A stretch of 64,000 nucleotides of DNA, taken from Antarcticibacterium flavum. GTDB taxonomy: Bacteria > Bacteroidota > Bacteroidia > Flavobacteriales > Flavobacteriaceae. The notes beneath the pieces are model-generated. The model was not told the origin of the DNA. It saw nothing but the letters and a program-made list of their open reading frames with translations, and did no database searches. Position numbers and translations under genes: made by a program. Of this stretch, positions 1 to 64,000 are shown piece after piece; the stretch's first letter is position 1, and each line of letters opens with the position of its first letter. The stretch spans positions 372,001 through 436,000 of the forward strand of contig NZ_CP040812.1 in the NCBI RefSeq assembly GCF_006159205.1, in the 5' to 3' direction.

Positions 1-363
1 TCTGTGAGTAATGATCCCCTCTAGATTGGAAATGAAACCAAAGTGCTGCTCATTCTTTTCTCCCCAGCAAGTATCTGTACCCTTATGGCAGGTTGGCCCC
101 TGAGGTTTCACAGTGATCAATAGAGTATCGTTGTCACAATCTACCTTAATTTCCTCAAGTATCAGGAAATTTCCACTTTCCTCACCTTTGGTCCACAATC
201 TTTCCTTTGTCCTGCTATAAAATGTAACCTTTCCTGTTTCCCTGGTCTTCTGTAATGCTGCGTCATTCATATAGCCCAGCATCAATACCGTTTTAGTCAA
301 GGAGTCCTGAATGATTGCAGGCACGAGTCCGTCTTTATTCTTATTAAAATCTATGATCATCAT
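1..363 (-). CDS. hisIE: Bifunctional phosphoribosyl-AMP cyclohydrolase / phosphoribosyl-ATP pyrophosphatase HisIE (partial)
   Basis: Catalyses histidine steps 2 and 3: removal of pyrophosphate from PR-ATP (HisE) and ring opening of PR-AMP (HisI). Only the N-terminal HisI domain, about 121 residues, lies in the window; the HisE half would be beyond the left edge. Seen in the translation: LMLGYMND, a FYSRTKERLW-KG-SG block, DCDND, and a CHKGTDTC segment carrying the cysteines that bind zinc in this family. Two adjacent ATG codons (363 and 360) can start it. It is the last his cistron visible, 158 bp downstream of hisF across a repeat spacer. Fusion to HisE is usual in Bacteroidota but is not seen here. 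Confidence 0.93.
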   Translation of the reverse strand, partial: MMIIDFNKNKDGLVPAIIQDSLTKTVLMLGYMNDAALQKTRETGKVTFYSRTKERLWTKGEESGNFLILEEIKVDCDNDTLLITVKPQGPTCHKGTDTCWGEKNEQHFGFISNLEGIITHR

Positions 364-480
364 TAAAATTTTATTTTTTAATCTTATCCTATGAAACACG
401 CCCAATTATTATAGCACCAAATTCCTGGTTCTTGTTTCGGGACTTTTTATTCCTGGTTGAAATCAAACCTTATATCAACT

Positions 481-519
481 TCTAACTACTCAATACTCAC
501 TACTCAATACTCAATACTA
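481..519. repeat. Heptad-type repeat R1, inverted partner of R2
   Basis: The stretch is made of AGTATTG/AGTAGTG heptads (reverse complement on the plus strand). It ends two bases from the hisF stop codon. Its reverse complement matches 1285-1323 at 37 of 39 positions, so hisF lies between two inverted copies. The rest of the 364-521 spacer is AT-rich, with no gene or clear terminator seen. Confidence 0.8.
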
Positions 520-521
520 CC

Positions 522-1277
522 TCAAAGTCTCACCTCAACACCTTTTCTCTTCAAAGCTTCCTTAAGGTCTTTTATTTCGATTTCCTTGAAGTGAAAAACA
601 CTGGCAGCAAGAGCAGCATCGGCCTTTCCTTCCACGAAAGCATCACAAAAATGCTCAATATTTCCAGCACCGCCAGATGCAATGATTGGAATATTCAATT
701 CCTGTGATAATCTTGCAAGCGCCTTATTTGCAAATCCTTCTTTTGTACCGTCATTATTCATCGAGGTGAAAAGGATCTCCCCTGCCCCTCTTTGTTCAAC
801 TTCCTTAGCCCAGTCAAAAAGGTTTATGCTTGTAGGTTGCTTCCCCCCTACCAAATGCACCAGCCATTCCCCATCAACTTCCTTGGCATCTATTGCCACG
901 GTGATACACTGGCTGCCAAACTTGGCTGCCAGATCATTAATAAGCTGCGGATTCTTTACTGCTGAAGAGTTTATGGAAACCTTGTCTGCCCCGTTCTGAA
1001 GAAGGATATCCACATCTTCAATGGATGAGATCCCCCCACCCACAGTGAACGGAATATTTACTCGTTCTGCTACTTTAAGCACTAGATCTGCCAGGGTCCG
1101 TCTTTTCTCTTCAGTAGCTGATATATCGAGAAAAACCAGCTCGTCTGCCCCGCCTTCTGCATACAGCGCAGCCAATTCCACGGGATCTCCCGCATCCCTA
1201 AGGTCCAGGAAATTTACACCTTTTACGGTCCTGCCGTTCTTAATATCAAGGCAGGGAATTATTCTTTTTGTCAGCAT
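522..1277 (-). CDS. hisF: Imidazole glycerol phosphate synthase cyclase subunit HisF
   Basis: Cyclase half of the HisH-HisF complex; it uses ammonia from HisH to turn PRFAR into imidazole glycerol phosphate and AICAR. The 251-residue length is typical, and the (beta/alpha)8 barrel is intact. The two catalytic aspartates are visible: Asp11 in PCLDIKNG and Asp130 in VAIDAK. Phosphate-binding GGG (about 80-82) and ASGGAG motifs are present. It starts [10 protein letters not shown], as usual for the family. It lies between hisA and hisIE, separated from each by about 157 bp of heptad repeats instead of the tight spacing seen at hisB-hisC. Confidence 0.97.
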
Positions 1278-1284
1278 ATTTTTT

Positions 1285-1330
1285 TAGTATTGAGTAGTGA
1301 GTAGTGAGTATTGAGTAGTGAGATTTGAGA
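1285..1330. repeat. Heptad-type repeat R2 upstream of hisF
   Basis: Tandem AGTAGTG/AGTATTG heptads begin 7 bases upstream of the hisF start codon. Positions 1285-1323 are the inverted partner of R1 (37/39 identical). The same heptad style recurs at 2895-3087 and, on the other side of the window, at 42823-43006, so this is a dispersed low-complexity repeat type of this genome. Confidence 0.8.
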
Positions 1331-1434
1331 CGTTAGATTTGTGTTCTCGCTCTATAGTCTCTTCTCTCTATTCTTTTCTCCCTATTCTTTTTTCTCTATT
1401 CTCTTCTTTTGTTTCTTGATTCCATTCGAGAGCA
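1331..1434. other. Pyrimidine-rich spacer between hisA and hisF
   Basis: About 100 bp of irregular TCTCTATTCTTTT-like units on the plus strand, purine-rich in the his transcript. No promoter or hairpin with a convincing stem was seen. An open frame exists on the plus strand, but its composition is that of a simple repeat and I do not regard it as a gene. Confidence 0.5.
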
Positions 1435-2193
1435 TTACTCCCCCTTCGGGTGCCGGGGGGCTTGCAGTATATAACTTTCCAGCTGCTTCAGGCTTATTCT
1501 TCCTTCATAGATGGCTTTACCTATGATCGTTCCTTCGCAGCCAATTTCAGCCAGTTTCGGTAATTCGTCAAAGGTTGATATACCCCCGGAGGCAATGAGT
1601 TTAATGGACAATCCCTCTTTTCCGGTTTCATCCAGTATTTTCTTATAAAGATCAAAGGAAGGGCCTTCCAGCATTCCGTCTTTGGAAATATCGGTACAAA
1701 TCACATATTGAACTCCCTTGCTCCCGTAGTCCTGGATGAACGGGATCAATTCCTTTTTAGATTCTTCCTGCCAGCCGCTTATTGCCACCTTTTCATTATT
1801 AGCATCGGCACCAAGGATGATCTTGTCAGGACCAAATTGCTCCAGCCAGGAAAGAAAGGTTTGAGGTTCGCTTACTGCTATACTCCCCCCTGTTATCTGT
1901 TTAGCACCACTTTCAAAAGCGATCCTGAGATCCTCATTTGATTTAAGACCTCCCCCAAAATCTATTTGCAGGCCGGTCTTCGAGGCTATCTCCTCCAGCA
2001 CCTTATGATTGACTATATGTTTGGATTTGGCGCCATCAAGGTCAACCAAATGTAAATATTGTATCCCATGGGCTTCAAATTCCTTTGCCACCTCCAATGG
2101 ATTCTCATTATAGATTTTCTTGGTGTTGTAGTCACCTTTGGAAAGTCTCACACATTTACCGTCGATAATGTCTATGGCGGGTATAATTCGCAT
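1435..2193 (-). CDS. hisA: ProFAR isomerase HisA
   Basis: Isomerises ProFAR to PRFAR (step 4 of histidine synthesis). It is a (beta/alpha)8 barrel of 252 residues, homologous to HisF. Asp8 in [10 protein letters not shown] and Asp130 in GADANN match the catalytic pair, and FGGG (about 79-82), CTDISKDGM and ASGGIS phosphate-site motifs are present. The C-terminus carries a short proline/lysine tail beyond the last barrel helix, of no known role. It lies 57 bp downstream of hisH and is cotranscribed in the his operon. Confidence 0.96.
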
Positions 2194-2250
2194 TTTTTGA
2201 TATTTATTAGATTACGAATTTCAAAATTCCGTAGCCTTTTAGTTTTATAT

Positions 2251-2889
2251 TTATTTGATCAAGTCTTCTTCCTGCTTCCTGTTCACGGCTGCTGTAGCAA
2301 TGAGGCTTTCAATATTTAAAAAATTCTTCAGGATCAATTCTCCTGCACTGCTGCTTTTTTCAGGATGGAATTGCACCCCGTAAAAGTTATCCTTGTGAAT
2401 GGCCGAGGTATATTCCACCACATATTCTGTAGATGCTATAGTTTCTGCACATTCAGGTATATAGTATGAGTGGACCAGGTACACATAGTCATTTTCCTTT
2501 ACTCCGTTAAACAACGGAGTCTTGAGATTAAAGATCTTGTTCCATCCTATTTGAGGTACTTTATTCGAACTGTCAAACCTTTCTACCTTTGCCTTGAAAA
2601 TCCCAAGCCCCCGGGTATCTCCCTCTTCAGAGTGTTCACACATAAGTTGCATTCCAAGACAAATACCCAGGACCGGTTGCTTAAGGGTGGGGATAACCTT
2701 ATCCAAACCGGTACTTCTCAACATCTTCATTGCACTGCTCGCCTCTCCCACTCCGGGAAAGATCACCTTGTCTGCTGCCCTTATTTCTGCCTCATCACTA
2801 CTTAATACAGCTTCAAATCCCAACCTTTGTATGGCAAATTTGATGCTCTGTATATTCCCGGCCCCGTAATTTATTATGGCTATTTTCAT
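2251..2889 (-). CDS. hisH: Imidazole glycerol phosphate synthase glutaminase subunit HisH
   Basis: Class I glutamine amidotransferase that feeds ammonia to HisF. The nucleophile is Cys77 in GICLGMQLM, and the His175/Glu177 pair sits in QFHPEKSS, completing the catalytic triad. The N-terminus MKIAIINYGAGN is canonical. At 212 residues it is about a dozen longer than usual because of a hydrophilic C-terminal tail rich in K, Q and E. A 198-bp repeat spacer separates it from hisB upstream. Confidence 0.96.
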   Translation of the reverse strand: MKIAIINYGAGNIQSIKFAIQRLGFEAVLSSDEAEIRAADKVIFPGVGEASSAMKMLRSTGLDKVIPTLKQPVLGICLGMQLMCEHSEEGDTRGLGIFKAKVERFDSSNKVPQIGWNKIFNLKTPLFNGVKENDYVYLVHSYYIPECAETIASTEYVVEYTSAIHKDNFYGVQFHPEKSSSAGELILKNFLNIESLIATAAVNRKQEEDLIK

Positions 2890-3087
2890 TTTTTTAGATG
2901 TTAGATGTTAGATGTTAGATATGAGATTTTAGATTTTTTAAAATGAACTATGATAACTCATATTTATATCTTTATTTCTCAGGAAATGATCTAGGTGGTC
3001 CATATAATCACCAACAATCCCCCTCTATTCTTTATCTCACTTCTCATCTCTCTCGTCTCAATACTCATATCTCAAATCTCATATCTA
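2890..3087. repeat. Repeat spacer between hisB and hisH with 14-bp inverted repeat
   Basis: Contains GTTAGAT heptads (2895-2938) near hisH and CTCAATA/CTCATAT units (3036-3087) next to hisB. TAGATATGAGATTT at 2916-2929 is perfectly complementary to 3074-3087, which touches the hisB stop codon, so the his mRNA could fold the spacer into a long-loop hairpin. No gene is seen here. Confidence 0.7.
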
Positions 3088-4230
3088 CTAAAGCATTCCC
3101 TTCGTTGAAGGCAGGATCATTTTTTCTGCATCGCGTTTTACAGCCATTTTAATCGCTTTTGCAAAAGCTTTATAGATGGCTTCTATCTTGTGATGCTCAT
3201 TGGTACCTTCAGCCTTGATGTTTAAATTGGCCTTTGCGCCGTCTGTAAACGATTTAAAAAAGTGGTAGAACATTTCTGTTGGCATTTTTCCTACCATTTC
3301 CCTGTTAAAGGTGGCGTCCCACACCAGCCAGTTACGTCCTCCAAAATCGATAGCAGCCTGTGCCAGACAGTCATCCATGGGAAGGCAAAATCCGTAACGT
3401 TCAATGCCTAGTTTATTACCAAGGGCTTTATTGAATACTTCTCCAAGAGCAATTGCGGTGTCCTCAATAGTATGATGTTCATCTACCTCCAGGTCCCCAT
3501 CCACCTGTATTTCCAGGTCCATTTGACCATGCCTGGCGATTTGGTCCAGCATATGGTCAAAGAATGCGATCCCGGTAGAAACATTAGAATTTCCATTTCC
3601 ATCCAAATTGAGTTTGATCTTAATGTCGGTTTCGTTGGTTTTCCTGGAGATCGCTGCGGTACGGTCCTTTAACTTTAAAAACTCATAGATATCCTTCCAG
3701 TTATCGGTTTTAAGGACAATGCTTTTCTCTACTTCACTTATATCCTCCTTTAGTTCCCCGGCTCCAAGTTCAGCGTGAGTATCTATGAAGATGCCCTTCC
3801 CTCCAAAGTTAAGCGCAAATTCCATATCTGTCATCCTGTCTCCCACCATAAAGGAATTTTCCAGGTCATAATTGCCATTGGAATTTAAGTATTTCTCCTC
3901 CAGTAATCCTGTTCCTGGCTTCCTGGTAGGCGCATTGTCTTCAGGAAAACTGCGGTCAATAAGTGGGGGTTCAAACTTTGCACCTTCATTGGCAAAGGTC
4001 TTTTCTATGAAACGCTGGATTGGCCAGAAATTTTCCTCCGGGAAGGAATCTGTTCCCAGACCGTCCTGGTTGGTGACCATCACAAGTTCATAATCCAATT
4101 CCTCGGCAATTTTGGTGATATAATATAGTGCCCTTGGAAAGAATTCAAGTTTATCCAGGTGGTCAATTTGATAACCTTCAGGTTCGTGAATAATAGTACC
4201 GTCACGGTCTATAAATAATACTTTTTTCAT
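3088..4230 (-). CDS. hisB: Bifunctional histidinol-phosphatase / imidazoleglycerol-phosphate dehydratase HisB
   Basis: Two-domain enzyme for histidine steps 6 and 8. Residues 1 to about 165 form a HAD phosphatase with the nucleophile pair Asp8/Asp10 in FIDRDGT. From about residue 190 comes the dehydratase, with the manganese-binding [15 protein letters not shown] block and a second motif near TNEHHKIEA. The 380-residue length fits the fused enterobacterial-type HisB, which is also common in Bacteroidota. It starts 3 bp after hisC, so translational coupling is likely. Confidence 0.97.
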
Positions 4231-4233
4231 GTG

Positions 4234-5283
4234 CTATTCCAATTCTTTTAAAGCCTGCAAAAGTTCTTTGTTTTCTTTGGCTGTTCCTATCGTAATTCTC
4301 AATGTGTTTTCACACAAAGGCTCTTTGGTCCTGTTTCTTATAACTATATTCTTTTCCAGAAGCTGCTCATATCTCTTCCCGGCATCATCTACTAGAATAA
4401 GGAAGAAATTAGCATCAGAGGGATATACTTTACTAATATAATTCACTTCAAGTAAAGCTTCAAATAACCCTTTCCTTTCATCCAGTATTCCAGATACCTC
4501 GCTGTCAACATCCTCTTTGTGCTGAAGTCGTTCCAGAGCCCTTTGCTGGGTGAGCTCATTTACATTGTAGGGTGGTTTTATTCTGTTGAGGATCCTGATT
4601 ATTTCTTCTGAAGCATAGCAAATTCCCAACCTTATACCTGCCATCCCATATGCTTTTGAGAGAGTTTGGGTGATCACCAAATTAGGAAAATCCTCCAGCC
4701 TTTTGATCCAGCTCTCCTTTTCTGAAAAATCTATATATGCCTCATCAATGACTACGAGTCCGCTAAAATTTTCAAGGATCTCCAGCACATTTGCTTCTGA
4801 AAAAGAATTACCGGTGGGATTGTTCGGCGAGCAAAGAAAGATCATTTTTGTAGCTTCATCAATTTTTTTCAAAATCTGCTTTACATCGGGTTCAAAAGCT
4901 GTAGTTAGCAACACCTCCCTGTTCTCAATATTATTGATCCCTGCCAGAACTTTATACATTCCATAGGTAGGTGGCAAAGTGATCACATTGTCCTTCCCCG
5001 GCTCACAGAAAGCACGAAACAACAGGTCCAGCACTTCATCACTTCCATTCCCTAAAAGAATACAGTGACGGTGTACTCCTTTTATTGCTGAAAGTTCTTC
5101 CTTCAGGTCCCGTTGCTGCGGATCGGGATACCGGTTAACATCTGTTTCAAAAGGGTTCTCATTGGCATCGAGAAAGATCATAGAATTTCCCGTAGATTGA
5201 AATTCATCCCTGGCTGAAGAGTACGGGCTTATATTCCGAATGTTCTCCCTTGTAAGATTATCTAAATTAAATTTATTTGTCAT
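4234..5283 (-). CDS. hisC: Histidinol-phosphate aminotransferase HisC
   Basis: PLP-dependent fold-type I aminotransferase that converts imidazole acetol phosphate to histidinol phosphate (step 7). Lys210 in TQTLSKAYGMAG is the expected Schiff-base lysine. CSPNNPTGN (about 151-159) and VVIDEAYIDF (about 177-186) are the canonical cofactor and substrate motifs. Its 349-residue length is normal. It sits between hisD (57 bp upstream) and hisB (3 bp downstream). Confidence 0.96.
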   Translation of the reverse strand: MTNKFNLDNLTRENIRNISPYSSARDEFQSTGNSMIFLDANENPFETDVNRYPDPQQRDLKEELSAIKGVHRHCILLGNGSDEVLDLLFRAFCEPGKDNVITLPPTYGMYKVLAGINNIENREVLLTTAFEPDVKQILKKIDEATKMIFLCSPNNPTGNSFSEANVLEILENFSGLVVIDEAYIDFSEKESWIKRLEDFPNLVITQTLSKAYGMAGIRLGICYASEEIIRILNRIKPPYNVNELTQQRALERLQHKEDVDSEVSGILDERKGLFEALLEVNYISKVYPSDANFFLILVDDAGKRYEQLLEKNIVIRNRTKEPLCENTLRITIGTAKENKELLQALKELE

Positions 5284-5340
5284 TTTGCTTAATGAACGAT
5301 AAGGGAGAACTTCAATTGATCACTCCCGCTTTTGTGGTTA

Positions 5341-6630
5341 TTATTTCTTTTCGATCTCCTGTAATCTAAGGCTTACAGCGTTTTTATGTGCCTGTAAACC
5401 TTCAGCCTCTGCCATACGTTCAATAGATGGGCCTATAGTGGACATACCCTCCTCAGTAATTTTTTGAAAGGTCATACTTTTAAGAAAGCTGTCGAGATTT
5501 ACACCGCTGTATTGTTTTGCATACCCATTGGTTGGCAAAGTGTGATTGGTTCCAGAAGCATAATCTCCCGCACTCTCCGGGGTGAAATTCCCAATGAATA
5601 CAGATCCTGCATTCATAATACCATCTACATAGAATTCTTCATTGGCAGTGCAAATTATAAAATGCTCCGGCCCGTATTCGTTTATGAGGTCCAAAGCTTG
5701 GCGGTCATTCTCCACATATATCAACCTGGAATTATCGATTGCCCTGGTGGCGATCTCTTTCCTCGGTAATTCCTGCAGCTGCTGTTCAACCTCCTGCTCT
5801 ACGGCCTCTATAAGGGCTTTTGAAGTAGAAACAAGAATTACCTGGCTATCACCCCCATGTTCTGCCTGGCTAAGCAAATCGGACGCTACAAAGGCTGCAT
5901 TTGCAGTATCATCTGCCACCACCAGTAATTCTGAGGGCCCAGCAGGCATGTCGATAGAAACATTGTACCGGGTAGCCAATTGTTTTGCAACAGTCACGAA
6001 CTGGTTACCGGGCCCAAAGATCTTGTATACCGCGGGGACAGTCTCAGTTCCAAAGGCCATAGCTCCAATGGCCTGGATCCCACCAATTTTGAAAATACTT
6101 GTTACTCCACATAAAGCCGCCGTATAAAGGATTGCCGGATTAATATTCCCTTCCTTATCTGGCGGGGTACAAAGGATGATCTCCTTGCAACCTGCGAGAT
6201 TTGCAGGCGTAGCCAGCATTAAAATAGTGGAAAATAAGGGTGCGGAACCGCCGGGGATATATAGACCTACTTTTTGAATTGGCCTCTTTTCCTGCCAGCA
6301 ATTCACCCCTTTTGAGGTGGTAACTTCCACTTTTCCGGTTTGCTGTGCGGCGTGGAATTTTTCTATATTGTCTTTAGCCAGTTGTATGGCATCTTTAAGT
6401 TCCCTCGAAACCCCGGCAGCAGCTTCCTCTATCTCTGCTTCAGAAACTTTAAGCTTTTCAAAGGATACCCCGTCAAATAGGCGGGTGTATTTTTTAATAG
6501 CGATATCTCCCTTGGACTGGATCTCTGCAAAAACCTCCTTCACGGTCGCTTCGATGTCCTCCACTGTTTGAGTAGGCCTTTGGAGGAGACTTGACCATTC
6601 TTCCCTGGTAGGATTATAAATTTTATTCAT
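5341..6630 (-). CDS. hisD: Histidinol dehydrogenase HisD
   Basis: Zinc- and NAD-dependent enzyme that oxidises histidinol to histidine in two steps, the last of the pathway. Its 429 residues match the family. Visible motifs are GLYIPGG, GGIQAIGAMAFGTE, the GPSELLVVADD loop, AEHGGDSQ (zinc ligand region) and YGPEHFII with the catalytic Glu-His pair. It lies 31 bp downstream of hisG, as the second cistron of the operon. Confidence 0.97.
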   Translation of the reverse strand: MNKIYNPTREEWSSLLQRPTQTVEDIEATVKEVFAEIQSKGDIAIKKYTRLFDGVSFEKLKVSEAEIEEAAAGVSRELKDAIQLAKDNIEKFHAAQQTGKVEVTTSKGVNCWQEKRPIQKVGLYIPGGSAPLFSTILMLATPANLAGCKEIILCTPPDKEGNINPAILYTAALCGVTSIFKIGGIQAIGAMAFGTETVPAVYKIFGPGNQFVTVAKQLATRYNVSIDMPAGPSELLVVADDTANAAFVASDLLSQAEHGGDSQVILVSTSKALIEAVEQEVEQQLQELPRKEIATRAIDNSRLIYVENDRQALDLINEYGPEHFIICTANEEFYVDGIMNAGSVFIGNFTPESAGDYASGTNHTLPTNGYAKQYSGVNLDSFLKSMTFQKITEEGMSTIGPSIERMAEAEGLQAHKNAVSLRLQEIEKK

Positions 6631-6661
6631 GAGAATTTGATTATTTCTATGTTTCTTCAGC

Positions 6662-7525
6662 TTAGATCACCATTTTTTCGATTGGCACCACCAGTATTCC
6701 CTCTGCCCCTGTTTCTTTAAGCTGGTCTATAACCTCCCAGAAACGCTCTTCATTTATAACAGTGTGAACAGAACTCCATCCTTTTTCAGCTAAAGGAAGT
6801 ATTGTTGGGCTGCGCATCCCTGGTAATAATTTTGTAATAGCTTCGATCTTATCATTGGGAGCATTCAGCAGTATATACTTGGAGGTCCTGGCATTAAGAA
6901 CAGATTTTAACCTGAACTGGAGTTTTTCAAGTATTACCTGTCGCTCTTCAGTAATCTTAGGGGAAATTGCGAGGATAGCCTCACTTTTAAGCATTACTTC
7001 CACTTCCTTAAGGTTGTTCTTAAACAAAGTACTCCCACTGGACACTATATCACAAATAGCATCTGCCAGGCCTATATTTGGAGCAATCTCTACAGAACCA
7101 TTAATAATATGCAGGTCTGCCTGTATTCCATTTTCTTTTAAAAATGCATTGACCGTATTAGGATAGGAAGTGGCGATCTTTTTTCCATCCAAATCCTGGA
7201 TCCCGTTGTATTTTACTGATTTGGGCACTGCCATTGAAACACGGCATTTTGAAAATCCCAATTTTTCGCCGCGAATAATGTCCTCTCCTTTTTCCACCAA
7301 AACATTTTCACCCAGGATGGCAATGTCAACCACTCCATCCCGAAGATATTGGGGGATGTCTCCATTCCTTAAATATAAAACTTCCAGGGGGAAATTGCGC
7401 GAAACGGCCTTTAATTGTTCTTTCCCGTTATCAATGGAGATTCCGGCTTCTTTTAGGATCTTCAGGGAATCTTCATTAAGCCTTCCGCTCTTTTGAATTG
7501 CGATACGTAATTTTTGATTGCTCAT
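6662..7525 (-). CDS. hisG: ATP phosphoribosyltransferase HisG, long form
   Basis: First committed enzyme of histidine synthesis; joins ATP and PRPP. I choose the ATG at 7525 (MSNQKLRIAIQKSGRL, 287 residues) over an in-frame ATG 21 bp upstream, because family members begin at this point. The signature NGSVEIAPNIGLAD-DIVSSGSTL is present. Residues from about 210 onward form the C-terminal regulatory domain of the long, HisZ-independent form, which is normally feedback-inhibited by histidine. It is the first structural gene, directly downstream of the attenuator terminator. Confidence 0.96.
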   Translation of the reverse strand: MSNQKLRIAIQKSGRLNEDSLKILKEAGISIDNGKEQLKAVSRNFPLEVLYLRNGDIPQYLRDGVVDIAILGENVLVEKGEDIIRGEKLGFSKCRVSMAVPKSVKYNGIQDLDGKKIATSYPNTVNAFLKENGIQADLHIINGSVEIAPNIGLADAICDIVSSGSTLFKNNLKEVEVMLKSEAILAISPKITEERQVILEKLQFRLKSVLNARTSKYILLNAPNDKIEAITKLLPGMRSPTILPLAEKGWSSVHTVINEERFWEVIDQLKETGAEGILVVPIEKMVI

Positions 7526-7570
7526 TTTTGTTCTTGTAAGTCTCACGGGATTAACCGGGAAATTAATAAA

Positions 7571-7604
7571 TAAAAAAACCCGTTCGATTGCTCAAACGGG
7601 TTTT
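7571..7604 (-). terminator. Attenuator terminator of the his operon
   Basis: In the his transcript, AAACCCGTT and AACGGGTTT pair (9 bp) around a 10-nt loop and are followed at once by a U-rich run. It lies after the leader peptide stop and about 45 bp before hisG, where readthrough must occur for the operon to be expressed. Confidence 0.85.
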
Positions 7605-7645
7605 AAATATGAATTAACTACATATCAAATTTACCTCGCCTGAGC
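7590..7645 (-). promoter_or_regulatory. Predicted antiterminator pairing of the his attenuator
   Basis: Transcript segment GCUCAGGCGAGG (7645-7634, the last four leader codons) can pair with CCCGUUUGAGC (7600-7590), the 5' arm and loop of the terminator. This gives 11 base pairs with one bulged A and two G-U pairs. The two structures exclude each other. The left arm begins 12 nt after the last His codon. A ribosome stalled at His codons would leave it free, while one that reaches the stop codon would cover it. Confidence 0.7.
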
Positions 7646-7687
7646 GCAGTAGTAAAAATGATGGTGATGTAGTTGTATTGTTCTCAT
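7631..7687 (-). CDS. hisL: his operon leader peptide
   Basis: An 18-codon frame encodes MRTIQLHHHHFYYCAQAR. Four consecutive histidine codons (CAT CAC CAT CAT, codons 7-10) are the mark of a ribosome-stalling sensor of charged tRNA-His. The stop codon is followed by 26 nt and then the intrinsic terminator before hisG. The peptide has no product role; its translation rate sets the folding of the RNA. The gene is too short for ordinary gene finders. It is supported by codon content, position and the mutually exclusive RNA structures, not by experiment. Confidence 0.88.
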   Translation of the reverse strand: MRTIQLHHHHFYYCAQAR

Positions 7688-7695
7688 TGTTGATG

Positions 7696-7703
7696 CAAAT
7701 CTA
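7696..7703 (-). promoter_or_regulatory. Putative -7 box of the his promoter
   Basis: TAGATTTG on the minus strand fits the Bacteroidota TAnnTTTG -7 element. It ends 8 nt before the leader ATG, so the leader mRNA would have almost no 5' UTR. No good -33 TTTG element was found, so this is tentative. Confidence 0.45.
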
Positions 7704-7756
7704 AATTAAATTTTTAAAAATAAAACTTCTTTTTAAAAATTTATGACTTGTTTAGT

Positions 7757-8572
7757 TTAGTTATTACCCAGGATAAGCGGCATTCCACCATCACCACCAC
7801 CAATTACAACAACTTTGGCATTAGGTGATCTTGCAAGTTCAACCGTCGCCTGGATACCTTTTTCCTTAAGGATCTGGTCATTAAGGGAAGCACTAAGGAT
7901 CTGGTTTGCACGAGCCTTACCTTCAGCATCTATACGTTGTCTTTCTGCCTCCTGTTCTGCCTTTTCAAGACGGAAAACATACTCAAGTGATTCCTGCTCC
8001 TGTCCAAGTTTCCTTTCAATAGCGTCCTTTATAGATTTTGGAAGGGATACATCCCTTACTAAGACTTCATTTATTTGAACGTATTGATTGGCAAGTAAGA
8101 TTTGAGTTTCTTCAAAGATCTCTCTTTGGATAGCTTCTCTCTTGCTTGCATAGAGTTGCTCGGGGATATAACGGCCTACCACACTACGTGCAGCACTGCG
8201 AATAGCCGGTTGTAATACTCTTTGAACATAGGCTTCTCCCCTTTCCTGGTGCAGCTTTCCTAAATTGTCATAGGTAGGCTGGAACCAAACTGTAGCATCC
8301 AGGTTGATCTCCAAACCGTTGGAAGAAAGAACCTGCATTTTTTCATCAAGAGATTGCTGTCTTACTTCATATACAAAAACCCTGTTCCATGGGGCCACCA
8401 GGTGAAAACCTTCACTTAATGGCGGCTCATCTGTTACAACCCCACCTCCAAATGTTTTGTAAAGCACCCCGGCTTCTCCGGAGTTAATAGTAACTGTCGA
8501 TTTCGCGATAATGATAATTAAGACCACTACAGCAAATAAAATTGGTAAACCAATCTTGGGTAATCTATCCAT
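7757..8572 (-). CDS. Prohibitin-like SPFH/Band 7 membrane protein
   Basis: 271 residues with one N-terminal membrane segment (about 8-27), then an SPFH domain (about 30-200) and a charged coiled-coil (about 195-245) of the EKAEQEAERQRIDAEGKARA kind. The C-terminus is glycine-rich (VVIGGGDGGMP). Such proteins assemble into large membrane rings or microdomains and in bacteria are linked to membrane order and protease control. The pattern is closer to prohibitin than to HflC or HflK. It lies 20 bp downstream of the VWA protein, so the two probably share a transcript. Confidence 0.88.
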   Translation of the reverse strand: MDRLPKIGLPILFAVVVLIIIIAKSTVTINSGEAGVLYKTFGGGVVTDEPPLSEGFHLVAPWNRVFVYEVRQQSLDEKMQVLSSNGLEINLDATVWFQPTYDNLGKLHQERGEAYVQRVLQPAIRSAARSVVGRYIPEQLYASKREAIQREIFEETQILLANQYVQINEVLVRDVSLPKSIKDAIERKLGQEQESLEYVFRLEKAEQEAERQRIDAEGKARANQILSASLNDQILKEKGIQATVELARSPNAKVVVIGGGDGGMPLILGNN

Positions 8573-8592
8573 AAATTAAAAATTGAAATTAA

Positions 8593-10635
8593 TTAAATTA
8601 AACCGAAATATTTCCGGGTAAACCACTCTGCACTTAAGCTTAGTATGAGGAGGATCAACAAAAATTTCCAGCTTATCAAAGGTACTGCTTTTTCACGGCT
8701 TTTCTGCACTGGCAGGTAACGATTATCCTCCAGCAGCTCTGTGATCAAAGCCCTGTAATTATCCAGGTAATAAAGATCACTTCCCGCGGTCCCGGCAAAG
8801 GTCCTAAGTTTTGAAATATTGGCTGCCCCAAACTGCTCTTCGACATTATATGCGATCACAGTAAAATTGCCGCCCCTGCTAATACCTGAGGTCATTTCCT
8901 GCACCTCAAATTCATATTCGCCGGGTGCAAGATCATCAACACGAAATGTGAACCTGTTGTTATTAAGAAGCATTTGAGACTCCAGCTCCTCCTGGCTTGT
9001 GACATTCCTTAATTGTATCTCCAGTTGCCCACCGGGGTTGAACTCGTAGTTTTCATCAAAATATCGGGCGGTTACAAGTACCTCTTCATTCTCTGCATAA
9101 AAATTACCCGCATCTATTGTCAACCGCTCGCGCCTTTGGGTAGAGGAAAGATATTGAACCAGCTTACCAAAGAAATTATCGAAATCTTCAAAACTTCCAC
9201 TATCAGCATATGATTGGGACCTCCACCTCCAAATATTTTCCCCAAAAAGGGTGGCATATCTTGAACTATTCTCCTCCAATGTTGCAAGTAGAGGTGTGGT
9301 AGTGGACACCCCTTCAATTTGCTGATATAACAATACACTTTGATTGGCATTCTCAAACTCAATATTTCCAAAGACATCCTGTAAAGGCGGAAGAGATTTA
9401 AAGCCTATATCTTCGAACTGGAAACGGGAATAATTAGCATTATATACTGGTAAATAATCCTGGGATTGGGTGGTAAAATCCTTCCCGAATGGCATCACCG
9501 AGGCAATAAAATTCCAGTCTGTTTTTGTTCCTGTTATTAAAAAATAGTTGATGCCCTGTTCTCTTAGTCGGGAAATAATACGGTTAAAGTTATTGTTTGG
9601 CTGATATAGGACAACAAGTTGAAAATCATTAATATCCACATTGTCAACATCTTTAATATTGATAATCTCTGCCTGTCTTTGCTCATTGGCTTCTATAGAC
9701 TTTTTTACCGCGCCGAGATCGGGATGAAGAATGGAAGTGAGGATAAGGACAGAGGTTCGTTCATCTATAACTTCCACCCCAAAACTACGAGTGTTATTAG
9801 CAGTATTTTTTTCTGAATCAAGGGGAGTGATTTCTGCCTCATAAACTTTTAACCCCAGGGATGATGCAGGTAAGGTAGTTGTTATTACCTCAGAGGTGTT
9901 TTCTGCTGAAAAATTTACCTGCTGGCTGAACAGCACTGTTTCTCCCAGTTTTATCTTCATGCTTGAAGTTACAGCTTCGCTTCCCGTATAACTAAGAATG
10001 ATCTCTACCGGAAATCTGTTATTTAGAAATGCATACCGGTTTACATTAAGATTATTGATAGCAAGATCAACTCTTGCTGTGGTATCCCCGGCAACCAGGG
10101 GAAAGAGATCAACCCGTGGACCCGGCCTGTAATACTGGTAATCCTCCCCTATGGTTTGATTTCCATCTGTCACCATAACTACTGCTGCTCTTTGGGAGGA
10201 TCTTAATTTTTCGAGTTGATCCAGGGCAACTCTAATATTTGTTTGGTTTTCATTAAATTCCATAGAATCCTGCTGCAGGGAAACTAAGGACCGTCCAAAT
10301 CCAAATTCCCTGATATCAAATTTGTCACGAAGCTCGCCGTTACCTCTCAATTCTTCTGCCAGAGCTATTACCTCTTCTTTCGTTTCCAGGTATTTCATAG
10401 ATCCAGAGAGGTCGTAAGCAAGGAACAGCTGTTGTTTCTCGAGCTCATATTCCTTTTGTTTTATCTCTGGATTGATGAGTAACAGTAGCAGGACAAAAAC
10501 GCTAATAAACCTCAAGCCAGCCAGCAGGTATGTCCTCGTGCTCCTATCCCGCGACCCTAGGAAATATTTAAAAAAAACAAACCCCAGCGCAAAGATTGCT
10601 GCCAGGGTTATTAAAATTATAGTTGTATTAGACAT
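8593..10635 (-). CDS. VWA-domain-containing membrane protein
   Basis: 680 residues. Two N-terminal membrane helices (about 5-27 and 37-59) and one near the C-terminus (about 653-672) frame a large extracytoplasmic or cytoplasmic region. A von Willebrand A domain starts near residue 70 with the MIDAS motif DLSGS (AYDLSGSMKY); the matching ASSQRAAVVMVTDGNQT lies near 150. The rest is beta-rich, resembling adhesion or BatA/BatB-like proteins, but the partner is unknown. It lies upstream of the prohibitin-like gene with a 20-bp gap. A 136-bp spacer without recognised signals separates it from fabG. Confidence 0.85.
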   Translation of the reverse strand: MSNTTIILITLAAIFALGFVFFKYFLGSRDRSTRTYLLAGLRFISVFVLLLLLINPEIKQKEYELEKQQLFLAYDLSGSMKYLETKEEVIALAEELRGNGELRDKFDIREFGFGRSLVSLQQDSMEFNENQTNIRVALDQLEKLRSSQRAAVVMVTDGNQTIGEDYQYYRPGPRVDLFPLVAGDTTARVDLAINNLNVNRYAFLNNRFPVEIILSYTGSEAVTSSMKIKLGETVLFSQQVNFSAENTSEVITTTLPASSLGLKVYEAEITPLDSEKNTANNTRSFGVEVIDERTSVLILTSILHPDLGAVKKSIEANEQRQAEIINIKDVDNVDINDFQLVVLYQPNNNFNRIISRLREQGINYFLITGTKTDWNFIASVMPFGKDFTTQSQDYLPVYNANYSRFQFEDIGFKSLPPLQDVFGNIEFENANQSVLLYQQIEGVSTTTPLLATLEENSSRYATLFGENIWRWRSQSYADSGSFEDFDNFFGKLVQYLSSTQRRERLTIDAGNFYAENEEVLVTARYFDENYEFNPGGQLEIQLRNVTSQEELESQMLLNNNRFTFRVDDLAPGEYEFEVQEMTSGISRGGNFTVIAYNVEEQFGAANISKLRTFAGTAGSDLYYLDNYRALITELLEDNRYLPVQKSREKAVPLISWKFLLILLILSLSAEWFTRKYFGLI

Positions 10636-10771
10636 TAACTGGATTGGTGTTGTAATATATAAACCCTGGTCGACTACTATAGACTAACAGAGTTTTAATT
10701 TACTAAAATACAAAAACAACTACCAATTATTTCTTACGGGTTTAATCAATGTTTGTGGGTTTGATGTTATC

Positions 10772-11518
10772 CTATGTAAGCATTCCCCCATTAACCTGTA
10801 ATACCTGCCCGGTAACATAACTGCTAAGATCACTACCAAGAAAAACACAGGCATTTGCAATATCCTCGGGCGTACCACCTCTTTTTAATGGAATGGATTC
10901 TCTCCAACCCTCAACGGTTTTCTCATCCAGCTTTCCTGTCATTTCGGTCTCAATAAAACCAGGTGCTATAACATTGGTACGAATATTTCGGGAACCCAGT
11001 TCAAGCGCCATAGATTTTGAAAAACCAATAATTCCTGCCTTGGAAGCTGCATAATTTGACTGACCTGCATTTCCTTTAACCCCAACAACAGAACTCATAT
11101 TTATAATACTCCCATTACGTTGTTTAAGCATAGTACGCTGCACCGCCTTGGTCATATTAAAAACAGATTTAAGATTCACTTCGATCACCTGGTCAAAGTC
11201 CTCCTCGCTCATACGCATAAGCAGGTTATCTTTGGTGATCCCGGCATTATTGATGAGTATATCTATTGAGCCAAAATCGGCAGCTACATTTTTGATCAAT
11301 TCTTCACATTCTGAAAAATTGGCTGCATTGGACTTGTATCCTTTGGCTTTAATTCCTGTTTTAGACAATTGCTCCTCCAGTTCGTTGGCTGCATTTACAG
11401 AAGAGGCATAGGTGAATGCTACATTTGCTCCGTGCTTAGCAAAAACTTCAGCAATTCCTTTTCCTATCCCCCGGCTTCCTCCGGTAATAATGGCATTTTT
11501 TCCTTCCAGTAATTTCAT
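10772..11518 (-). CDS. fabG: 3-oxoacyl-[acyl-carrier-protein] reductase FabG
   Basis: Short-chain dehydrogenase that reduces 3-oxoacyl-ACP with NADPH in fatty acid elongation. The cofactor loop GGSRGIG is at about 14-20, NNAG near 90, and the catalytic Ser142/143-Tyr156-Lys160 set lies in MSSVVG and YAASK. The C-terminus VTGQVLQVNGGMLT is typical of FabG. Its 248 residues are the standard length. It has its own likely promoter (11548-11555) after the sucD terminator. Confidence 0.95.
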   Translation of the reverse strand: MKLLEGKNAIITGGSRGIGKGIAEVFAKHGANVAFTYASSVNAANELEEQLSKTGIKAKGYKSNAANFSECEELIKNVAADFGSIDILINNAGITKDNLLMRMSEEDFDQVIEVNLKSVFNMTKAVQRTMLKQRNGSIINMSSVVGVKGNAGQSNYAASKAGIIGFSKSMALELGSRNIRTNVIAPGFIETEMTGKLDEKTVEGWRESIPLKRGGTPEDIANACVFLGSDLSSYVTGQVLQVNGGMLT

Positions 11519-11547
11519 ATCTAGATGATTTTATTTTTAAAACGTAT

Positions 11548-11555
11548 CAAATATA
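11548..11555 (-). promoter_or_regulatory. Putative -7 box for fabG
   Basis: TATATTTG on the minus strand, 29 nt before the fabG ATG and just downstream of the sucD terminator hairpin. It matches TAnnTTTG; a correctly spaced -33 box is not evident. Confidence 0.4.
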
Positions 11556-11577
11556 ACAAAAGCCAAAGGCTTTAAAT

Positions 11578-11627
11578 TAAAAAATCTTCCTGAATTCACC
11601 TGTTTTTAGATGTTTTCAGGAAGATCT
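11578..11627 (-). terminator. Terminator of the sucD transcript
   Basis: ATCTTCCTGAA (11584-11594) pairs perfectly with TTCAGGAAGAT (11615-11625) around a 20-nt loop. On the minus strand it is followed by six T residues. It lies 24 bp after the sucD stop. Confidence 0.75.
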
Positions 11628-11650
11628 TTCAAAATCTTATCGTGTTTTGC

Positions 11651-12526
11651 CTAGCCTTTTAAAACTTCAGCAACTTTCTTTCCAATTTCAGCAGGGGAAT
11701 CAACCACGTGAATTCCATTTTCCCTTAAAATTGCCTTTTTAGCCTGGGCAGTGTCTTCGCTTCCACCTACAATAGCTCCTGCGTGACCCATTGTACGGCC
11801 TGCGGGTGCAGTTTCACCTGCGATAAATCCTACTACAGGCTTCCGGTTTCCATTTGCTTTGATCCACTGGGCAGCGTCTGCCTCCAGTTGGCCACCAATT
11901 TCACCTATCATCACTATGATCTCTGTCTCGTCGTCATTCATCAAAAGTTCTACTGCTTCCTTTGTAGTAGTTCCAATAATAGGATCTCCTCCAATACCTA
12001 TAGCAGTAGTTATACCAAGACCTTGCTTCACAACCTGATCTGCAGCTTCGTAAGTAAGGGTTCCAGATTTTGAAACGATCCCAACTTTTCCTTTTTTGAA
12101 AACGAAGCCCGGCATAATTCCAACCTTCGCCTCTCCCGGAGTTATTACTCCAGGACAGTTAGGGCCTATAAGTCGGCAATTTTTATTTTGGATGTAGTTG
12201 TATACCTTGATCATATCTGCAACAGGAATACCTTCAGTAATGGTGATAATAACACCTATTCCAGCATCTGCCGCTTCCATAATAGCATCGGCCGCAAATG
12301 CCGGTGGAACAAAGATGATGGAAACATCGGCTCCGGTTTCTTTAACAGCTTCAGAAACTGTATTAAAAACTGGTTTGTCCAGGTGTGTTTGCCCTCCTTT
12401 ACCGGGAGTAACACCACCCACCACATTGGTTCCATATTCTATCATTTGTTCTGCATGAAAAGTACCTTCACTTCCGGTAAATCCCTGCACAATAATTTTT
12501 GAATCCTTATTGACTAAAACACTCAT
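11651..12526 (-). CDS. sucD: Succinate-CoA ligase alpha subunit SucD
   Basis: Alpha subunit of succinyl-CoA synthetase in the TCA cycle; it binds CoA and carries the phosphohistidine. The CoA-binding start [17 protein letters not shown] is intact, and His248 in [10 protein letters not shown] is the expected phosphorylated residue. Its 291 residues are standard. sucC is not nearby, which is common in this phylum. It is transcribed in the same direction as the lipid A genes, with 60 bp from the NTF2-like gene. Confidence 0.96.
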
Positions 12527-12586
12527 AGTTTTTGTTGATTTTTGCGATACAAAAGTAGGTTTTTATATATAAACCCTAAAGGGTTT

Positions 12587-13000
12587 TCAAAATTTTGTTG
12601 CCAGAAAAGAGCTTAAATTTTCAGGGTTTTCATCTGCCGGCTGACTTATTTGATACCCTTTCATCATTTTACCATCTTCTACTTTCCAAATGGCAATGAA
12701 ATGTGCAAGGGGAATTTCTTCCTCAGGATTTTCAACAGTCCTTATATGGTATGTCCACCTAATGGTTACCTGGTCCTTATCCCTTAAAAGATGGCTCACC
12801 TCTGCACGTAAGGTTTCAAATGATTGTGACATCCCGACACTAAGCCTGGTGATGTCTTCAAAGTTCATTTTATTGAACCCGGCGCTACTGTTCCAGTAAA
12901 GTTCAGCTTCAGGATGTAGGAAATTCTTTATTTCATCTGGATTCTTGTAAAAATCTGACTTATAAAAGGCTTCTACTAATTTTTTGTCGCTTAAACCCAT
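12587..13000 (-). CDS. NTF2/SnoaL-like protein
   Basis: 137 residues with the pattern of a cone-shaped NTF2-like fold: an N-terminal helix followed by aromatic-rich strands (AELYWNSSAGF, VTIRWTYHIRT, HFIAIWKVEDGKM). No catalytic residues can be assigned with confidence, so it may be a ligand-binding or small isomerase-like protein. It sits 6 bp after the second lpxD-like gene and before sucD, so it shares that transcript. Confidence 0.75.
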   Translation of the reverse strand: MGLSDKKLVEAFYKSDFYKNPDEIKNFLHPEAELYWNSSAGFNKMNFEDITRLSVGMSQSFETLRAEVSHLLRDKDQVTIRWTYHIRTVENPEEEIPLAHFIAIWKVEDGKMMKGYQISQPADENPENLSSFLATKF

Positions 13001-13006
13001 ATCTGT

Positions 13007-13936
13007 TTATTTTAATTTTTCAATAATTTCAGGCAGTTTTCTAATATACGCGTATTCTTTCAATTTTAAGCGGGCTTCCATTGCGGGATTTCCGGTGTAT
13101 ATAGTATCGGCCTTGGTGGATTTAGTGATCCCGGCCTTACCCATAAGGACACCACCACTTTTTACAACGATCCCGCTACGCATTCCTACCTGTCCCCAAA
13201 CGGTGACATTATCCTCGATAACCACCGCTCCTGCTATTCCTACCTGTGATGCGATGAGGCAACGTTTGCCAATGATGGTATCGTGCCCCACCTGTATAAG
13301 ATTGTCCAGTTTAGTGCCGGCACCAATGAACGTATCGCCGGTAACTCCCTTATCTATGGTACAATTCGCCCCAATCTCTACATCATGGTCAATAACAACC
13401 CGGCCACCAGACCTTAATTTATCATATCCTTCTGGCCTGTTCTTGTAATAAAAGGCATCTGCTCCAAGCACTGTCCCGGCGTGGATGATCACATTGTTTC
13501 CAATGATAGTATCATCATAGATACTCACGTTGGAATGAATAAGACAATTATCGCCAATTTTCACATTATTACCTATGAAGACATTGGGCTGGATAATAGT
13601 ATTATCTCCTATTTGAGCCGATTCTGCTATCTTTTCTGAAGCTGCCTGGAAAGGTTTGAAATACTGGGTAAGCTTATTGAAATCCCTGAAAGGATCATCA
13701 GATATAAGCAATGCTTTCCCTTGCGGGCAGTCAACTTTCTTATTGATAAGTATAACCGTAGCTGCTGAATTTAAAGCTTTATCATAATATTTAGGATGGT
13801 CCACGAAAACTATGTCACCTTCCGTCACCACATGTATCTCGTTCATCCCCAGAACCGGAAAGTTCTCATCACCCACAAATTCAGCAGAAATTATGGTGGC
13901 AATTTGTTTAAGTGTATGTTTTTGCGGAAACCTCAT
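13007..13936 (-). CDS. LpxD-like acyltransferase (second paralogue)
   Basis: 309 residues: an N-terminal LpxD-type uridine-binding domain (about 1-100) and then a left-handed beta helix of hexapeptide repeats (GDNTIIQPNVFIGNNV). A histidine in LIQVGHDTIIG stands where LpxD has its catalytic base. The gene resembles the true lpxD (16789-17814) but is divergent and shorter. It lies after efp in the lipid A operon. It may acylate UDP-3-O-acylglucosamine with another chain, or act on another nucleotide sugar. The exact substrate is unknown. Confidence 0.8.
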   Translation of the reverse strand: MRFPQKHTLKQIATIISAEFVGDENFPVLGMNEIHVVTEGDIVFVDHPKYYDKALNSAATVILINKKVDCPQGKALLISDDPFRDFNKLTQYFKPFQAASEKIAESAQIGDNTIIQPNVFIGNNVKIGDNCLIHSNVSIYDDTIIGNNVIIHAGTVLGADAFYYKNRPEGYDKLRSGGRVVIDHDVEIGANCTIDKGVTGDTFIGAGTKLDNLIQVGHDTIIGKRCLIASQVGIAGAVVIEDNVTVWGQVGMRSGIVVKSGGVLMGKAGITKSTKADTIYTGNPAMEARLKLKEYAYIRKLPEIIEKLK

Positions 13937-14024
13937 AATCTATTTCAGAAAAAAGAAAAGAGAAAATAGAAAAAAGACCTTTGTTAACCAAATGGATTCT
14001 TCCCTGCTTTCCCTTTCCCGGTAA

Positions 14025-14591
14025 TTACTCTTTTATTCTCTCTTTGTATGTCCCTTTTTCGGTTTCAATTCTCACCTTGTCACCTTCATTGATAAAAAGA
14101 GGAACATTTACCTCTGCTCCTGTTTCAAGAGTTGCTGGTTTGGTGGCATTGGTAGCCGTATTTCCTTTAACACCCGGCTCTGTATGGGTAACTTCCAGAA
14201 CCACACTTGCCGGCATCTCTACAGAGAGCGGCATATTATCCTCAGTATTAATAAGGATAGTAACCACTTCCCCTTCCTTAAGAAGTTTAGGCATATCCAG
14301 GGCGTTCTCTGTTAACCTTATTTGGGTATAATCCTCTACATTCATAAAATGATAGAATTCCCCGTCGTTATAAAGGAACTGGAACTTATGGGTCTCTACC
14401 CTCACATCTTCGATCTTATGACCAGCAGAGAAGGTATTCTCCAACACTTTTCCTGTAGTAACACTTTTAAGTTTTGTCCTTACGAAAGCGGGACCTTTCC
14501 CCGGTTTAACGTGTAAAAACTCTATAATCTTATAAATGTCGTGATTGTACCTAATGCACAACCCGTTTCTAATATCACTTGTACTTGCCAT
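14025..14591 (-). CDS. efp: Translation elongation factor P
   Basis: 188-residue, three-domain protein that relieves ribosome stalling at polyproline stretches. Lys32 in VKPGKGPAF is the tip residue that contacts the P-site tRNA and is modified in some bacteria; no modifying enzyme is seen nearby. The central ETHKFQFLYNDGEFYHFM and C-terminal domains are intact. It is embedded in the lipid A operon, 12 bp after lpxA, an arrangement often seen in Flavobacteriaceae. Confidence 0.96.
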   Translation of the reverse strand: MASTSDIRNGLCIRYNHDIYKIIEFLHVKPGKGPAFVRTKLKSVTTGKVLENTFSAGHKIEDVRVETHKFQFLYNDGEFYHFMNVEDYTQIRLTENALDMPKLLKEGEVVTILINTEDNMPLSVEMPASVVLEVTHTEPGVKGNTATNATKPATLETGAEVNVPLFINEGDKVRIETEKGTYKERIKE

Positions 14592-14603
14592 TGGTTATAT
14601 AGT

Positions 14604-15389
14604 TTAATTTGAACTGAAATATCCTTTCATAATTCCCCTTTGTGAGTTTTTAATAAACTCCAGTATCTCATCCCTTTCTGCCGTAGCCTGCATCTCTGCT
14701 TCTATAATTGCCACTGCCTGGGAATTATTGTAATTCTTTTGATAAAGGATCCTGTAAATATCCTGAATTTCCCTGATCTTTTCTGTACTAAAGCCTCTTC
14801 TTCTTAAACCTATGGAATTTATACCCACGTAGGATAAAGGCTCTCTTCCTGCTTTCACAAAAGGCGGCACATCTTTCCTTACAAGAGACCCGCCGGTTAC
14901 GAAGGCATGGTTCCCTATACTGCAAAACTGTTGTACGGCAGCCATTCCCGCAAGGACAACATAATCGCCTACATTAATATGCCCGGCCAGAGTGCTGTTA
15001 TTTGAAAAGATGCAATTGTCACCTACACGGCAATCATGAGCGATATGGCAATATGCCATGATCCAGCAATTCTTTCCAATAACCGTTTTCATCCTGTCTG
15101 TGGTTCCACGGTTAATAGTAACACATTCTCGTATGGTTGTGTTGTCACCAATCTCGGTAGTGGTTTCCTCGTCGTTGAATTTTTTGTCCTGTGGAACGGC
15201 AGAGATCACAGCACCCGGAAAGATACTGCAATTCTTCCCTATACGGGCACCTTCCATTATAGTCACATTTGAACCAATCCAGGATCCTTCTCCAATTACC
15301 ACGTCATTGTGAATTGTGGTAAAAGGCTCGATAACCACGTTCTTGGCTATTTTGGCTCCGGGATGAACATATGCTAAGGGTTGGTTCAT
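14604..15389 (-). CDS. lpxA: UDP-N-acetylglucosamine O-acyltransferase LpxA
   Basis: First enzyme of lipid A synthesis; transfers a 3-hydroxyacyl chain from ACP to UDP-GlcNAc. 261 residues, built of hexapeptide repeats to about residue 190 and then a helical C-terminal domain. His118 in AYCHIAHDC is the catalytic base. The start MNQPLAYVHPGAKIAKNV is canonical. It follows lpxC/fabZ by 6 bp. Confidence 0.95.
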   Translation of the reverse strand: MNQPLAYVHPGAKIAKNVVIEPFTTIHNDVVIGEGSWIGSNVTIMEGARIGKNCSIFPGAVISAVPQDKKFNDEETTTEIGDNTTIRECVTINRGTTDRMKTVIGKNCWIMAYCHIAHDCRVGDNCIFSNNSTLAGHINVGDYVVLAGMAAVQQFCSIGNHAFVTGGSLVRKDVPPFVKAGREPLSYVGINSIGLRRRGFSTEKIREIQDIYRILYQKNYNNSQAVAIIEAEMQATAERDEILEFIKNSQRGIMKGYFSSN

Positions 15390-15395
15390 TTTATA

Positions 15396-16796
15396 TTATT
15401 TAGATTTTACAATTTGAGCCATTAGTATGGCTTCTGTGGCGAGTTTGCCGTTTACATAGGCATATCCCTGCATTTGGCAAATACCGCGGCGTATTGGTGC
15501 GAGTAATTCCAATTTAAAGATCAATGTGTCCCCCGGCACAACCTGTTGCTTGAATTTTACATTATCTATTTTCATGAAATAGGTAAGATAATTCTCAGGA
15601 TCTGGGACAGATTTTAAAGCCAAAATACCTCCTGTTTGTGCCATGGCTTCGACCTGAAGAACTCCCGGCATAACAGGTTTTCCAGGGAAGTGCCCCACAA
15701 AGAAAGGCTCATTCATGGTAACATTTTTCATGCCGATTACACAGGTTTCCGTAATACTATAAATTTTATCCACCAAAAGGAACGGTGGCCTGTGAGGAAG
15801 CGTATTCATAATATCATTGACATCCATCAAAGGCGGCTTATCAAAGTCAATTTTTGGCATGTTATTCCGCTTCTCTGCCTTGATGATCTTTGCGAGCTTT
15901 TTAGCAAATTCAGTATTTACCTGGTGGCCGGGCTTTGTTGCAATAATCTTTCCTTTAATCTTTGTTCCTACCAAAGCAAGATCTCCCAAAACATCCAGTA
16001 ATTTATGTCTCGCAGCCTCATTTGGATGGTGAAGGGTAAGGTTATCAAGTATCCCGTTTGGTTTTACTGAAATTGTGTCCTTTTTAAAGGCTACCCTGAG
16101 TTTATCCATTGTCGCAGAGCTCAATTCCTTGTCGACATATACTATGGCATTATTGAGATCACCCCCTTTAATAAGTCCCTTCTCAAGTAACATTTCTATC
16201 TCATGCAGAAAACTAAAAGTACGGGCATTCGCAATTTCATCCCTGAATTCAGATATATTCTGGATACTGGCATTCTGGGTTCCCAATACTTTGGTACCAA
16301 AATCTACCATGGTAGTCACCTGGTAATTATCGGCCGGCATAGCGATGATCTCACTACCGGTTTTTTCATCCCTGTAGGTAATCACCTCATTGATCTCAAA
16401 TTCCTCTCTCTCCTCATCCTGCTCCTCAATTCCTGCTTCCTCCAGTGCCTGCACAAAGAATTTGGAGGACCCATCCATAATTGGAGGCTCTGAGGAATCA
16501 ATGGCAATGATAATATTATCGAGATCCAAACCAACACAGGCTGCAAGAACATGTTCTGAAGTTTGTATACTTACACCATTCTTTTCCAGGTTTGTCCCGC
16601 GCTGTGTGTTCACCACGTAAGAAGCATCTGCCTCAACTATAGGTTCACCTTCGATATCTGTACGTTGAAATACGTAACCGGTATTTGCAGGCGCAGGTTT
16701 GAAGACAAGTTTTACATTTTTCCCGGTATGAAGTCCCACTCCCTCTAAAGAGACCTCTTTGCGAATGGTACGCTGTTTAATAGGGTTTTCAGCCAT
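15396..16796 (-). CDS. lpxC/fabZ: Fused UDP-3-O-acyl-N-acetylglucosamine deacetylase / 3-hydroxyacyl-ACP dehydratase LpxC-FabZ
   Basis: 466 residues carrying two enzymes. LpxC (1 to about 310) is the committed deacetylase of lipid A synthesis, with zinc ligands His82 (TSEHVLAA), His264 and Asp268 (RHKLLDVLGDL) and catalytic His291. FabZ (about 316-466) dehydrates 3-hydroxyacyl-ACP, with His369 in GHFPGKPVMPG and Glu383 in VEAMAQTGG. The fusion ties together two enzymes that compete for the same ACP-bound pool. It is common in Bacteroidota. The start overlaps the lpxD stop by 8 bp. Confidence 0.96.
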   Translation of the reverse strand: MAENPIKQRTIRKEVSLEGVGLHTGKNVKLVFKPAPANTGYVFQRTDIEGEPIVEADASYVVNTQRGTNLEKNGVSIQTSEHVLAACVGLDLDNIIIAIDSSEPPIMDGSSKFFVQALEEAGIEEQDEEREEFEINEVITYRDEKTGSEIIAMPADNYQVTTMVDFGTKVLGTQNASIQNISEFRDEIANARTFSFLHEIEMLLEKGLIKGGDLNNAIVYVDKELSSATMDKLRVAFKKDTISVKPNGILDNLTLHHPNEAARHKLLDVLGDLALVGTKIKGKIIATKPGHQVNTEFAKKLAKIIKAEKRNNMPKIDFDKPPLMDVNDIMNTLPHRPPFLLVDKIYSITETCVIGMKNVTMNEPFFVGHFPGKPVMPGVLQVEAMAQTGGILALKSVPDPENYLTYFMKIDNVKFKQQVVPGDTLIFKLELLAPIRRGICQMQGYAYVNGKLATEAILMAQIVKSK

Positions 16797-17814
16797 TATG
16801 TTGTTTTTTTTCTAATTGGTTTAGTCTATCTACGATCCTGGGAAGATTCTTAAAATGAACATAGGATTTATTAAAATCATTATAACCAAAGGAAGGTGAG
16901 CCCTGTATTGCCTCTCCATCTGGAATATTTCGTCCTATTCCAGATTGGGCCTGTATCTTCACATTATTACCAATGGTCAAATGCCCGGCTATTCCAACCT
17001 GCCCACCTATAAGGCAATTCTTTCCAATCTTGGTGGAGCCGGCAATTCCTGTTTGTGCGGCAATAGCTGTGTGTTCTCCTATCTCTACATTATGCGCTAT
17101 TTGCACCTGGTTATCTATTTTTACGCCCTTTCTTATTATGGTAGAACCAAGGGTAGCACGGTCTATTGTTGTTCCTGCCCCAATATCTACCATATCTTCA
17201 AGGATCACATTCCCTATTTGAGGTACCTTGGAATATTCACCCGAGTCACCCGGGGAAAAACCAAATCCATCTGCACCTATTACTGCCCCACCGTGCAAGA
17301 CACAGTCTTTACCAATGGTAGTTTCAGAATAGACCTTCACTCCGGCAAAAACAACCGTATTGTCACCTATAGCTACATTATCTCCAATGTAACAATTTGG
17401 ATATATCTTAACGTCATTACCAATCTTTACATTCTTACCTATATATGTAAAAGCTCCCAGGTAGAGGTTCTCTCCCAGAGTGGCAGATTCATTTATAAAG
17501 TTAGGTTCTTCTATTCCACTTTTGTTAAGCTTAACCTGGTTATAGTATTCAAGCAAAGTTGAAAATGCCTTATAAGGGTCTTTAACCCTAATCAAAGTGG
17601 TATTGATCTTCTCCTCTATCTTAAAGGTATCCTTAACAATAACGATGGATGCATTGGTTGAATATATATAAGAAGTATATTTTGGATTACTTAGAAAAGT
17701 AAGGGATCCACGGGTACCTTCTTCAATTTTTGCCAGTTTGTCAACTTCAGTCTCAGGATCTCCCTCAACGGTTCCGTTTAAAATTTCGGCTATTTGTGAT
17801 GCTTTGAACTTCAT
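16789..17814 (-). CDS. lpxD: UDP-3-O-acylglucosamine N-acyltransferase LpxD
   Basis: Adds the second 3-hydroxyacyl chain in lipid A synthesis. 341 residues: a uridine-binding N-domain (1-100), a hexapeptide beta helix (100-300) and a C-terminal helix ending QLEKKQHNG. His in VQIAHNVEIG is the catalytic base. It is the first lipid A gene of the operon. It overlaps lpxC/fabZ by 8 bp and lies 24 bp after the HD gene. Confidence 0.95.
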   Translation of the reverse strand: MKFKASQIAEILNGTVEGDPETEVDKLAKIEEGTRGSLTFLSNPKYTSYIYSTNASIVIVKDTFKIEEKINTTLIRVKDPYKAFSTLLEYYNQVKLNKSGIEEPNFINESATLGENLYLGAFTYIGKNVKIGNDVKIYPNCYIGDNVAIGDNTVVFAGVKVYSETTIGKDCVLHGGAVIGADGFGFSPGDSGEYSKVPQIGNVILEDMVDIGAGTTIDRATLGSTIIRKGVKIDNQVQIAHNVEIGEHTAIAAQTGIAGSTKIGKNCLIGGQVGIAGHLTIGNNVKIQAQSGIGRNIPDGEAIQGSPSFGYNDFNKSYVHFKNLPRIVDRLNQLEKKQHNG

Positions 17815-17838
17815 TCTGGCAAAAGTAAAAAAAATGGT

Positions 17839-19104
17839 TTAATCTTTAGTCTTTGGATAACACATATAATATTTGGTCACCGGGCGGGACAGCGCTTTCA
17901 GGTTTAACTGGTCTGATGCCTTTGCGACATCGCTCACCTTTCCATTGGGATGAAGGATCCTAATGTTGTTAATACCTGTGGAATAAGCAATATTGAAGAT
18001 CTCCCCCGAGAATACAAAATAATTTGCTTCAGCTTCAGATAAATTATATTTCTCCTGCACCTTTATCCTATGCTTTTGCAGCTTTTCCTCAGCCACTGGT
18101 TTTTTCTTCAGCTTAACCTTTAAAAGATTCCGGTTTAATAACATTTCACTTAAGTTGCTCAATACAAAATCCTTATGGTCCTTCCATATTTTCATTGCTG
18201 AAATAATATCGTAATCATCAAGCTTCGAAAATGTATGTAGCACCTCACTGTCAAATTGTTCCAGGCTTACCTTATTATTCAGAAAAAAACCGAAGGCGGG
18301 GCTGCATTCCAGTTTCTCACCTTTGTCTATAAGTTCTTTTGCTCGTTTAAGGACTCTAATTAGTAACTGCTCTGCTGCCACCCCTGTCTTATGTAAATAT
18401 ACCTGCCAGTACATCAACCTGCGGGCAACAAGAAATTTCTCTACAGAATAAATGCCCTTTTCCTCCACAACTATTTGATCATCTACCACATTGAGCATAG
18501 TAATAATACGCTCACTGTTGATGTTGCCCTCTGCCACCCCGGTATAGAAACTATCCCTTTTAAGATAATCCAGCCGGTCCATATCCAACTGACTTGACAC
18601 TAGCTGATTCATAAATTTCCTGCCAAATGTTCCTTTGAAGATCTCTATGCCAAGAGTTAAACTTTGGTTAAACTCCTCATTCATTTCCTCCATAAAAAGG
18701 AGGGAAATACGTTCATGAGAAACCCCCTCGACGATGCTGTGTTCCATAGCATGGGAGAAAGGACCGTGGCCAATATCGTGCAACAAAATAGCGATATACA
18801 GGGCTTCTTCCTCATCAATTGAGATACCTATTCCTTTAAACCTTAGGATATCCACTGCCTTTTGCATAAGATGCAGGCAACCCAGGGCGTGATGAAACCT
18901 GGTATGATGAGCGCCGGGATAAACCAGGTATGACATCCCCATCTGTGAAATTCGGCGTAATCTTTGAAAGTAAGGATGTGCAATGATCCTGAATATCTGG
19001 TCACTTGGAATGGTAATAAAACCGTAAATTGGATCGTTGAATATTTTAAGTTTCGTTTTAAGGGCCAAAGCTTTAAATCCTTTAAATGAGAAACAAATAT
19101 ACAT
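17839..19104 (-). CDS. HD-domain phosphohydrolase (dNTPase-like)
   Basis: About 421 residues. The metal-binding HD motif HDIGHGPFSH lies at about 109-118, with an upstream HHTRFHHALG block supplying another histidine, as in the SAMHD1/dGTPase-like family. The likely role is hydrolysis of (d)NTPs or another phosphoester; the substrate cannot be told. The first ~12 residues look atypical. A TTG at about codon 13 could be the true start, giving a protein beginning just before KTKLKIFNDPIYGF. It is divergent from porX, with a 90-bp spacer. Confidence 0.87.
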   Translation of the reverse strand: MYICFSFKGFKALALKTKLKIFNDPIYGFITIPSDQIFRIIAHPYFQRLRRISQMGMSYLVYPGAHHTRFHHALGCLHLMQKAVDILRFKGIGISIDEEEALYIAILLHDIGHGPFSHAMEHSIVEGVSHERISLLFMEEMNEEFNQSLTLGIEIFKGTFGRKFMNQLVSSQLDMDRLDYLKRDSFYTGVAEGNINSERIITMLNVVDDQIVVEEKGIYSVEKFLVARRLMYWQVYLHKTGVAAEQLLIRVLKRAKELIDKGEKLECSPAFGFFLNNKVSLEQFDSEVLHTFSKLDDYDIISAMKIWKDHKDFVLSNLSEMLLNRNLLKVKLKKKPVAEEKLQKHRIKVQEKYNLSEAEANYFVFSGEIFNIAYSTGINNIRILHPNGKVSDVAKASDQLNLKALSRPVTKYYMCYPKTKD

Positions 19105-19194
19105 ATATGAAGTCCATATTGGACATTTGTAGAACTAAATGCCGATTGGCCCCAAAATTAAAGGGGTTTATAGCTGAAACAAAAATACTGATAC

Positions 19195-20745
19195 ATGAAT
19201 AAGATAAAAATACTTTGGGCAGATGATGAGATCGATTTGCTAAAGCCACACATAATGTTCCTGGAATCCAAAAATTATGAAGTTACCACCTGCAAAAGCG
19301 GGATGGAAGCCGTTGAAGAAATAGATAAACAAAATTTTGACATTGTCTTTCTGGATGAGAATATGCCGGGATTGACCGGCCTGGAGACTCTCTCTGAGAT
19401 CAAGGAGAAGAGAACCGAAATTCCTATAGTTATGATCACCAAGAGTGAAGAGGAATATATTATGGAGGATGCCATTGGATCCAAAATAGCCGATTATCTT
19501 ATCAAACCGGTGAATCCACATCAAATTCTATTGAGCCTTAAGAAGAACCTGGATAATTCCCGGCTGGTAACAGAGAAGACTACTTCCAACTATCAGCAGG
19601 AATTCAGGAAGATCGCCATGGATATGTCTTCTGTAAATTCTTTTGAGGGATGGGCAGAACTTTACCAGCGATTGATCTATTGGGAAATGCAGCTGGAGGA
19701 CATTGAGGACAGCGGGATGTTTGAGATCCTGGAGAGCCAAAAAGTGGAAGCCAACAATCAATTCTGTAAATTCATTGATAAAAATTATCCGCACTGGTTT
19801 GAGAAAGATGCAGATGCCCCGGTAATGTCTCATACCCTTTTTAAAACCAGGATCCTGCCGGAGGTAAGTAAGGAGAGGCCAACATTATTAGTGGTGGTAG
19901 ACAATTTGCGCTATGACCAGTGGAAATCATTTGAGACAACCATCAACAATTATTATAAAAAGGAACAGGAGACACCTTATTATAGTATTCTTCCCACGGC
20001 TACACAATATGCGCGTAATGCAATCTTCTCTGGCCTTATGCCAAGTGATATGGAAAAATTGTTTCCAAAGTACTGGCTTAATGATACAGATGAAGGTGGG
20101 AAAAACCTTTTTGAAGAAGAATTCCTGACTTCACAGTTAAAGCGCCTGGGATCTAATATTAAATATGAATATCACAAGATCTCCAGTTTAAAGGCAGGAA
20201 AAAAACTTGTAGAAAATTTCAAGACTCAAAAGGAAAATGATCTTACGGTGGTCGTTTATAATTTTGTAGATATGCTTTCCCACTCCAAGACAGAGATGGA
20301 GGTGATAAAAGAACTTGCTTCAAATGATAAATCCTACCGTTCCCTTACTCAAAGCTGGTTTAAGAACTCGCCGCTATTGGAGATCATACAGCAGGCGCAA
20401 CAATCTGGTTTTAAGCTAATACTTACAACAGACCATGGAACCATTAATGTGAAGACCCCGTCAAAAGTAATAGGAGATAAGAATACCAGCCTTAACCTAA
20501 GGTATAAGACAGGTAAGAGCCTTACCTATGAAGATAAGGATGTGCTTGCCGCCAGGGATCCCAAAACCATTCACTTGCCAACTCTTAATATGAGCAGCTC
20601 TTTCATCTTTGCGAAGGGGGACATGTTCTTTGCCTATCCAAATAATTATAATTATTACGTGAATTATTTTAAGAACACCTACCAGCATGGAGGAGTTTCT
20701 ATGGAGGAAATGATCATCCCATTTGTGGTCTTATCGCCTAGATAA
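19195..20745 (+). CDS. porX: PorX-type response regulator with PglZ domain (T9SS regulator)
   Basis: 516 residues. Residues 1-120 are a CheY-like receiver with the acidic pair Asp10/Asp11, phospho-acceptor Asp54 in VFLDENMPG and Lys in LIKPVNP. A linker follows, then an alkaline-phosphatase-like PglZ domain with VVVDNLRYDQWK and TTDHGTINVKTP, which hold the metal-binding residues. PorX acts with sensor PorY and sigma factor SigP to control type IX secretion genes in Porphyromonas. Published work describes its PglZ domain as a phosphodiesterase. No histidine kinase or por genes lie nearby. The gene is 45 bp upstream of tsaE. Confidence 0.94.
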   Translation: MNKIKILWADDEIDLLKPHIMFLESKNYEVTTCKSGMEAVEEIDKQNFDIVFLDENMPGLTGLETLSEIKEKRTEIPIVMITKSEEEYIMEDAIGSKIADYLIKPVNPHQILLSLKKNLDNSRLVTEKTTSNYQQEFRKIAMDMSSVNSFEGWAELYQRLIYWEMQLEDIEDSGMFEILESQKVEANNQFCKFIDKNYPHWFEKDADAPVMSHTLFKTRILPEVSKERPTLLVVVDNLRYDQWKSFETTINNYYKKEQETPYYSILPTATQYARNAIFSGLMPSDMEKLFPKYWLNDTDEGGKNLFEEEFLTSQLKRLGSNIKYEYHKISSLKAGKKLVENFKTQKENDLTVVVYNFVDMLSHSKTEMEVIKELASNDKSYRSLTQSWFKNSPLLEIIQQAQQSGFKLILTTDHGTINVKTPSKVIGDKNTSLNLRYKTGKSLTYEDKDVLAARDPKTIHLPTLNMSSSFIFAKGDMFFAYPNNYNYYVNYFKNTYQHGGVSMEEMIIPFVVLSPR

Positions 20746-20790
20746 GAATATATTACATATATTTACAGCGCCTAATAAATCTATATTTGA

Positions 20791-21195
20791 ATGAGCTTAA
20801 CCTACGAGCTGTCAGAAATTGATAGTATAGCTGTGCAATTACTTTCCAAAGTAAAAAGCAAAACGCTATTATTTTACGGGAACATGGGGGCAGGAAAAAC
20901 CACCCTCATAAAGGCGCTTGTTAAAGCGCTTGGTGCGCCAGACCTGGCCTCCAGCCCTACCTTCTCGCTGGTTAACGAATATCAAACTGCTGAAGGACGA
21001 ATCTTCCATTTCGATTTTTACCGAATAGAAGATGAGGCCGAAGCCCTGGACATGGGGATTGAGGATTACCTCAATACCGATTCCTGGAAACTGATTGAAT
21101 GGCCACAAAAAATTGAAAGTTTACTTGACGATGACATGCAAAAACTGGAGATTGGGGTTCTTGACAACGGCGCCAGAAAGTTAAAGTTTTGTTAA
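20791..21195 (+). CDS. tsaE: tRNA threonylcarbamoyladenosine biosynthesis ATPase TsaE
   Basis: 134-residue P-loop ATPase that works with TsaB and TsaD in t6A37 synthesis on tRNAs reading ANN codons. Walker A is GNMGAGKTT (about 30-38). SSPTFSLVNEY and the HFDFYRIEDE block are family signatures, and a C-terminal LIEWPQKIESLL follows. The gene follows porX. It probably shares its transcript or has a weak promoter in the 45-bp gap. Confidence 0.94.
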   Translation: MSLTYELSEIDSIAVQLLSKVKSKTLLFYGNMGAGKTTLIKALVKALGAPDLASSPTFSLVNEYQTAEGRIFHFDFYRIEDEAEALDMGIEDYLNTDSWKLIEWPQKIESLLDDDMQKLEIGVLDNGARKLKFC

Positions 21196-21475
21196 CAGAT
21201 TAAAATTGTGGCGCAGGAGGCGCGGAAAAGTAATTGTAAGAAATATACCACATTTTTTGAGTATGTGAAAGGGGCAGTTTTAAATTTTTAGTTCTTCAAC
21301 GAAAATTGTTGAATTTTAGCTTATTTTTGGAAAGTAAAAATCCAGGAAATACGGCTCTTTTGTGCCTAAAAAAAGGGTGCAAAGGTACGATTAAAGTAGT
21401 AAGTATTAGCATTTTATATTTGTATAGGTTTGCTTCAGAAATCAAACGAAACAATCACACTAAACCCTATACATT
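21196..21475. other. 280-bp regulatory-looking spacer upstream of the small peptide gene
   Basis: AT-rich spacer. It holds a 6-bp inverted repeat TTCAAC/GTTGAA (21294-21312) and an imperfect inverted repeat around TTTTGTGCC/GGGTGCAAA (about 21358-21382). A TATATTTG box follows at 21415-21422. No tRNA or known RNA family was recognised. Confidence 0.45.
21415..21422 (+). promoter_or_regulatory. Putative -7 box for the small peptide gene
   Basis: TATATTTG matches TAnnTTTG and lies 53 nt before the ATG at 21476. A -33 TTTG at normal distance is not obvious. Confidence 0.4.
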
Positions 21476-21622
21476 ATGAAAATTAAAGCAGTACTTTTCG
21501 CAGCAGCAATCTTTGGAGCAACTTTTTTTGTAACTTCAAATACTGAAAACAACGCAAATGACACAAAAATCGAAAAGCAAGCAATGGACAAAAGGCTCAT
21601 CAAGATACCTTCTGCTGGGTAG
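21476..21622 (+). CDS. Small predicted secreted peptide, 48 residues
   Basis: Begins MKIKAVLFAAAIFGATFF, a good signal-peptide-like start (two lysines, then a hydrophobic core), and continues with a hydrophilic N/E/K-rich part ending KRLIKIPSAG. A cut after about residue 20-22 would release a peptide of roughly 26-28 residues. No function is recognised. Support comes from the signal-like N-terminus and the promoter-like box upstream. The next gene starts inside it in another frame and overlaps by 65 bp. It could be a translational leader for that gene or a true secreted peptide. Confidence 0.65.
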   Translation: MKIKAVLFAAAIFGATFFVTSNTENNANDTKIEKQAMDKRLIKIPSAG

Positions 21623-22163
21623 TATTTTAGCTCTTTCCATAGCATTTTCACCTTATATATTTTATTTATATGAAATTTTCCCAGACGGTCGCGTCTGGGA
21701 AAATTCTTTATTTACGTACGAAAGCAAATATTATGAAAGTGTAATGGCAGCTGCCTGGACTTATTTAGGCAAGATCACTCCACTCTTTCTTTTACTTATT
21801 TGGTTCTTCACCTGCAAACACTGGTGGTATCATGCAATTCTCATCCCTATCGCGATGTATGTTTTCCAAATACTAGTAACATTTTATGATGATGTTTATC
21901 TTGAAAGCGAATTCCTTTTGGATACAAACGGTTTAATTTATTTAGCTCCTTTTTTCCTTCTTATTTTAATTATCTTATATACAGTTCGGACCCAAATTTT
22001 CGACCGCATATATGGAATTGATCTTAGTGAATTAAACGAAACTGATATCTCAGTTTTCTCTAAAGGTCTTTCCTCTAAAGACGAAAAAGAATTAGATTTC
22101 TTCCGCCAGCAGGATTTTGCTGTAGCCAATGAACCGGCAGAGGATTATTACAGGAAGCTATAA
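21558..22163 (+). CDS. Predicted polytopic membrane protein of unknown function
   Basis: 201 residues with a lysine-rich start (KSKSKQWTKGSSR) and about four membrane helices (near 18-42, 62-86, 88-106 and 120-142), then a soluble acidic tail of about 55 residues ending EPAEDYYRKL. No catalytic motif is visible. The start lies within the peptide gene in a different frame. The first helix begins right after the shared stretch, so a later start would remove the positively charged lead. It is probably translationally coupled to the peptide. ald follows after 97 bp. Confidence 0.7.
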   Translation: MTQKSKSKQWTKGSSRYLLLGSILALSIAFSPYIFYLYEIFPDGRVWENSLFTYESKYYESVMAAAWTYLGKITPLFLLLIWFFTCKHWWYHAILIPIAMYVFQILVTFYDDVYLESEFLLDTNGLIYLAPFFLLILIILYTVRTQIFDRIYGIDLSELNETDISVFSKGLSSKDEKELDFFRQQDFAVANEPAEDYYRKL

Positions 22164-22215
22164 AGTAATCCATTCTCCCGGCCAGGGCGACGGAAAATTC
22201 CAGATACCTCTTATA

Positions 22216-22244
22216 TTTGCTGAAAAATGTTGTAATTTAGTTTG
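22216..22244 (+). promoter_or_regulatory. Weak promoter candidate for ald
   Basis: TTTG (22216-22219), a 17-bp spacer and TTAGTTTG (22237-22244) resemble the -33/-7 pair with one mismatch in the -7 box. The ald ATG is 16 nt downstream. Confidence 0.3.
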
Positions 22245-22260
22245 TTAACAACCAATCAGC

Positions 22261-23460
22261 ATGGCCAGCCAAACCTCACCATTTACCAAAGAACAGCTTA
22301 TTCCCCAGGAAGAGAAACTGGAAGTTTACAAAAATAAGGGTCAGTTATTCATTGGTATCCCTAAAGAAACCTCTTACCAGGAGAAACGTATTTGCCTTAC
22401 GCCTGATGCTGTTGCGGCAATCACTGCACACGGCCACAGGATCATGATAGAATCTGAAGCGGGAAAATACGCCAGGTTCAGCGATAAAGATTTTTCCAAT
22501 GCGGGTGCAGAGATCACAAAGGATACAAAAAAAGTATTCTCCTGTCCTACTATCCTTAAAATGGAACCACCTTCCCTGGAAGAGCTGGAAATGATAAATC
22601 CTCAAACCACAATTATCTCTGCACTTCAGTTAAAGACCCAGTGCAAAGAATATTTTCAAAAACTTGCTACAAAAAGGATCACAGCATTGGGGTTTGAATT
22701 TATAAGGGATGATGATGGCAGTTATCCTGCCGTACGTGCTTTAAGTGAGATCGCAGGAACAGCCTCGGTGCTTATAGCCTCAGAAATTATGAGCAATAAT
22801 GCTGAGGGTAACGGACTTATGTTTGGAAATATAAGCGGGGTACCTCCTATTGAGGTGGTGATCCTTGGTGCAGGAACGGTGGGCGAATTTGCAGCTCGAA
22901 GTGCTGTTGGGCTGGGCGCAAGCGTCAAGGTATTTGACAGCTCCCTTACCAGGTTACGCCAAATCCAGACCAACCTTGGTCAGACCCTGTATACCTCTAC
23001 CCTGCAACCAAAAACCCTTACCAAAGCCTTAAAGAGATGTGATCTTGTAATAGGGGCCGTTCGCGGTAAAAACCGCTCTCCTGTAATTGTTACAGATGCA
23101 ATGGTACAGGGAATGAAAAAAGGTGCAGTGGTCATAGATGTAAGTATAGATATGGGAGGCTGCATTGAAACAAGCGAAGTCACCTCTCATGATAAACCTA
23201 TTTTCACAAAACACGATGTGATTCATTATTGTGTCCCGAATATCCCTTCCAGATACGCCAGGACCTCATCAATTTCAATTAGTAACATCTTCACTCCTTA
23301 TCTGTTACACATTGCTGAAGAGGGTGGGATAGAAAACACCCTAAGATTTGACAGAGGTTTGCGAAATGGTTTGTACTTTTACCACGGAATTTTAACCAAC
23401 AAATCTATAGCAGACTGGTTTGATCTTTCTTACCGGGATATCAACCTTTTGATCTTTTAA
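22261..23460 (+). CDS. ald: Alanine dehydrogenase
   Basis: Interconverts alanine with pyruvate and ammonia using NAD. 399 residues. The N-terminal domain begins near residue 30 with IGIPKETSYQEKRICLTP, and the Rossmann motif is GAGTVG (203-208). DVSIDMGGCIETSE is a family signature near the active site. It carries about 28 residues before the usual start, as Bacteroidota homologues often do. It is related to the transhydrogenase alpha subunit, but full length and motifs favour Ald. The following DUF4258 gene may be cotranscribed. Confidence 0.9.
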   Translation: MASQTSPFTKEQLIPQEEKLEVYKNKGQLFIGIPKETSYQEKRICLTPDAVAAITAHGHRIMIESEAGKYARFSDKDFSNAGAEITKDTKKVFSCPTILKMEPPSLEELEMINPQTTIISALQLKTQCKEYFQKLATKRITALGFEFIRDDDGSYPAVRALSEIAGTASVLIASEIMSNNAEGNGLMFGNISGVPPIEVVILGAGTVGEFAARSAVGLGASVKVFDSSLTRLRQIQTNLGQTLYTSTLQPKTLTKALKRCDLVIGAVRGKNRSPVIVTDAMVQGMKKGAVVIDVSIDMGGCIETSEVTSHDKPIFTKHDVIHYCVPNIPSRYARTSSISISNIFTPYLLHIAEEGGIENTLRFDRGLRNGLYFYHGILTNKSIADWFDLSYRDINLLIF

Positions 23461-23539
23461 AGAACTGTTGATTCAACCCCGGCACGACCGGTTTATTAAT
23501 TTAAAGCAAAGTGGCCTATAAGGTTACATGCATACCAGA

Positions 23540-23914
23540 ATGAAAATAATTCATCGTTTCGCTTACTTTTCAGTCGGACTTTTTTTTGGAATAGTAATTC
23601 TTATATTCTTCCTGGGAGGAAAAAGAACCTCCTGTGATTATTCACCCACAGCCCGGGTACTTAAAAATATTAGAATCAAGGACCGGATTTTTACTGATGA
23701 AGCCCTCCAGTTTTTCGCTGTACAAAATATTGACACAAGTGGGGTTTCCTCCATATTAAAAAATGGAAAAGTAGATTTTGGAAAAAGTAAAACAGATAAT
23801 GATCCCTGTAATATCTACTTTGTATCAGGGGAATTCCAGGAAAAGGTGCTGGAGTTACAAATCGAGAATTGCGAAACCACCGCGACTATTCAAAAGGCAG
23901 AGCTCCTCGATTAA
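23540..23914 (+). CDS. DUF4258-like single-pass membrane protein
   Basis: About 124 residues from MKIIHRFAYF; an ATG 12 bp upstream is also possible. One N-terminal membrane helix (about 5-26) is followed by a small mixed domain with CDYSPTARVLKNI, NGKVDFGKSKT, CNIYFV and a C-terminal ENCETTATI, including three spaced cysteines. It resembles the DUF4258 proteins that often follow ald in Flavobacteriaceae; that link is from memory, not a search. Function unknown. Confidence 0.7.
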   Translation: MKIIHRFAYFSVGLFFGIVILIFFLGGKRTSCDYSPTARVLKNIRIKDRIFTDEALQFFAVQNIDTSGVSSILKNGKVDFGKSKTDNDPCNIYFVSGEFQEKVLELQIENCETTATIQKAELLD

Positions 23915-24025
23915 CCCGCACGTTAGATGTGGAAAAAGTTGAACCTTTTAAGGCCCAGTTATCCTGACTTCATTTAAGGATAGAATGGCTTAGAACTATG
24001 GAACAGACACAAACAGGTATTATTG

Positions 24026-24115
24026 TAAGCCACTAATGCACGAATATTTTTAAGTTCAGGACGTGGAAGGAAATGCCAATAGGAAAATTTTATACATCCG
24101 TGCATTCGTGGCAAA
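24026..24115. repeat. MITE-like palindromic element, copy 1
   Basis: Left end GCCACTAATGCACGAAT; the right end around ATCCGTGCATTCGTGGC is its near inverted copy. The length is about 90 bp, and the core differs from copy 2. No coding capacity. Confidence 0.7.
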
Positions 24116-24333
24116 CCATTGAATGCTCAATTCATTCAGGATCCACTAGATTATAATGAAGAGAAATAGAGAGCGGCGTTACTCCCCGCGTACGTTAGAT
24201 GCTGAAACTAGTTCAGCATAACGATAGCGAGTTCTACTTTAGACTTTAGAGCGATCCAGATACCGCCATCCTGAATTCATTTCAGGATCTAAATGGCTTA
24301 GACCTTCGGAACAGGTAAAGACGGTTACATTTT

Positions 24334-24418
24334 TAAGCCACTAATGCACGAATAACGTTGATCTTGCAGGTGCTTTAAAAACCTGATAGAAAAAAAACAT
24401 TCGTGCATTCGTGGCAAA
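24334..24418. repeat. MITE-like palindromic element, copy 2
   Basis: Left end GCCACTAATGCACGAAT and right end ATTCGTGCATTCGTGGC are inverted with 16 of 17 matches. The length is about 85 bp. The right end lies 13 bp from the bcp stop codon, so it could also serve as a terminator stem. Confidence 0.7.
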
Positions 24419-24431
24419 CAATTTACCGTAA

Positions 24432-24881
24432 TTAAAGTATCTGGGAGGCGTGCTCCTTGGTCTTTACTTTTCCAATAACATCTTCGATCTTCCCTTCTTC
24501 ATCAATTACAAAAGTGGTCCTGTGGATCCCGTCGTATTCTTTTCCCATAAATTTCTTTGGGCCCCAAACTCCATAAGCGTGGATCACTTCCTTATCCTCA
24601 TCGGCAAGTAAAGGGTATGGCAGCTCATATTTATCCCTAAAGTTCTGTTGCTTTTTTTGAGAATCGGCACTCACGCCAAGGATCTCATAGCCTTTTTTCT
24701 GAAAATGCTCCCAGTTATCTCGCAGGTTACAGGCTTCTGCCGTACAACCCGGGGTGCTGGCCTTGGGATAGAAAAACAGTACCAGTTTCTTCCCTTTATA
24801 GTCGCTTAAATTTCTTGTATTCCCATCCTGGTCGGGGACAGAGAAATCTGGAGCTTTATCTCCTTCTTTTAATGTTGTCAT
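24432..24881 (-). CDS. bcp: Thioredoxin-dependent peroxiredoxin, Bcp/PrxQ type
   Basis: Reduces hydrogen peroxide and organic peroxides with thioredoxin. 149 residues from the ATG at 24881 (MTTLKEGDKAPDFSVPDQDG). An ATG at 24920 would overlap nth and add an unlikely hydrophobic lead. Cys46 in STPGCTAEAC is the peroxidatic residue and Cys51 five positions on is the resolving cysteine of PrxQ. It is divergent from nth with only 31 bp between starts, so the promoters overlap. Confidence 0.93.
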   Translation of the reverse strand: MTTLKEGDKAPDFSVPDQDGNTRNLSDYKGKKLVLFFYPKASTPGCTAEACNLRDNWEHFQKKGYEILGVSADSQKKQQNFRDKYELPYPLLADEDKEVIHAYGVWGPKKFMGKEYDGIHRTTFVIDEEGKIEDVIGKVKTKEHASQIL

Positions 24882-24912
24882 AATTATTACTTTTGCTATA
24901 AATGTAAGCATT

Positions 24913-25569
24913 ATGACCAAGAAGGAAAAGGTACAGTTTGTTATTGATACCTTAAAAGAAATATATCCGCAGGTTCCTATCCCGTTAGACCATAAAGATC
25001 CCTACACGCTGCTTATTGCAGTATTACTTTCAGCCCAGAGTACAGATCTTAAGGTAAACCAGATCACTCCCATACTTTTTAATATTGCCGATAATCCATA
25101 TGATATGATCAAACTTTCAGTAGACGAGATAAGGGATATCATTAAACCGGTAGGCCTGTCACCAATGAAAGCCAAGGGGATCTACGGCCTTTCTCACATC
25201 TTAATTGACAAATACGAGGGAAGGGTCCCTGCCGATTTTGAAGCCCTGGAATCCCTCCCTGCAGTGGGCCATAAAACCGCAAGTGTCGTGATGGCCCAGG
25301 CTTTTAATGTACCCGCTTTTCCCGTAGATACTCATATACACCGGTTAATGTATCGCTGGAATTTTAGCAATGGCAAAAACGTGGTGCAGACAGAAAAAGA
25401 TGCAAAACGGTTATTTCCGAAAGACCTTTGGAATATTTTACATTTACAGATAATCTGGTATGGAAGGCAATACTCTCCTGCCCGCGGCTGGGACCTGGAA
25501 AAAGATATTATTACCAAAACTATTGGGAGAAAAAGTGTAATAAAAGAATATTACAGCAAGAAGAAATAA
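24913..25569 (+). CDS. nth: Endonuclease III-like DNA glycosylase lacking the Fe-S cluster cysteines
   Basis: Base excision repair glycosylase/AP lyase for oxidised pyrimidines. 218 residues with the helix-hairpin-helix LESLPAVGHKTASVV, catalytic Lys121 and Asp139 (FPVDTHIHR). The C-terminal region that normally holds four cysteines for a [4Fe-4S] cluster reads YGRQYSPARGWDLEKD and has none of them. Other Flavobacteriaceae seem to share this loss (from memory). The gene is followed by a strong terminator. Confidence 0.92.
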   Translation: MTKKEKVQFVIDTLKEIYPQVPIPLDHKDPYTLLIAVLLSAQSTDLKVNQITPILFNIADNPYDMIKLSVDEIRDIIKPVGLSPMKAKGIYGLSHILIDKYEGRVPADFEALESLPAVGHKTASVVMAQAFNVPAFPVDTHIHRLMYRWNFSNGKNVVQTEKDAKRLFPKDLWNILHLQIIWYGRQYSPARGWDLEKDIITKTIGRKSVIKEYYSKKK

Positions 25570-25603
25570 ATGTAATTTCTTTCCTTCAACTAAAAGCAAA
25601 AAA

Positions 25604-25636
25604 AAAGACCTGTAGGCTAATAAACAGGTCTTTTTT
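25604..25636. terminator. Bidirectional terminator between nth and the 49-residue gene
   Basis: AAGACCTGT (25605-25613) pairs with ACAGGTCTT (25624-25632), with an A-run on the left and a T-run on the right. It can therefore end transcripts of nth (+) and of the small gene and sigma factor on the minus strand. Confidence 0.85.
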
Positions 25637-25640
25637 CTAT

Positions 25641-25790
25641 TCAATTCAGGAGTGTGTCAAATTTCATCGACTTATACTCCGTGATGCGTAGGGCCTTTGA
25701 ATAATTAAGAAGAAATTTTATGGTTTCTTTTTTTGGATTCAAATTTCTCAAATGTTCTCCTTTCGAAGATTTAGTGTAAAGTTTCCCCAT
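25641..25790 (-). CDS. Small basic protein of unknown function, 49 residues
   Basis: Begins MGKLYTKSSKGEHLRNLNPK and ends FDTLLN. It is basic, with a helical central part FLLNYSKALRI, and has no signal or membrane segment. The ATG is preceded by AT-rich sequence and the stop lies 5 bp from the terminator. I recall similar short frames in Flavobacteriaceae next to sigma factor genes but cannot confirm this. It lies 57 bp downstream of the ECF sigma gene in the same orientation and could be part of its transcript. Confidence 0.7.
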   Translation of the reverse strand: MGKLYTKSSKGEHLRNLNPKKETIKFLLNYSKALRITEYKSMKFDTLLN

Positions 25791-25847
25791 TATATTAATT
25801 TGTGGTTAATGTTTTAAAATAACGTAACCTTTGGGGGATATTGCAGC

Positions 25848-26432
25848 TTAGTTTGTTAAAATTAAGTTATGCTTTTCGATTATTTTACGAAGATTTATTA
25901 AGGCATATCTCATTCGTCCAAGGGCAGTGTTAATACTCACCCCGGTGCGCTCTGATATTTCCTTGAAGCTCATATCTTTATATATACGCATGGTCAATAC
26001 TTCGAGCTGGTCTGCAGGCAATTCTTTGATCAATTCCTGTACGTCGCATTCGATTTGATCCTTGATAAGCTGCTTCTCTACATTAAGCTCGCTATCGCAT
26101 AGAACAGAAAAGATATTAAAATCCCCTTTGTTTTCAAACATTGGCATCCTTTTGTTCTTTCTGAAATGGTCAATGATAAGGTTATGAGCAATTCTCATCA
26201 CCCAGGGAAGGAATTTCCCTTCTTCATTATATTTACCACGCTTAAGGGTATTGATCACTTTAATAAAAGTATCCTGAAATACATCTTCCGCAATATCTTT
26301 ATCAAAGACCTTGGAATAAATAAAGCTATAAATGCGGTGTTGGTGTCTGGTAATAAGGGTTGAAAGTGAATTCTCATTCCCCTGAAGGTACGAACGTACT
26401 AAAGCAGCATCTGTTGCACTGGTATTTTCCAT
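25848..26432 (-). CDS. ECF-type RNA polymerase sigma factor
   Basis: 194 residues. Region 2 includes DIAEDVFQDTFIKV, the core-binding and -10-recognition helix. Region 4 includes LPADQLEVLTMRIYKDMSFKEISERTGVSINTALGRMRYAL, a helix-turn-helix for the -35 region (quoted here only as a guide to its place, about 137-178). No FecR-like anti-sigma factor gene adjoins it. A nested inverted repeat lies just upstream of the start (26437-26498). Confidence 0.93.
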   Translation of the reverse strand: MENTSATDAALVRSYLQGNENSLSTLITRHQHRIYSFIYSKVFDKDIAEDVFQDTFIKVINTLKRGKYNEEGKFLPWVMRIAHNLIIDHFRKNKRMPMFENKGDFNIFSVLCDSELNVEKQLIKDQIECDVQELIKELPADQLEVLTMRIYKDMSFKEISERTGVSINTALGRMRYALINLRKIIEKHNLILTN

Positions 26433-26436
26433 AATA

Positions 26437-26498
26437 GTTACTTTAATCCAGGTATTTTAGGGGATACCTGTAGGTTAGGTTAAAAGTGTAAAAGTAAC
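26437..26498. promoter_or_regulatory. Nested inverted repeats upstream of the ECF sigma gene
   Basis: Outer arms GTTACTTT (26437-26444) and AAAGTAAC (26491-26498) enclose inner arms CAGGTAT (26449-26455) and ATACCTG (26464-26470). All four are perfect complements. The structure begins 5 nt before the sigma ATG, so it is in the 5' UTR or overlaps the promoter. It could be an operator or an mRNA hairpin. Confidence 0.5.
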
Positions 26499-26640
26499 TT
26501 TATGCAATAGGCAATAGTTTTTTAGTATGTTCGTTTGAGATTCAAATATAGCAACATATTTTTAACATAAGCAAGAGGCCACTGTTTTTTTTAACATTTT
26601 TTACTGAAATACTTCACTTTCTACACTCCTCCTTATTAAG

Positions 26641-26648
26641 TACCTTTG
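26641..26648 (+). promoter_or_regulatory. Putative -7 box for uvrA
   Basis: TACCTTTG matches TAnnTTTG and lies 24 nt before the uvrA ATG. Confidence 0.4.
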
Positions 26649-26672
26649 CCACCTGAATGGTAAATCCACACT

Positions 26673-29459
26673 ATGGCTGTAGATATTGCGGGGGTAGATC
26701 CCAGGAAAAATATTGTAATTAAAGGCGCAAAACTTCATAATCTCAAGAATATTAATGTTGTAATCCCGCGGAATAAACTCGTGGTTATAACTGGTCTTTC
26801 GGGATCTGGAAAATCCAGTTTGGCGTTTGATACTCTGTATGCTGAAGGACAACGCCGTTATGTAGAAAGCCTTTCCTCTTACGCCCGTCAATTTTTGGGA
26901 AGACTCAATAAGCCCAAGGTGGATTATATAAAAGGAATAGCTCCAGCCATAGCCATTGAACAAAAGGTGAATTCCACCAATCCCCGTTCGACCGTTGGTA
27001 CTTCTACCGAAATTTACGATTATCTAAAATTGCTATTTGCAAGGATTGGCAGGACCTACTCCCCTGTTTCTGGTAATGAGGTTAAAAAAGATACAGTTAC
27101 AGATGTTGTGAATTACATCAAATCTTTTGAGCAGGGGGAAAAGCTCCTGTTACTTTCAGAAATTCATATTGAAGAAGGCCGTACCCTGGCCGAAAAATTA
27201 AAAGTCCTTCTCCAGCAGGGCTATAGCAGGATCAAGGTGAAAGATAAAGTGGTTAGAATAGATGAAACAGATCTTGATCCCTTAAAAGAAGGTGAAGTAT
27301 GGCTGGTAGTAGACAGGATCGTAACAAAGGACGAGGAAGATTTTTATAACCGGCTGGCAGATGCCACCCAGGCCGCATTTTTTGAAGGTAAGGGCGAACT
27401 TTTTATAGAGCGCCTATCAACCGGTGACCTAAGGCAGTTCAGCAATAAATTTGAACTTGATGGAATTAACTTTCTGGAGCCGAATGTACATCTCTTCAGC
27501 TTTAATAATCCTTACGGGGCATGTCCTAAATGTGAAGGTTACGGCGATGTCATAGGAATTGACGAGGACCTCGTAATACCCAATACCGGTTTGTCCATTT
27601 ACGAAAATGCAATTTTTCCCTGGCGCGGTGAGAGTATGAGCTGGTACAGGGATCAACTGGTAAATAACTCGCATAAATTCAAATTCCCAATTCATAAACC
27701 ATATTTTGAATTGACCGATGCCCAGAAGGAGCTTGTGTGGACCGGTAATCAATATTTTGAAGGACTTAATAGTTTCTTTGAATTCCTTGAATCAAAAGCA
27801 TATAAGATCCAAAACAGGGTTATGCTTTCAAGGTACAGGGGAAAGACAAAATGTACTTTATGCAAAGGAAAACGATTACGCCCGGAAGCTAACTATGTAA
27901 AAATTGGAGGCACCACCATTACCGACCTGGTTGAAAAACCCATAGATAAGGTGAGGGCTTTTTTCCAAGATCTGGAGCTGAATGAATACGATGCCCAGAT
28001 CGCGAAAAGATTACTGGCCGAGATCAATAATCGACTGGAATTCCTTTCCAATGTGGGATTAAATTACCTTACCCTTAATCGAAAATCAAATACACTTTCC
28101 GGTGGGGAATCCCAAAGGATTAACCTTGCCACTTCTTTGGGAAGCAGCCTAGTTGGTTCTATGTACATATTGGACGAACCTTCCATTGGGCTCCACCCAA
28201 GGGATACAGAACGGCTCATTGGAGTGCTTAAAAAACTAAGGGACCTTGGTAATACGGTGATTGTTGTTGAACATGATGAGGATATTATGAAGGCGGCAGA
28301 TGAGATCATAGACATAGGCCCGGAGGCAGGTACCCACGGGGGAAATGTAGTAGCAACAGGAACCTTTAAGGAGATCCTGCAGCAAGATTCCCTTACAGCT
28401 CAATATCTTAATAACCAAATGCGCATTGAAGTTCCTGCAAAGAGGAGAAGCTGGAAACAGGAGGTAACGGTAATTGGAGCCAGGGAAAACAATCTCAAAA
28501 ATATTGATGTGACTTTCCCTCTTGGAGTGTTTACAGCTGTAACGGGAGTTTCCGGTAGTGGTAAAAGTACGCTTATCAAAAAGATACTCTACCCGGCTTT
28601 GCAAAAAGAAACAGGTGGCTATGGTGAAAAAGCAGGACAATTTACCCGTTTGGAAGGAAATTTTAAAAACACTACTTCCATAGAGTTTGTGGATCAAAAT
28701 CCAATTGGAAGGTCCTCCAGATCCAATCCTGTAACCTATATCAAAGCCTATGATGATATAAGGAATTTGTTTGCCAATCAAAAACTATCAGATATCCGCG
28801 GGTTTCAGCCAAAGCATTTTTCTTTCAATGTGGAGGGGGGCCGCTGTGAAACCTGTAAGGGAGAAGGAGAAGTAACCATTGAGATGCAATTCATGGCAGA
28901 TGTTCACCTGGAGTGTGAGGTTTGTAACGGTAAACGATTCAAAAAGGAGGTGCTGGAAGTTACTTTTGCTGAAAAGAATATAGATGATGTGCTTAATCTT
29001 ACTATAGATGATGCAATTGAGTTCTTCAAGGCCAATGGGGAAAAGAAGATCACCAAAAAACTGAAACCGCTACAGGATGTAGGATTAGGTTATGTTCAAT
29101 TAGGACAAAGCTCCTCTACCCTCTCGGGCGGGGAAGCACAACGAATCAAACTTGCTTCTTTCCTTGTCAAGGGGATCACGAAAGAGAAAGCCCTGTTCAT
29201 ATTTGATGAACCTACAACAGGCTTACATTTCCATGATATTCAAAAGCTGCTTAAATCTTTTAATGCATTGATAGAAAAAGGCCATTCTATAATAGTTATT
29301 GAACATAACATGGACCTGGTGAAGTGTGCAGACTATGTAATTGACCTGGGAATGGAAGGTGGAGAGACGGGAGGTTACCTTATTTCTGCAGGAACTCCAG
29401 AAGAAGTAGCGAAAAACAAAAGATCTTATACCGCACCTTACCTTCAGGAAAAATTATAA
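26673..29459 (+). CDS. uvrA: Excinuclease ABC subunit UvrA
   Basis: Damage-recognition ATPase of nucleotide excision repair; dimerises and loads UvrB. 928 residues. The first ABC domain has Walker [10 protein letters not shown] (41-49) and signature [10 protein letters not shown]. The second has GVSGSGKST and [10 protein letters not shown]. CxxC zinc-finger pairs are seen at CPKCEG/CTLCKG and CETCKG/CEVCNG. Length and both ATPase cores are standard, with no truncation. Neighbouring genes are not functionally related. Confidence 0.97.
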
Positions 29460-29552
29460 TTACCATTAAACATCTCTAAATCAATTTTTTATAGAGACTC
29501 AATAAAATATCATCTCCCGGCGATAGGAGGTTAAGAGTGTAATTTGGGTTTT

Positions 29553-29568
29553 TGGCACGTACTTTGCA
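29553..29568 (+). promoter_or_regulatory. Sigma-54 (RpoN) promoter
   Basis: TGGCACGTACTTTGCA matches the -24/-12 consensus TGGCACG-N4-TTGCW at every defined position, with GG and GC at the correct 12-bp phase. It lies 55 bp before the ATG at 29624, giving a UTR of about 44 nt. No enhancer-binding-protein site was recognised. Confidence 0.78.
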
Positions 29569-29623
29569 TTAAATAAAGAAAGACGTCCATTCAATTATTA
29601 ACCACAACCTAAATTTGCGCCTT

Positions 29624-30868
29624 ATGAAAAATTTTACACTTATAGTCGCTTTATTCTTTGCGGGATGGACGACTTATGCATCATCAACAAATAACATATT
29701 GAGACCCAACTACGGGGAAGCCTTCATATTCGTAGAAGGCGGAGTAGAATTCGCGGTATATCCAGACGGGGAATTTGATTTTCACTATAATCCCCGTTTC
29801 ATAAACACACCCGTGGTAAATATCTCCCACCCCGGTTATAATGTAAGTTATAATGCCGGTTATAATTATGATGCCTTTGTGCAGTTCGATGATTATGGAG
29901 CAGTGATACAAATTGAAAATGTACCTGTTTTCTATGATTATTACGGAAGGATCATCCAGGCCGGTAATGTAATGATAAACTATAATAATCGTGGGAATAT
30001 AGTAAGAGTTGGAAACCTTCAAATAAGGTATAACAGCTTCAACCAGCCGGTGAGGTATATTGGTTTTATCAATCATTACAATACACGATATGTCTACAGG
30101 CCGTGGCACAGATATTATGTTAGACCTCATATGTCCCACAGGGTAGTTTATTACGAACCATACAGAGCATTTTATCAGCCTGTTAGGATGAACTATATGC
30201 AGTATACCAATGTGTATCAAACTAATAATTACTACTATAATAAGTCCAATTTTTACCGTCCAGGGCAGCAGGTTGCTTCCTATAATTATGGACGCAGGAC
30301 CACGAATGAAAGGGACCTTTCCCCGGCAGTGCGATCAAACCAGAACGTAAGCAGGGATTATGCAAGTAATGATACGAGTAATAAAGCTGCTGTAAGAAGT
30401 AACAACAACAGTGGGAGAAACTCCACAGGAAATACTTACAGTGGGAATGTTGCAAGGGAACGCGCGAATGTTGAAAGACATGAGGCTGCGGTACAAGCCC
30501 AACGAGGAAATACCGCGAGGAATGAGACTTTAAGCGGGAGAGCTGCAAATCAAGCAAGGCAGGAAGCTGTGGTTCGCAATTCAAGAACCAGTACTCCCAC
30601 CCAGGCCAGAGCGGTTGAAACCAGGAGAAGTACGAACGCTGCGAGTTCACAATCCACAACTGTAAACCGTTCAACTCCAACAAGGGTTCAGGCCAATGCA
30701 ACAAGATCTAATGTACGTGAAAGAAGTACTAATGTAAGAAGTACTCAGAATGATACAAACAGGAGTAGTGTGAGATCAACAGTACCAACGCAAAGATCAA
30801 GCACAGTAAGACCAACAACAGGCAGGTCTTCCTCCGGTACAACGAGAAGCTCAGGAATAAGAGGGTAA
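29624..30868 (+). CDS. Secreted protein with strand-repeat N-domain and Arg/Ser/Thr/Asn-rich C-terminal half
   Basis: About 414 residues from the ATG at 29624 (MKNFTLIVALFF, signal peptide to about residue 20); a TTG 9 bp upstream is also possible. Residues about 90-150 hold repeated strand units such as VPVFYDYYGRIIQAGN and NLQIRYN. About 155-205 is Tyr/His/Arg-rich. From about 220 the chain is low-complexity and very basic (R, S, T, N, Q), without predicted fold. Function unknown; the charge suggests binding to an anionic polymer or the cell surface. It is the only gene here with a sigma-54 promoter. Confidence 0.75.
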   Translation: MKNFTLIVALFFAGWTTYASSTNNILRPNYGEAFIFVEGGVEFAVYPDGEFDFHYNPRFINTPVVNISHPGYNVSYNAGYNYDAFVQFDDYGAVIQIENVPVFYDYYGRIIQAGNVMINYNNRGNIVRVGNLQIRYNSFNQPVRYIGFINHYNTRYVYRPWHRYYVRPHMSHRVVYYEPYRAFYQPVRMNYMQYTNVYQTNNYYYNKSNFYRPGQQVASYNYGRRTTNERDLSPAVRSNQNVSRDYASNDTSNKAAVRSNNNSGRNSTGNTYSGNVARERANVERHEAAVQAQRGNTARNETLSGRAANQARQEAVVRNSRTSTPTQARAVETRRSTNAASSQSTTVNRSTPTRVQANATRSNVRERSTNVRSTQNDTNRSSVRSTVPTQRSSTVRPTTGRSSSGTTRSSGIRG

Positions 30869-30905
30869 CATATTCATAATTTAATTTTTTGGTTGGTTAG
30901 TTAGG

Positions 30906-30943
30906 AGATCCCTACAGGTCGTATCGCAAGATCGCCTTAGGGA
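30906..30943. terminator. Hairpin between convergent genes
   Basis: ATCCCTA-AGG and CCT-TAGGGAT can form a 10-bp stem with one bulged C. It overlaps the flippase stop codon (30937-30939). The T-tract is weak, so this is tentative. Confidence 0.4.
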
Positions 30944-32421
30944 TTTCCGCTTTTATGCGAAGAAGTTACTTTTGAATACATTCCTGAAACAAGGCCGGTA
31001 ACATCACTGGAGAAACCAAAGCGTAAAGCCGCTCCCATATACACTATACTTACAAGTGCAGACTTTAAAATGATATTAATAATGGGGTGAAAGGGAAATT
31101 CCCAATAATAGAATCCTGCAGTAAGCACAGCAGTAAATAACAGGATGATCAACGTTTTTCGTGAGAAAGGATGCATTTTGAACTTTTGAAAAACCAGGAA
31201 GATCTTGGAGGTATTATATATTGAAAATGCAAGAAAAGTAGCCAGGGCCGCTCCAAAAATTCCTAATAAAGGAATGAAGATAAGATTAAATACAAATGCC
31301 AGAATCGCCAGGAATACACCAACTACCAGGACCAGCCGGTAATAATCTGAATTAAAAAGAATACTGTTATTATTCCCGAGCATATTATCATATAATTTCA
31401 CAAGAGAGATCAACAGGACGATCATTGTGCTCATTTGATATTCTTCGGGGATGAGTTCGTAAAGCATATTTAGATTCACGATAATAAGGATAAAGATAAG
31501 GGCGCTTACCACGAGCAGGCTAAGAGAACTTCGTTTATAGAGGTCATCCAGCCCCTCTCTGTCCTTTTCATTAAGTAAATTCGCTGTAAGGGGATGCGTG
31601 ATTTGGTGCATGGCCTTTTGAGGAACCGAAATGACCGTGGCGATGTAAACAGCGATTCCATAAACCGCCACCTCCCCAATTGGTAAATAATGCTCGATCA
31701 TCACCTTATCAAGGTCCAGAAGTATCATAGCTACAGATCCTGCGATAAGGATAAGAGCAGAATATTTGAGAATAGAGGCTATATTATATGGAAGCGAAAA
31801 ATTGAATTTTGGTTTATAAAGTGAGAAAGCATAAATCTGCATAGCTCCTGCCCTTAATAAAAATACCCCGGCCATCGCATAAACAAAATACTCTACCGAG
31901 AGCACCTCAAGAAAAACCAGGAACAATAATACAGTTATACATATCCTGTGAAAAACCTCTTTCATAAAATTCCCGAAAACACTGTGGTAATTCACTTTGC
32001 TCCAGGCAAAGAACACCTCAAAATATGCAGTGGCCACAGCGATCACGAAAATTAGCCAAACATAAGGCTGTACAAGTTCATTACCGCCTGAAAAATAATC
32101 CAGGAGCAGGGAATAACTAAAGAACCCCAGGAGCCCCAGCAACAGGGAAACCATTAAAGGCAAAACCAGGATAAGCGTTAAAAATTTATCTCTTGTCTCC
32201 CTGGTTTTATAGGAGGAATAGAATTTTACAAGGGTATTATGAACCCCGAAGGCCATTAATGGCCATATCAAATTTGCTGCTGAAAGCAGGAAGCTTATAA
32301 GGCCATAGTATTCTTTTTCCAGGAAATATGTAAACAGGAATAAGGTATTCACTGCTCCTATTCCAAACCCGAAATAGGTGGTCACCATATTTTTAAAAGA
32401 CTGGTTTATTATTATTCCCAT
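30937..32421 (-). CDS. Polysaccharide flippase-like membrane protein (MOP superfamily)
   Basis: 494 residues, almost wholly hydrophobic, with about 12-14 membrane helices and short charged loops (YKTRETRDKF, LLNEKDREGLDDLY). This fits lipid-linked oligosaccharide flippases of the Wzx/RfbX type. The start overlaps the preceding glycosyltransferase by 10 bp, so translation is coupled. It is the last gene of the 36.5-30.9 kb operon and may move the product of the glycosyltransferase across the inner membrane. The exact sugar is unknown. Confidence 0.85.
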   Translation of the reverse strand: MGIIINQSFKNMVTTYFGFGIGAVNTLFLFTYFLEKEYYGLISFLLSAANLIWPLMAFGVHNTLVKFYSSYKTRETRDKFLTLILVLPLMVSLLLGLLGFFSYSLLLDYFSGGNELVQPYVWLIFVIAVATAYFEVFFAWSKVNYHSVFGNFMKEVFHRICITVLLFLVFLEVLSVEYFVYAMAGVFLLRAGAMQIYAFSLYKPKFNFSLPYNIASILKYSALILIAGSVAMILLDLDKVMIEHYLPIGEVAVYGIAVYIATVISVPQKAMHQITHPLTANLLNEKDREGLDDLYKRSSLSLLVVSALIFILIIVNLNMLYELIPEEYQMSTMIVLLISLVKLYDNMLGNNNSILFNSDYYRLVLVVGVFLAILAFVFNLIFIPLLGIFGAALATFLAFSIYNTSKIFLVFQKFKMHPFSRKTLIILLFTAVLTAGFYYWEFPFHPIINIILKSALVSIVYMGAALRFGFSSDVTGLVSGMYSKVTSSHKSGNP

Positions 32422-33701
32422 CCCACCTTTATTAATGATGCCATTTTTCCTGAAAGATTCCTGCGCGAATATGCCATTATATCTCTGGTGATCACCCCTT
32501 CTTCCCCTTGCTTATAATCTCTGTAAACTTTCAGAATTGCTTCTTTTAATATTTCACCATCTGTATAGCCAAACACCTTCCCGGCTCCTGTCTCCCCGAG
32601 GATCCTATTGACATCCCAATTTTCAGGGCCTACGGCTATAATTGGCCTCCCGGCTGCCAAATACTCAAAAACCTTCCCAGGAATAATACCCCGTGTCACT
32701 TCGCTGTTGATCTCTATAAGCAGGAGAAGTCGTGCCCTTTGTTGTAAGACAAGGGCTTGGTTATGGGTTACGTAATCCTTCAATTCAAGATTTTTTTCCA
32801 GGCCTGCGGTTTTAATTCCTTGAATCACTTCTTCACTTACCACTCCCGTCAGTTGCAGTTTAAGGTCTTCTTTAAAATTCTCATTTTCCTCCTTCAGCTC
32901 CCCCAGCACTTGCCAAAGGTTCAAAGGATTGCGCCCGGAAAGTAAAGAGCCAATATGGGAGATGGTAAAAGATTTATCCTGATCTACCGCATTTCTCCCG
33001 GTATCGTCAAATCCATTGGTGATCACAGTTACCGGTCGGGAAGTTTTTTGCCTGAATTCTTCAGCAGTGGTAAAACTGGTCGTTACGATTTGATCGGCAC
33101 TTTTTAGCACCTCCAGTTCCAGTTCCTTATGCTTTCTGGCTGCCCTGCCGGTAAGTTTCAGTTTTTTATGATAGCCTATATTAGTCCAGGGATCACGGAA
33201 GTCGGCAATCCATTTCACTTTTAATTTCTTCTGAAGTTCCAGGCCTATAAGGTGCAGGCTATGCGGGGGACCGGTGGTTATTATCGTTTCTATATTATTC
33301 TTTTGAAGGTAATCCTTCAGAAAGCTTACAGATGGTTTCACCCATAGCACCCGGGCATCGGGAATGAATAAATTGCCCCTAATAAAAAGCATCATTTTCT
33401 GCAGCAGGCTTTGTTTATCCTCTTCAGCAATTATCCCTGAGCTTATGGTGGTAGTTTGTTTTCTGGAAAACAATTTCGAAACCGAATAAGGCTCCAGGAT
33501 CTTTTGTTTAATCACTTCCACCCCATTGGGCACCTCCTGCTCCAACGAGGTATCCTGCAGCGGGTAATGAGGGTTTAAAGGAGTGTAGACAACAGGCTCC
33601 ACGCCAAAGTCTGGTAAATATTTCACAAATTTAAGCCAGCGTTGCACGCCGGGACCACCGGCCGGAGGCCAGTAATATGTGATGATAAGGACTTTTCTCA
33701 T
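32412..33701 (-). CDS. Glycosyltransferase, GT4-like
   Basis: 429 residues with a GT-B fold pattern. The N-domain begins KVLIITYYWPPAGGPGVQRW, a family-typical start. The C-domain has EYLAAGRPIIAVGPENWDVNRIL, where the nucleotide-sugar-binding E-x7-E stretch should lie. It lacks a membrane helix, so it is cytoplasmic. It lies 21 bp downstream of yfhO-like and overlaps the flippase gene, pointing to work on the same cell-surface glycan. Donor and acceptor cannot be inferred. Confidence 0.87.
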   Translation of the reverse strand: MRKVLIITYYWPPAGGPGVQRWLKFVKYLPDFGVEPVVYTPLNPHYPLQDTSLEQEVPNGVEVIKQKILEPYSVSKLFSRKQTTTISSGIIAEEDKQSLLQKMMLFIRGNLFIPDARVLWVKPSVSFLKDYLQKNNIETIITTGPPHSLHLIGLELQKKLKVKWIADFRDPWTNIGYHKKLKLTGRAARKHKELELEVLKSADQIVTTSFTTAEEFRQKTSRPVTVITNGFDDTGRNAVDQDKSFTISHIGSLLSGRNPLNLWQVLGELKEENENFKEDLKLQLTGVVSEEVIQGIKTAGLEKNLELKDYVTHNQALVLQQRARLLLLIEINSEVTRGIIPGKVFEYLAAGRPIIAVGPENWDVNRILGETGAGKVFGYTDGEILKEAILKVYRDYKQGEEGVITRDIMAYSRRNLSGKMASLIKVGWE

Positions 33702-33722
33702 TTATGTGGTGGTGCGATATGC

Positions 33723-36155
33723 CTAAACCTCTTCTTTGGTGTTTCGCTCCTTAAAGGTATAAAAAAGAGCGCCCAATAAAAGTAATCCCAATATTATTGA
33801 ACTTGCCAGGGCAATCGAGCTACCTGTTTTCACAACCCCGGGTTCAAATTTGAAGGTAACAGTATTCTCTCCTGCAGGTATCATCATCGCCCGTAGGACA
33901 TAATTGGCCCTAAAGTGTTCTGCAGCTTCCCCGTTGATGTAAGCCCTCCAGCCATTAGGATAGTATATCTCTGAAAACAGTACTAATTGATCGCTGCCTG
34001 CAGAGGTTTCATAAACCAGCTCATTAGGTTCCTGGCTTACAAGTTCTATACGAGCAGAAGGATCCCGGTTTACTTCAGATGGAACGAGGTTACTGAATTC
34101 ACGGTTGATAATGGCAGTAGAGGATAGATCCTCCTCTCCCAGGCTTAGCATGGCATCATTGGCATCCTCCACCCATTTAATATTGGATACCGTCCAGGCA
34201 TTGCCAAAGGCCTCAGGGTTTTGTTGTGCCCGGGGGCCTTCTTCAGTAGGAATGATAAAATACTTTACATTCAGCATATTCAGGATCTCCATATTGTTCT
34301 GCGAAATATAGAAATCATAAAGGTCCTGCATTCTTCCCGGCTTGGCAGCATGGTAGCCCCCAACTGAATTATGGAAGTATGATGTTCTTCCTGTATTAAA
34401 CGGACTTTCAGCCACATCAAACACCCTATAATGCCCCTGGTCTTGCAGGATCTGTGCATCTGCAGTAGTTTGTTGAAATGGTTGTTTCATTTGTCTTGCA
34501 GCTACAAAATCATCGTTATTCACATACCTTCTGTCCACAGCAATAAGATCGGCGAGGATAAGTAGTGAAAAACCAAGCACCAGGAGGTTTTTACCTGCCT
34601 TTTGCTTAAGGTACATCCAGATCAAGGCGGCTGAAAGAATTACAAATATGAGGGAACGAACAGCATCTGTCGTGAAGATGGCTTTTCTGTCCTCTTTAAG
34701 TGCCCGCACAAAGCCGGCACCCATTTGTTCCATATAGATAGCATCATTCCCACCGCTAAAATTAAACAAGGTGTTCTTAAACAGCAGGAAAAGTACAGCC
34801 GTACCTCCGGTTATAATAGTAGCCCATTTCAAGGCAAATAGTTTTTCTTCATTTTTCACCACTTCATTGAACAGCCTGTAAAGCCCAACGACAGCCAGGA
34901 TTGGCACACATAGTTCAATGATAACCTGGATGGAGGAAACCGCCCTAAATTTATTGTAAAGCGGCACAAAATCAATAAAGAACTCTGTAAGAAGTGGGAA
35001 ATTCTTTCCCCATGAAAGCATAAGGGCCAGGATGCTACCACCAACAACCCACCACTTCAATCTACCTCTAATAAGGAAAAGTGCAAATACAAAAAGAAAT
35101 AGAACTGTAGCTCCTATATAAGCCGGCGCGCCAACAAAAGGCTGGTCTCCCCAATAGGTTGGTGCATTTTGGGCAAAATCCATCGCCTGCATTGGTGAGG
35201 CTCCCATTTGCAGCAGCTGCTCATACATTGCGCTGTTCTCATCCAGTTTTTCTGAACTTGAACCTCCCATAAAGCGGGGAATAAACAAATTGAAGGATTC
35301 TACTATACCGTAGCTGTATTCAGTTATATAATCATAGGTGAGCCCGGCAGCAGGTTTCTCATTTCCCTGGGGGGTAATTGTCAAACCTGTATCCCCACGG
35401 GTACTAAAACCGGTATATTCCTGTGTGGCAAGCAAATTGGTTGCATTGGCACCAATGGCGAGAATCACGGCTCCCACCATAACCCCAAGCGCCTTGAAAT
35501 AATGAGGCAACATATTCTTTCTTAGTGCATCTACCAGATAAGCAATCCCAAGAATAATTACCAGCAACAACAGGTAATAGGTCATCTGGAAGTGATTGGC
35601 TCCTATTTCCAGGGCCATGGCAACCGCCAGAAGCAAGAATCCAGCTATATATTTGCTGCGGAAACATAGTATTATCCCCGCCAGGACCATAGGCATGTAG
35701 GCAATGGCATGGGCCTTGGCATTATGTCCAACCCCCAGGATTATAATAAGGTATGTGGAAAAACCAAAAGCGATCGCCCCCAAAAAGGCTAGACGATAAT
35801 CGAGTTTCAAAACCAGCATAAGAATATAAAAACCCAGAAAATACAGGAAAAGATAGTCGGCCGGGCGGGGCAGAAACCTGAGTACTGAATCGAGTTTCTT
35901 CACATAATTATGAGGATAATTCGCGCCCAGTTGATAGGTGGGCATACCTCCAAAAGCTGCGTCTGTCCAATAAGGTTCCTCTCCGGTCCTGGCTCTAAAG
36001 TCATTCTGTTGCTTTGCCATCCCGGTATACTGCACAATATCACTCTGGAAGATTTCCTTTCCCTGGAGTACAGGGTTAAAATATGCGAGGGAAAGAACTA
36101 TGAAACCTAAAAGAATGAGAATATGGGGGAGAATACCTTTTAAAGACTTAATCAT
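33723..36155 (-). CDS. YfhO-family membrane protein (GT-C-like)
   Basis: 810 residues with a dozen or more membrane helices to about residue 530, a large extracytoplasmic domain, and a last helix near 780-800 with a charged tail (KERNTKEEV). An acidic pair in the first loop (about 35-45) and the overall layout match YfhO, a family linked to glycosylation of teichoic acid or other cell-wall polymers in Firmicutes; its role in Bacteroidota is not clear. It is the second gene of the envelope glycan operon. Confidence 0.85.
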   Translation of the reverse strand: MIKSLKGILPHILILLGFIVLSLAYFNPVLQGKEIFQSDIVQYTGMAKQQNDFRARTGEEPYWTDAAFGGMPTYQLGANYPHNYVKKLDSVLRFLPRPADYLFLYFLGFYILMLVLKLDYRLAFLGAIAFGFSTYLIIILGVGHNAKAHAIAYMPMVLAGIILCFRSKYIAGFLLLAVAMALEIGANHFQMTYYLLLLVIILGIAYLVDALRKNMLPHYFKALGVMVGAVILAIGANATNLLATQEYTGFSTRGDTGLTITPQGNEKPAAGLTYDYITEYSYGIVESFNLFIPRFMGGSSSEKLDENSAMYEQLLQMGASPMQAMDFAQNAPTYWGDQPFVGAPAYIGATVLFLFVFALFLIRGRLKWWVVGGSILALMLSWGKNFPLLTEFFIDFVPLYNKFRAVSSIQVIIELCVPILAVVGLYRLFNEVVKNEEKLFALKWATIITGGTAVLFLLFKNTLFNFSGGNDAIYMEQMGAGFVRALKEDRKAIFTTDAVRSLIFVILSAALIWMYLKQKAGKNLLVLGFSLLILADLIAVDRRYVNNDDFVAARQMKQPFQQTTADAQILQDQGHYRVFDVAESPFNTGRTSYFHNSVGGYHAAKPGRMQDLYDFYISQNNMEILNMLNVKYFIIPTEEGPRAQQNPEAFGNAWTVSNIKWVEDANDAMLSLGEEDLSSTAIINREFSNLVPSEVNRDPSARIELVSQEPNELVYETSAGSDQLVLFSEIYYPNGWRAYINGEAAEHFRANYVLRAMMIPAGENTVTFKFEPGVVKTGSSIALASSIILGLLLLGALFYTFKERNTKEEV

Positions 36156-36182
36156 TGAGGTAGTATTTGTGAAGGTCGAAAA

Positions 36183-36458
36183 TTAATCAATTTCTTCGTA
36201 ATCGATGTACTCTCCCACATCTTTGTTGGATTTCCTGCCTTTTCCTGGCTTTTTTTCTATTACAACTTCTCCTTCTTTCTTTTTTGAAGCAGAAGGTGGA
36301 GCCTGGTTGAACTGTTCCTGGAATTTCTTTCCAATTTTTCCAAGGAAGTATTTGAGGATCATTGGCCCAAACCATTTGATGAAGAGCTTGAATCCAAAAT
36401 AGATCAATAATATTATTAAAATGGTCTTTAAAATACCTTCAAAAGAAGCTGCGTACAT
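36183..36458 (-). CDS. DUF4834-family small membrane protein
   Basis: 91 residues. A membrane segment lies at about 8-30 (ILKTILIILLIYFGFKLF), followed by a basic, coiled tail rich in K and E that ends DVGEYIDYEEID. This fits DUF4834, a short Bacteroidota family of unknown function usually upstream of the yfhO-like gene. It heads the operon with yfhO (27-bp gap). Confidence 0.8.
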   Translation of the reverse strand: MYAASFEGILKTILIILLIYFGFKLFIKWFGPMILKYFLGKIGKKFQEQFNQAPPSASKKKEGEVVIEKKPGKGRKSNKDVGEYIDYEEID

Positions 36459-36537
36459 TATTCTTCAGTTTGTGCAAAATTACTATTATGGGGAGACAAT
36501 TGTAGTATAACCCTCCTAAAAAATTAATAAAATCTTC

Positions 36538-36545
36538 TATATTTG
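36538..36545 (+). promoter_or_regulatory. Putative -7 box for the outer-membrane transporter gene
   Basis: TATATTTG, 22 nt before the ATG at 36568. Confidence 0.4.
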
Positions 36546-36567
36546 ATGTTCTCTAACCACAGTACTT

Positions 36568-37518
36568 ATGCGAAACCGCAAGATAATTCTCAGCTTTTTC
36601 AGCTTCATCGTAACCGGGCTTTTAACTGTGAGCGCGCAGTATACCGAAACAATCAACTCTAACAGGCCAGGAGCGTCCCAGGGGGCATTTTCTGTTGGAA
36701 CAGGGGTTCTCCAGTTTGAGGCCGGGGGATATTTAGGAAACGATTATCATAACCTGCGAGCTACAGATACAGATATCCTTGGGGCAGATTATGCCATAAG
36801 ATATGGCCTTTTCTTTGAAGCCCTGGAGATAAGCCTTATTGGTTCTTTTCAGGATGAAACCACAACTATTCAAATGGGTGCCAGGGACCGGGAGTTTAAC
36901 CAGAGTAATTTTCGAACGAATACTTTAGGAGTAAAATATTTAATTTTTGACCCTTCCCGAAGCATAAGGCCAGACCAGCCAAACCTGTATAGCTGGAGGG
37001 CAAATCAACGTTTTAAGTGGAAAACCTTAATCCCGGCTGTTGCCGTATATGCAGGTGCAAACTTCACTTTTGGAGACAATCCTTATCTTTATGAAGGAGA
37101 GAATTCCATAAGTCCTAAATTCATTCTCTCTACCCAAAACAACTGGGCCGGAGGCTGGGTCTTTGTCACAAATTTAATACTCGATAAGGTATCTGAAGCA
37201 AACCCTACTTATGCCGGGATTTTCACCCTTACCCATGCGTTTACACCTCAATTTGCCGGTTTCCTGGAATATCAGGGTATAATAAGTAATATTTATGCCG
37301 ATGATCTTGCACGTACCGGTGTGGCTTACCTTGTTGGTGACAACCTGCAATTTGATATCTCTGGCTTAATAAATTTCAAGAATACTCCTTCAAGATGGCA
37401 GGTAGCAGCCGGATTCTCTTACAGGTTTGACATGCATACCAAAGATGAAACCTTTGAAGACGAATTTGAAGGAGACAGGAATATTGGAGGAGGCAGGCCG
37501 GATACTTCGCAGCAATAG
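36568..37518 (+). CDS. Outer-membrane beta-barrel transporter, Phenol_MetA_deg-like
   Basis: 316 residues. A signal peptide ends about residue 23 (LLTVSAQYTE). The mature part begins ETINSNRPGASQGAFSVGTGVLQFEAG, and alternating aromatic strands continue to a C-terminal strand FSYRFDMHT, followed by an acidic tail. This matches the putative MetA-pathway transporter family of small OM barrels, whose substrates are unknown. The gene stands alone between convergent neighbours. Confidence 0.8.
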   Translation: MRNRKIILSFFSFIVTGLLTVSAQYTETINSNRPGASQGAFSVGTGVLQFEAGGYLGNDYHNLRATDTDILGADYAIRYGLFFEALEISLIGSFQDETTTIQMGARDREFNQSNFRTNTLGVKYLIFDPSRSIRPDQPNLYSWRANQRFKWKTLIPAVAVYAGANFTFGDNPYLYEGENSISPKFILSTQNNWAGGWVFVTNLILDKVSEANPTYAGIFTLTHAFTPQFAGFLEYQGIISNIYADDLARTGVAYLVGDNLQFDISGLINFKNTPSRWQVAAGFSYRFDMHTKDETFEDEFEGDRNIGGGRPDTSQQ

Positions 37519-37540
37519 CGGAATAATATTCAGAAAATTG

Positions 37541-37580
37541 AGTCTGGACCGCTGCGCTGCTGGAATATAGAAGCCAGACT
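37541..37580. repeat. Palindromic 40-bp repeat, copy A
   Basis: Ends AGTCTGG and CCAGACT are inverted, and the core GGACCGCTGCGCTGCTGGAA is shared with copies at 42879-42915, 42972-43013 and 51475-51515. Confidence 0.8.
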
Positions 37581-37699
37581 AAAAATAAGCTAAAAAAGAA
37601 TTACACAACCTCTACTGCAAAGCCTTAAATTCTTCAGCTATTTTAGGTACAATACCATTCCGTGGGAGAGATTAAAATAAAATCCTTTTTATCCTAACA

Positions 37700-37730
37700 A
37701 AAAAAATCCGCCTTTACAGCGGATTTTCTA
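37700..37730 (-). terminator. Terminator of the alpha-oxoamine synthase gene
   Basis: AAAATCCGC (37703-37711) pairs with GCGGATTTT (37719-37727) around a 7-nt loop. On the minus strand the stem runs into a T-run, 20 bp after the stop at 37749. Confidence 0.85.
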
Positions 37731-37748
37731 ATATATATCACAAACAGA

Positions 37749-39008
37749 TTACTCTCCATGTGAGGCAGCTACTGCTGCAGATAGTCTTTTGTATGTTCCG
37801 TTCTCAAGCCGTTCTCTAATGGATGAGAAGGCCTCAAGGGTTTCTTCAATATCTTCCATTGTATGGGTGGCTGTTGGGATCATTCTAAGCAGGATAAGTC
37901 CCTTAGGAATTACAGGATATACTACAATAGAACAGAAAACCCCATAGTTCTCACGAAGGTCTTTCACCAATGCCATGGCTTCTGGTATACTTCCCTGCAG
38001 GTAAACCGGGGTAACACAACTTTGTGTGGTACCAATATCAAATCCGCGGGATTTTAATCCGTTTTGCAAGGCGTTTACATTCTCCCACAACTTCGTCTTA
38101 AGCTCGGGCATGGTCCTTAACATATCCAGACGCTTAAGAGCACCAACTACCAATTGCATTTGCAAAGATTTGGCGAACATTTGAGATCTCAGGTTGTATT
38201 TGAGATAATCCATTATTTCTTTATCTCCCGCTATAAAAGCTCCTGTGCTGGCAAGAGATTTTGCGAAGGTTGCAAAATAAACATCGATCTCGTCCTGTAC
38301 TCCCTGCTCTTCACCTGCTCCTGCTCCGGTTGCACCTAAAGTTCCAAATCCATGAGCATCATCTACGAATAGCCTGAAATTATATTTTTTCTTTAAAGCA
38401 GCAATTTCCTTCAATTTACCCTGCTCCCCTCGCATTCCAAAAACACCTTCAGAAATAAGTAGAATTCCACCTCCTGTTTGCTCACAAATCTTGGTAGCAC
38501 GTTGAAGGTTCTTTTCTATACTTTCCAGGTCATTGTGCTTATAGGTAAAGCGCTGTCCTAAATGAAGACGCACCCCATCAATGATACAGGCATGGGCATC
38601 TACATCATACACGATCACATCACTTTTTGAAACCAGGGCATCGATAGTAGAGACCATCCCCTGGTACCCAAAATTAAGTAGGTAAGCTGCCTGCTTGTTT
38701 ACAAAAGAAGCAAGCTCATCCTGCAACCTTTCGTGAAGGTCTGTATGACCGCTCATCATCCTGGCTCCCATAGGGTATGCAGATCCATATTCTGCAGCTG
38801 CTTCAGCATCTACTTTACGCACTTCAGGATGGTTCGCAAGTCCCAGGTAATCATTAATACTCCAGGTGATCACTTCCTTGCCGCGAAACTTCATTCTATT
38901 GGAGATAGGTCCTTCCAGTTTAGGGAAAACAAAATAACCTTCTGCCTGCTGTGCCCATTTACCCAGGGGCCCTTTATCCTTATATATTTTATCAAATAGA
39001 TCTCTCAT
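37749..39008 (-). CDS. PLP-dependent alpha-oxoamine synthase; predicted cysteate acyltransferase of sulfonolipid synthesis
   Basis: 419 residues of the KBL/BioF/SPT family: condenses an amino acid with an acyl thioester. VDDAHGFGTLG (about 215-225) and the Schiff-base Lys250 in FATFAKSLASTG are present, and the cofactor-stacking motif is DAHA near 137-140. Acyl-CoA or acyl-ACP specificity is not evident. The next operon-like gene (39149-40189) is a cysteine-synthase-like enzyme, the pairing described for capnine/sulfobacin formation in Bacteroidota, so cysteate is the likely amino acid. Serine palmitoyltransferase or BioF remain possible. Confidence 0.78.
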   Translation of the reverse strand: MRDLFDKIYKDKGPLGKWAQQAEGYFVFPKLEGPISNRMKFRGKEVITWSINDYLGLANHPEVRKVDAEAAAEYGSAYPMGARMMSGHTDLHERLQDELASFVNKQAAYLLNFGYQGMVSTIDALVSKSDVIVYDVDAHACIIDGVRLHLGQRFTYKHNDLESIEKNLQRATKICEQTGGGILLISEGVFGMRGEQGKLKEIAALKKKYNFRLFVDDAHGFGTLGATGAGAGEEQGVQDEIDVYFATFAKSLASTGAFIAGDKEIMDYLKYNLRSQMFAKSLQMQLVVGALKRLDMLRTMPELKTKLWENVNALQNGLKSRGFDIGTTQSCVTPVYLQGSIPEAMALVKDLRENYGVFCSIVVYPVIPKGLILLRMIPTATHTMEDIEETLEAFSSIRERLENGTYKRLSAAVAASHGE

Positions 39009-39030
39009 ACATCTTTTATTAAAAGAGCTG

Positions 39031-39062
39031 CAAAAGTAAAAAAATACAACTCAATTCGACAA
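39031..39062 (-). promoter_or_regulatory. Promoter of the alpha-oxoamine synthase gene
   Basis: On the minus strand TTG (39062-39060), a 21-bp spacer, then TACTTTTG (39038-39031) fit the Bacteroidota -33/-7 pattern. The ATG follows 22 nt later. Confidence 0.5.
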
Positions 39063-39090
39063 TTTATTTAATTAACGTAACCTGTCTTCA

Positions 39091-39120
39091 AACAAAAGCA
39101 TCCTTTAGGAGGATGCTTTG
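39091..39120 (-). terminator. Terminator of the cysteine-synthase-like gene
   Basis: AAAGCATCCT (39095-39104) and AGGATGCTTT (39110-39119) form a 10-bp perfect stem. On the minus strand it is followed by TTGTTTG. It lies 29 bp after the stop at 39149. Confidence 0.7.
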
Positions 39121-39148
39121 AGTTTATTATGTGATCGCAGTATCCATT

Positions 39149-40189
39149 TTAGTCCACAATTTCAACGGGTTGTGCCTCTGCCTGGTTCTTTGTATCAAAA
39201 AATCCCTGCTCTGCCATCCAGGTATCGCTATAGATCTTGCTCATATATCGGGATCCATGATCCGGGAAAATTACGACTACTTTGCTGTCCTTTTTAAATT
39301 CACCTGCTTCTGCCAGTTGTTTTATGCCCTGCATAGCTGCTCCACTTGTATAACCTACAAAAAGGCCTTCAGTCTTGGCCAACTCCCTTGCCGTGTGTGC
39401 ACTTTCCTCATCTGTAACCTTGATGAATTTATCTATTACATCAAAGTCTGTTGCAGTGGGAATAAGATTTTTTCCCAAACCTTCTATGCGGTATGGGTAG
39501 ATCTCATCTGTATCAAATTCTTTGGTCTCGTGGTATTTCTTGAGGACAGATCCAAAGGCGTCTATTCCTATGACTTTAATAGAAGGATTTTTTTCCTTTA
39601 GAAATCTTGCAGTACCAGAAATTGTTCCTCCTGTACCACTGCAGGCAACCAGATGGGTGATCTTTCCTTCTGTTTGCGCCCATATTTCCGGACCGGTGGA
39701 ATGAAAATGAGCATCCATATTAAGCTCATTGAAATATTGGTTTATATATACAGACCCCTTTCTCTCCTGGTGCAGTTTCTTTGCAACTTCATAATAGGAA
39801 CGTGGATCATCTGCAGCAACGTGAGCGGGGCAAACGTGGACCTTGGCTCCCATAGTGCGCAACATATCAATCTTATCTGGCGAGGATTTGGAACTTACTG
39901 CAAGGATACATTCATAGCCTTTGATGATACTAACCATAGCTATGCTAAAACCTGTATTACCAGATGTTGTTTCTATGATAGTATCTCCCGGTTTTAAAAT
40001 TCCTTTACGCTCTGCTTCTTCTATAATATATAAGGCGATCCTGTCTTTGGTGGAGTGGCCGGGATTAAAGGCTTCTACTTTAGCAAAGAAGTCTCCTTTA
40101 AAGCCACTGGTGATGGAGTTTAAATGTATCAAGGGGGTTTTCCCTATCAATTGCAATACATTGTCATAAACCTGTATCTCTTCTTTCAT
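39149..40189 (-). CDS. Cysteine-synthase-family PLP enzyme; predicted cysteate synthase
   Basis: 346 residues of the fold-type II family. Lys48 in [12 protein letters not shown] binds [15 protein letters not shown] (about 68-79) holds the substrate loop and [12 protein letters not shown] the phosphate cup. The sequence is unlike standard CysK or CysM in the N-terminal loop (HSTKDR instead of SVKDR), fitting a changed substrate. Beside the alpha-oxoamine synthase it is best read as the enzyme making cysteate from a serine derivative and sulfite for sulfonolipids. An ordinary cysteine synthase or cystathionine synthase cannot be excluded. Confidence 0.75.
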
Positions 40190-40286
40190 AACTGAAGTTT
40201 TTCTGCAATTTCGGGTATGATAAAATTGCTTTAAAAGTTAAAACAATCTTAATTATATCTGGTCAAAGTTAAGGGAAATATTTTAA

Positions 40287-42443
40287 TTATTCTGTTATTC
40301 CTTCTAAATCGAGTAAAAAAGCGTACTCCTCTGCCACCTCTTTCAGCGCTTCAAATCTACCTGAAGCTCCTCCATGGCCGGCATCCATATTGGTGTGAAA
40401 AAGAAGAATATTGCTATCGGTTTTCATCTCCCGCAGCTTAGCTACCCACTTGGCCGGTTCCCAGTATTGCACCTGGGAATCGTGGAGCCCGGTAGTGACC
40501 AGCATATGTGGATAATCCTGAGCCATTACATTGTCGTAAGGGGAATAGGATAACATATATTCAAAATACTCTTTATCATTAGGATTTCCCCATTCATCAT
40601 ATTCTCCGGTTGTAAGAGGAATGCTATCATCAAGCATGGTTGTGACCACGTCCACAAAGGGAACTGCCGCGATAATACCGTTATATAATTGCGGGGCCAT
40701 GTTTGCCACTGCCCCCATCAACAATCCACCCGCAGAGCCACCCATTGCATATAGATGCTCTGCAGAGGTATATTTTTTAGAAATTAAATGCTTTGACACA
40801 TCAATAAAATCGGTAAAGGTGTTCATTTTATTCATCAACTTTCCATCCTCATACCATTTTCTTCCAAGATACTCCCCTCCTCTTATATGGGCGATCGCAT
40901 ATATAAACCCGCGATCCAGGAGAGACAGCCGCGCACTGGAAAAATAAGGGTCTATCGTAGAACCATAGGAACCGTATGCGTACTGTAATAATGGGTTTTT
41001 TCCGTTTTTCTCAATACCTTTTCTGTAAATGAGAGAAACCGGCACTTTTGTACCGTCTTCAGCCGTAGCCCAAATCCTTTCTGTAGTATAATTGTCCTTA
41101 TCAAATTCACCTCCCAAAACCTCCTGCTCCTTAAGTACATTCTTTTCCCGGGTTGTCATATTAAAATCAACTACAGATGTTGGCGTATTCAGGGAATTGT
41201 AGGTATACCTTAGAATATTGGTATCGAAATCTGGGTTAATGCTGGTATATGCAGTATAGGTCTCATTATCAAATGGCAGGTAATAACTCTCGCCTGTATC
41301 CCACCTGGTGATCTTTATTTTGTTAAGGCCGTTATGCCGCTCACTAAGTACCAAATAATCCTTGAAAATATCCAGGTCCTCCAAAAGGTGATCTTCCCTG
41401 TGGGGAACAACTTCTTCCCAGTTTTCGGCTTCCGTATGATCAACGCTGGTTTTCATTAATTTGAAATTCGTTGCACCGTCCTTATTTGTTAGAATATAGA
41501 AATGATCTTCATAATGGCTTATTCCATATTCAAGGCCCCGTATACGGCTTTGAAAAGGTTTAAAATCCTTTTCAGGAGTATTGGCATTAAGGATCCTGTA
41601 TTCACTGGTGAGAGTACTACCGGAGCCTATAATAAGATACTTCCTTGATTTTGATTTATAGATATATGTATTGAAAGTTTCGTCCTTTTCCTCATAAACC
41701 AGCACATCATCTGCCGGGTCTGTACCAAGTATATGTTTGTATATTTGATTGGATCTGAGGGTTTGCTCATCCTTTTTGGTGTAAAAAAGAGTTTTATTAT
41801 CATTTGCCCAGGTCGAGCCTCCTGTGGTGGTAAGGATCTTCTCAGGCAATATTTCCCCGGTTTCAAGATTCTTTATTTGGATCGTATATTTTCTACGGCT
41901 TAGAGTATCTACTCCAAAAGCAACAAGCTTATTATCGGGGCTTACATTAAGGCCACCAAGGCTGTAGTAGTCAAAACCTTCAGCCATTTCATTCACATTG
42001 AAGAGCACTTCTTCAGGAGCATCTAAGGTTTCTTTTTTTCGGGAATATACCGGGTAGTCCTTCCCTTTCTCAAAGCGGGTCAAATACCAGTAGCCATTCA
42101 GCTTATAAGGTACAGAGGAATCATCTTCCTTGATCCTGGCTCGCATTTCCTTAAATAAATTTTCCTGCAACTGCTTTGTATGAGCGGTCAAATATTCGTT
42201 ATACTCATTTTCACTGTTCAGGTAATGGATCACATCAGGATTTTCCCTGTCGTTCATCCAATAATATTCATCCAGTCTAATCTTATCGTGAGCTGCCAGT
42301 TCCCTGGCTATTTTTTTTGCCTGTGGCGGGGTAACGTCTTTATTCAAAGGGGTAATAACTTTTTTCAAATCTGAAGAATTATGTGCGATCGCAAAGGTAA
42401 AGCTTCCAAAGAAAATAACTAATACTCTATTAATGTTTCGCAA
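40287..42443 (-). CDS. S9-family oligopeptidase (PtrB-like)
   Basis: 718 residues. The N-terminus has a signal-like stretch (about 5-20), so the enzyme may be periplasmic. A beta-propeller (about 70-440) precedes an alpha/beta hydrolase domain. The catalytic Ser lies in MGGSAGGLLM, Asp in TTGLHDSQVQ and His in DAGHGGASGR. Oligopeptidase B cuts after basic residues in short peptides; the specificity here is not proven. It stands alone, divergent from ybaB. Confidence 0.92.
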   Translation of the reverse strand: MRNINRVLVIFFGSFTFAIAHNSSDLKKVITPLNKDVTPPQAKKIARELAAHDKIRLDEYYWMNDRENPDVIHYLNSENEYNEYLTAHTKQLQENLFKEMRARIKEDDSSVPYKLNGYWYLTRFEKGKDYPVYSRKKETLDAPEEVLFNVNEMAEGFDYYSLGGLNVSPDNKLVAFGVDTLSRRKYTIQIKNLETGEILPEKILTTTGGSTWANDNKTLFYTKKDEQTLRSNQIYKHILGTDPADDVLVYEEKDETFNTYIYKSKSRKYLIIGSGSTLTSEYRILNANTPEKDFKPFQSRIRGLEYGISHYEDHFYILTNKDGATNFKLMKTSVDHTEAENWEEVVPHREDHLLEDLDIFKDYLVLSERHNGLNKIKITRWDTGESYYLPFDNETYTAYTSINPDFDTNILRYTYNSLNTPTSVVDFNMTTREKNVLKEQEVLGGEFDKDNYTTERIWATAEDGTKVPVSLIYRKGIEKNGKNPLLQYAYGSYGSTIDPYFSSARLSLLDRGFIYAIAHIRGGEYLGRKWYEDGKLMNKMNTFTDFIDVSKHLISKKYTSAEHLYAMGGSAGGLLMGAVANMAPQLYNGIIAAVPFVDVVTTMLDDSIPLTTGEYDEWGNPNDKEYFEYMLSYSPYDNVMAQDYPHMLVTTGLHDSQVQYWEPAKWVAKLREMKTDSNILLFHTNMDAGHGGASGRFEALKEVAEEYAFLLDLEGITE

Positions 42444-42461
42444 TAAGAAAAGGTAATTTAG

Positions 42462-42469
42462 TAAATTTG
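42462..42469 (+). promoter_or_regulatory. Putative -7 box for ybaB
   Basis: TAAATTTG matches TAnnTTTG, 28 nt before the ybaB ATG. Confidence 0.4.
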
Positions 42470-42497
42470 ATTTTATTAAAATTTAAAAGGAAAAATT

Positions 42498-42827
42498 ATG
42501 TTTGGAGATATGATGGGTATGATGAATAAACTCAGGGAAACCCAGGAAAAAGTTGAGGCAACAAAAGAGAGGTTAAAGACGGTAACACTTGAAGAAAAAT
42601 CCAGTGATGGCCTGTTAAAGGTAACAATCACCGCTGCACGGGAGATAAAGAATATTTCTATTGCAGATGAACTCCTGGAGGATAAGGAGCAACTGGAAGA
42701 TTATTTGGTGCTAACTTTAAATAAAGCCATTCAAAAGGCGTCTGACATTCACGAGGCAGAACTGGCTGCAGTAGCAAAGGATGGCATGCCCGATATCCCG
42801 GGGATGGATGAAATGCTGGGAAAGTAA
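42498..42827 (+). CDS. YbaB/EbfC nucleoid-associated protein
   Basis: 109-residue DNA-binding dimer of the YbaB/EbfC family, with a helical start ([19 protein letters not shown]) and a central beta sheet ([17 protein letters not shown]). The family coats DNA or influences transcription. Its usual partner genes recR or dnaX are not next to it here. The stop codon is the first part of a 92-bp tandem duplication that follows. Confidence 0.92.
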
Positions 42828-43006
42828 AGTAGTATTGAGTATTGAGATATGAGTATTGAGATCGTTGCTGTCCGGAAATAGACTCTGGACCACTTCGCTG
42901 CTGGAATCTGGAATAGTAAAGTAGTATTGAGTATTGAGATATGAGTATTGAGATCGTTGCTGTCCGGAAATAGACTCTGGACCGCTTCGCTGCTAGAATC
43001 TGGAAT
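42823..43006. repeat. 92-bp tandem duplication after ybaB
   Basis: Unit 1 (42823-42914) and unit 2 (42915-43006) are nearly identical (two mismatches seen). Each contains the TATTGAGTATTGAGATATGA heptad stretch, a GTTGCTGTCCGGAAATA linker and the palindromic element (copies B and C, near 42879-42915 and 42972-43013). The unit boundary falls at the ybaB stop codon. Confidence 0.85.
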
Positions 43007-43075
43007 CTAGACTGAAATAAATTGTTTTATTTGCGAGGTCAAATAAACTTACAATTCAAGAAAATCTCGAAGTTT

Positions 43076-43112
43076 AAAAAACCCTTCAGGAATTCCTAAA
43101 GGGTTTTTTAAT
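43076..43112. terminator. Bidirectional terminator between ybaB and the aldolase gene
   Basis: AAACCCTT (43079-43086) pairs with AAGGGTTT (43099-43106), with an A-run before and a T-run after. Confidence 0.8.
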
Positions 43113-43121
43113 TTTTGCTTT

Positions 43122-44150
43122 TTACAGCCGAATATTTTTAAGCACTTCCAGAAATCGTTGGTGCATTTCTTCTGAATAATCCAGGTGGGTCACAATCCTC
43201 AATTTACCCTGGCCCATATTGCTTATTCTTATATTCTGCTGCTTTAGCTGTTCCATAAAGGCAGCTTCATTTTTAGGGTTCTTGAGGTAGAAGATCACGA
43301 TGTTGGTTTCCACTGGCTCTACCTCCCCAATAAATTCCTGCTTCTTAAGTGTTTGTCCAAGTTCTGAAGCTCTTCTATGATCATCTGCCAGCCGCTCCAT
43401 GTGATTATCGAGTGCGTATATACCTGCAGCGGCCATGAAACCTACCTGTCTCATTCCACCTCCAAGAACTTTACGTACCCTCATAGCGTTTTTCATAATT
43501 TCCTTATCCCCTACTAATACAGTTCCTATAGGTGTCCCAAGACCTTTAGATAGACAAATGGAAATAGTGTCAAATATCTTTCCGTAGTCTTTGGGATCCT
43601 CCTTTTTCGCAACCAGGGCATTTACCAGCCGGGCACCATCCAGGTGTAGCCCAAGCCCGTGCTCATCACAAACCTTTCTTATCTTTCTTATTTCCTCAAA
43701 ATCGTAACAGGCTCCCCCTCCCTTATTAGTGGTATTCTCAAGGCACACAAGCGTGGTTAGCGGACTGTGATAAAAATCTGGCGGATTGATATTTTCCTCC
43801 ACCTGCCGCGCGGTTATCATCCCCCTGTCTCCATCGACGAGTTTACAGGAAACCCCGCTGTTAAAGGAAGCCCCTCCTCCCTCATAATTGTAAACATGGG
43901 CCCATTTATCACAAATTAGCTGATCTGCAGGCTGGGTGTGCAGTTTTATCGCCGCCTGGTTGGCCATACTCCCGGTAGGGAAGAACAGCGCTTCTTCTTT
44001 TCCGAACATCCTCGCCAGTTTCTCCTCCAGGGCATTTACCGTAGGGTCCTCTTTGTATACGTCATCTCCAACTTCGGCATTCATAATAGCCTCCAGCATT
44101 CCTTTGGTAGGTTTCGTTACGGTATCACTTCTTAAGTCTATCTCTTTCAT
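43122..44150 (-). CDS. Low-specificity L-threonine aldolase
   Basis: Cleaves threonine (and allo-threonine) to glycine and acetaldehyde. 342 residues of the fold-type I family. The start IDLRSDTVTKPT is typical, HLDGARLVNA and SICLSKGLGTPIG (with the PLP lysine, about 198) follow, and a C-terminal RIVTHLDYSEE is visible. The start lies 38 bp after the secreted protease gene, in the same direction, so they may be cotranscribed. Confidence 0.93.
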   Translation of the reverse strand: MKEIDLRSDTVTKPTKGMLEAIMNAEVGDDVYKEDPTVNALEEKLARMFGKEEALFFPTGSMANQAAIKLHTQPADQLICDKWAHVYNYEGGGASFNSGVSCKLVDGDRGMITARQVEENINPPDFYHSPLTTLVCLENTTNKGGGACYDFEEIRKIRKVCDEHGLGLHLDGARLVNALVAKKEDPKDYGKIFDTISICLSKGLGTPIGTVLVGDKEIMKNAMRVRKVLGGGMRQVGFMAAAGIYALDNHMERLADDHRRASELGQTLKKQEFIGEVEPVETNIVIFYLKNPKNEAAFMEQLKQQNIRISNMGQGKLRIVTHLDYSEEMHQRFLEVLKNIRL

Positions 44151-44188
44151 TTCTATATTTTTCTGATATTTTTTCTGAATAATTCTTT

Positions 44189-46588
44189 TTAAAAATTTCC
44201 TATCGGGGAGCCATCGGGTATTTGTGGCGCTACCGGTAAAGCTTTAAATTCTGAAGGATCTTTCCTGAATTGGCTAATATCCTCCAAAAACTGCCTGTAG
44301 ATCACGGGATTCTTTTTCCTGTTCTTTCTGAACCAATCTTCCAGCTCTACCAGTTTATAATTGGTAATCGCCTTCACCTGCGGGATCGCATCCTTGTGAA
44401 CCGCCAAATTCATCAAATGCTGTAGCACATTATAATTTATAGAATTTTGAACTTCCTGTAAATACATATCCTCTTTTGTTGTCTGAATACTTTTTGCCAA
44501 TAATTGATCTATAACCTCCGGAAGACCGGGAAGGCTTTGGTCAATCGCTTTTTGCTGTATAAGTCTTGCCGCTCTTTCGGGATTAAGAAGTAATCCAAGG
44601 GTCATATCACTGGCTGTGGCAGCAGCTCCCAGAGCATCAAAAGCCACTCCTGTATTGCTTTTAAAAGATTCCCGGGACCTTGAAAATCCAAATGCCCTTG
44701 GTGGAAAAAGTTTCAGCTTATCCCTTGGAATTGCCAGCTCCTGTGCATCCAAAGTGCGGAGTACTACCCTTAAAGCCTGTGTTTGGGCTTCGGCGTCCAG
44801 GGCTTCCACCACCGTCTCATTGTCCCCCTTCACGGCGTACCTATAATTAAGTCCGCCAATACGCTTAACGGCTGCTTCTGTTTGATACCTATGGAAAAAA
44901 TATAGCGGGACGAAGACATCTTCAAGTACAGAGTAGGTCTCTCCCGTACGAATATTATCAATAGAAAAATTGGCTATAGCCTGTTTTCTTAGCTCAAGCA
45001 CCCTTTCCAGTTCAAGGGAAGGGTTTTTGGAATTATCCCATAAATGAGCACCTGCGTGAGCTCCGCCGGTAGCCCTGGCATCACTGTCACTAATAAATTC
45101 AAGTCCCTTTTCCTGAGCTTCGAGAAGGGTAGTCCTTAGAAATTCTTCTTCAGTAGAACCCGCCGGTACAGGAGAATAAGAATATTTTACAGTGAATTTA
45201 TCCCACTCCCCTATTCCACTGTCGTAAGCATTAGTAAGATCAACATTTCCATCTTTTAGGTTGATCATTGGGTGGGGGTAATCCATCACAGAGGAATTGT
45301 TATTTGTACTGGCAGCAAAATTATGGGTAAATCCAAGAGTATGCCCCACTTCGTGGGCAGAGAGCTGGCGAATCCTGGCAATTGCAAGATCCATCATTTC
45401 ATTATAATTATCATCCCTTTCGGCAAATGGTTTATCGAGCAAAGCCTGTGCGATCATTAGGTCCTGGCGTATTCTTAAACTTCCAAGGCTCACATGACCT
45501 TTAATGATCTCTCCTGTTCTTGGGTCTACCACGCTCGCGCCATAGCTCCATCCCCTGGTAGACCTGTGTACCCATTGAATCACATTATAACGCACATCCA
45601 GTGGGTCTACATCTTCAGGAAGCATTTTAACCTGGTACGCATCCTTATAACCTATAGCTTCAAAGGCCTTCCCCCACCACTTTGCGCCCTCTAGAAGCGC
45701 AGTCCTTACGGGCTCGGGGGTGCCGGGATCCAGGTAATATATAATAGGTTCTACTGCCTCACTTATTTCAGCCCCGGGATCCTTTTTCTTTAACCTGTGC
45801 CTAATTATGAATTTCTTTTCAAGTGGTTCATAAACAGGGGTCGAATAATCATAATAGGACATTGAGATAGCTCCACTTCCCGGGGAGAAGCTTCTTTTCT
45901 CATAATTTTCATCTGGTAATTTCACAAAGGAGTGGTGAAGATTCACAGTAAGATTTTGAGCATTGGGTGCAACACTCCTTAAAGTCCCGCTTGCTGCCTC
46001 ACCTTCAAAAGTGAGCATAGCCTCAAACTCCACATTTTCAGGAAATGCTTTCGTACGTGGGAGGTGCAGGGCACTCTTATTATTATTAATTTTAAAACTT
46101 CCGTGATTTCCCCTTTGCAGGCGGGAAGCAACCCCGTGGGCATCTTCCATTAAAAACGGGGTAAGATCAATAATATACTTCCCTTCGGTTTCCTCTTTAA
46201 TTTCGAATCCATATAGTACAGAACGTGCAAAAGCTTCCTCGACGCTCTTTCTTTCAGCATCATTATCTGTTATGGCGCGGTATTTCATATTTGGCTGCAC
46301 CAGCAACAGCTTTTTTCCGGCTTTTTCAAATCTCACAATAGCCTCATTTCCCAGTTGCCCCCTATCAAGTCCAATATCATTGGAACCAAGCCCTGTGGCA
46401 AGCGAAGGAACATATAGAAATTCATCATTGAGCCTTTCTACCTCCAGGTAGATCGCACCATCTTTTTCTGAATAATAAAAATTAAAATAACCTTCCTGTT
46501 TTACAAGATCTTCCTTGCTTTCCAGGAATTGTGATTGAGCGCTCATTATTATACTGAAAATAAGCGCGATAGAAAAAAGAGCCTTCAT
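44189..46588 (-). CDS. Secreted zinc metalloprotease (DUF5117/DUF5118 type)
   Basis: 799 residues. A signal peptide of about 18 residues (LIFSIIMSAQSQ) indicates export. DUF5118- and DUF5117-like N-terminal regions precede the metzincin-like site HEVGHTLGFTH (near 411-421), followed by a Met-turn-like VMDYPH. The C-terminal part is helical. Such proteins are common in marine Bacteroidota, with unknown substrates. No T9SS C-terminal sorting domain is evident. Confidence 0.9.
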   Translation of the reverse strand: MKALFSIALIFSIIMSAQSQFLESKEDLVKQEGYFNFYYSEKDGAIYLEVERLNDEFLYVPSLATGLGSNDIGLDRGQLGNEAIVRFEKAGKKLLLVQPNMKYRAITDNDAERKSVEEAFARSVLYGFEIKEETEGKYIIDLTPFLMEDAHGVASRLQRGNHGSFKINNNKSALHLPRTKAFPENVEFEAMLTFEGEAASGTLRSVAPNAQNLTVNLHHSFVKLPDENYEKRSFSPGSGAISMSYYDYSTPVYEPLEKKFIIRHRLKKKDPGAEISEAVEPIIYYLDPGTPEPVRTALLEGAKWWGKAFEAIGYKDAYQVKMLPEDVDPLDVRYNVIQWVHRSTRGWSYGASVVDPRTGEIIKGHVSLGSLRIRQDLMIAQALLDKPFAERDDNYNEMMDLAIARIRQLSAHEVGHTLGFTHNFAASTNNNSSVMDYPHPMINLKDGNVDLTNAYDSGIGEWDKFTVKYSYSPVPAGSTEEEFLRTTLLEAQEKGLEFISDSDARATGGAHAGAHLWDNSKNPSLELERVLELRKQAIANFSIDNIRTGETYSVLEDVFVPLYFFHRYQTEAAVKRIGGLNYRYAVKGDNETVVEALDAEAQTQALRVVLRTLDAQELAIPRDKLKLFPPRAFGFSRSRESFKSNTGVAFDALGAAATASDMTLGLLLNPERAARLIQQKAIDQSLPGLPEVIDQLLAKSIQTTKEDMYLQEVQNSINYNVLQHLMNLAVHKDAIPQVKAITNYKLVELEDWFRKNRKKNPVIYRQFLEDISQFRKDPSEFKALPVAPQIPDGSPIGNF

Positions 46589-46686
46589 GTAGCGGAGTTT
46601 TAAGGAGCCTAAAACTATAAAATAAATGCAAAATAGTTTTCTAAAAGGGGGCTTTAATTCTATTTTTACGCAAATATTTATTGAAA

Positions 46687-47785
46687 ATGATCAATACTGA
46701 ACAAATAAAAGATCTTAAGGATCGCCTGGTTGCGTTAAGGAGGTATCTTTGACGTTGATGCCAAACAAATAGAAATCACCAATTTAGAGGAGAAAACCTA
46801 TTCGCCTGACTTTTGGGACAATCCTAAAGAGGCAGAGGCATTGATGCGCGAGCTTAATTCTGAAAAAAAGTGGGTGGAAGATTATCTTAAAGGAGAAACC
46901 CTGGTAGAGGACCTCGAGGTACTTTATGAATTTTATAAAGAAAAGGAAGCAACAGAAGAGGATGTGGTTTCCCGTTATGAAGATGCGGTAGACCTCATAG
47001 AAGATCTGGAGTTCAAGAACATGCTTTCTGAAGAAGGCGACAGCTTAAGTGCGGTTCTACAGGTGACAGCAGGTGCAGGTGGGACAGAAAGTTGTGACTG
47101 GGCAGAGATGCTTATGCGCATGTATTTGCGATGGGCAGAGAATAAGGGGTTTAAAGTTAGAGAACTCAATTACCAGGCAGGTGAAGTCGCAGGAATAAAA
47201 ACCGTTACCATTGAAATTGAAGGAGAATACTCCTTTGGCTGGTTAAAAGGTGAGAACGGGGTCCACAGGTTGGTGCGAATTTCCCCTTTTGACAGCAATG
47301 CAAAACGACATACTTCCTTTGCTTCAGTGTATGTTTATCCACTGGCAGATGATACTATTGAAATAGAGATCAACCCTGCAGATATTTCATGGGAAACCAT
47401 GAGATCATCTGGTGCAGGAGGGCAAAATGTAAATAAAGTTGAAACTGCAGTCCGCCTTCGTCACGCCCCCACGGGGATCGTTGTAGAGAATTCTGAAACA
47501 AGATCACAGCTGGAAAACAAAACTAAGGCCATGCAACTGCTTAAGAGCCAGCTGTATGAAATAGAACTTCAAAAGCAGCAGGCACAGCGCCGGGAAATAG
47601 AGGATTCCAAAATGAAGATAGAATGGGGTTCCCAAATAAGGAATTATGTGATGCACCCTTACAAACTGGTTAAAGATGTTCGCACCGCTGCAGAGATAGG
47701 TAATGTGGAAGCCGTTATGGATGGGGAGATCGATAAATTCCTTAAGGCCTATCTTATGATGATGGGACAAAGGAATGATGATTGA
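46687..47785 (+). CDS. prfB: Peptide chain release factor 2, with programmed +1 frameshift
   Basis: Recognises UGA and UAA stop codons. Residues 1-21 are read from the ATG at 46687 to CTT (46747-46749), where UGA at 46750-46752 stops frame 0. A +1 shift reads on from GAC (46751), giving 365 residues in all. The GGQ motif ([11 protein letters not shown]) and the recognition tripeptide SPF ([11 protein letters not shown]) are intact. An internal AGGAGG sits three bases before the slip site. Feedback on its own level by RF2 is the classical model. Confidence 0.96.
46738..46753 (+). promoter_or_regulatory. prfB frameshift site
   Basis: AGGAGG (46738-46743), a spacer of three bases, CTT and TGAC (46747-46753) form the classical autoregulatory slip sequence of RF2 genes. 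Confidence 0.92.
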
Positions 47786-47847
47786 TTAGGGACTTAAAAG
47801 TTTTTGAAACTTAATTTTATTGTGTATTTTATAGTAAAAGAAATTCA

Positions 47848-48189
47848 ATGATAACGATCTACCACAACCCCCGCTGCAGAAAATCAAGAGAAGGCCTGGA
47901 GATCTTAGAGAAATCTGGCCAGAAATTTGAAACCAGAGAATATTTAAAGGAACCTCTCACTGAAGCCGAACTGGACACCCTTATATCCAAACTTCAAATA
48001 GCACCGGTACAACTAGTGCGAAGGAATGAAAGTATTTGGAAAGAAAACTATAAGGATCGGGACCTTAGTGACCGGGAATTGGTCGCAATAATGGCAGAAA
48101 ATCCCAAGCTTATTGAACGACCAATAGTAGAGAAAAATGATAAGGCTGTCATTGGCAGGCCTCCCTCAAATATTGAAAAAATTTTATAA
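47848..48189 (+). CDS. ArsC-family (arsenate reductase/Spx-like) thioredoxin-fold protein
   Basis: 113 residues. ITIYHNPRCRKSREGLEIL has the single catalytic cysteine in NPRC-RKS, and LVRRNESIWKE (about 53-63) contains the conserved arginine of the family. This fits glutaredoxin-dependent arsenate reductases. No arsenic resistance genes lie near, so another redox role is possible. The next gene follows after 21 bp. Confidence 0.87.
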   Translation: MITIYHNPRCRKSREGLEILEKSGQKFETREYLKEPLTEAELDTLISKLQIAPVQLVRRNESIWKENYKDRDLSDRELVAIMAENPKLIERPIVEKNDKAVIGRPPSNIEKIL

Positions 48190-48210
48190 ATTAGGAACCC
48201 GAAAGATCCT

Positions 48211-48603
48211 ATGATGAAAAAAGAAAGCAGGATATTACTTCTAGGTCTGGCTGCAATTACAGTTGGAGGCTTTGTGTATTCCCAAATTTATATTCACGAG
48301 CAAAGCAGAAGGGAAATTAAAGAAATAGCCAATGAGCTAGCACTTGCATGGCAGGAGAAGCTTGATCTTACACTTGAGCAAAAACTAAGGCTTGAAGATC
48401 TTATTATTACATATACCATAAGGAAAAACGCCATTATAAATGATAGTATCCCGGAGTACAGGAAGATACAGAAGCTTAAAAAGGTGCAGGTAAAGGAACA
48501 CCGAAACCTTAAAAAGATCCTTAGTGATTCCCAGTTCAATGCCTATGTTGGAATAAATAAAAAAATTCCGGATACAATTATTGATTCAGTTTCAGCTTCT
48601 TAG
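48211..48603 (+). CDS. Membrane-anchored helical protein, Spy/CpxP-like pattern
   Basis: 130 residues. A hydrophobic segment (about 8-24) anchors or exports it, and the rest is helical and highly charged: EKLDLTLEQKLRLEDLI, then a hinge, then LKKILSDSQFNAYV. Glutamine- and leucine-spaced helices of this kind occur in periplasmic Spy/CpxP chaperone-like proteins. This is only a resemblance. It lies 21 bp after arsC-like and before a TonB-dependent receptor, so it may be part of the same transcript as arsC-like. Confidence 0.65.
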   Translation: MMKKESRILLLGLAAITVGGFVYSQIYIHEQSRREIKEIANELALAWQEKLDLTLEQKLRLEDLIITYTIRKNAIINDSIPEYRKIQKLKKVQVKEHRNLKKILSDSQFNAYVGINKKIPDTIIDSVSAS

Positions 48604-48700
48604 GCAGGAAAACATAGCAAAACCCCAGTCTTTAACGGTTTTTTAACGATTGTGATTTAAACCTTTGGGTTAAAAATGGGTCTAACACCAAAAACGTGTT

Positions 48701-51214
48701 ATGATTAATAAGTTCCTTCCCATCAGCTTCCTGCTGATTTTATTTTTTACCCTTCCCCTTAATTCCTTTGCTCAATCCAGTGAGTACACTATTTCCGGTA
48801 AGGTTATAGATGACGATATGGGGGTGCCGCTTGAATATGCTACCATTTCCATAACCAAACCCAATGATCCCGAATACCTTGATGGCGGGGTTACAGATCT
48901 TGAGGGAAACTTTGCCCTTAAAGTAGGACCGGGTACATATAATATTACAATTGAATATATCTCCTTTGAACCAAAGCGTTTTAACAATCGGCAGGTAAAC
49001 GCAGATCTTAACCTGGGAACCATCGAATTGGGAATAAGCCAGGACAGCCTGGATGAGGTTGTGGTTGTTGCTGAAACTACAGAGGTGGAAGTACGACTCG
49101 ATAAAAAGATCTATAATATTGGAAAAGACCTTACCACTGCAGGAGGAACCGTGGCCGATGCCCTTAACAATGTACCATCTGTAGCCGTAGATGTTGAAGG
49201 AGGAATAAGCTTGAGAGGTAATGATAATGTAAGAATACTTATTAATGGAAAACCATCTGCAATGGCTGGTTTTGGATCTACAGATGTACTCGCACAATTA
49301 CCGGCAGAAGCCATTGAGCGGGTTGAAGTTATCACTTCTCCCTCTGCCCGTTATGATGCTGAAGGAACTGCAGGTATCTTAAATATTATCCTTCGAAAGG
49401 AAAAGACATTAGGTTTTAACGGTTCCCTTACTGCCAACGCAGGGTATCCCGATAATGCAGGGATCTCTGCCAATGTAAACCTAAGAACAGATAAATTCAA
49501 TATTTTTAATACTACAGGTTTCCGCTATTTTGATGCACCGGGAAATAACTGGAGTGATACCCGCTACAGGCCCAGACGAAACAGTGAAGGTGAACTTGTA
49601 GACCCGGAATTTGACAGGATCTATGAAAGAAGGATCGTAAACAGGTTAAACCGAAACTTCAACACCAATTTTGGAGTTGAGTATTACCTAAACGATCAAT
49701 CCTCCCTAACGGCCAGTATCTTCTATAGATACGGGGAAGATGAAGATATCACTACCAACAATAGTGACAGGTATAGAAGCGGCTCACTTGTGGAACAAAC
49801 CCTTCGTAGGGAGCTGGAAACAGAAAAGGATAACAGGTATCAATTCTCTGTGAATTACATTAACCGCTTTAATGATAAAGGTCACCAGCTTACCGCCGAT
49901 ATCCAGATAGGAAAAGGGAATGAAGTTGGAACAGGATTTATCACAGAGAACCAAACCTTTAGTAGAGAGAATATTGAAAGAAACTTTATAGAAGAAACAA
50001 TTGCCCAAACCGAGGATGAAACAGAATATCTTATCCAGGCAGATTATGTTCTTCCAATAGGCGAAAATTCACAGTTTGAAGCCGGTTTTAGAGGAGAGTT
50101 TGAAAATACTGTAACAGATTATGAACTCCTTTTTGATGGGGAGGTAAATGAAAGATTAACAAACGTTTTTGATTATACAGAAAATGTGAATGCACTGTAT
50201 TCACAGTATGGTACCAAATTCGGAGATTTTTCTTTCCTTTTGGGCTTGAGGCTTGAAAACACCCAGTTAAAAGGAAATATAGATTCCAGGTTAACAGATG
50301 AGGAGCTTAGAGAAGAATTCGGTTTTACAATTGATACAGATTTCGATAATAACTACCTGGGCTTATTTCCAACAGTCAATCTTATTTATGAAATAGGAGA
50401 CCAGGAAAACATTACACTTGGATATAACCGAAGGATCAACAGACCACGTGGATGGTTCATCAACCCTTTCCCTTCAAGATCAAGTAGAACAAATGTATTC
50501 CAGGGTAATCCAAATCTAAGGCCCGCTTTTGCAAATGCGTGGGACCTGGGTTATCTTAAAAGATGGGGGAAATTGACTTTTACCTCCTCTGTATACTATC
50601 AGCTTGAGACAGATGCCTTCCAAAGGATCGAAGAGTTTACAGGTGCGGTTACCCCTGGAGATGAAATTCCTATTACCAGGACAATCCCGGTAAACCTTGC
50701 AACAAATGAAAGAATTGGTGGAGAACTTGGTTTCTTATACAACCCGGCAAGTTGGTTACGTCTTAATGGTAGCTTTAACTTTTTCCAGTTCAATACTGAA
50801 GGGGAATTTGAAGGACAGGATTATAGCGTTCAAAATACCAGCTGGTTTGGAAGATTTAGCTCCAAGGTTTCTTTACCCGCAAGTATAGAATGGCAAACCA
50901 ATGCATTCTACAGGGGACCATCAGATGACGTACAGGGAAGACAGGAAGGAATTCTTTCTATTGACCTGGCATTGAGTAAAGATATTTTTAACGATAATGC
51001 GACAATTTCCTTTAACGTAAGAGACCTTTTGAATTCCAGGAAAAGACGTTCCTTTACATCTACAGAATTTTTTGATAGAGATAGTGAATTCCAGTGGAGA
51101 GAGCGCTCTTTCAACCTTTCCCTTGTATATAGGTTCAACCAGCAAAAAAGAGAGCAGGACCGCAGGAATCGCCAACAGGATAGCGGGGATATGGACGGAG
51201 ATTTCGAGGGATAA
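48701..51214 (+). CDS. TonB-dependent receptor-like outer-membrane protein with carboxypeptidase-regulatory-like domain
   Basis: 837 residues. A signal peptide ends near residue 25 (NSFAQSSE). Residues about 28-110 form a CarboxypepD_reg-like beta sandwich (ISGKVIDDDMGVPLEYATI). A plug with NNVPSVAVDVEGGISLRGND follows, then a large OMP_b-brl_3-type barrel. The C-terminus (RFNQQKREQDRRNRQQ) is unusually basic and then acidic after the last strand. No SusD-like partner is adjacent. The substrate is unknown. Confidence 0.88.
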   Translation: MINKFLPISFLLILFFTLPLNSFAQSSEYTISGKVIDDDMGVPLEYATISITKPNDPEYLDGGVTDLEGNFALKVGPGTYNITIEYISFEPKRFNNRQVNADLNLGTIELGISQDSLDEVVVVAETTEVEVRLDKKIYNIGKDLTTAGGTVADALNNVPSVAVDVEGGISLRGNDNVRILINGKPSAMAGFGSTDVLAQLPAEAIERVEVITSPSARYDAEGTAGILNIILRKEKTLGFNGSLTANAGYPDNAGISANVNLRTDKFNIFNTTGFRYFDAPGNNWSDTRYRPRRNSEGELVDPEFDRIYERRIVNRLNRNFNTNFGVEYYLNDQSSLTASIFYRYGEDEDITTNNSDRYRSGSLVEQTLRRELETEKDNRYQFSVNYINRFNDKGHQLTADIQIGKGNEVGTGFITENQTFSRENIERNFIEETIAQTEDETEYLIQADYVLPIGENSQFEAGFRGEFENTVTDYELLFDGEVNERLTNVFDYTENVNALYSQYGTKFGDFSFLLGLRLENTQLKGNIDSRLTDEELREEFGFTIDTDFDNNYLGLFPTVNLIYEIGDQENITLGYNRRINRPRGWFINPFPSRSSRTNVFQGNPNLRPAFANAWDLGYLKRWGKLTFTSSVYYQLETDAFQRIEEFTGAVTPGDEIPITRTIPVNLATNERIGGELGFLYNPASWLRLNGSFNFFQFNTEGEFEGQDYSVQNTSWFGRFSSKVSLPASIEWQTNAFYRGPSDDVQGRQEGILSIDLALSKDIFNDNATISFNVRDLLNSRKRRSFTSTEFFDRDSEFQWRERSFNLSLVYRFNQQKREQDRRNRQQDSGDMDGDFEG

Positions 51215-51241
51215 CCACAATCCAACAGAATCAATCATATT

Positions 51242-51273
51242 ATGGCTGCCTATTTTGGCAGCCATATTTATTT
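51242..51273 (+). terminator. Terminator of the TonB-dependent receptor gene
   Basis: ATGGCTGCC (51242-51250) pairs perfectly with GGCAGCCAT (51257-51265) and is followed by ATTTATTT. Confidence 0.75.
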
Positions 51274-51594
51274 AGACATTTCCCTTTCCCGCTTTAGAAT
51301 TAAAAATCATTGGTGTCCGATTAATAAAATCTGAATTTCCGTTTAGCCTTGCTATGTATAGTCTGGAGGTCATATCAACCTCAACATGGGGATGGTTTTG
51401 AATCTAAAATAGTTTAGGAAAATCCACGGTTTTTAGAGGTGGGTAAAGCGATGTTTTCCATTGAAGTAAATTTTAGTCCAGGTTCTATATTCTAGCAGCG
51501 GAAGCGGTCCAGACTCTTTAACCCGACAATAATGAGTTAAAAATGATAATTTTACATTGGGATAAAGTAGAATTTACTGAAGGAATCCCTACAT
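51274..51594. other. Gene-free spacer with palindromic repeat copy D
   Basis: No gene is seen. It holds a small hairpin-like GAGGT/ACCTC stretch near 51370 and the repeat at 51475-51515; the remainder is not recognised. Confidence 0.45.
51475..51515. repeat. Palindromic 40-bp repeat, copy D (inverted)
   Basis: Reverse complement begins AGTCTGGACCGCTTCCGCTG and ends CCTGGACT, matching copy A closely. Confidence 0.8.
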
Positions 51595-51628
51595 GAAAAA
51601 AGTCGCCCTAACTGGCGACTTTTTTATT
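51595..51628. terminator. Bidirectional terminator
   Basis: AAGTCGCC (51600-51607) and GGCGACTT (51614-51621) form an 8-bp stem with A- and T-runs outside. It can end the small membrane protein gene on the minus strand. Confidence 0.75.
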
Positions 51629-51698
51629 TTATATTGTACCGGCTATCCGGGGATATATGCCTTATTTAAGAAAACCTGTTTTACCAGTTGGCAAGAGT

Positions 51699-51881
51699 CT
51701 ATTGAAGCTTTTTGGCTTCCTTTTGACGTTTTCTCTTTTCCTTGTATTCTTTCATTGTTTCTGCGATGGATCCTCCAATCCAGTAAGGAAGAATAGCCAT
51801 TAAGAATATCATAAGCCAAAATCCCATCGTTAGGATAACAAGAAAGGCTATGAAGCCAAGGTATTGATCAAATTCGAACAT
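51699..51881 (-). CDS. Small membrane protein with basic cytoplasmic tail, 60 residues
   Basis: Two hydrophobic stretches (about 8-23 and 24-37) form one long or two short membrane segments, followed by a strongly basic coiled tail (ETMKEYKEKRKRQKEAKKLQ). No function is recognised. It is supported by its composition and by a terminator 71 bp beyond the stop. Confidence 0.6.
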   Translation of the reverse strand: MFEFDQYLGFIAFLVILTMGFWLMIFLMAILPYWIGGSIAETMKEYKEKRKRQKEAKKLQ

Positions 51882-52059
51882 AGTTTCTAAGGATTTTCAA
51901 AGTGTAGCAAAGATAGCAACTCTTAAATTTATGTGCCAATTAAATTTAAAATTTTCAGAAAAAAATATTTCCACTTTCAACCTGCTCTTATCCTTGAAGA
52001 TAATTGAAAACATTTCAAAAATTTGTATATAAATTAAAGCATTAAAAAATGTGAAAATG

Positions 52060-52067
52060 TAAATTTG
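52060..52067 (+). promoter_or_regulatory. Putative -7 box for fumC
   Basis: TAAATTTG matches TAnnTTTG and lies 20 nt before the fumC ATG. Confidence 0.4.
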
Positions 52068-52087
52068 TATTCTAATCTTAATAAATT

Positions 52088-53485
52088 ATGGACTATCGTA
52101 TAGAGAAAGACACCATGGGTGAAGTTAAGGTTCCTTCGAATAAACTTTGGGGAGCCCAAACCGAACGTTCAAGGAATAATTTTAAAATTGGCCCGGCAGG
52201 TTCCATGCCTTTGGAAATAGTGTATGGTTTTGCATACCTCAAAAAAGCTGCTGCATTTACTAATTGTGAACTGGGGGTTCTCCCGGTAGAAAAAAGGGAT
52301 TACATAGCGCAGGTTTGCGATGAGATCCTTGAAGGAAAACACGATGACCAGTTCCCACTGGTAATATGGCAAACAGGAAGTGGTACTCAAAGTAATATGA
52401 ACCTAAACGAGGTGATTGCCAACCGTGCCCACCAGCTTGCGGGGAAAACTATTGGTGAGGGTGAAAAGACCCTGCAGCCAAATGATGACGTAAATAAATC
52501 GCAATCGTCCAATGATACATTCCCTACCGGGATGCATATTGCTGCTTACCACAAAGTGGTAAAGGTGACTTTACCGGGGGTTAAGAAACTTAGAAATACC
52601 CTTAAAAAGAAATCGGAAGAATTTCGTGATGTTGTAAAAATAGGACGCACCCATTTTATGGATGCCACTCCCCTAACCCTGGGACAGGAATTTAGCGGGT
52701 ATGTTGCCCAACTGGATTACGGGATCAAGGCCCTGGAAAACACCTTACCTCACCTGGCAGAACTTGCGCTTGGAGGTACTGCAGTGGGAACAGGACTTAA
52801 TACTCCCAAGGGGTATTCCAAGAGGGTAGCCGAATTTATCGCAAAGTTCACAGAACTACCATTCACCTCGGCTCCCAATAAATTTGAGGCTTTGGCGGCA
52901 CATGATGCCCTTGTGGAGGCTCACGGGGCTCTAAAACAACTTGCAGTTTCTCTTAATAAAATAGGTAATGATATAAGGATGCTTGCCTCTGGCCCAAGAA
53001 GCGGGATTGGGGAAATTAATATTCCTGCCAATGAGCCCGGTTCTTCAATTATGCCCGGCAAAGTAAACCCAACCCAATGCGAAGCTCTAACTATGGTCTG
53101 CGCCCAGGTTATGGGGAATGATGTGGCACTAAGTGTTGGAGGGATGCAGGGACAATTTGAGCTTAATGTATTTAAACCTGTAATGGCCGCAAACTTCCTG
53201 CAGAGTGCTCAATTACTAGGTGATGCCTGTGTTTCCTTTGATGAACATTGTGCACAGGGTATAGAACCAAACCACCAGCGAATCAAGGAACATTTGGATA
53301 ATTCCCTTATGCTTGTGACTGCTCTAAATACAAAGATTGGTTATTACAAAGCTGCAGAGATTGCCAATACAGCTCATCAAAACGGCACTACCCTTAAGGA
53401 GGAAGCTGTAAACCTTGGTTATGTGACCAAAGAGGAATTTGACGAATGGGTGCAACCCAAAGATATGGTGGGAGCATTAAAATAA
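52088..53485 (+). CDS. fumC: Class II fumarate hydratase FumC
   Basis: Interconverts fumarate and malate in the TCA cycle. 465 residues. [43 protein letters not shown] and the signature [13 protein letters not shown] are present, and the catalytic serine lies in the last. It belongs to the iron-free, homotetrameric class. A strong terminator follows. Confidence 0.97.
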
Positions 53486-53509
53486 ACCTTTTTACACTTT
53501 ATTAGATAT

Positions 53510-53540
53510 AAAAAATCCTGCCGGTCGGCAGGATTTTTTT
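53510..53540. terminator. Bidirectional terminator between fumC and ccsA
   Basis: AATCCTGCC (53514-53522) pairs with GGCAGGATT (53527-53535), with an A-run and a seven-T run. Confidence 0.88.
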
Positions 53541-53557
53541 ATGTAAACAGGATTAAA

Positions 53558-54355
53558 TTAACTTTTTTCCTTCACCGGTTTCACCTTTGGCTTCTTTGAT
53601 TTTTTGCTGTAGTACATATCATATTTCCAGTAAGATAAAGCACCTAATACGGCTACTACTGCAATTGAATAATACACGAAGGTGGGGGTGATAACCTTAT
53701 CACCACTTGCATAGGAGTGAAGTCCTGCCAGGTAAAAGTTCACACCAAAATAGGTCATTAAAATACTGGCGAAAGCAATTATTGCCATAAGGTTAAAGAA
53801 CCACCTGCTCCTTAAGCCCGGCACCAGTCTCATATGAATGACAAAGGCATAAACCATAATACTTACAAGTGCCCAGGTTTCCTTAGGATCCCAGCCCCAG
53901 TAGCGGCCCCAGCTTTCATTTGCCCACTGGCCTCCAAGGAAATTCCCGATTGTCAACATAACAAGGCCAACGGTAAGAGCCATTTCTGTAATGATGGTGA
54001 TCTCCTTAATATTTAATTCCATCTTGGCCTTGTTTCTGTCATTGGTCATGATCATTAAGAGAAGGGCTACTGCTCCAAGGATCATCCCCAGCGTGAATGG
54101 GCCATAACTACCTACAATTACAGAAACGTGTATCATTAACCAGTAGGAATCCAGTACAGGCTGTAAATTGGCTATAGAAGGATCCATCCAGTTCCAGTGA
54201 GCGATCATTAATATCATTGCTGTCACAAATGCAGTTGAAGCTATGGTAAGATCACTTTTTCTTCCAAAGGCCAATCCAAAGAACATCGTTGCCCAGGCAA
54301 CATAGATCATAGACTCATATGCATCACTCCAGGGGCGTGCCCTGAGATATACCAT
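53558..54355 (-). CDS. ccsA: Cytochrome c biogenesis CcsA part of a frameshifted ResB-CcsA protein
   Basis: C-terminal portion of system II cytochrome c assembly: CcsA exports or presents haem for attachment to CXXCH apocytochromes. The true in-frame part starts at PWSDAYESMIYVAW. The first 7 residues read from the nominal ATG are out of frame. The tryptophan-rich WWD-like loop is WGRYWGWDPKETWALV, which binds haem, and several membrane helices and a histidine (VIHMRL) are present. It is separated from the ResB part only by a single missing base at 54332-54335. Confidence 0.9.
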   Translation of the reverse strand: MVYLRARPWSDAYESMIYVAWATMFFGLAFGRKSDLTIASTAFVTAMILMIAHWNWMDPSIANLQPVLDSYWLMIHVSVIVGSYGPFTLGMILGAVALLLMIMTNDRNKAKMELNIKEITIITEMALTVGLVMLTIGNFLGGQWANESWGRYWGWDPKETWALVSIMVYAFVIHMRLVPGLRSRWFFNLMAIIAFASILMTYFGVNFYLAGLHSYASGDKVITPTFVYYSIAVVAVLGALSYWKYDMYYSKKSKKPKVKPVKEKS

Positions 54356-56811
54356 CTTGCTGCAAGTCCAAGGGTGTGCAGAATGAAAAAGAGCAAAAGT
54401 ATAATTGCACTTGATTTTATTAAGATATTTATAAGTTTGGAATCCTTGAATATTTGAACTATCACCAGGATTAGCATAATTAAACCACCAAACAAATACA
54501 TGCTAAAGAGGTTTCTAAAGATATCATACTTGTTATAAAGTACCTCTGCATCTATTTTTTGTTGTGAGGGCCTCACTTCACCTCCAAATTTCTTTTGGAA
54601 ACCTACGATGCTTTCCAGGAGTTCGTCTGCCCGCTCATAGTCCCCTGTCTTTCGTGCCTCCCGTAGAGTATTCATATAAATTGGCAGGATTTGCCGCACA
54701 TATACGGAGTCCATCCCCTTAAAATTAGACTCGGCCACTTTGGTATAGGACACCCAGGTATTGTTCTCATCTTCAGGGATAGGAAATATTCGCAACATTT
54801 CCCCCTGTAGGGCATAGAATAATAAATTCACCTTCCTGTCTGTCTCAATAAAGTCTTTTTGAAATTGATTTGGAACAGCCGCTTTATAGGCTCCTTCGAG
54901 GTGTGGTGATAATTTATAAACCCCGGTCCTGTCAAAGAAATCTGTCATTGCCAGGTATTTTTGATCTTCAGGAACACCTGTAATATGCCTTATGCTATCA
55001 TTATTGGGTTTCACGTAGATCATTGGTGCATTATACCAAAGTGCAGGATTTTCAGTCATAGATATAAGCACCTGGTCGGCATTAAGGCCTTCGTATTTAT
55101 CTTTCTTACTAAGCTTCCGCAGCAATTCAGATGAAAAAGTATTGGCAGGCTTCATTCTACCACCTGCATCTTGTATTACCAGCTTTCCAAATTTGGCAGC
55201 ATGTTCTGCACTTACAGCAGTGGCATTTATAATGGAATCCACCTGTTCCTTACTTGTCCTTATATGACCATGTTCCGGTTCCTGTTCCTCGGTTACCGGT
55301 GCAGAGGCCGGTATCGTATCCTGTACCTGGGCAAAACCAAAAGAGGTAAACAGCAACAATGCCGCGGCAGTGGATTTTAATTTTGCTTTCCTTGCCTTCA
55401 CCTTTTCCAGCATTTCCTTTAATTTTCCAAACCTGCTTCCTTTATCAAACAGGATGAGCATCAACCCCAGGTATAAAAGTGTATAGCCTATATAAGTGAT
55501 CCAGGTGCCCCAATAATCGTGGTTCACAGAAAGTACCGTTCCTTTTTCATCGGGATCAAAAGACGCCTGGAAGAACCTGTACCCTGCTTTATCCAAAACA
55601 TGGTTCATATAGATCTCGTATGGCCAGCTTTCCCCGTCCTCCTCAAAAACCGTTACTTTACTTTTATATGAAGAGTAACTGGGGGTGGGGTTATTTTCTG
55701 TACCGGGATATTTTTCAGCAATAAAATCATCAAGCCTCATACTAAAAGGCAGCTCCATTTCCTTGGAACCATAACTTAAATACACCTCGAGGCCACCCAC
55801 TTCAATTTGTTGTGGAGGATTCACTATTCCCTTGCCTCCAAGCATACTTACGGTAGTGGCTTCGCCGCCAGAAGTTACCTTAACCGTAACAGCACTGGAC
55901 TGTCCCTGCTCCTTTGTTTCTGTAGGGATGATATCATAGATCCCACGAGCGACCGGCTCGGGAACCACAAATTGCATTCCTCCAAGGTTGTACAGAGAGC
56001 GCAGTTGAAAAGGCTGAAGGCTGTCTCCTTTAACTTCTCCCTCATACTCATCTGCCATTCTCATATAGCTTCCTTCAAAAGGCGTATCAATCTTATAGGT
56101 TCCCTCCTCTTCGTCAACCACAAAATTAATAGCTCCTTCTGTAGGCTTATTATAGGCAAAGAGAACATTATGGATATTTGCAACATCTCCTTCCTTTAAG
56201 TAATGCTCGTGCCTTCCACCGTCACCGGCTTCAACAATTTGAATGTAATTGTCACCACTTTCACTTAAAATAAGGCCTTCTTCTGCCCAGTGCAAATAGT
56301 TAACTACCTCAATTGTCACGGGTTGCCCATTATAATCTGTATGGATTGTAACATCATTCTCGGTTTCAGGAGCCAGAAGAACAGGTTTTTCTATTACCCT
56401 GCGCCTGGGCTCGCCGTTTATTTCACCATCAAGGTAAGCAGTGAGATAGGTTTTTTCTGAAAGGAAAGTGTTTGTAGTTTCCCCTTCCCTTATTGGCATT
56501 ATGCCCTCATAACTTATATATCGGGTAACAAAGGCCCCAACAAGGATAAGTACAAAAGAAAGGTGGATTAAAAGAGAAGACCATTTTTCCCTTTTGTGTA
56601 GATTATAACGATAAATATTACCGGCGAAATTGATTACAAAAAAGACCATAATTGCCTCGAACCACCAGGCATTGTAGATCATAATCCTGGCAGTTTCAAT
56701 TGTATACCAGCTTTCTATAAATGTTCCAAGTGCCATGGCAATGGAAAAGACAATGAACAAGACTGCCATTATTCGGGTAGAGAACAAGACAGACGCAATT
56801 TTATTCTGCAT
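54307..56811 (-). CDS. ResB-like part of the frameshifted ResB-CcsA protein
   Basis: N-terminal portion, from MQNKIASVLFSTRIM (an upstream ATG at 56835 is less likely), about 834 residues. ResB-like membrane helices lie near 10-90 and at about 450, then a periplasmic middle domain follows. It reads in frame to WYISGHAP and then, after the missing base, into a short false tail of seven residues. Fused ResB-CcsA of about 1,080 residues is usual in Bacteroidota; the two parts together give about 1,090. Confidence 0.88.
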   Translation of the reverse strand: MQNKIASVLFSTRIMAVLFIVFSIAMALGTFIESWYTIETARIMIYNAWWFEAIMVFFVINFAGNIYRYNLHKREKWSSLLIHLSFVLILVGAFVTRYISYEGIMPIREGETTNTFLSEKTYLTAYLDGEINGEPRRRVIEKPVLLAPETENDVTIHTDYNGQPVTIEVVNYLHWAEEGLILSESGDNYIQIVEAGDGGRHEHYLKEGDVANIHNVLFAYNKPTEGAINFVVDEEEGTYKIDTPFEGSYMRMADEYEGEVKGDSLQPFQLRSLYNLGGMQFVVPEPVARGIYDIIPTETKEQGQSSAVTVKVTSGGEATTVSMLGGKGIVNPPQQIEVGGLEVYLSYGSKEMELPFSMRLDDFIAEKYPGTENNPTPSYSSYKSKVTVFEEDGESWPYEIYMNHVLDKAGYRFFQASFDPDEKGTVLSVNHDYWGTWITYIGYTLLYLGLMLILFDKGSRFGKLKEMLEKVKARKAKLKSTAAALLLFTSFGFAQVQDTIPASAPVTEEQEPEHGHIRTSKEQVDSIINATAVSAEHAAKFGKLVIQDAGGRMKPANTFSSELLRKLSKKDKYEGLNADQVLISMTENPALWYNAPMIYVKPNNDSIRHITGVPEDQKYLAMTDFFDRTGVYKLSPHLEGAYKAAVPNQFQKDFIETDRKVNLLFYALQGEMLRIFPIPEDENNTWVSYTKVAESNFKGMDSVYVRQILPIYMNTLREARKTGDYERADELLESIVGFQKKFGGEVRPSQQKIDAEVLYNKYDIFRNLFSMYLFGGLIMLILVIVQIFKDSKLINILIKSSAIILLLFFILHTLGLAARWYISGHAPGVMHMSL

Positions 56812-56932
56812 TATGATTACTTTAAATCGGTGCAAATTTAACGAAATTTAAACATTTAGCCGTGCTTATTCCCGCGCAAAACCGGCAGACAAATGTTAAT
56901 TTTAATCGGCGTTTTTTTGGTATTTTAGCCGA

Positions 56933-57694
56933 ATGAAGAGCATCGTACTATTTGGAGCCGGGAATGTTGCAACGCATTTATTCCGGGCTTTTGCTGAAAT
57001 CGAGGATTATGAAGTGATACAGGTCTATAACCACCGGGAAAAAAGCCTGGAGTTTTTCAAGGAAAAAGTTCCTGTAACCACAGATTTTACCGAAGTTTTT
57101 CCCGCAGATATCTACCTTTTCGCTCTTAAGGATGAAGCAATATCGTTACTTGCAGACCGGGTGCATTACCGGGATGCCCTTATGCTTCATACATCTGGCG
57201 CCACTCCTTTGGCAGCTTTTGAGAGTTTTGAAAAGGCGGGAGTTTTTTATCCCCTGCAAACCTTCAGCAAAAATAAACCAGTTGATTTTAAAGAAATTCC
57301 TATTTGCATTGAGGCAAAAAATGAGTCGCAGCTAAAAATGACAGAACAACTGGCACTAAAGATCTCTCCGGCCGTTTATAAGATAAATAGTGAACAAAGA
57401 AGATCCCTTCACGTGGCGGCAGTGTTTGTAAGTAACTTTGTGAATTTTTTATATTCCCAGGGCGAGCAAATTTGCAGGCAAAATAAGATTCCCTTTGAGA
57501 TCCTGCATCCACTCATAAAAGAGACAGCTTTGAAAATAAAAAATTTAAGCCCTTTTGATGCCCAAACAGGTCCGGCAAAACGAGGAGATAGTGATGTGAT
57601 TAACGAACATCTTGGATTATTAAATGAGGACCAAAAAACAATCTATAACCTCTTAACCAATTCTATAAAGAAACTTCATGGAAAAGAATTATAA
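56933..57694 (+). CDS. Rossmann-fold / DUF2520 protein
   Basis: 253 residues. FGAGNVATHL (about 6-15) is a dinucleotide-binding loop. The second half (about 125-250) matches DUF2520, a helical dimerisation domain like that of 6-phosphogluconate dehydrogenase relatives. It probably acts as an NAD(P)-dependent oxidoreductase of unknown substrate. Its stop overlaps kdsC by 17 bp, so it heads a run of coupled genes. Confidence 0.87.
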   Translation: MKSIVLFGAGNVATHLFRAFAEIEDYEVIQVYNHREKSLEFFKEKVPVTTDFTEVFPADIYLFALKDEAISLLADRVHYRDALMLHTSGATPLAAFESFEKAGVFYPLQTFSKNKPVDFKEIPICIEAKNESQLKMTEQLALKISPAVYKINSEQRRSLHVAAVFVSNFVNFLYSQGEQICRQNKIPFEILHPLIKETALKIKNLSPFDAQTGPAKRGDSDVINEHLGLLNEDQKTIYNLLTNSIKKLHGKEL

Positions 57695-58199
57695 AGAATA
57701 TCTTAATCACATAACCACCTTCATCTTTGATGTAGACGGGGTACTTACAGATGGCTCCATACAGGTGAGCACAGAGGGTGAGTTGCTGCGTACTATGAAC
57801 ATTAAAGATGGCTACGCCTTAAAAACTGCTCAATTGGCCGGATTCCATGTTTGTATCATTTCAGGAGGAAAAAATGAAGGTGTAAGAAAACGCCTTCGGG
57901 ACCTGGGGATCACAAATATTTACCTGGGTATCAACGATAAAGTGGAACAACTCGATGAATTCTTTGATATTTATGAAATTGACCGCGAAAATGTCCTTTA
58001 TATGGGTGATGACATCCCCGATCTTTATGCCATGAAAATGGTTGGCATGCCTTGTTGTCCACAGGATGCAGCTGCAGAGATCAAGGAGATAAGCCGTTAT
58101 GTCTCCCACAGGAAGGGTGGAAAAGGCTGTGTGCGCGATGTAATTGAGCAGGTATTGAAAGTACAGGGCAAGTGGCTCACCAATCACAGTGCTTTATGA
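57678..58199 (+). CDS. kdsC: KDO-8-phosphate phosphatase KdsC-like HAD hydrolase
   Basis: Removes phosphate from KDO-8-P on the way to LPS inner core sugar. 173 residues, C0-type HAD without a cap. Asp18/Asp20 lie in FIFDVDGVLTDG, the Lys/Asp loop in MGDDIPD. It forms tetramers in known members. It overlaps the preceding gene, and its TGA overlaps the ATG of the SMR gene. Confidence 0.9.
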   Translation: MEKNYKEYLNHITTFIFDVDGVLTDGSIQVSTEGELLRTMNIKDGYALKTAQLAGFHVCIISGGKNEGVRKRLRDLGITNIYLGINDKVEQLDEFFDIYEIDRENVLYMGDDIPDLYAMKMVGMPCCPQDAAAEIKEISRYVSHRKGGKGCVRDVIEQVLKVQGKWLTNHSAL

Positions 58200-58522
58200 A
58201 TTGGGTATATCTTGTAATAGCAGGCTTATTTGAAGTAGGATTTGCGTTTTGCCTGGGAAAGGCAAAATTTTCCTCGGGTACAACTGCCACCTGGTGGCTT
58301 GTGGGTTTCCTCTTATCCCTCGCAATAAGTATGGCTCTTTTATATAAGGCTACACAAACCCTTCCAATAGGTACGGCATATGCAGTTTGGACAGGAATAG
58401 GTGCCGTGGGCACCGCTTTGCTTGGGATATGGATCTTCAAGGAACCTGTTCACTTTTGGCGATTGTTCTTTCTTACCACCCTAATTATTTCCCTTGTAGG
58501 ACTAAAATTTGTTTCTCATTAA
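58196..58522 (+). CDS. Small multidrug resistance (SMR) family transporter, SugE/Gdx-like
   Basis: 108 residues with four membrane helices. I choose the ATG at 58196 (MNWVYLVIAGLFEVGFAFC), overlapping the kdsC stop as ATGA, over an upstream start. Glu13 is the proton/substrate residue of the family, and the GLFEV-context fits the guanidinium exporter (Gdx) subgroup better than EmrE. No partner SMR gene is adjacent. Confidence 0.87.
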   Translation: MNWVYLVIAGLFEVGFAFCLGKAKFSSGTTATWWLVGFLLSLAISMALLYKATQTLPIGTAYAVWTGIGAVGTALLGIWIFKEPVHFWRLFFLTTLIISLVGLKFVSH

Positions 58523-58531
58523 ATTCTATTA

Positions 58532-59446
58532 ATGTTTCTTTCCCTTCTAAAGCTAATAAGGTTTCAAAATCTTTTGCTCGTAATAGCCTGCCAGTTCTTA
58601 ATTAAATATGCTCTTTTTGAAAGCTTCGGGATAGCTGTAACTCTGGGTGCATTCGATTTTTTCCTGCTTTGCCTGGCAACGGTTTGCATAGCGGCAGCAG
58701 GAAATATTATTAATGACCTTTATGATGTGGAGACAGACAGGCTCAATAAACCTCACCGGCAAGTGATCCCGTCCAGAATTTCAGAAAAATTTGGGTATAA
58801 TCTATACCTTATTCTCACTGTCACCGGGGTGGGCATTGGTTTTTATCTATCCAATCTCATTGGCCGCCCGGGATTTTCAGCTATATTCATCATAATTTCA
58901 GCCCTTCTTTATTTGTACGCTACGTATCTAAAGCAAGTGATCCTGGTGGGCAATATTATTATAAGCCTGCTGGTAGCAATGGTAATCATCATTGTTGGAT
59001 TATATGATCTTCTACCAGCCATAACCCCTCAAAACCAGAACACCCAGGCAGTTATATTTTCCATACTGCTGGATTATGCTACTTTTGCTTTTATGATCAA
59101 CCTGCTGCGGGAGATGGTCAAAGACCAGGAAGATGTTACAGGGGATTATAATACCGGCAGGAACAGCCTTCCAATAGCTGTGGGCCGTTCCCGGGCAAAT
59201 AAGATCATCTTTGCCCTAGGGTTAATTCCACTTGCCACAATTATATGGTATATGTATGAATACCTTTTTACCAATACCTATGCGGTGATCTATGTGCTTA
59301 TTCTTATTGTGGGGCCCCTGCTTATTTTTGAGGTGAACCTGTTAAACGCAAAGAAGAAGATCCATTATGCGAGGTTAAGCTTGTTATTGAAAATAGTTAT
59401 GGCACTGGGATTGCTTTCCCTGGGTCTTTATCCTTTTATAATATAA
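58532..59446 (+). CDS. UbiA-family prenyltransferase, probably GGGP-type
   Basis: 304 residues with eight or nine membrane helices. The first Asp-rich motif is NDLYDVETDRLNKPHR (about 66-81), and a second acidic motif DQEDVTGDYNTGR lies near 194-206. Flavobacteriaceae carry such a gene annotated as geranylgeranylglycerol-phosphate geranylgeranyltransferase, and menaquinone synthesis is another option. The stop lies 4 bp before maf. Confidence 0.85.
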   Translation: MFLSLLKLIRFQNLLLVIACQFLIKYALFESFGIAVTLGAFDFFLLCLATVCIAAAGNIINDLYDVETDRLNKPHRQVIPSRISEKFGYNLYLILTVTGVGIGFYLSNLIGRPGFSAIFIIISALLYLYATYLKQVILVGNIIISLLVAMVIIIVGLYDLLPAITPQNQNTQAVIFSILLDYATFAFMINLLREMVKDQEDVTGDYNTGRNSLPIAVGRSRANKIIFALGLIPLATIIWYMYEYLFTNTYAVIYVLILIVGPLLIFEVNLLNAKKKIHYARLSLLLKIVMALGLLSLGLYPFII

Positions 59447-59450
59447 TTTC

Positions 59451-60050
59451 ATGCTGAAAGACTTACTTAAGAATTATCATATTATTCTTGCTTCGGGCTC
59501 TCCAAGAAGACACCAGTTCCTAAAAGAATTGGATATTCCGTTTATTGTTAGGACCAAACCGGTGAAAGAGGTCTATCCTGAAAACTTGAAACGTGAGCAG
59601 ATAACCAATTACCTGGCACAGCTTAAAGCTGAAGTGTTTCTGAAAGAATTAAAGGACAACGAGATCCTCATCACAAGCGACACTATTGTATGGCACCAGG
59701 ATAAAGCCTTAGGAAAACCGGAAACAACTTCAGAAGCCTTTAAAATGCTGGAATCTCTTTCAGGAAAAACCCACGAAGTGATAAGCTCTGTGACCTTCAC
59801 TACCAATGAGCTGCAGGAAACTGTAAGCAATGTCACTAAAGTTACCTTTAAAGAACTTACAAAGTTTGAAATTGATCATTATATAATAAATTATCACCCC
59901 TTGGATAAAGCCGGGGCCTATGGTATACAAGAATGGATTGGGTTGATTGGGATAACCCATGTGGAGGGAAGTTATTTCAATGTAGTTGGACTGCCAACTC
60001 ATTTGGTTTACAGATGTCTTGTTGATATCGCATCCGGTAAAAATTTGTAA
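59451..60050 (+). CDS. maf: Maf-family nucleoside triphosphate pyrophosphatase
   Basis: House-cleaning enzyme that hydrolyses non-canonical (d)NTPs (or dTTP/UTP). 199 residues. ASGSPRRHQFLKEL (about 14-27) is the phosphate-binding motif, SDTIV (about 75-79) the metal-binding and catalytic Asp region, and GKTHEVISSV a family mark. It is tightly packed with the UbiA-like gene before it and the lipoprotein gene 21 bp after it. Confidence 0.93.
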   Translation: MLKDLLKNYHIILASGSPRRHQFLKELDIPFIVRTKPVKEVYPENLKREQITNYLAQLKAEVFLKELKDNEILITSDTIVWHQDKALGKPETTSEAFKMLESLSGKTHEVISSVTFTTNELQETVSNVTKVTFKELTKFEIDHYIINYHPLDKAGAYGIQEWIGLIGITHVEGSYFNVVGLPTHLVYRCLVDIASGKNL

Positions 60051-60071
60051 TTTTAATCAAAACTTTACAAA

Positions 60072-60968
60072 ATGTCTTTCCATCCCGCTCTCAGGTTTTT
60101 CTTACTCTTTTCAGGTATTCTTTTATCTGGTTGTAAAGGCGGGGACACCGGCGAATCTATCCTGCCAGAAAGGGAACTGTCCCAGGATTTCAAGGATTAC
60201 TGGTTTGCAGGGGAAGCTGAAATAACTTCCTATGACCTGTTGCAATACCGGTATGGAGAACCCAGAGAAGGAGAAGCAGCCCTCATTTTTGTTACCGAAG
60301 ATTTCCTTAAAGAGGAACAGGTAAAAGCCAATCGAAAAAGTGAGAATTCTGTACCCGTATTAAAACTAAATGCCACTAAAAATTTCCTTACCGGAATTTA
60401 TCCCTATTCCATCATGCAAAGCACATTTTATCCTTTGGAAGGGAATTCCCATGCCCTTAAGGTCACTGCTTCCATACAGGAATGGTGCGGGCAGGTTTAT
60501 ATGCAGCTTAATAACAGGAATAAGTATGAAATACTTTCACACTCTTATTTTGAAGGAGAGGAAGACCAGTTTCCTTCCCTGTCACGATACCACCTGGAAA
60601 ATGAGGTTTGGAACCAAATACGCATAGACCCTCAATTGCTTCCTACCGGAAATATCAAGATGATCCCATCGTTTGAATATATAAGACTGGCCCACATCGA
60701 GATAAAAGCTTATGATGCTTTCGCGGAATTTTACATGGATAAAGGCCTATCTGTATACCGCATTTCATATCCAAAGCTTCAAAGAAAACTTCTTATTTAT
60801 CATCACCCTGTCTTTCCACATCCAATTGAAAAATGGGAGGAGGTTTCTCAAAGGGATGGGGAGGAAGTACGATCTACTGCAACAAAAAAATCCAGGCTTA
60901 AAATTGATTACTGGACCAGGAATTCCAATAATGATTTACCTTTGCGCGACAACCTGAAACTAAATTAA
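60072..60968 (+). CDS. Predicted outer-membrane or periplasmic lipoprotein of unknown function
   Basis: 298 residues. The lipobox LLSGC (Cys21) marks a lipoprotein. The rest is globular and beta-rich, without recognised domains: RELSQDFKDYWFAGEAE near the start, SIQEWCGQVYMQLNNR in the middle and a final DYWTRNSNNDLPLRD. Genomes of this family are often annotated as Maf inhibitor by transfer from the neighbour, which this sequence does not support. The stop overlaps mscS by one base. Confidence 0.78.
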   Translation: MSFHPALRFFLLFSGILLSGCKGGDTGESILPERELSQDFKDYWFAGEAEITSYDLLQYRYGEPREGEAALIFVTEDFLKEEQVKANRKSENSVPVLKLNATKNFLTGIYPYSIMQSTFYPLEGNSHALKVTASIQEWCGQVYMQLNNRNKYEILSHSYFEGEEDQFPSLSRYHLENEVWNQIRIDPQLLPTGNIKMIPSFEYIRLAHIEIKAYDAFAEFYMDKGLSVYRISYPKLQRKLLIYHHPVFPHPIEKWEEVSQRDGEEVRSTATKKSRLKIDYWTRNSNNDLPLRDNLKLN

Positions 60969-61507
60969 TGTACGATTTCCTTACCACCTACAGTACACAG
61001 CTAGGTAAGACCATAGCTATTATAGTTATTCTGGTCTTATTGCAATTTATCCTCAAGCAGGCAGCTCATAAAGTGGGCAAAAGAACTGAAATAAACATAA
61101 CAAGGACCAGGTTAATGTTTAAGTACATTAATATCCTCATCCTTTTGATCGCCTTTTTCCTTTTTTCCTTTGCCTGGGGAATGGACCTGGGTGATCTTTC
61201 CCTTATCTTTTCTTCTACGTTTGCGGTCATAGGGGTAGCCCTTTTTGCTATTTGGTCCATACTTAGTAATATCACCTCCGGGATCATCATGTTCTTTTCC
61301 TTTCCATACAGGATAGGAGATAAAATTAAGATACATGATAAAGACATGCCTATAGAAGCTGTGATCGAAGATATCAGGGCTTTTCATTTACACTTAAGGA
61401 CAGATGACGGCGAACTTACCACCTACCCCAATAACCTAATTCTTCAAAAAGCGGTGACTTTGGTGCAAAAGGATGTCTACCTCGATGAAGGTAAGGACAG
61501 CTTGTAA
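60968..61507 (+). CDS. Small MscS-family mechanosensitive channel
   Basis: 179 residues with two or three membrane helices (about 12-32, 52-75 and 78-110), then a beta domain (FPYRIGDKIKIHD, DGELTTYPNN). The C-terminal alpha/beta part of MscS is absent, which is common in the short form. Its ATG overlaps the lipoprotein stop (TAATG). It probably opens under hypo-osmotic shock. Confidence 0.87.
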   Translation: MYDFLTTYSTQLGKTIAIIVILVLLQFILKQAAHKVGKRTEINITRTRLMFKYINILILLIAFFLFSFAWGMDLGDLSLIFSSTFAVIGVALFAIWSILSNITSGIIMFFSFPYRIGDKIKIHDKDMPIEAVIEDIRAFHLHLRTDDGELTTYPNNLILQKAVTLVQKDVYLDEGKDSL

Positions 61508-61546
61508 AAGAAAAGATTAAAAGTTCTCTTACAATCTTAAAGTTCA

Positions 61547-61554
61547 TATATTTG
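61547..61554 (+). promoter_or_regulatory. Putative -7 box for the PIG-L gene
   Basis: TATATTTG, 25 nt before the ATG at 61580. Confidence 0.4.
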
Positions 61555-61579
61555 GGAGGTTGACAACAATTTTTTGTAA

Positions 61580-63403
61580 ATGCGAAAATTTTTATTCCTC
61601 CTTTTCTCACTGACTTTCTTTTTTGCCCCGGCACAAAGTCCTAAAAAATTAAATTCTGCTGAGATCCATCAGGCTATAAAAAAACTGAATTTCCTGGGAT
61701 CTGTCCTCTATGTTGCCGCACATCCAGATGATGAAAACACCCGGCTCATTTCATATTTTTCAAATGCCGTACATGCCAGGACTGCCTATCTCTCAATCAC
61801 CCGCGGGGATGGTGGTCAAAATCTTATTGGCCCTGAACTCAAAGAACAACTGGGTCTAATAAGGACACAGGAACTTCTTGCAGCCAGGAATATTGATGGC
61901 GGGGAGCAGCTTTTTACCCGCGCCATAGATTTTGGCTACACCAAGACCCCACAAGAGGCTATGGAATTTTGGAACAGTAATGAGGTCCTGGGGGATGTGG
62001 TTTGGGCAATAAGAAAATTTAGGCCAGATGTAATTATTAACAGGTTCAACCACCGTACAGCAGGAGAAACTCACGGGCAACATACCGCCTCTGCCCTGCT
62101 TGCTATGGATGCATTTGATCTTGCGGGAGACCCTTCTACTTTTAAAGATCAACTGGAATATACCACGCCCCACCAGCCTAAGAAATTATATTTTAACACC
62201 TCTCCCTGGTTTTATGGAAGTGAGGAAGCTTTTGAAGAAGCACTGGATTCTACATTTCTTGAATTTGAAACAGGAGTTTACTTCCCGTTATTAGGATTAT
62301 CCAATCCCGAAATTGCGGCGCTTAGTCGCAGCCAGCATCAATCCCAGGGATTTGGCAGCACAGGGAGCCGGGGTACCCAAAAGGAATACCTGGAAATGAT
62401 AAAAGGGGATCTTCCTGCAGGAGAAACTTCTGTATTTGAAGGGATAGATACTTCCTGGAACAGAGTAAAGGGAGGAACAGAGATTGGAAAGATACTGGAA
62501 GCTGTGGAGAAGGAATATAATTTCGAGGATCCCGCGGCGAGCCTTCCGCAGTTAATAAAAGCATATTCCCTTATCCAGGGATTGGAAGACCAGTATTGGA
62601 GGGCATTGAAACTGGAGCAAATTAAGGAGGTCATTGCTGCCAGTGCAGGCTTGTTCCTGGAGGCAACTGCACAAAATCCAGGCGCGGTACCTTCAGAAGA
62701 AATAGAATTAAATTTTGAAGCTATCAATCGAAGTTCCGGTGAAATGAGGCTTACTAATATCAGCCTTCAGCCAGGAGACAGGGAAATGCAGGTAAATGCT
62801 CTTTTGGCCAATAATGAATCCTGGAAAGATACTTTCTCACTTCCAATTCCTGCAGATATTGATTATACCAGTCCTTACTGGCTAAAGGAAAAAAGCGGCC
62901 CGGGAAAATACAGGGTTAAAGACCAGACATTGATTGGTCTGCCTGAAACTCCACCCAGTATAACAGCCACTTTCCTCATTGAAATTTCTGGAACAGCAAT
63001 TCCATTTACCAAAGAGATCGTTTATAAATTTAATGATGCCGTAGATGGAGAGGTATACCAGCCATTCGAGATCGTTCCCCCGGTTTCAGTAAAAATAAGG
63101 GATGGGGTCATGGTTTTTGCTGATACTGCTTCCAAAATTGTTCCTGTAACTGTTTACGCAGGAAAGAGTAATGTGAAAGGTGTTCTTAGCCTGCAGGCCG
63201 GAAAGGGCTGGAAGATTGAACCTGCCTCTTCGCAAATTGCAATTCCGCAAAAAGGAGATGCATATACAGTGAATTTTAAGGTCACCCCCCTGCCGGCCAG
63301 AGCGAAACACTCCTGGAACCTATACTGGATAATAACGGAAAAAATTATTCCAATGAGCTGGTACACCTCACATATCGTCATATACCAAAGCAAGTCATGG
63401 TGA
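61580..63403 (+). CDS. PIG-L family deacetylase, N-terminal part (frameshifted)
   Basis: A signal peptide (about 1-19) is followed by a LmbE/PIG-L domain: AAHPDDE (His48, Asp51 as zinc ligands) and GETHGQHTAS (near 170-180). A helical and beta-sandwich middle follows to about residue 570. From codon 571 the nominal frame reads nonsense after a run of six C (63285-63290), so the last ~37 residues are not real. The reading frame resumes in +1 (next entry). Its substrate is a GlcNAc- or other amide-linked sugar. Confidence 0.85.
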   Translation: MRKFLFLLFSLTFFFAPAQSPKKLNSAEIHQAIKKLNFLGSVLYVAAHPDDENTRLISYFSNAVHARTAYLSITRGDGGQNLIGPELKEQLGLIRTQELLAARNIDGGEQLFTRAIDFGYTKTPQEAMEFWNSNEVLGDVVWAIRKFRPDVIINRFNHRTAGETHGQHTASALLAMDAFDLAGDPSTFKDQLEYTTPHQPKKLYFNTSPWFYGSEEAFEEALDSTFLEFETGVYFPLLGLSNPEIAALSRSQHQSQGFGSTGSRGTQKEYLEMIKGDLPAGETSVFEGIDTSWNRVKGGTEIGKILEAVEKEYNFEDPAASLPQLIKAYSLIQGLEDQYWRALKLEQIKEVIAASAGLFLEATAQNPGAVPSEEIELNFEAINRSSGEMRLTNISLQPGDREMQVNALLANNESWKDTFSLPIPADIDYTSPYWLKEKSGPGKYRVKDQTLIGLPETPPSITATFLIEISGTAIPFTKEIVYKFNDAVDGEVYQPFEIVPPVSVKIRDGVMVFADTASKIVPVTVYAGKSNVKGVLSLQAGKGWKIEPASSQIAIPQKGDAYTVNFKVTPLPARAKHSWNLYWIITEKIIPMSWYTSHIVIYQSKSW

Positions 63404-64000
63404 TGCCTGCAGCTGCAAAAATGGTGAAATTGGATATTGAGAAAAAGGGGCAGCGTATTGCTTTCATCGAGGGTGCAGGAGATGTGATCCCTGAAAGCCT
63501 TGAGCAAATAGGCTATGATGTGCAAAGAATTCATCCAGATGCAATAAATGCCGCTACTCTTAAAAACTATGATGCCGTTATTCTTGGAATAAGAGCCTAC
63601 AATATCCTGGAGCAGTTAAAATACAGGCAAAAGGAACTTCATGAATATGTAAAAAATGGTGGAAACCTAATTGTGCAATACAATACCAACCGTGGACTGG
63701 TGGTGAATCCTATTGCGCCTTTCAAATTACAACTATCCCGTGAAAGGGTGACTGAGGAAGATGCCGAAGTAAGGTTTCTGGCTCCTGATCATCCGGTTTT
63801 AAATACTCCTAATAAGATCACCGCAAAGGATTTTGAGAACTGGGTACAGGAAAGAGGATTGTATTTCGCAGGAGAATGGGGCCCGGAGTTCACACCAATT
63901 TTAGCAATGAATGACACTAATGAGCCTTCAAGGGAAGGTAGCCTCATGATTGCAAAGTATGGGAAAGGAAATTATATTTATACCGGCATAAGTTTCTTTA
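63289..64000 (+). CDS. PIG-L family deacetylase, C-terminal continuation (frameshifted, runs off the window)
   Basis: In frame from 63289: PAGQSETLLEPILDNNGKN, then a domain with YDVQRIHPDAINAATL and ILGIRAYNIL, which resembles a flavodoxin-like or glutamine amidotransferase-like fold often attached to PIG-L in Bacteroidota. It stays open to the window end, so the true 3' end is not seen. It continues the previous feature once one C is restored. Confidence 0.82.

Follow-up and report, generated by a model that had tools for sequence, protein, structure and literature searches.

The his operons of Escherichia coli and Salmonella are preceded by the hisL attenuator, in which a leader peptide with a run of His codons is followed by a terminator before hisG and by a competing antiterminator, the His codons themselves lying inside a hairpin. 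Lopatovskaya et al. (2010) reportedly may contain related predictions. We describe here an element of this kind in a 64,000-nucleotide stretch of the Antarcticibacterium flavum genome (the window) and in its relatives across the phylum.

The 2021 transcriptome study of F. psychrophilum (PMC9723704) mentions, in its available text, a structured 5′ element upstream of hisG that is common to other Flavobacteriaceae genera, along with hints of leader-peptide attenuation ahead of amino-acid operons. With the same gene in the same family, that element is very probably the same as the one described here. A first-pass annotation of the window had called such switches little described in this phylum, which overstated the case: since the study names a structured 5′ hisG element in Flavobacteriaceae genera, at least in the text available, the element is not undescribed. 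The same text is silent on the leader sequence, the helices, covariation and counts across the phylum, all of which are given below, and the detailed anatomy and phylum-wide spread of the hisG element were not found in the literature searched. The existence of the element is already known; it is a his attenuator of a known type, present at nearly every locus examined, for which we provide a sequence-level model of leader-peptide attenuation across the phylum. According to the available part of PMC9723704, flavobacteria do without Shine-Dalgarno sequences, so that the coupling of leader translation to transcription becomes directly testable in this phylum.

Promoter and His-rich leader

The elements of the locus are listed in Table 1. 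Downstream of hisG follow hisD, hisC and hisB (Pfam Histidinol_dh, Aminotran_1_2 and IGPD) and, after hisB, open reading frames that by eye resemble hisH, hisA and hisF. Upstream of the leader a Band_7 gene, on the minus strand as well, ends at 7757; between it and hisG the -7 box, the leader and the terminator succeed one another in this order. The leader-terminator RNA of the window has a folding energy of -35.8 kcal/mol (z = -6.4), which 0 of 200 shuffles equal. The closest named hisG genes are 86–87% identical to that of the window, which places its genome within the Flavobacteriaceae, close to the named genera listed below. As a side observation, the tip of the terminator, UGAGCAAUC (7594–7586, minus strand), equals the hisG start, AUGAGCAAUC (7524–7516), over 9 nt, possibly by chance.

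Table 1. Elements of the his leader region in the window.
Feature	Position	Strand	Basis or remark
hisG, first gene of the operon	6662..7525	-	Pfam HisG and HisG_C; start 7525
Intrinsic terminator, GCAA loop and U run	7572..7604	-	122/142 leader-bearing loci; covariation
Segment C, CCCGUUUGAGC, terminator 5′ arm and first loop bases	7590..7600	-	common to antiterminator and terminator
Helix P1, 3′ strand AUGUAGUU, after leader stop	7616..7623	-	fold; leader:post-stop pairing test
Leader peptide ORF, MRTIQLHHHHFYYCAQAR*	7631..7687	-	ATG 7687 to TAA 7631, 18 codons
Antiterminator left arm B, last four leader codons, GCUCAGGCGAGG	7634..7645	-	pairing and conservation
Four consecutive His codons, proposed sensing site	7658..7669	-	sequence; His-rich leader in 142/157 loci
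Helix P1, 5′ strand AACUACAU, overlaps first His codon	7667..7674	-	fold; leader:post-stop pairing test
Bacteroidota -7 promoter box, TAGATTTG (consensus TAnnTTTG)	7696..7703	-	8 nt before leader ATG

hisG was found in 29 of 40 genomes, the window's own counted, and, across the phylum, in 325 out of 392. The comparison was made on 157 loci, namely L001–L158 minus L030, and includes 100 added stretches (47 from kin at class level, 6 at order, 14 at family and 33 at phylum level); the remaining hisG matches, phylum-level or beyond the matches listed, were left out. L030 comes from the genome of L008, and the hisG of this relative is split over the two frames (L008 and L030) by a frameshift or an assembly error. 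L126 (genome G190), which is phylum-level kin, is counted outside the order.

A His-rich leader, defined as an ATG-started frame of 8–45 codons with at least three His within six codons, precedes hisG at 142 of these 157 loci; the reverse strand has one at 3 of the 157, and dinucleotide shuffles give 4.2 per 157. The observation is real and far beyond chance. The leader occurs at 76 of 77 loci of the window's order and at 66 of 80 outside it; there are no His-rich leaders upstream of trpE or ilvD (0/29) and no Trp-rich leaders upstream of hisG (0/157). The 18-codon frame with its four successive His codons, which the first-pass annotation had read, is there on the minus strand, and across hisG upstream regions, whose alignment it had proposed, the His codons are conserved and terminator and antiterminator show two-sided changes that keep pairing. 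A set of 80 named loci (L232–L311; Zunongwangia, Salegentibacter, Gillisia, Christiangramia, Maribacter and others) has the leader at 78 loci and the terminator at all 78 of those; as several species occur in both sets, the two are not independent.

Fifteen loci lack a leader by this definition, one in the order (L041) and 14 outside. L041 retains the RNA, and its frame, translated by eye, reads MTFIQNYHRF with one His codon. By eye, L065 and L081 outside the order carry runs of His codons that lack an ATG start; in L098 and L103 such runs were sought by eye and none was seen. The frame shifts after HHHH in L007 and L014 and stops early in L002 and L004, while all four loci retain the GCGAGG end and most of B. 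This keeping of the RNA where the frame is lost argues against a functional peptide beyond the His codons.

The promoter box noted in the first-pass annotation 8 nt upstream of the leader ATG is present as well. An exact TAnnTTTG lies 7–9 nt before the leader ATG at all 16 loci of the window's genus, compared to 7 of 424 control positions. Within 45 nt upstream the box occurs in the order at 62 of the 76 loci with a leader (gaps of 6–36 nt) and outside it at 41 of 66 (gaps of 4–45 nt). In the available text of PMC9723704 the box sits at -12 to -5 relative to the transcript start, which would place the predicted start in the window at about 7691 and leave a 5′ UTR of about 4 nt. This predicted start, together with the conserved gap within the genus, supports the earlier suggestion of an almost leaderless transcript; the same source reports 5.5% leaderless mRNAs in F. 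psychrophilum. Since the gaps vary beyond the genus, the near-leaderless state is a feature of the lineage and not a requirement of the switch.

Terminator, antiterminator and helix P1

The terminator of the window has 13 pairs in total, including the 9-bp core CCCGUUUGA/UCGAACGGG with one G-U pair, and seven U; the 9-bp stem with a U-run ahead of hisG had thus been read correctly. By criterion a terminator follows the leader at 122 of 142 leader-bearing loci, in 119 of them with at least 8 pairs, compared to 3.1% of 710 shuffled segments (0.4% with at least 8 pairs). On 61 aligned sequences 97.0% of the cells are paired and nine are two-sided (0/500 shuffles). This alignment (A1) was drawn from 71 candidate sequences, of which L019, L023, L025, L026, L028, L029, L052 and L056 were dropped as too diverged or variant, and L125 and L126 for arbitrary ends.

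Among the 20 loci missing a terminator by criterion, L109, L125 and L126 have one by eye. The other 17 all lie outside the order: L086, L145, four of the eight loci of family f22 (L066, L070, L082 and L090), whose leaders end in HHFHHSS, and all 11 of family f17 (L059, L067, L069, L071, L073, L083, L088, L096, L097, L099 and L104). The f17 loci all have a His-rich leader, and in several of them the last His codons can, by eye, form a hairpin with the leader end. The his leaders of this family possibly have a different read-out.

In the window, B and C form 11 pairs with one bulged A and two G-U pairs. The first-pass annotation had described this competing pairing between the last four leader codons and the terminator's 5′ arm and loop, with a left arm that begins 12 nt after the last His codon, and both points agree with our reading. 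By its placement in the sequence the pairing is mutually exclusive with the terminator, and a stalled and a terminating ribosome would affect it differently. Over 122 loci the own B:C pairing has a mean energy of -14.7 kcal/mol; at 60 loci no more than 5% of dissimilar foreign C segments do equally well, and B beats shuffled B at p ≤ 0.05 at 77, with 45 falling short. On the 61 aligned sequences 86.8% of the B:C cells are paired and 14 are two-sided, a number that 0 of 500 shuffles reach. The number of cells paired is reached by 5 of 500 shuffles, the number of pairs with two-sided change by 88 and that of further pair types by 440, and because of these last two the column evidence is mixed. 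In three of the 11 pairs, between 14 and 28 of the 60 rows do not pair. Sliding the partner by 1–3 columns lowers pairing to 24–46%. The elements, their conservation and the two-sided, pairing-keeping changes in terminator and antiterminator are shown in silico.

The first-pass annotation took the switch for a minimal two-state one and missed a third helix, P1, which in the window's minimum-free-energy fold joins the stretch of His codons to the bases that follow the leader stop and extends into inner helices that enclose B. As the 3′ strand of P1 shifts between lineages, the helix was assessed by own and shuffled pairings instead of a column count. Its pairing is better than that of shuffled spacers at 58 of 74 order loci (p ≤ 0.05), at 30 of them with p ≤ 0.01. 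That only B:C and C:D matter and P1 is incidental is unlikely in our judgement. These two pairings would by themselves make a working switch, the His codons (CAU) readily pair with AUG-like spacers, the own P1 pairing is only modestly stronger than foreign ones (mean -11.1 vs. -9.0 kcal/mol), and 16 of 74 loci fail at p ≤ 0.05. Against this stand the window's own fold, the 58 loci just mentioned, and long P1 pairings that use different codons in L020, L022, L023, L037, L040 and L106. A conserved third helix that involves the His codons makes the switch more than a minimal two-state one.

Taken together, these sequence features are with high probability best explained by ribosome-mediated attenuation of his operon transcription, and the switch very probably lets the his genes be read only when histidine is short. 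The core of the first-pass annotation, control of the operon by a His-codon leader attenuator, is therefore kept as the best reading with conserved elements, and its qualifiers "minimal two-state" and "little described" are dropped. For the transcript start, ribosome stalling, folding order, termination and response to histidine we infer the following course. RNA polymerase would start a few nucleotides before the leader ATG, and a ribosome would begin to translate the 18 leader codons. When charged His-tRNA is sufficient, this ribosome would reach the stop codon and cover B, the terminator C:D would form, and the operon would be off. With too little charged His-tRNA the ribosome would stall on the His codons, P1 would open and B would be freed to pair with C, so that no terminator forms and hisG is transcribed. 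If the leader is left untranslated, P1 would hold B in its hairpin, the terminator would form and the operon would again be off; this last step makes the proposed design three-state and not two-state.

Two other accounts of the region find little room beside this attenuator. One could suppose that the terminator merely ends transcription of the upstream Band_7 gene and that the His-rich frame is fortuitous or encodes a small protein. The Band_7 gene does end on the same strand, at 7757, and a scan of 7201–8000 gave no second terminator-like site. However, throughout the phylum hisG is accompanied by leader, promoter box and antiterminator, and the RNA stays even where the end of the peptide is out of frame or cut short, so we give this account almost no credence. 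It is also very unlikely that the operon is mainly under other control, by a repressor or by an RNA that binds tRNA or a metabolite, with the leader adding little: nearly all relatives have the His run, and an Rfam scan of 5000–12000 at E ≤ 1 gave no riboswitch and no T-box. The same scan returned four weak leader or sRNA matches, all below gathering scores.

Element E between the terminator and hisG

In many relatives a stretch between the terminator and hisG, termed E, is complementary to the terminator tip, loop included. E is significant against shuffles (p ≤ 0.01) at 56 of 122 loci, of which 55 belong to the order and L105 lies outside it (L005, L006, L009, L010, L012–L018, L020–L028, L033, L037, L039, L042, L043, L045–L051, L053–L055, L057, L058, L105–L108 and L110–L124). 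Repeating the test on intervals of at least 18 nt left 55 significant among the 68 testable order loci and 1 among 21 elsewhere; E is found at 9 of 16 loci of the window's genus and at 48 of 75 testable loci of the named set. E is not significant in the window itself (p = 0.105; p = 0.917 for arm plus loop), nor in L002–L004, L007, L008 and L011 in the shuffle test. The own loop contributes to the pairing (-10.3 vs. -7.6 kcal/mol for foreign loops) and is the best at 30 of 74 loci. Of 102 E elements, 101 were recounted, and 54 of these end 12–15 nt before the hisG ATG. Complementary to the tip in most of the order relatives tested, E has no counterpart known to us from a literature searched with other aims.

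E is transcribed after the terminator and so cannot act on termination of the same transcript. We considered, as a tentative idea that is more probably wrong than right, that the Flavobacteriales his attenuator has a second layer, in which the terminator hairpin would block translation of hisG by pairing with E. With ample histidine, the hairpin of leaked read-through RNA, or of the released leader acting in trans, would pair with E; in starvation B would hold C and E would be free. If this were true, one leader would control both the transcription of its operon and the translation.

E may act on translation or in trans, and the folding calculations give this little support. In equilibrium folding of the E-bearing loci, when C is taken, openness rises from 0.50 to 0.55 at the hisG start and falls from 0.44 to 0.39 at E, and with a modelled ribosome at the stall or at the stop (57 E-bearing loci) the accessibility of the hisG start is 0.48 vs. 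0.46. A cis switch by full strand exchange is not supported by equilibrium folding without kissing loops: pairs between terminator tip and E dominate at only 5 of 102 E-bearing loci.

Three further readings of E were also set aside. E can base-pair with the start of hisG at 28 of 68 loci; in cis such pairing would have the opposite effect. As a conserved function this pairing was rejected, with arm-plus-loop complementarity at p ≤ 0.01 in 43 of 68 loci vs. start complementarity in 28; 27 of these 28 also have arm-plus-loop p ≤ 0.01 (the 28th, L047, has p 0.033), and E is still there in many Maribacter-like loci, where hisG starts with ATGACAAAA or similar. E as a direct duplicate of the terminator is not favoured, because only 22 of 68 loci, instead of 55, stay significant once the loop is replaced by its reverse complement; with the reversed terminator the number is 17 of 68. 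Finally, E does not appear to be a general attenuator feature: among 15 trpE loci (L186 left out) none reaches p ≤ 0.05, the lowest value being 0.06.

Comparison with known leaders

In the same lineage, trpE is preceded by a WWW leader in all 16 order genomes searched (L174–L189), including the window's own (L181, region G000:C1:3228219-3228656), and a terminator is matched in 15 of the 16. These trp leaders resemble the his leader in their short frame, the run of the sensed residue, the terminator and a -7 box 4–20 nt from the ATG. They differ from it in showing no complementary element after the terminator at p ≤ 0.05 in the 15 tested. Leader-peptide attenuation thus seems, from these sequences, to be general in the lineage. 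Upstream of ilvD, 5 of 13 loci have Ile/Leu/Val-rich frames, with no uniform leader; by eye, L163 and L170 carry short Ile/Val-rich frames followed by a terminator, e.g., MQISIIITSVVVVNVIHTSASGML. The ilvD of the window's genome (L171 and L173, G000:C1:1052462-1053414) is split over two frames, by a frameshift or an assembly error.

With hisL, the window shares the His-run leader, the terminator before hisG, the competing antiterminator and the inclusion of His codons in a hairpin. It differs in having four His codons vs. seven in E. coli, in an antiterminator arm made of the last four leader codons, in a predicted 5′ UTR of about 4 nt, and in lacking a match to the Rfam family His_leader, whose covariance model is not among the hits at E ≤ 1 in 5000–12000. 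The window element would thus work like a his leader, yet it stands outside this Rfam family.

As for E, the targets of the attenuator RNAs rnTrpL and Rli51 lie outside their operon, whereas E is in the same transcript as the terminator. Terminated attenuator RNAs with trans roles, as described in the available texts on rnTrpL of Sinorhizobium (PMC7298713) and Rli51 of Listeria (PMC11394854), set a precedent for leader RNAs that take on a further function.
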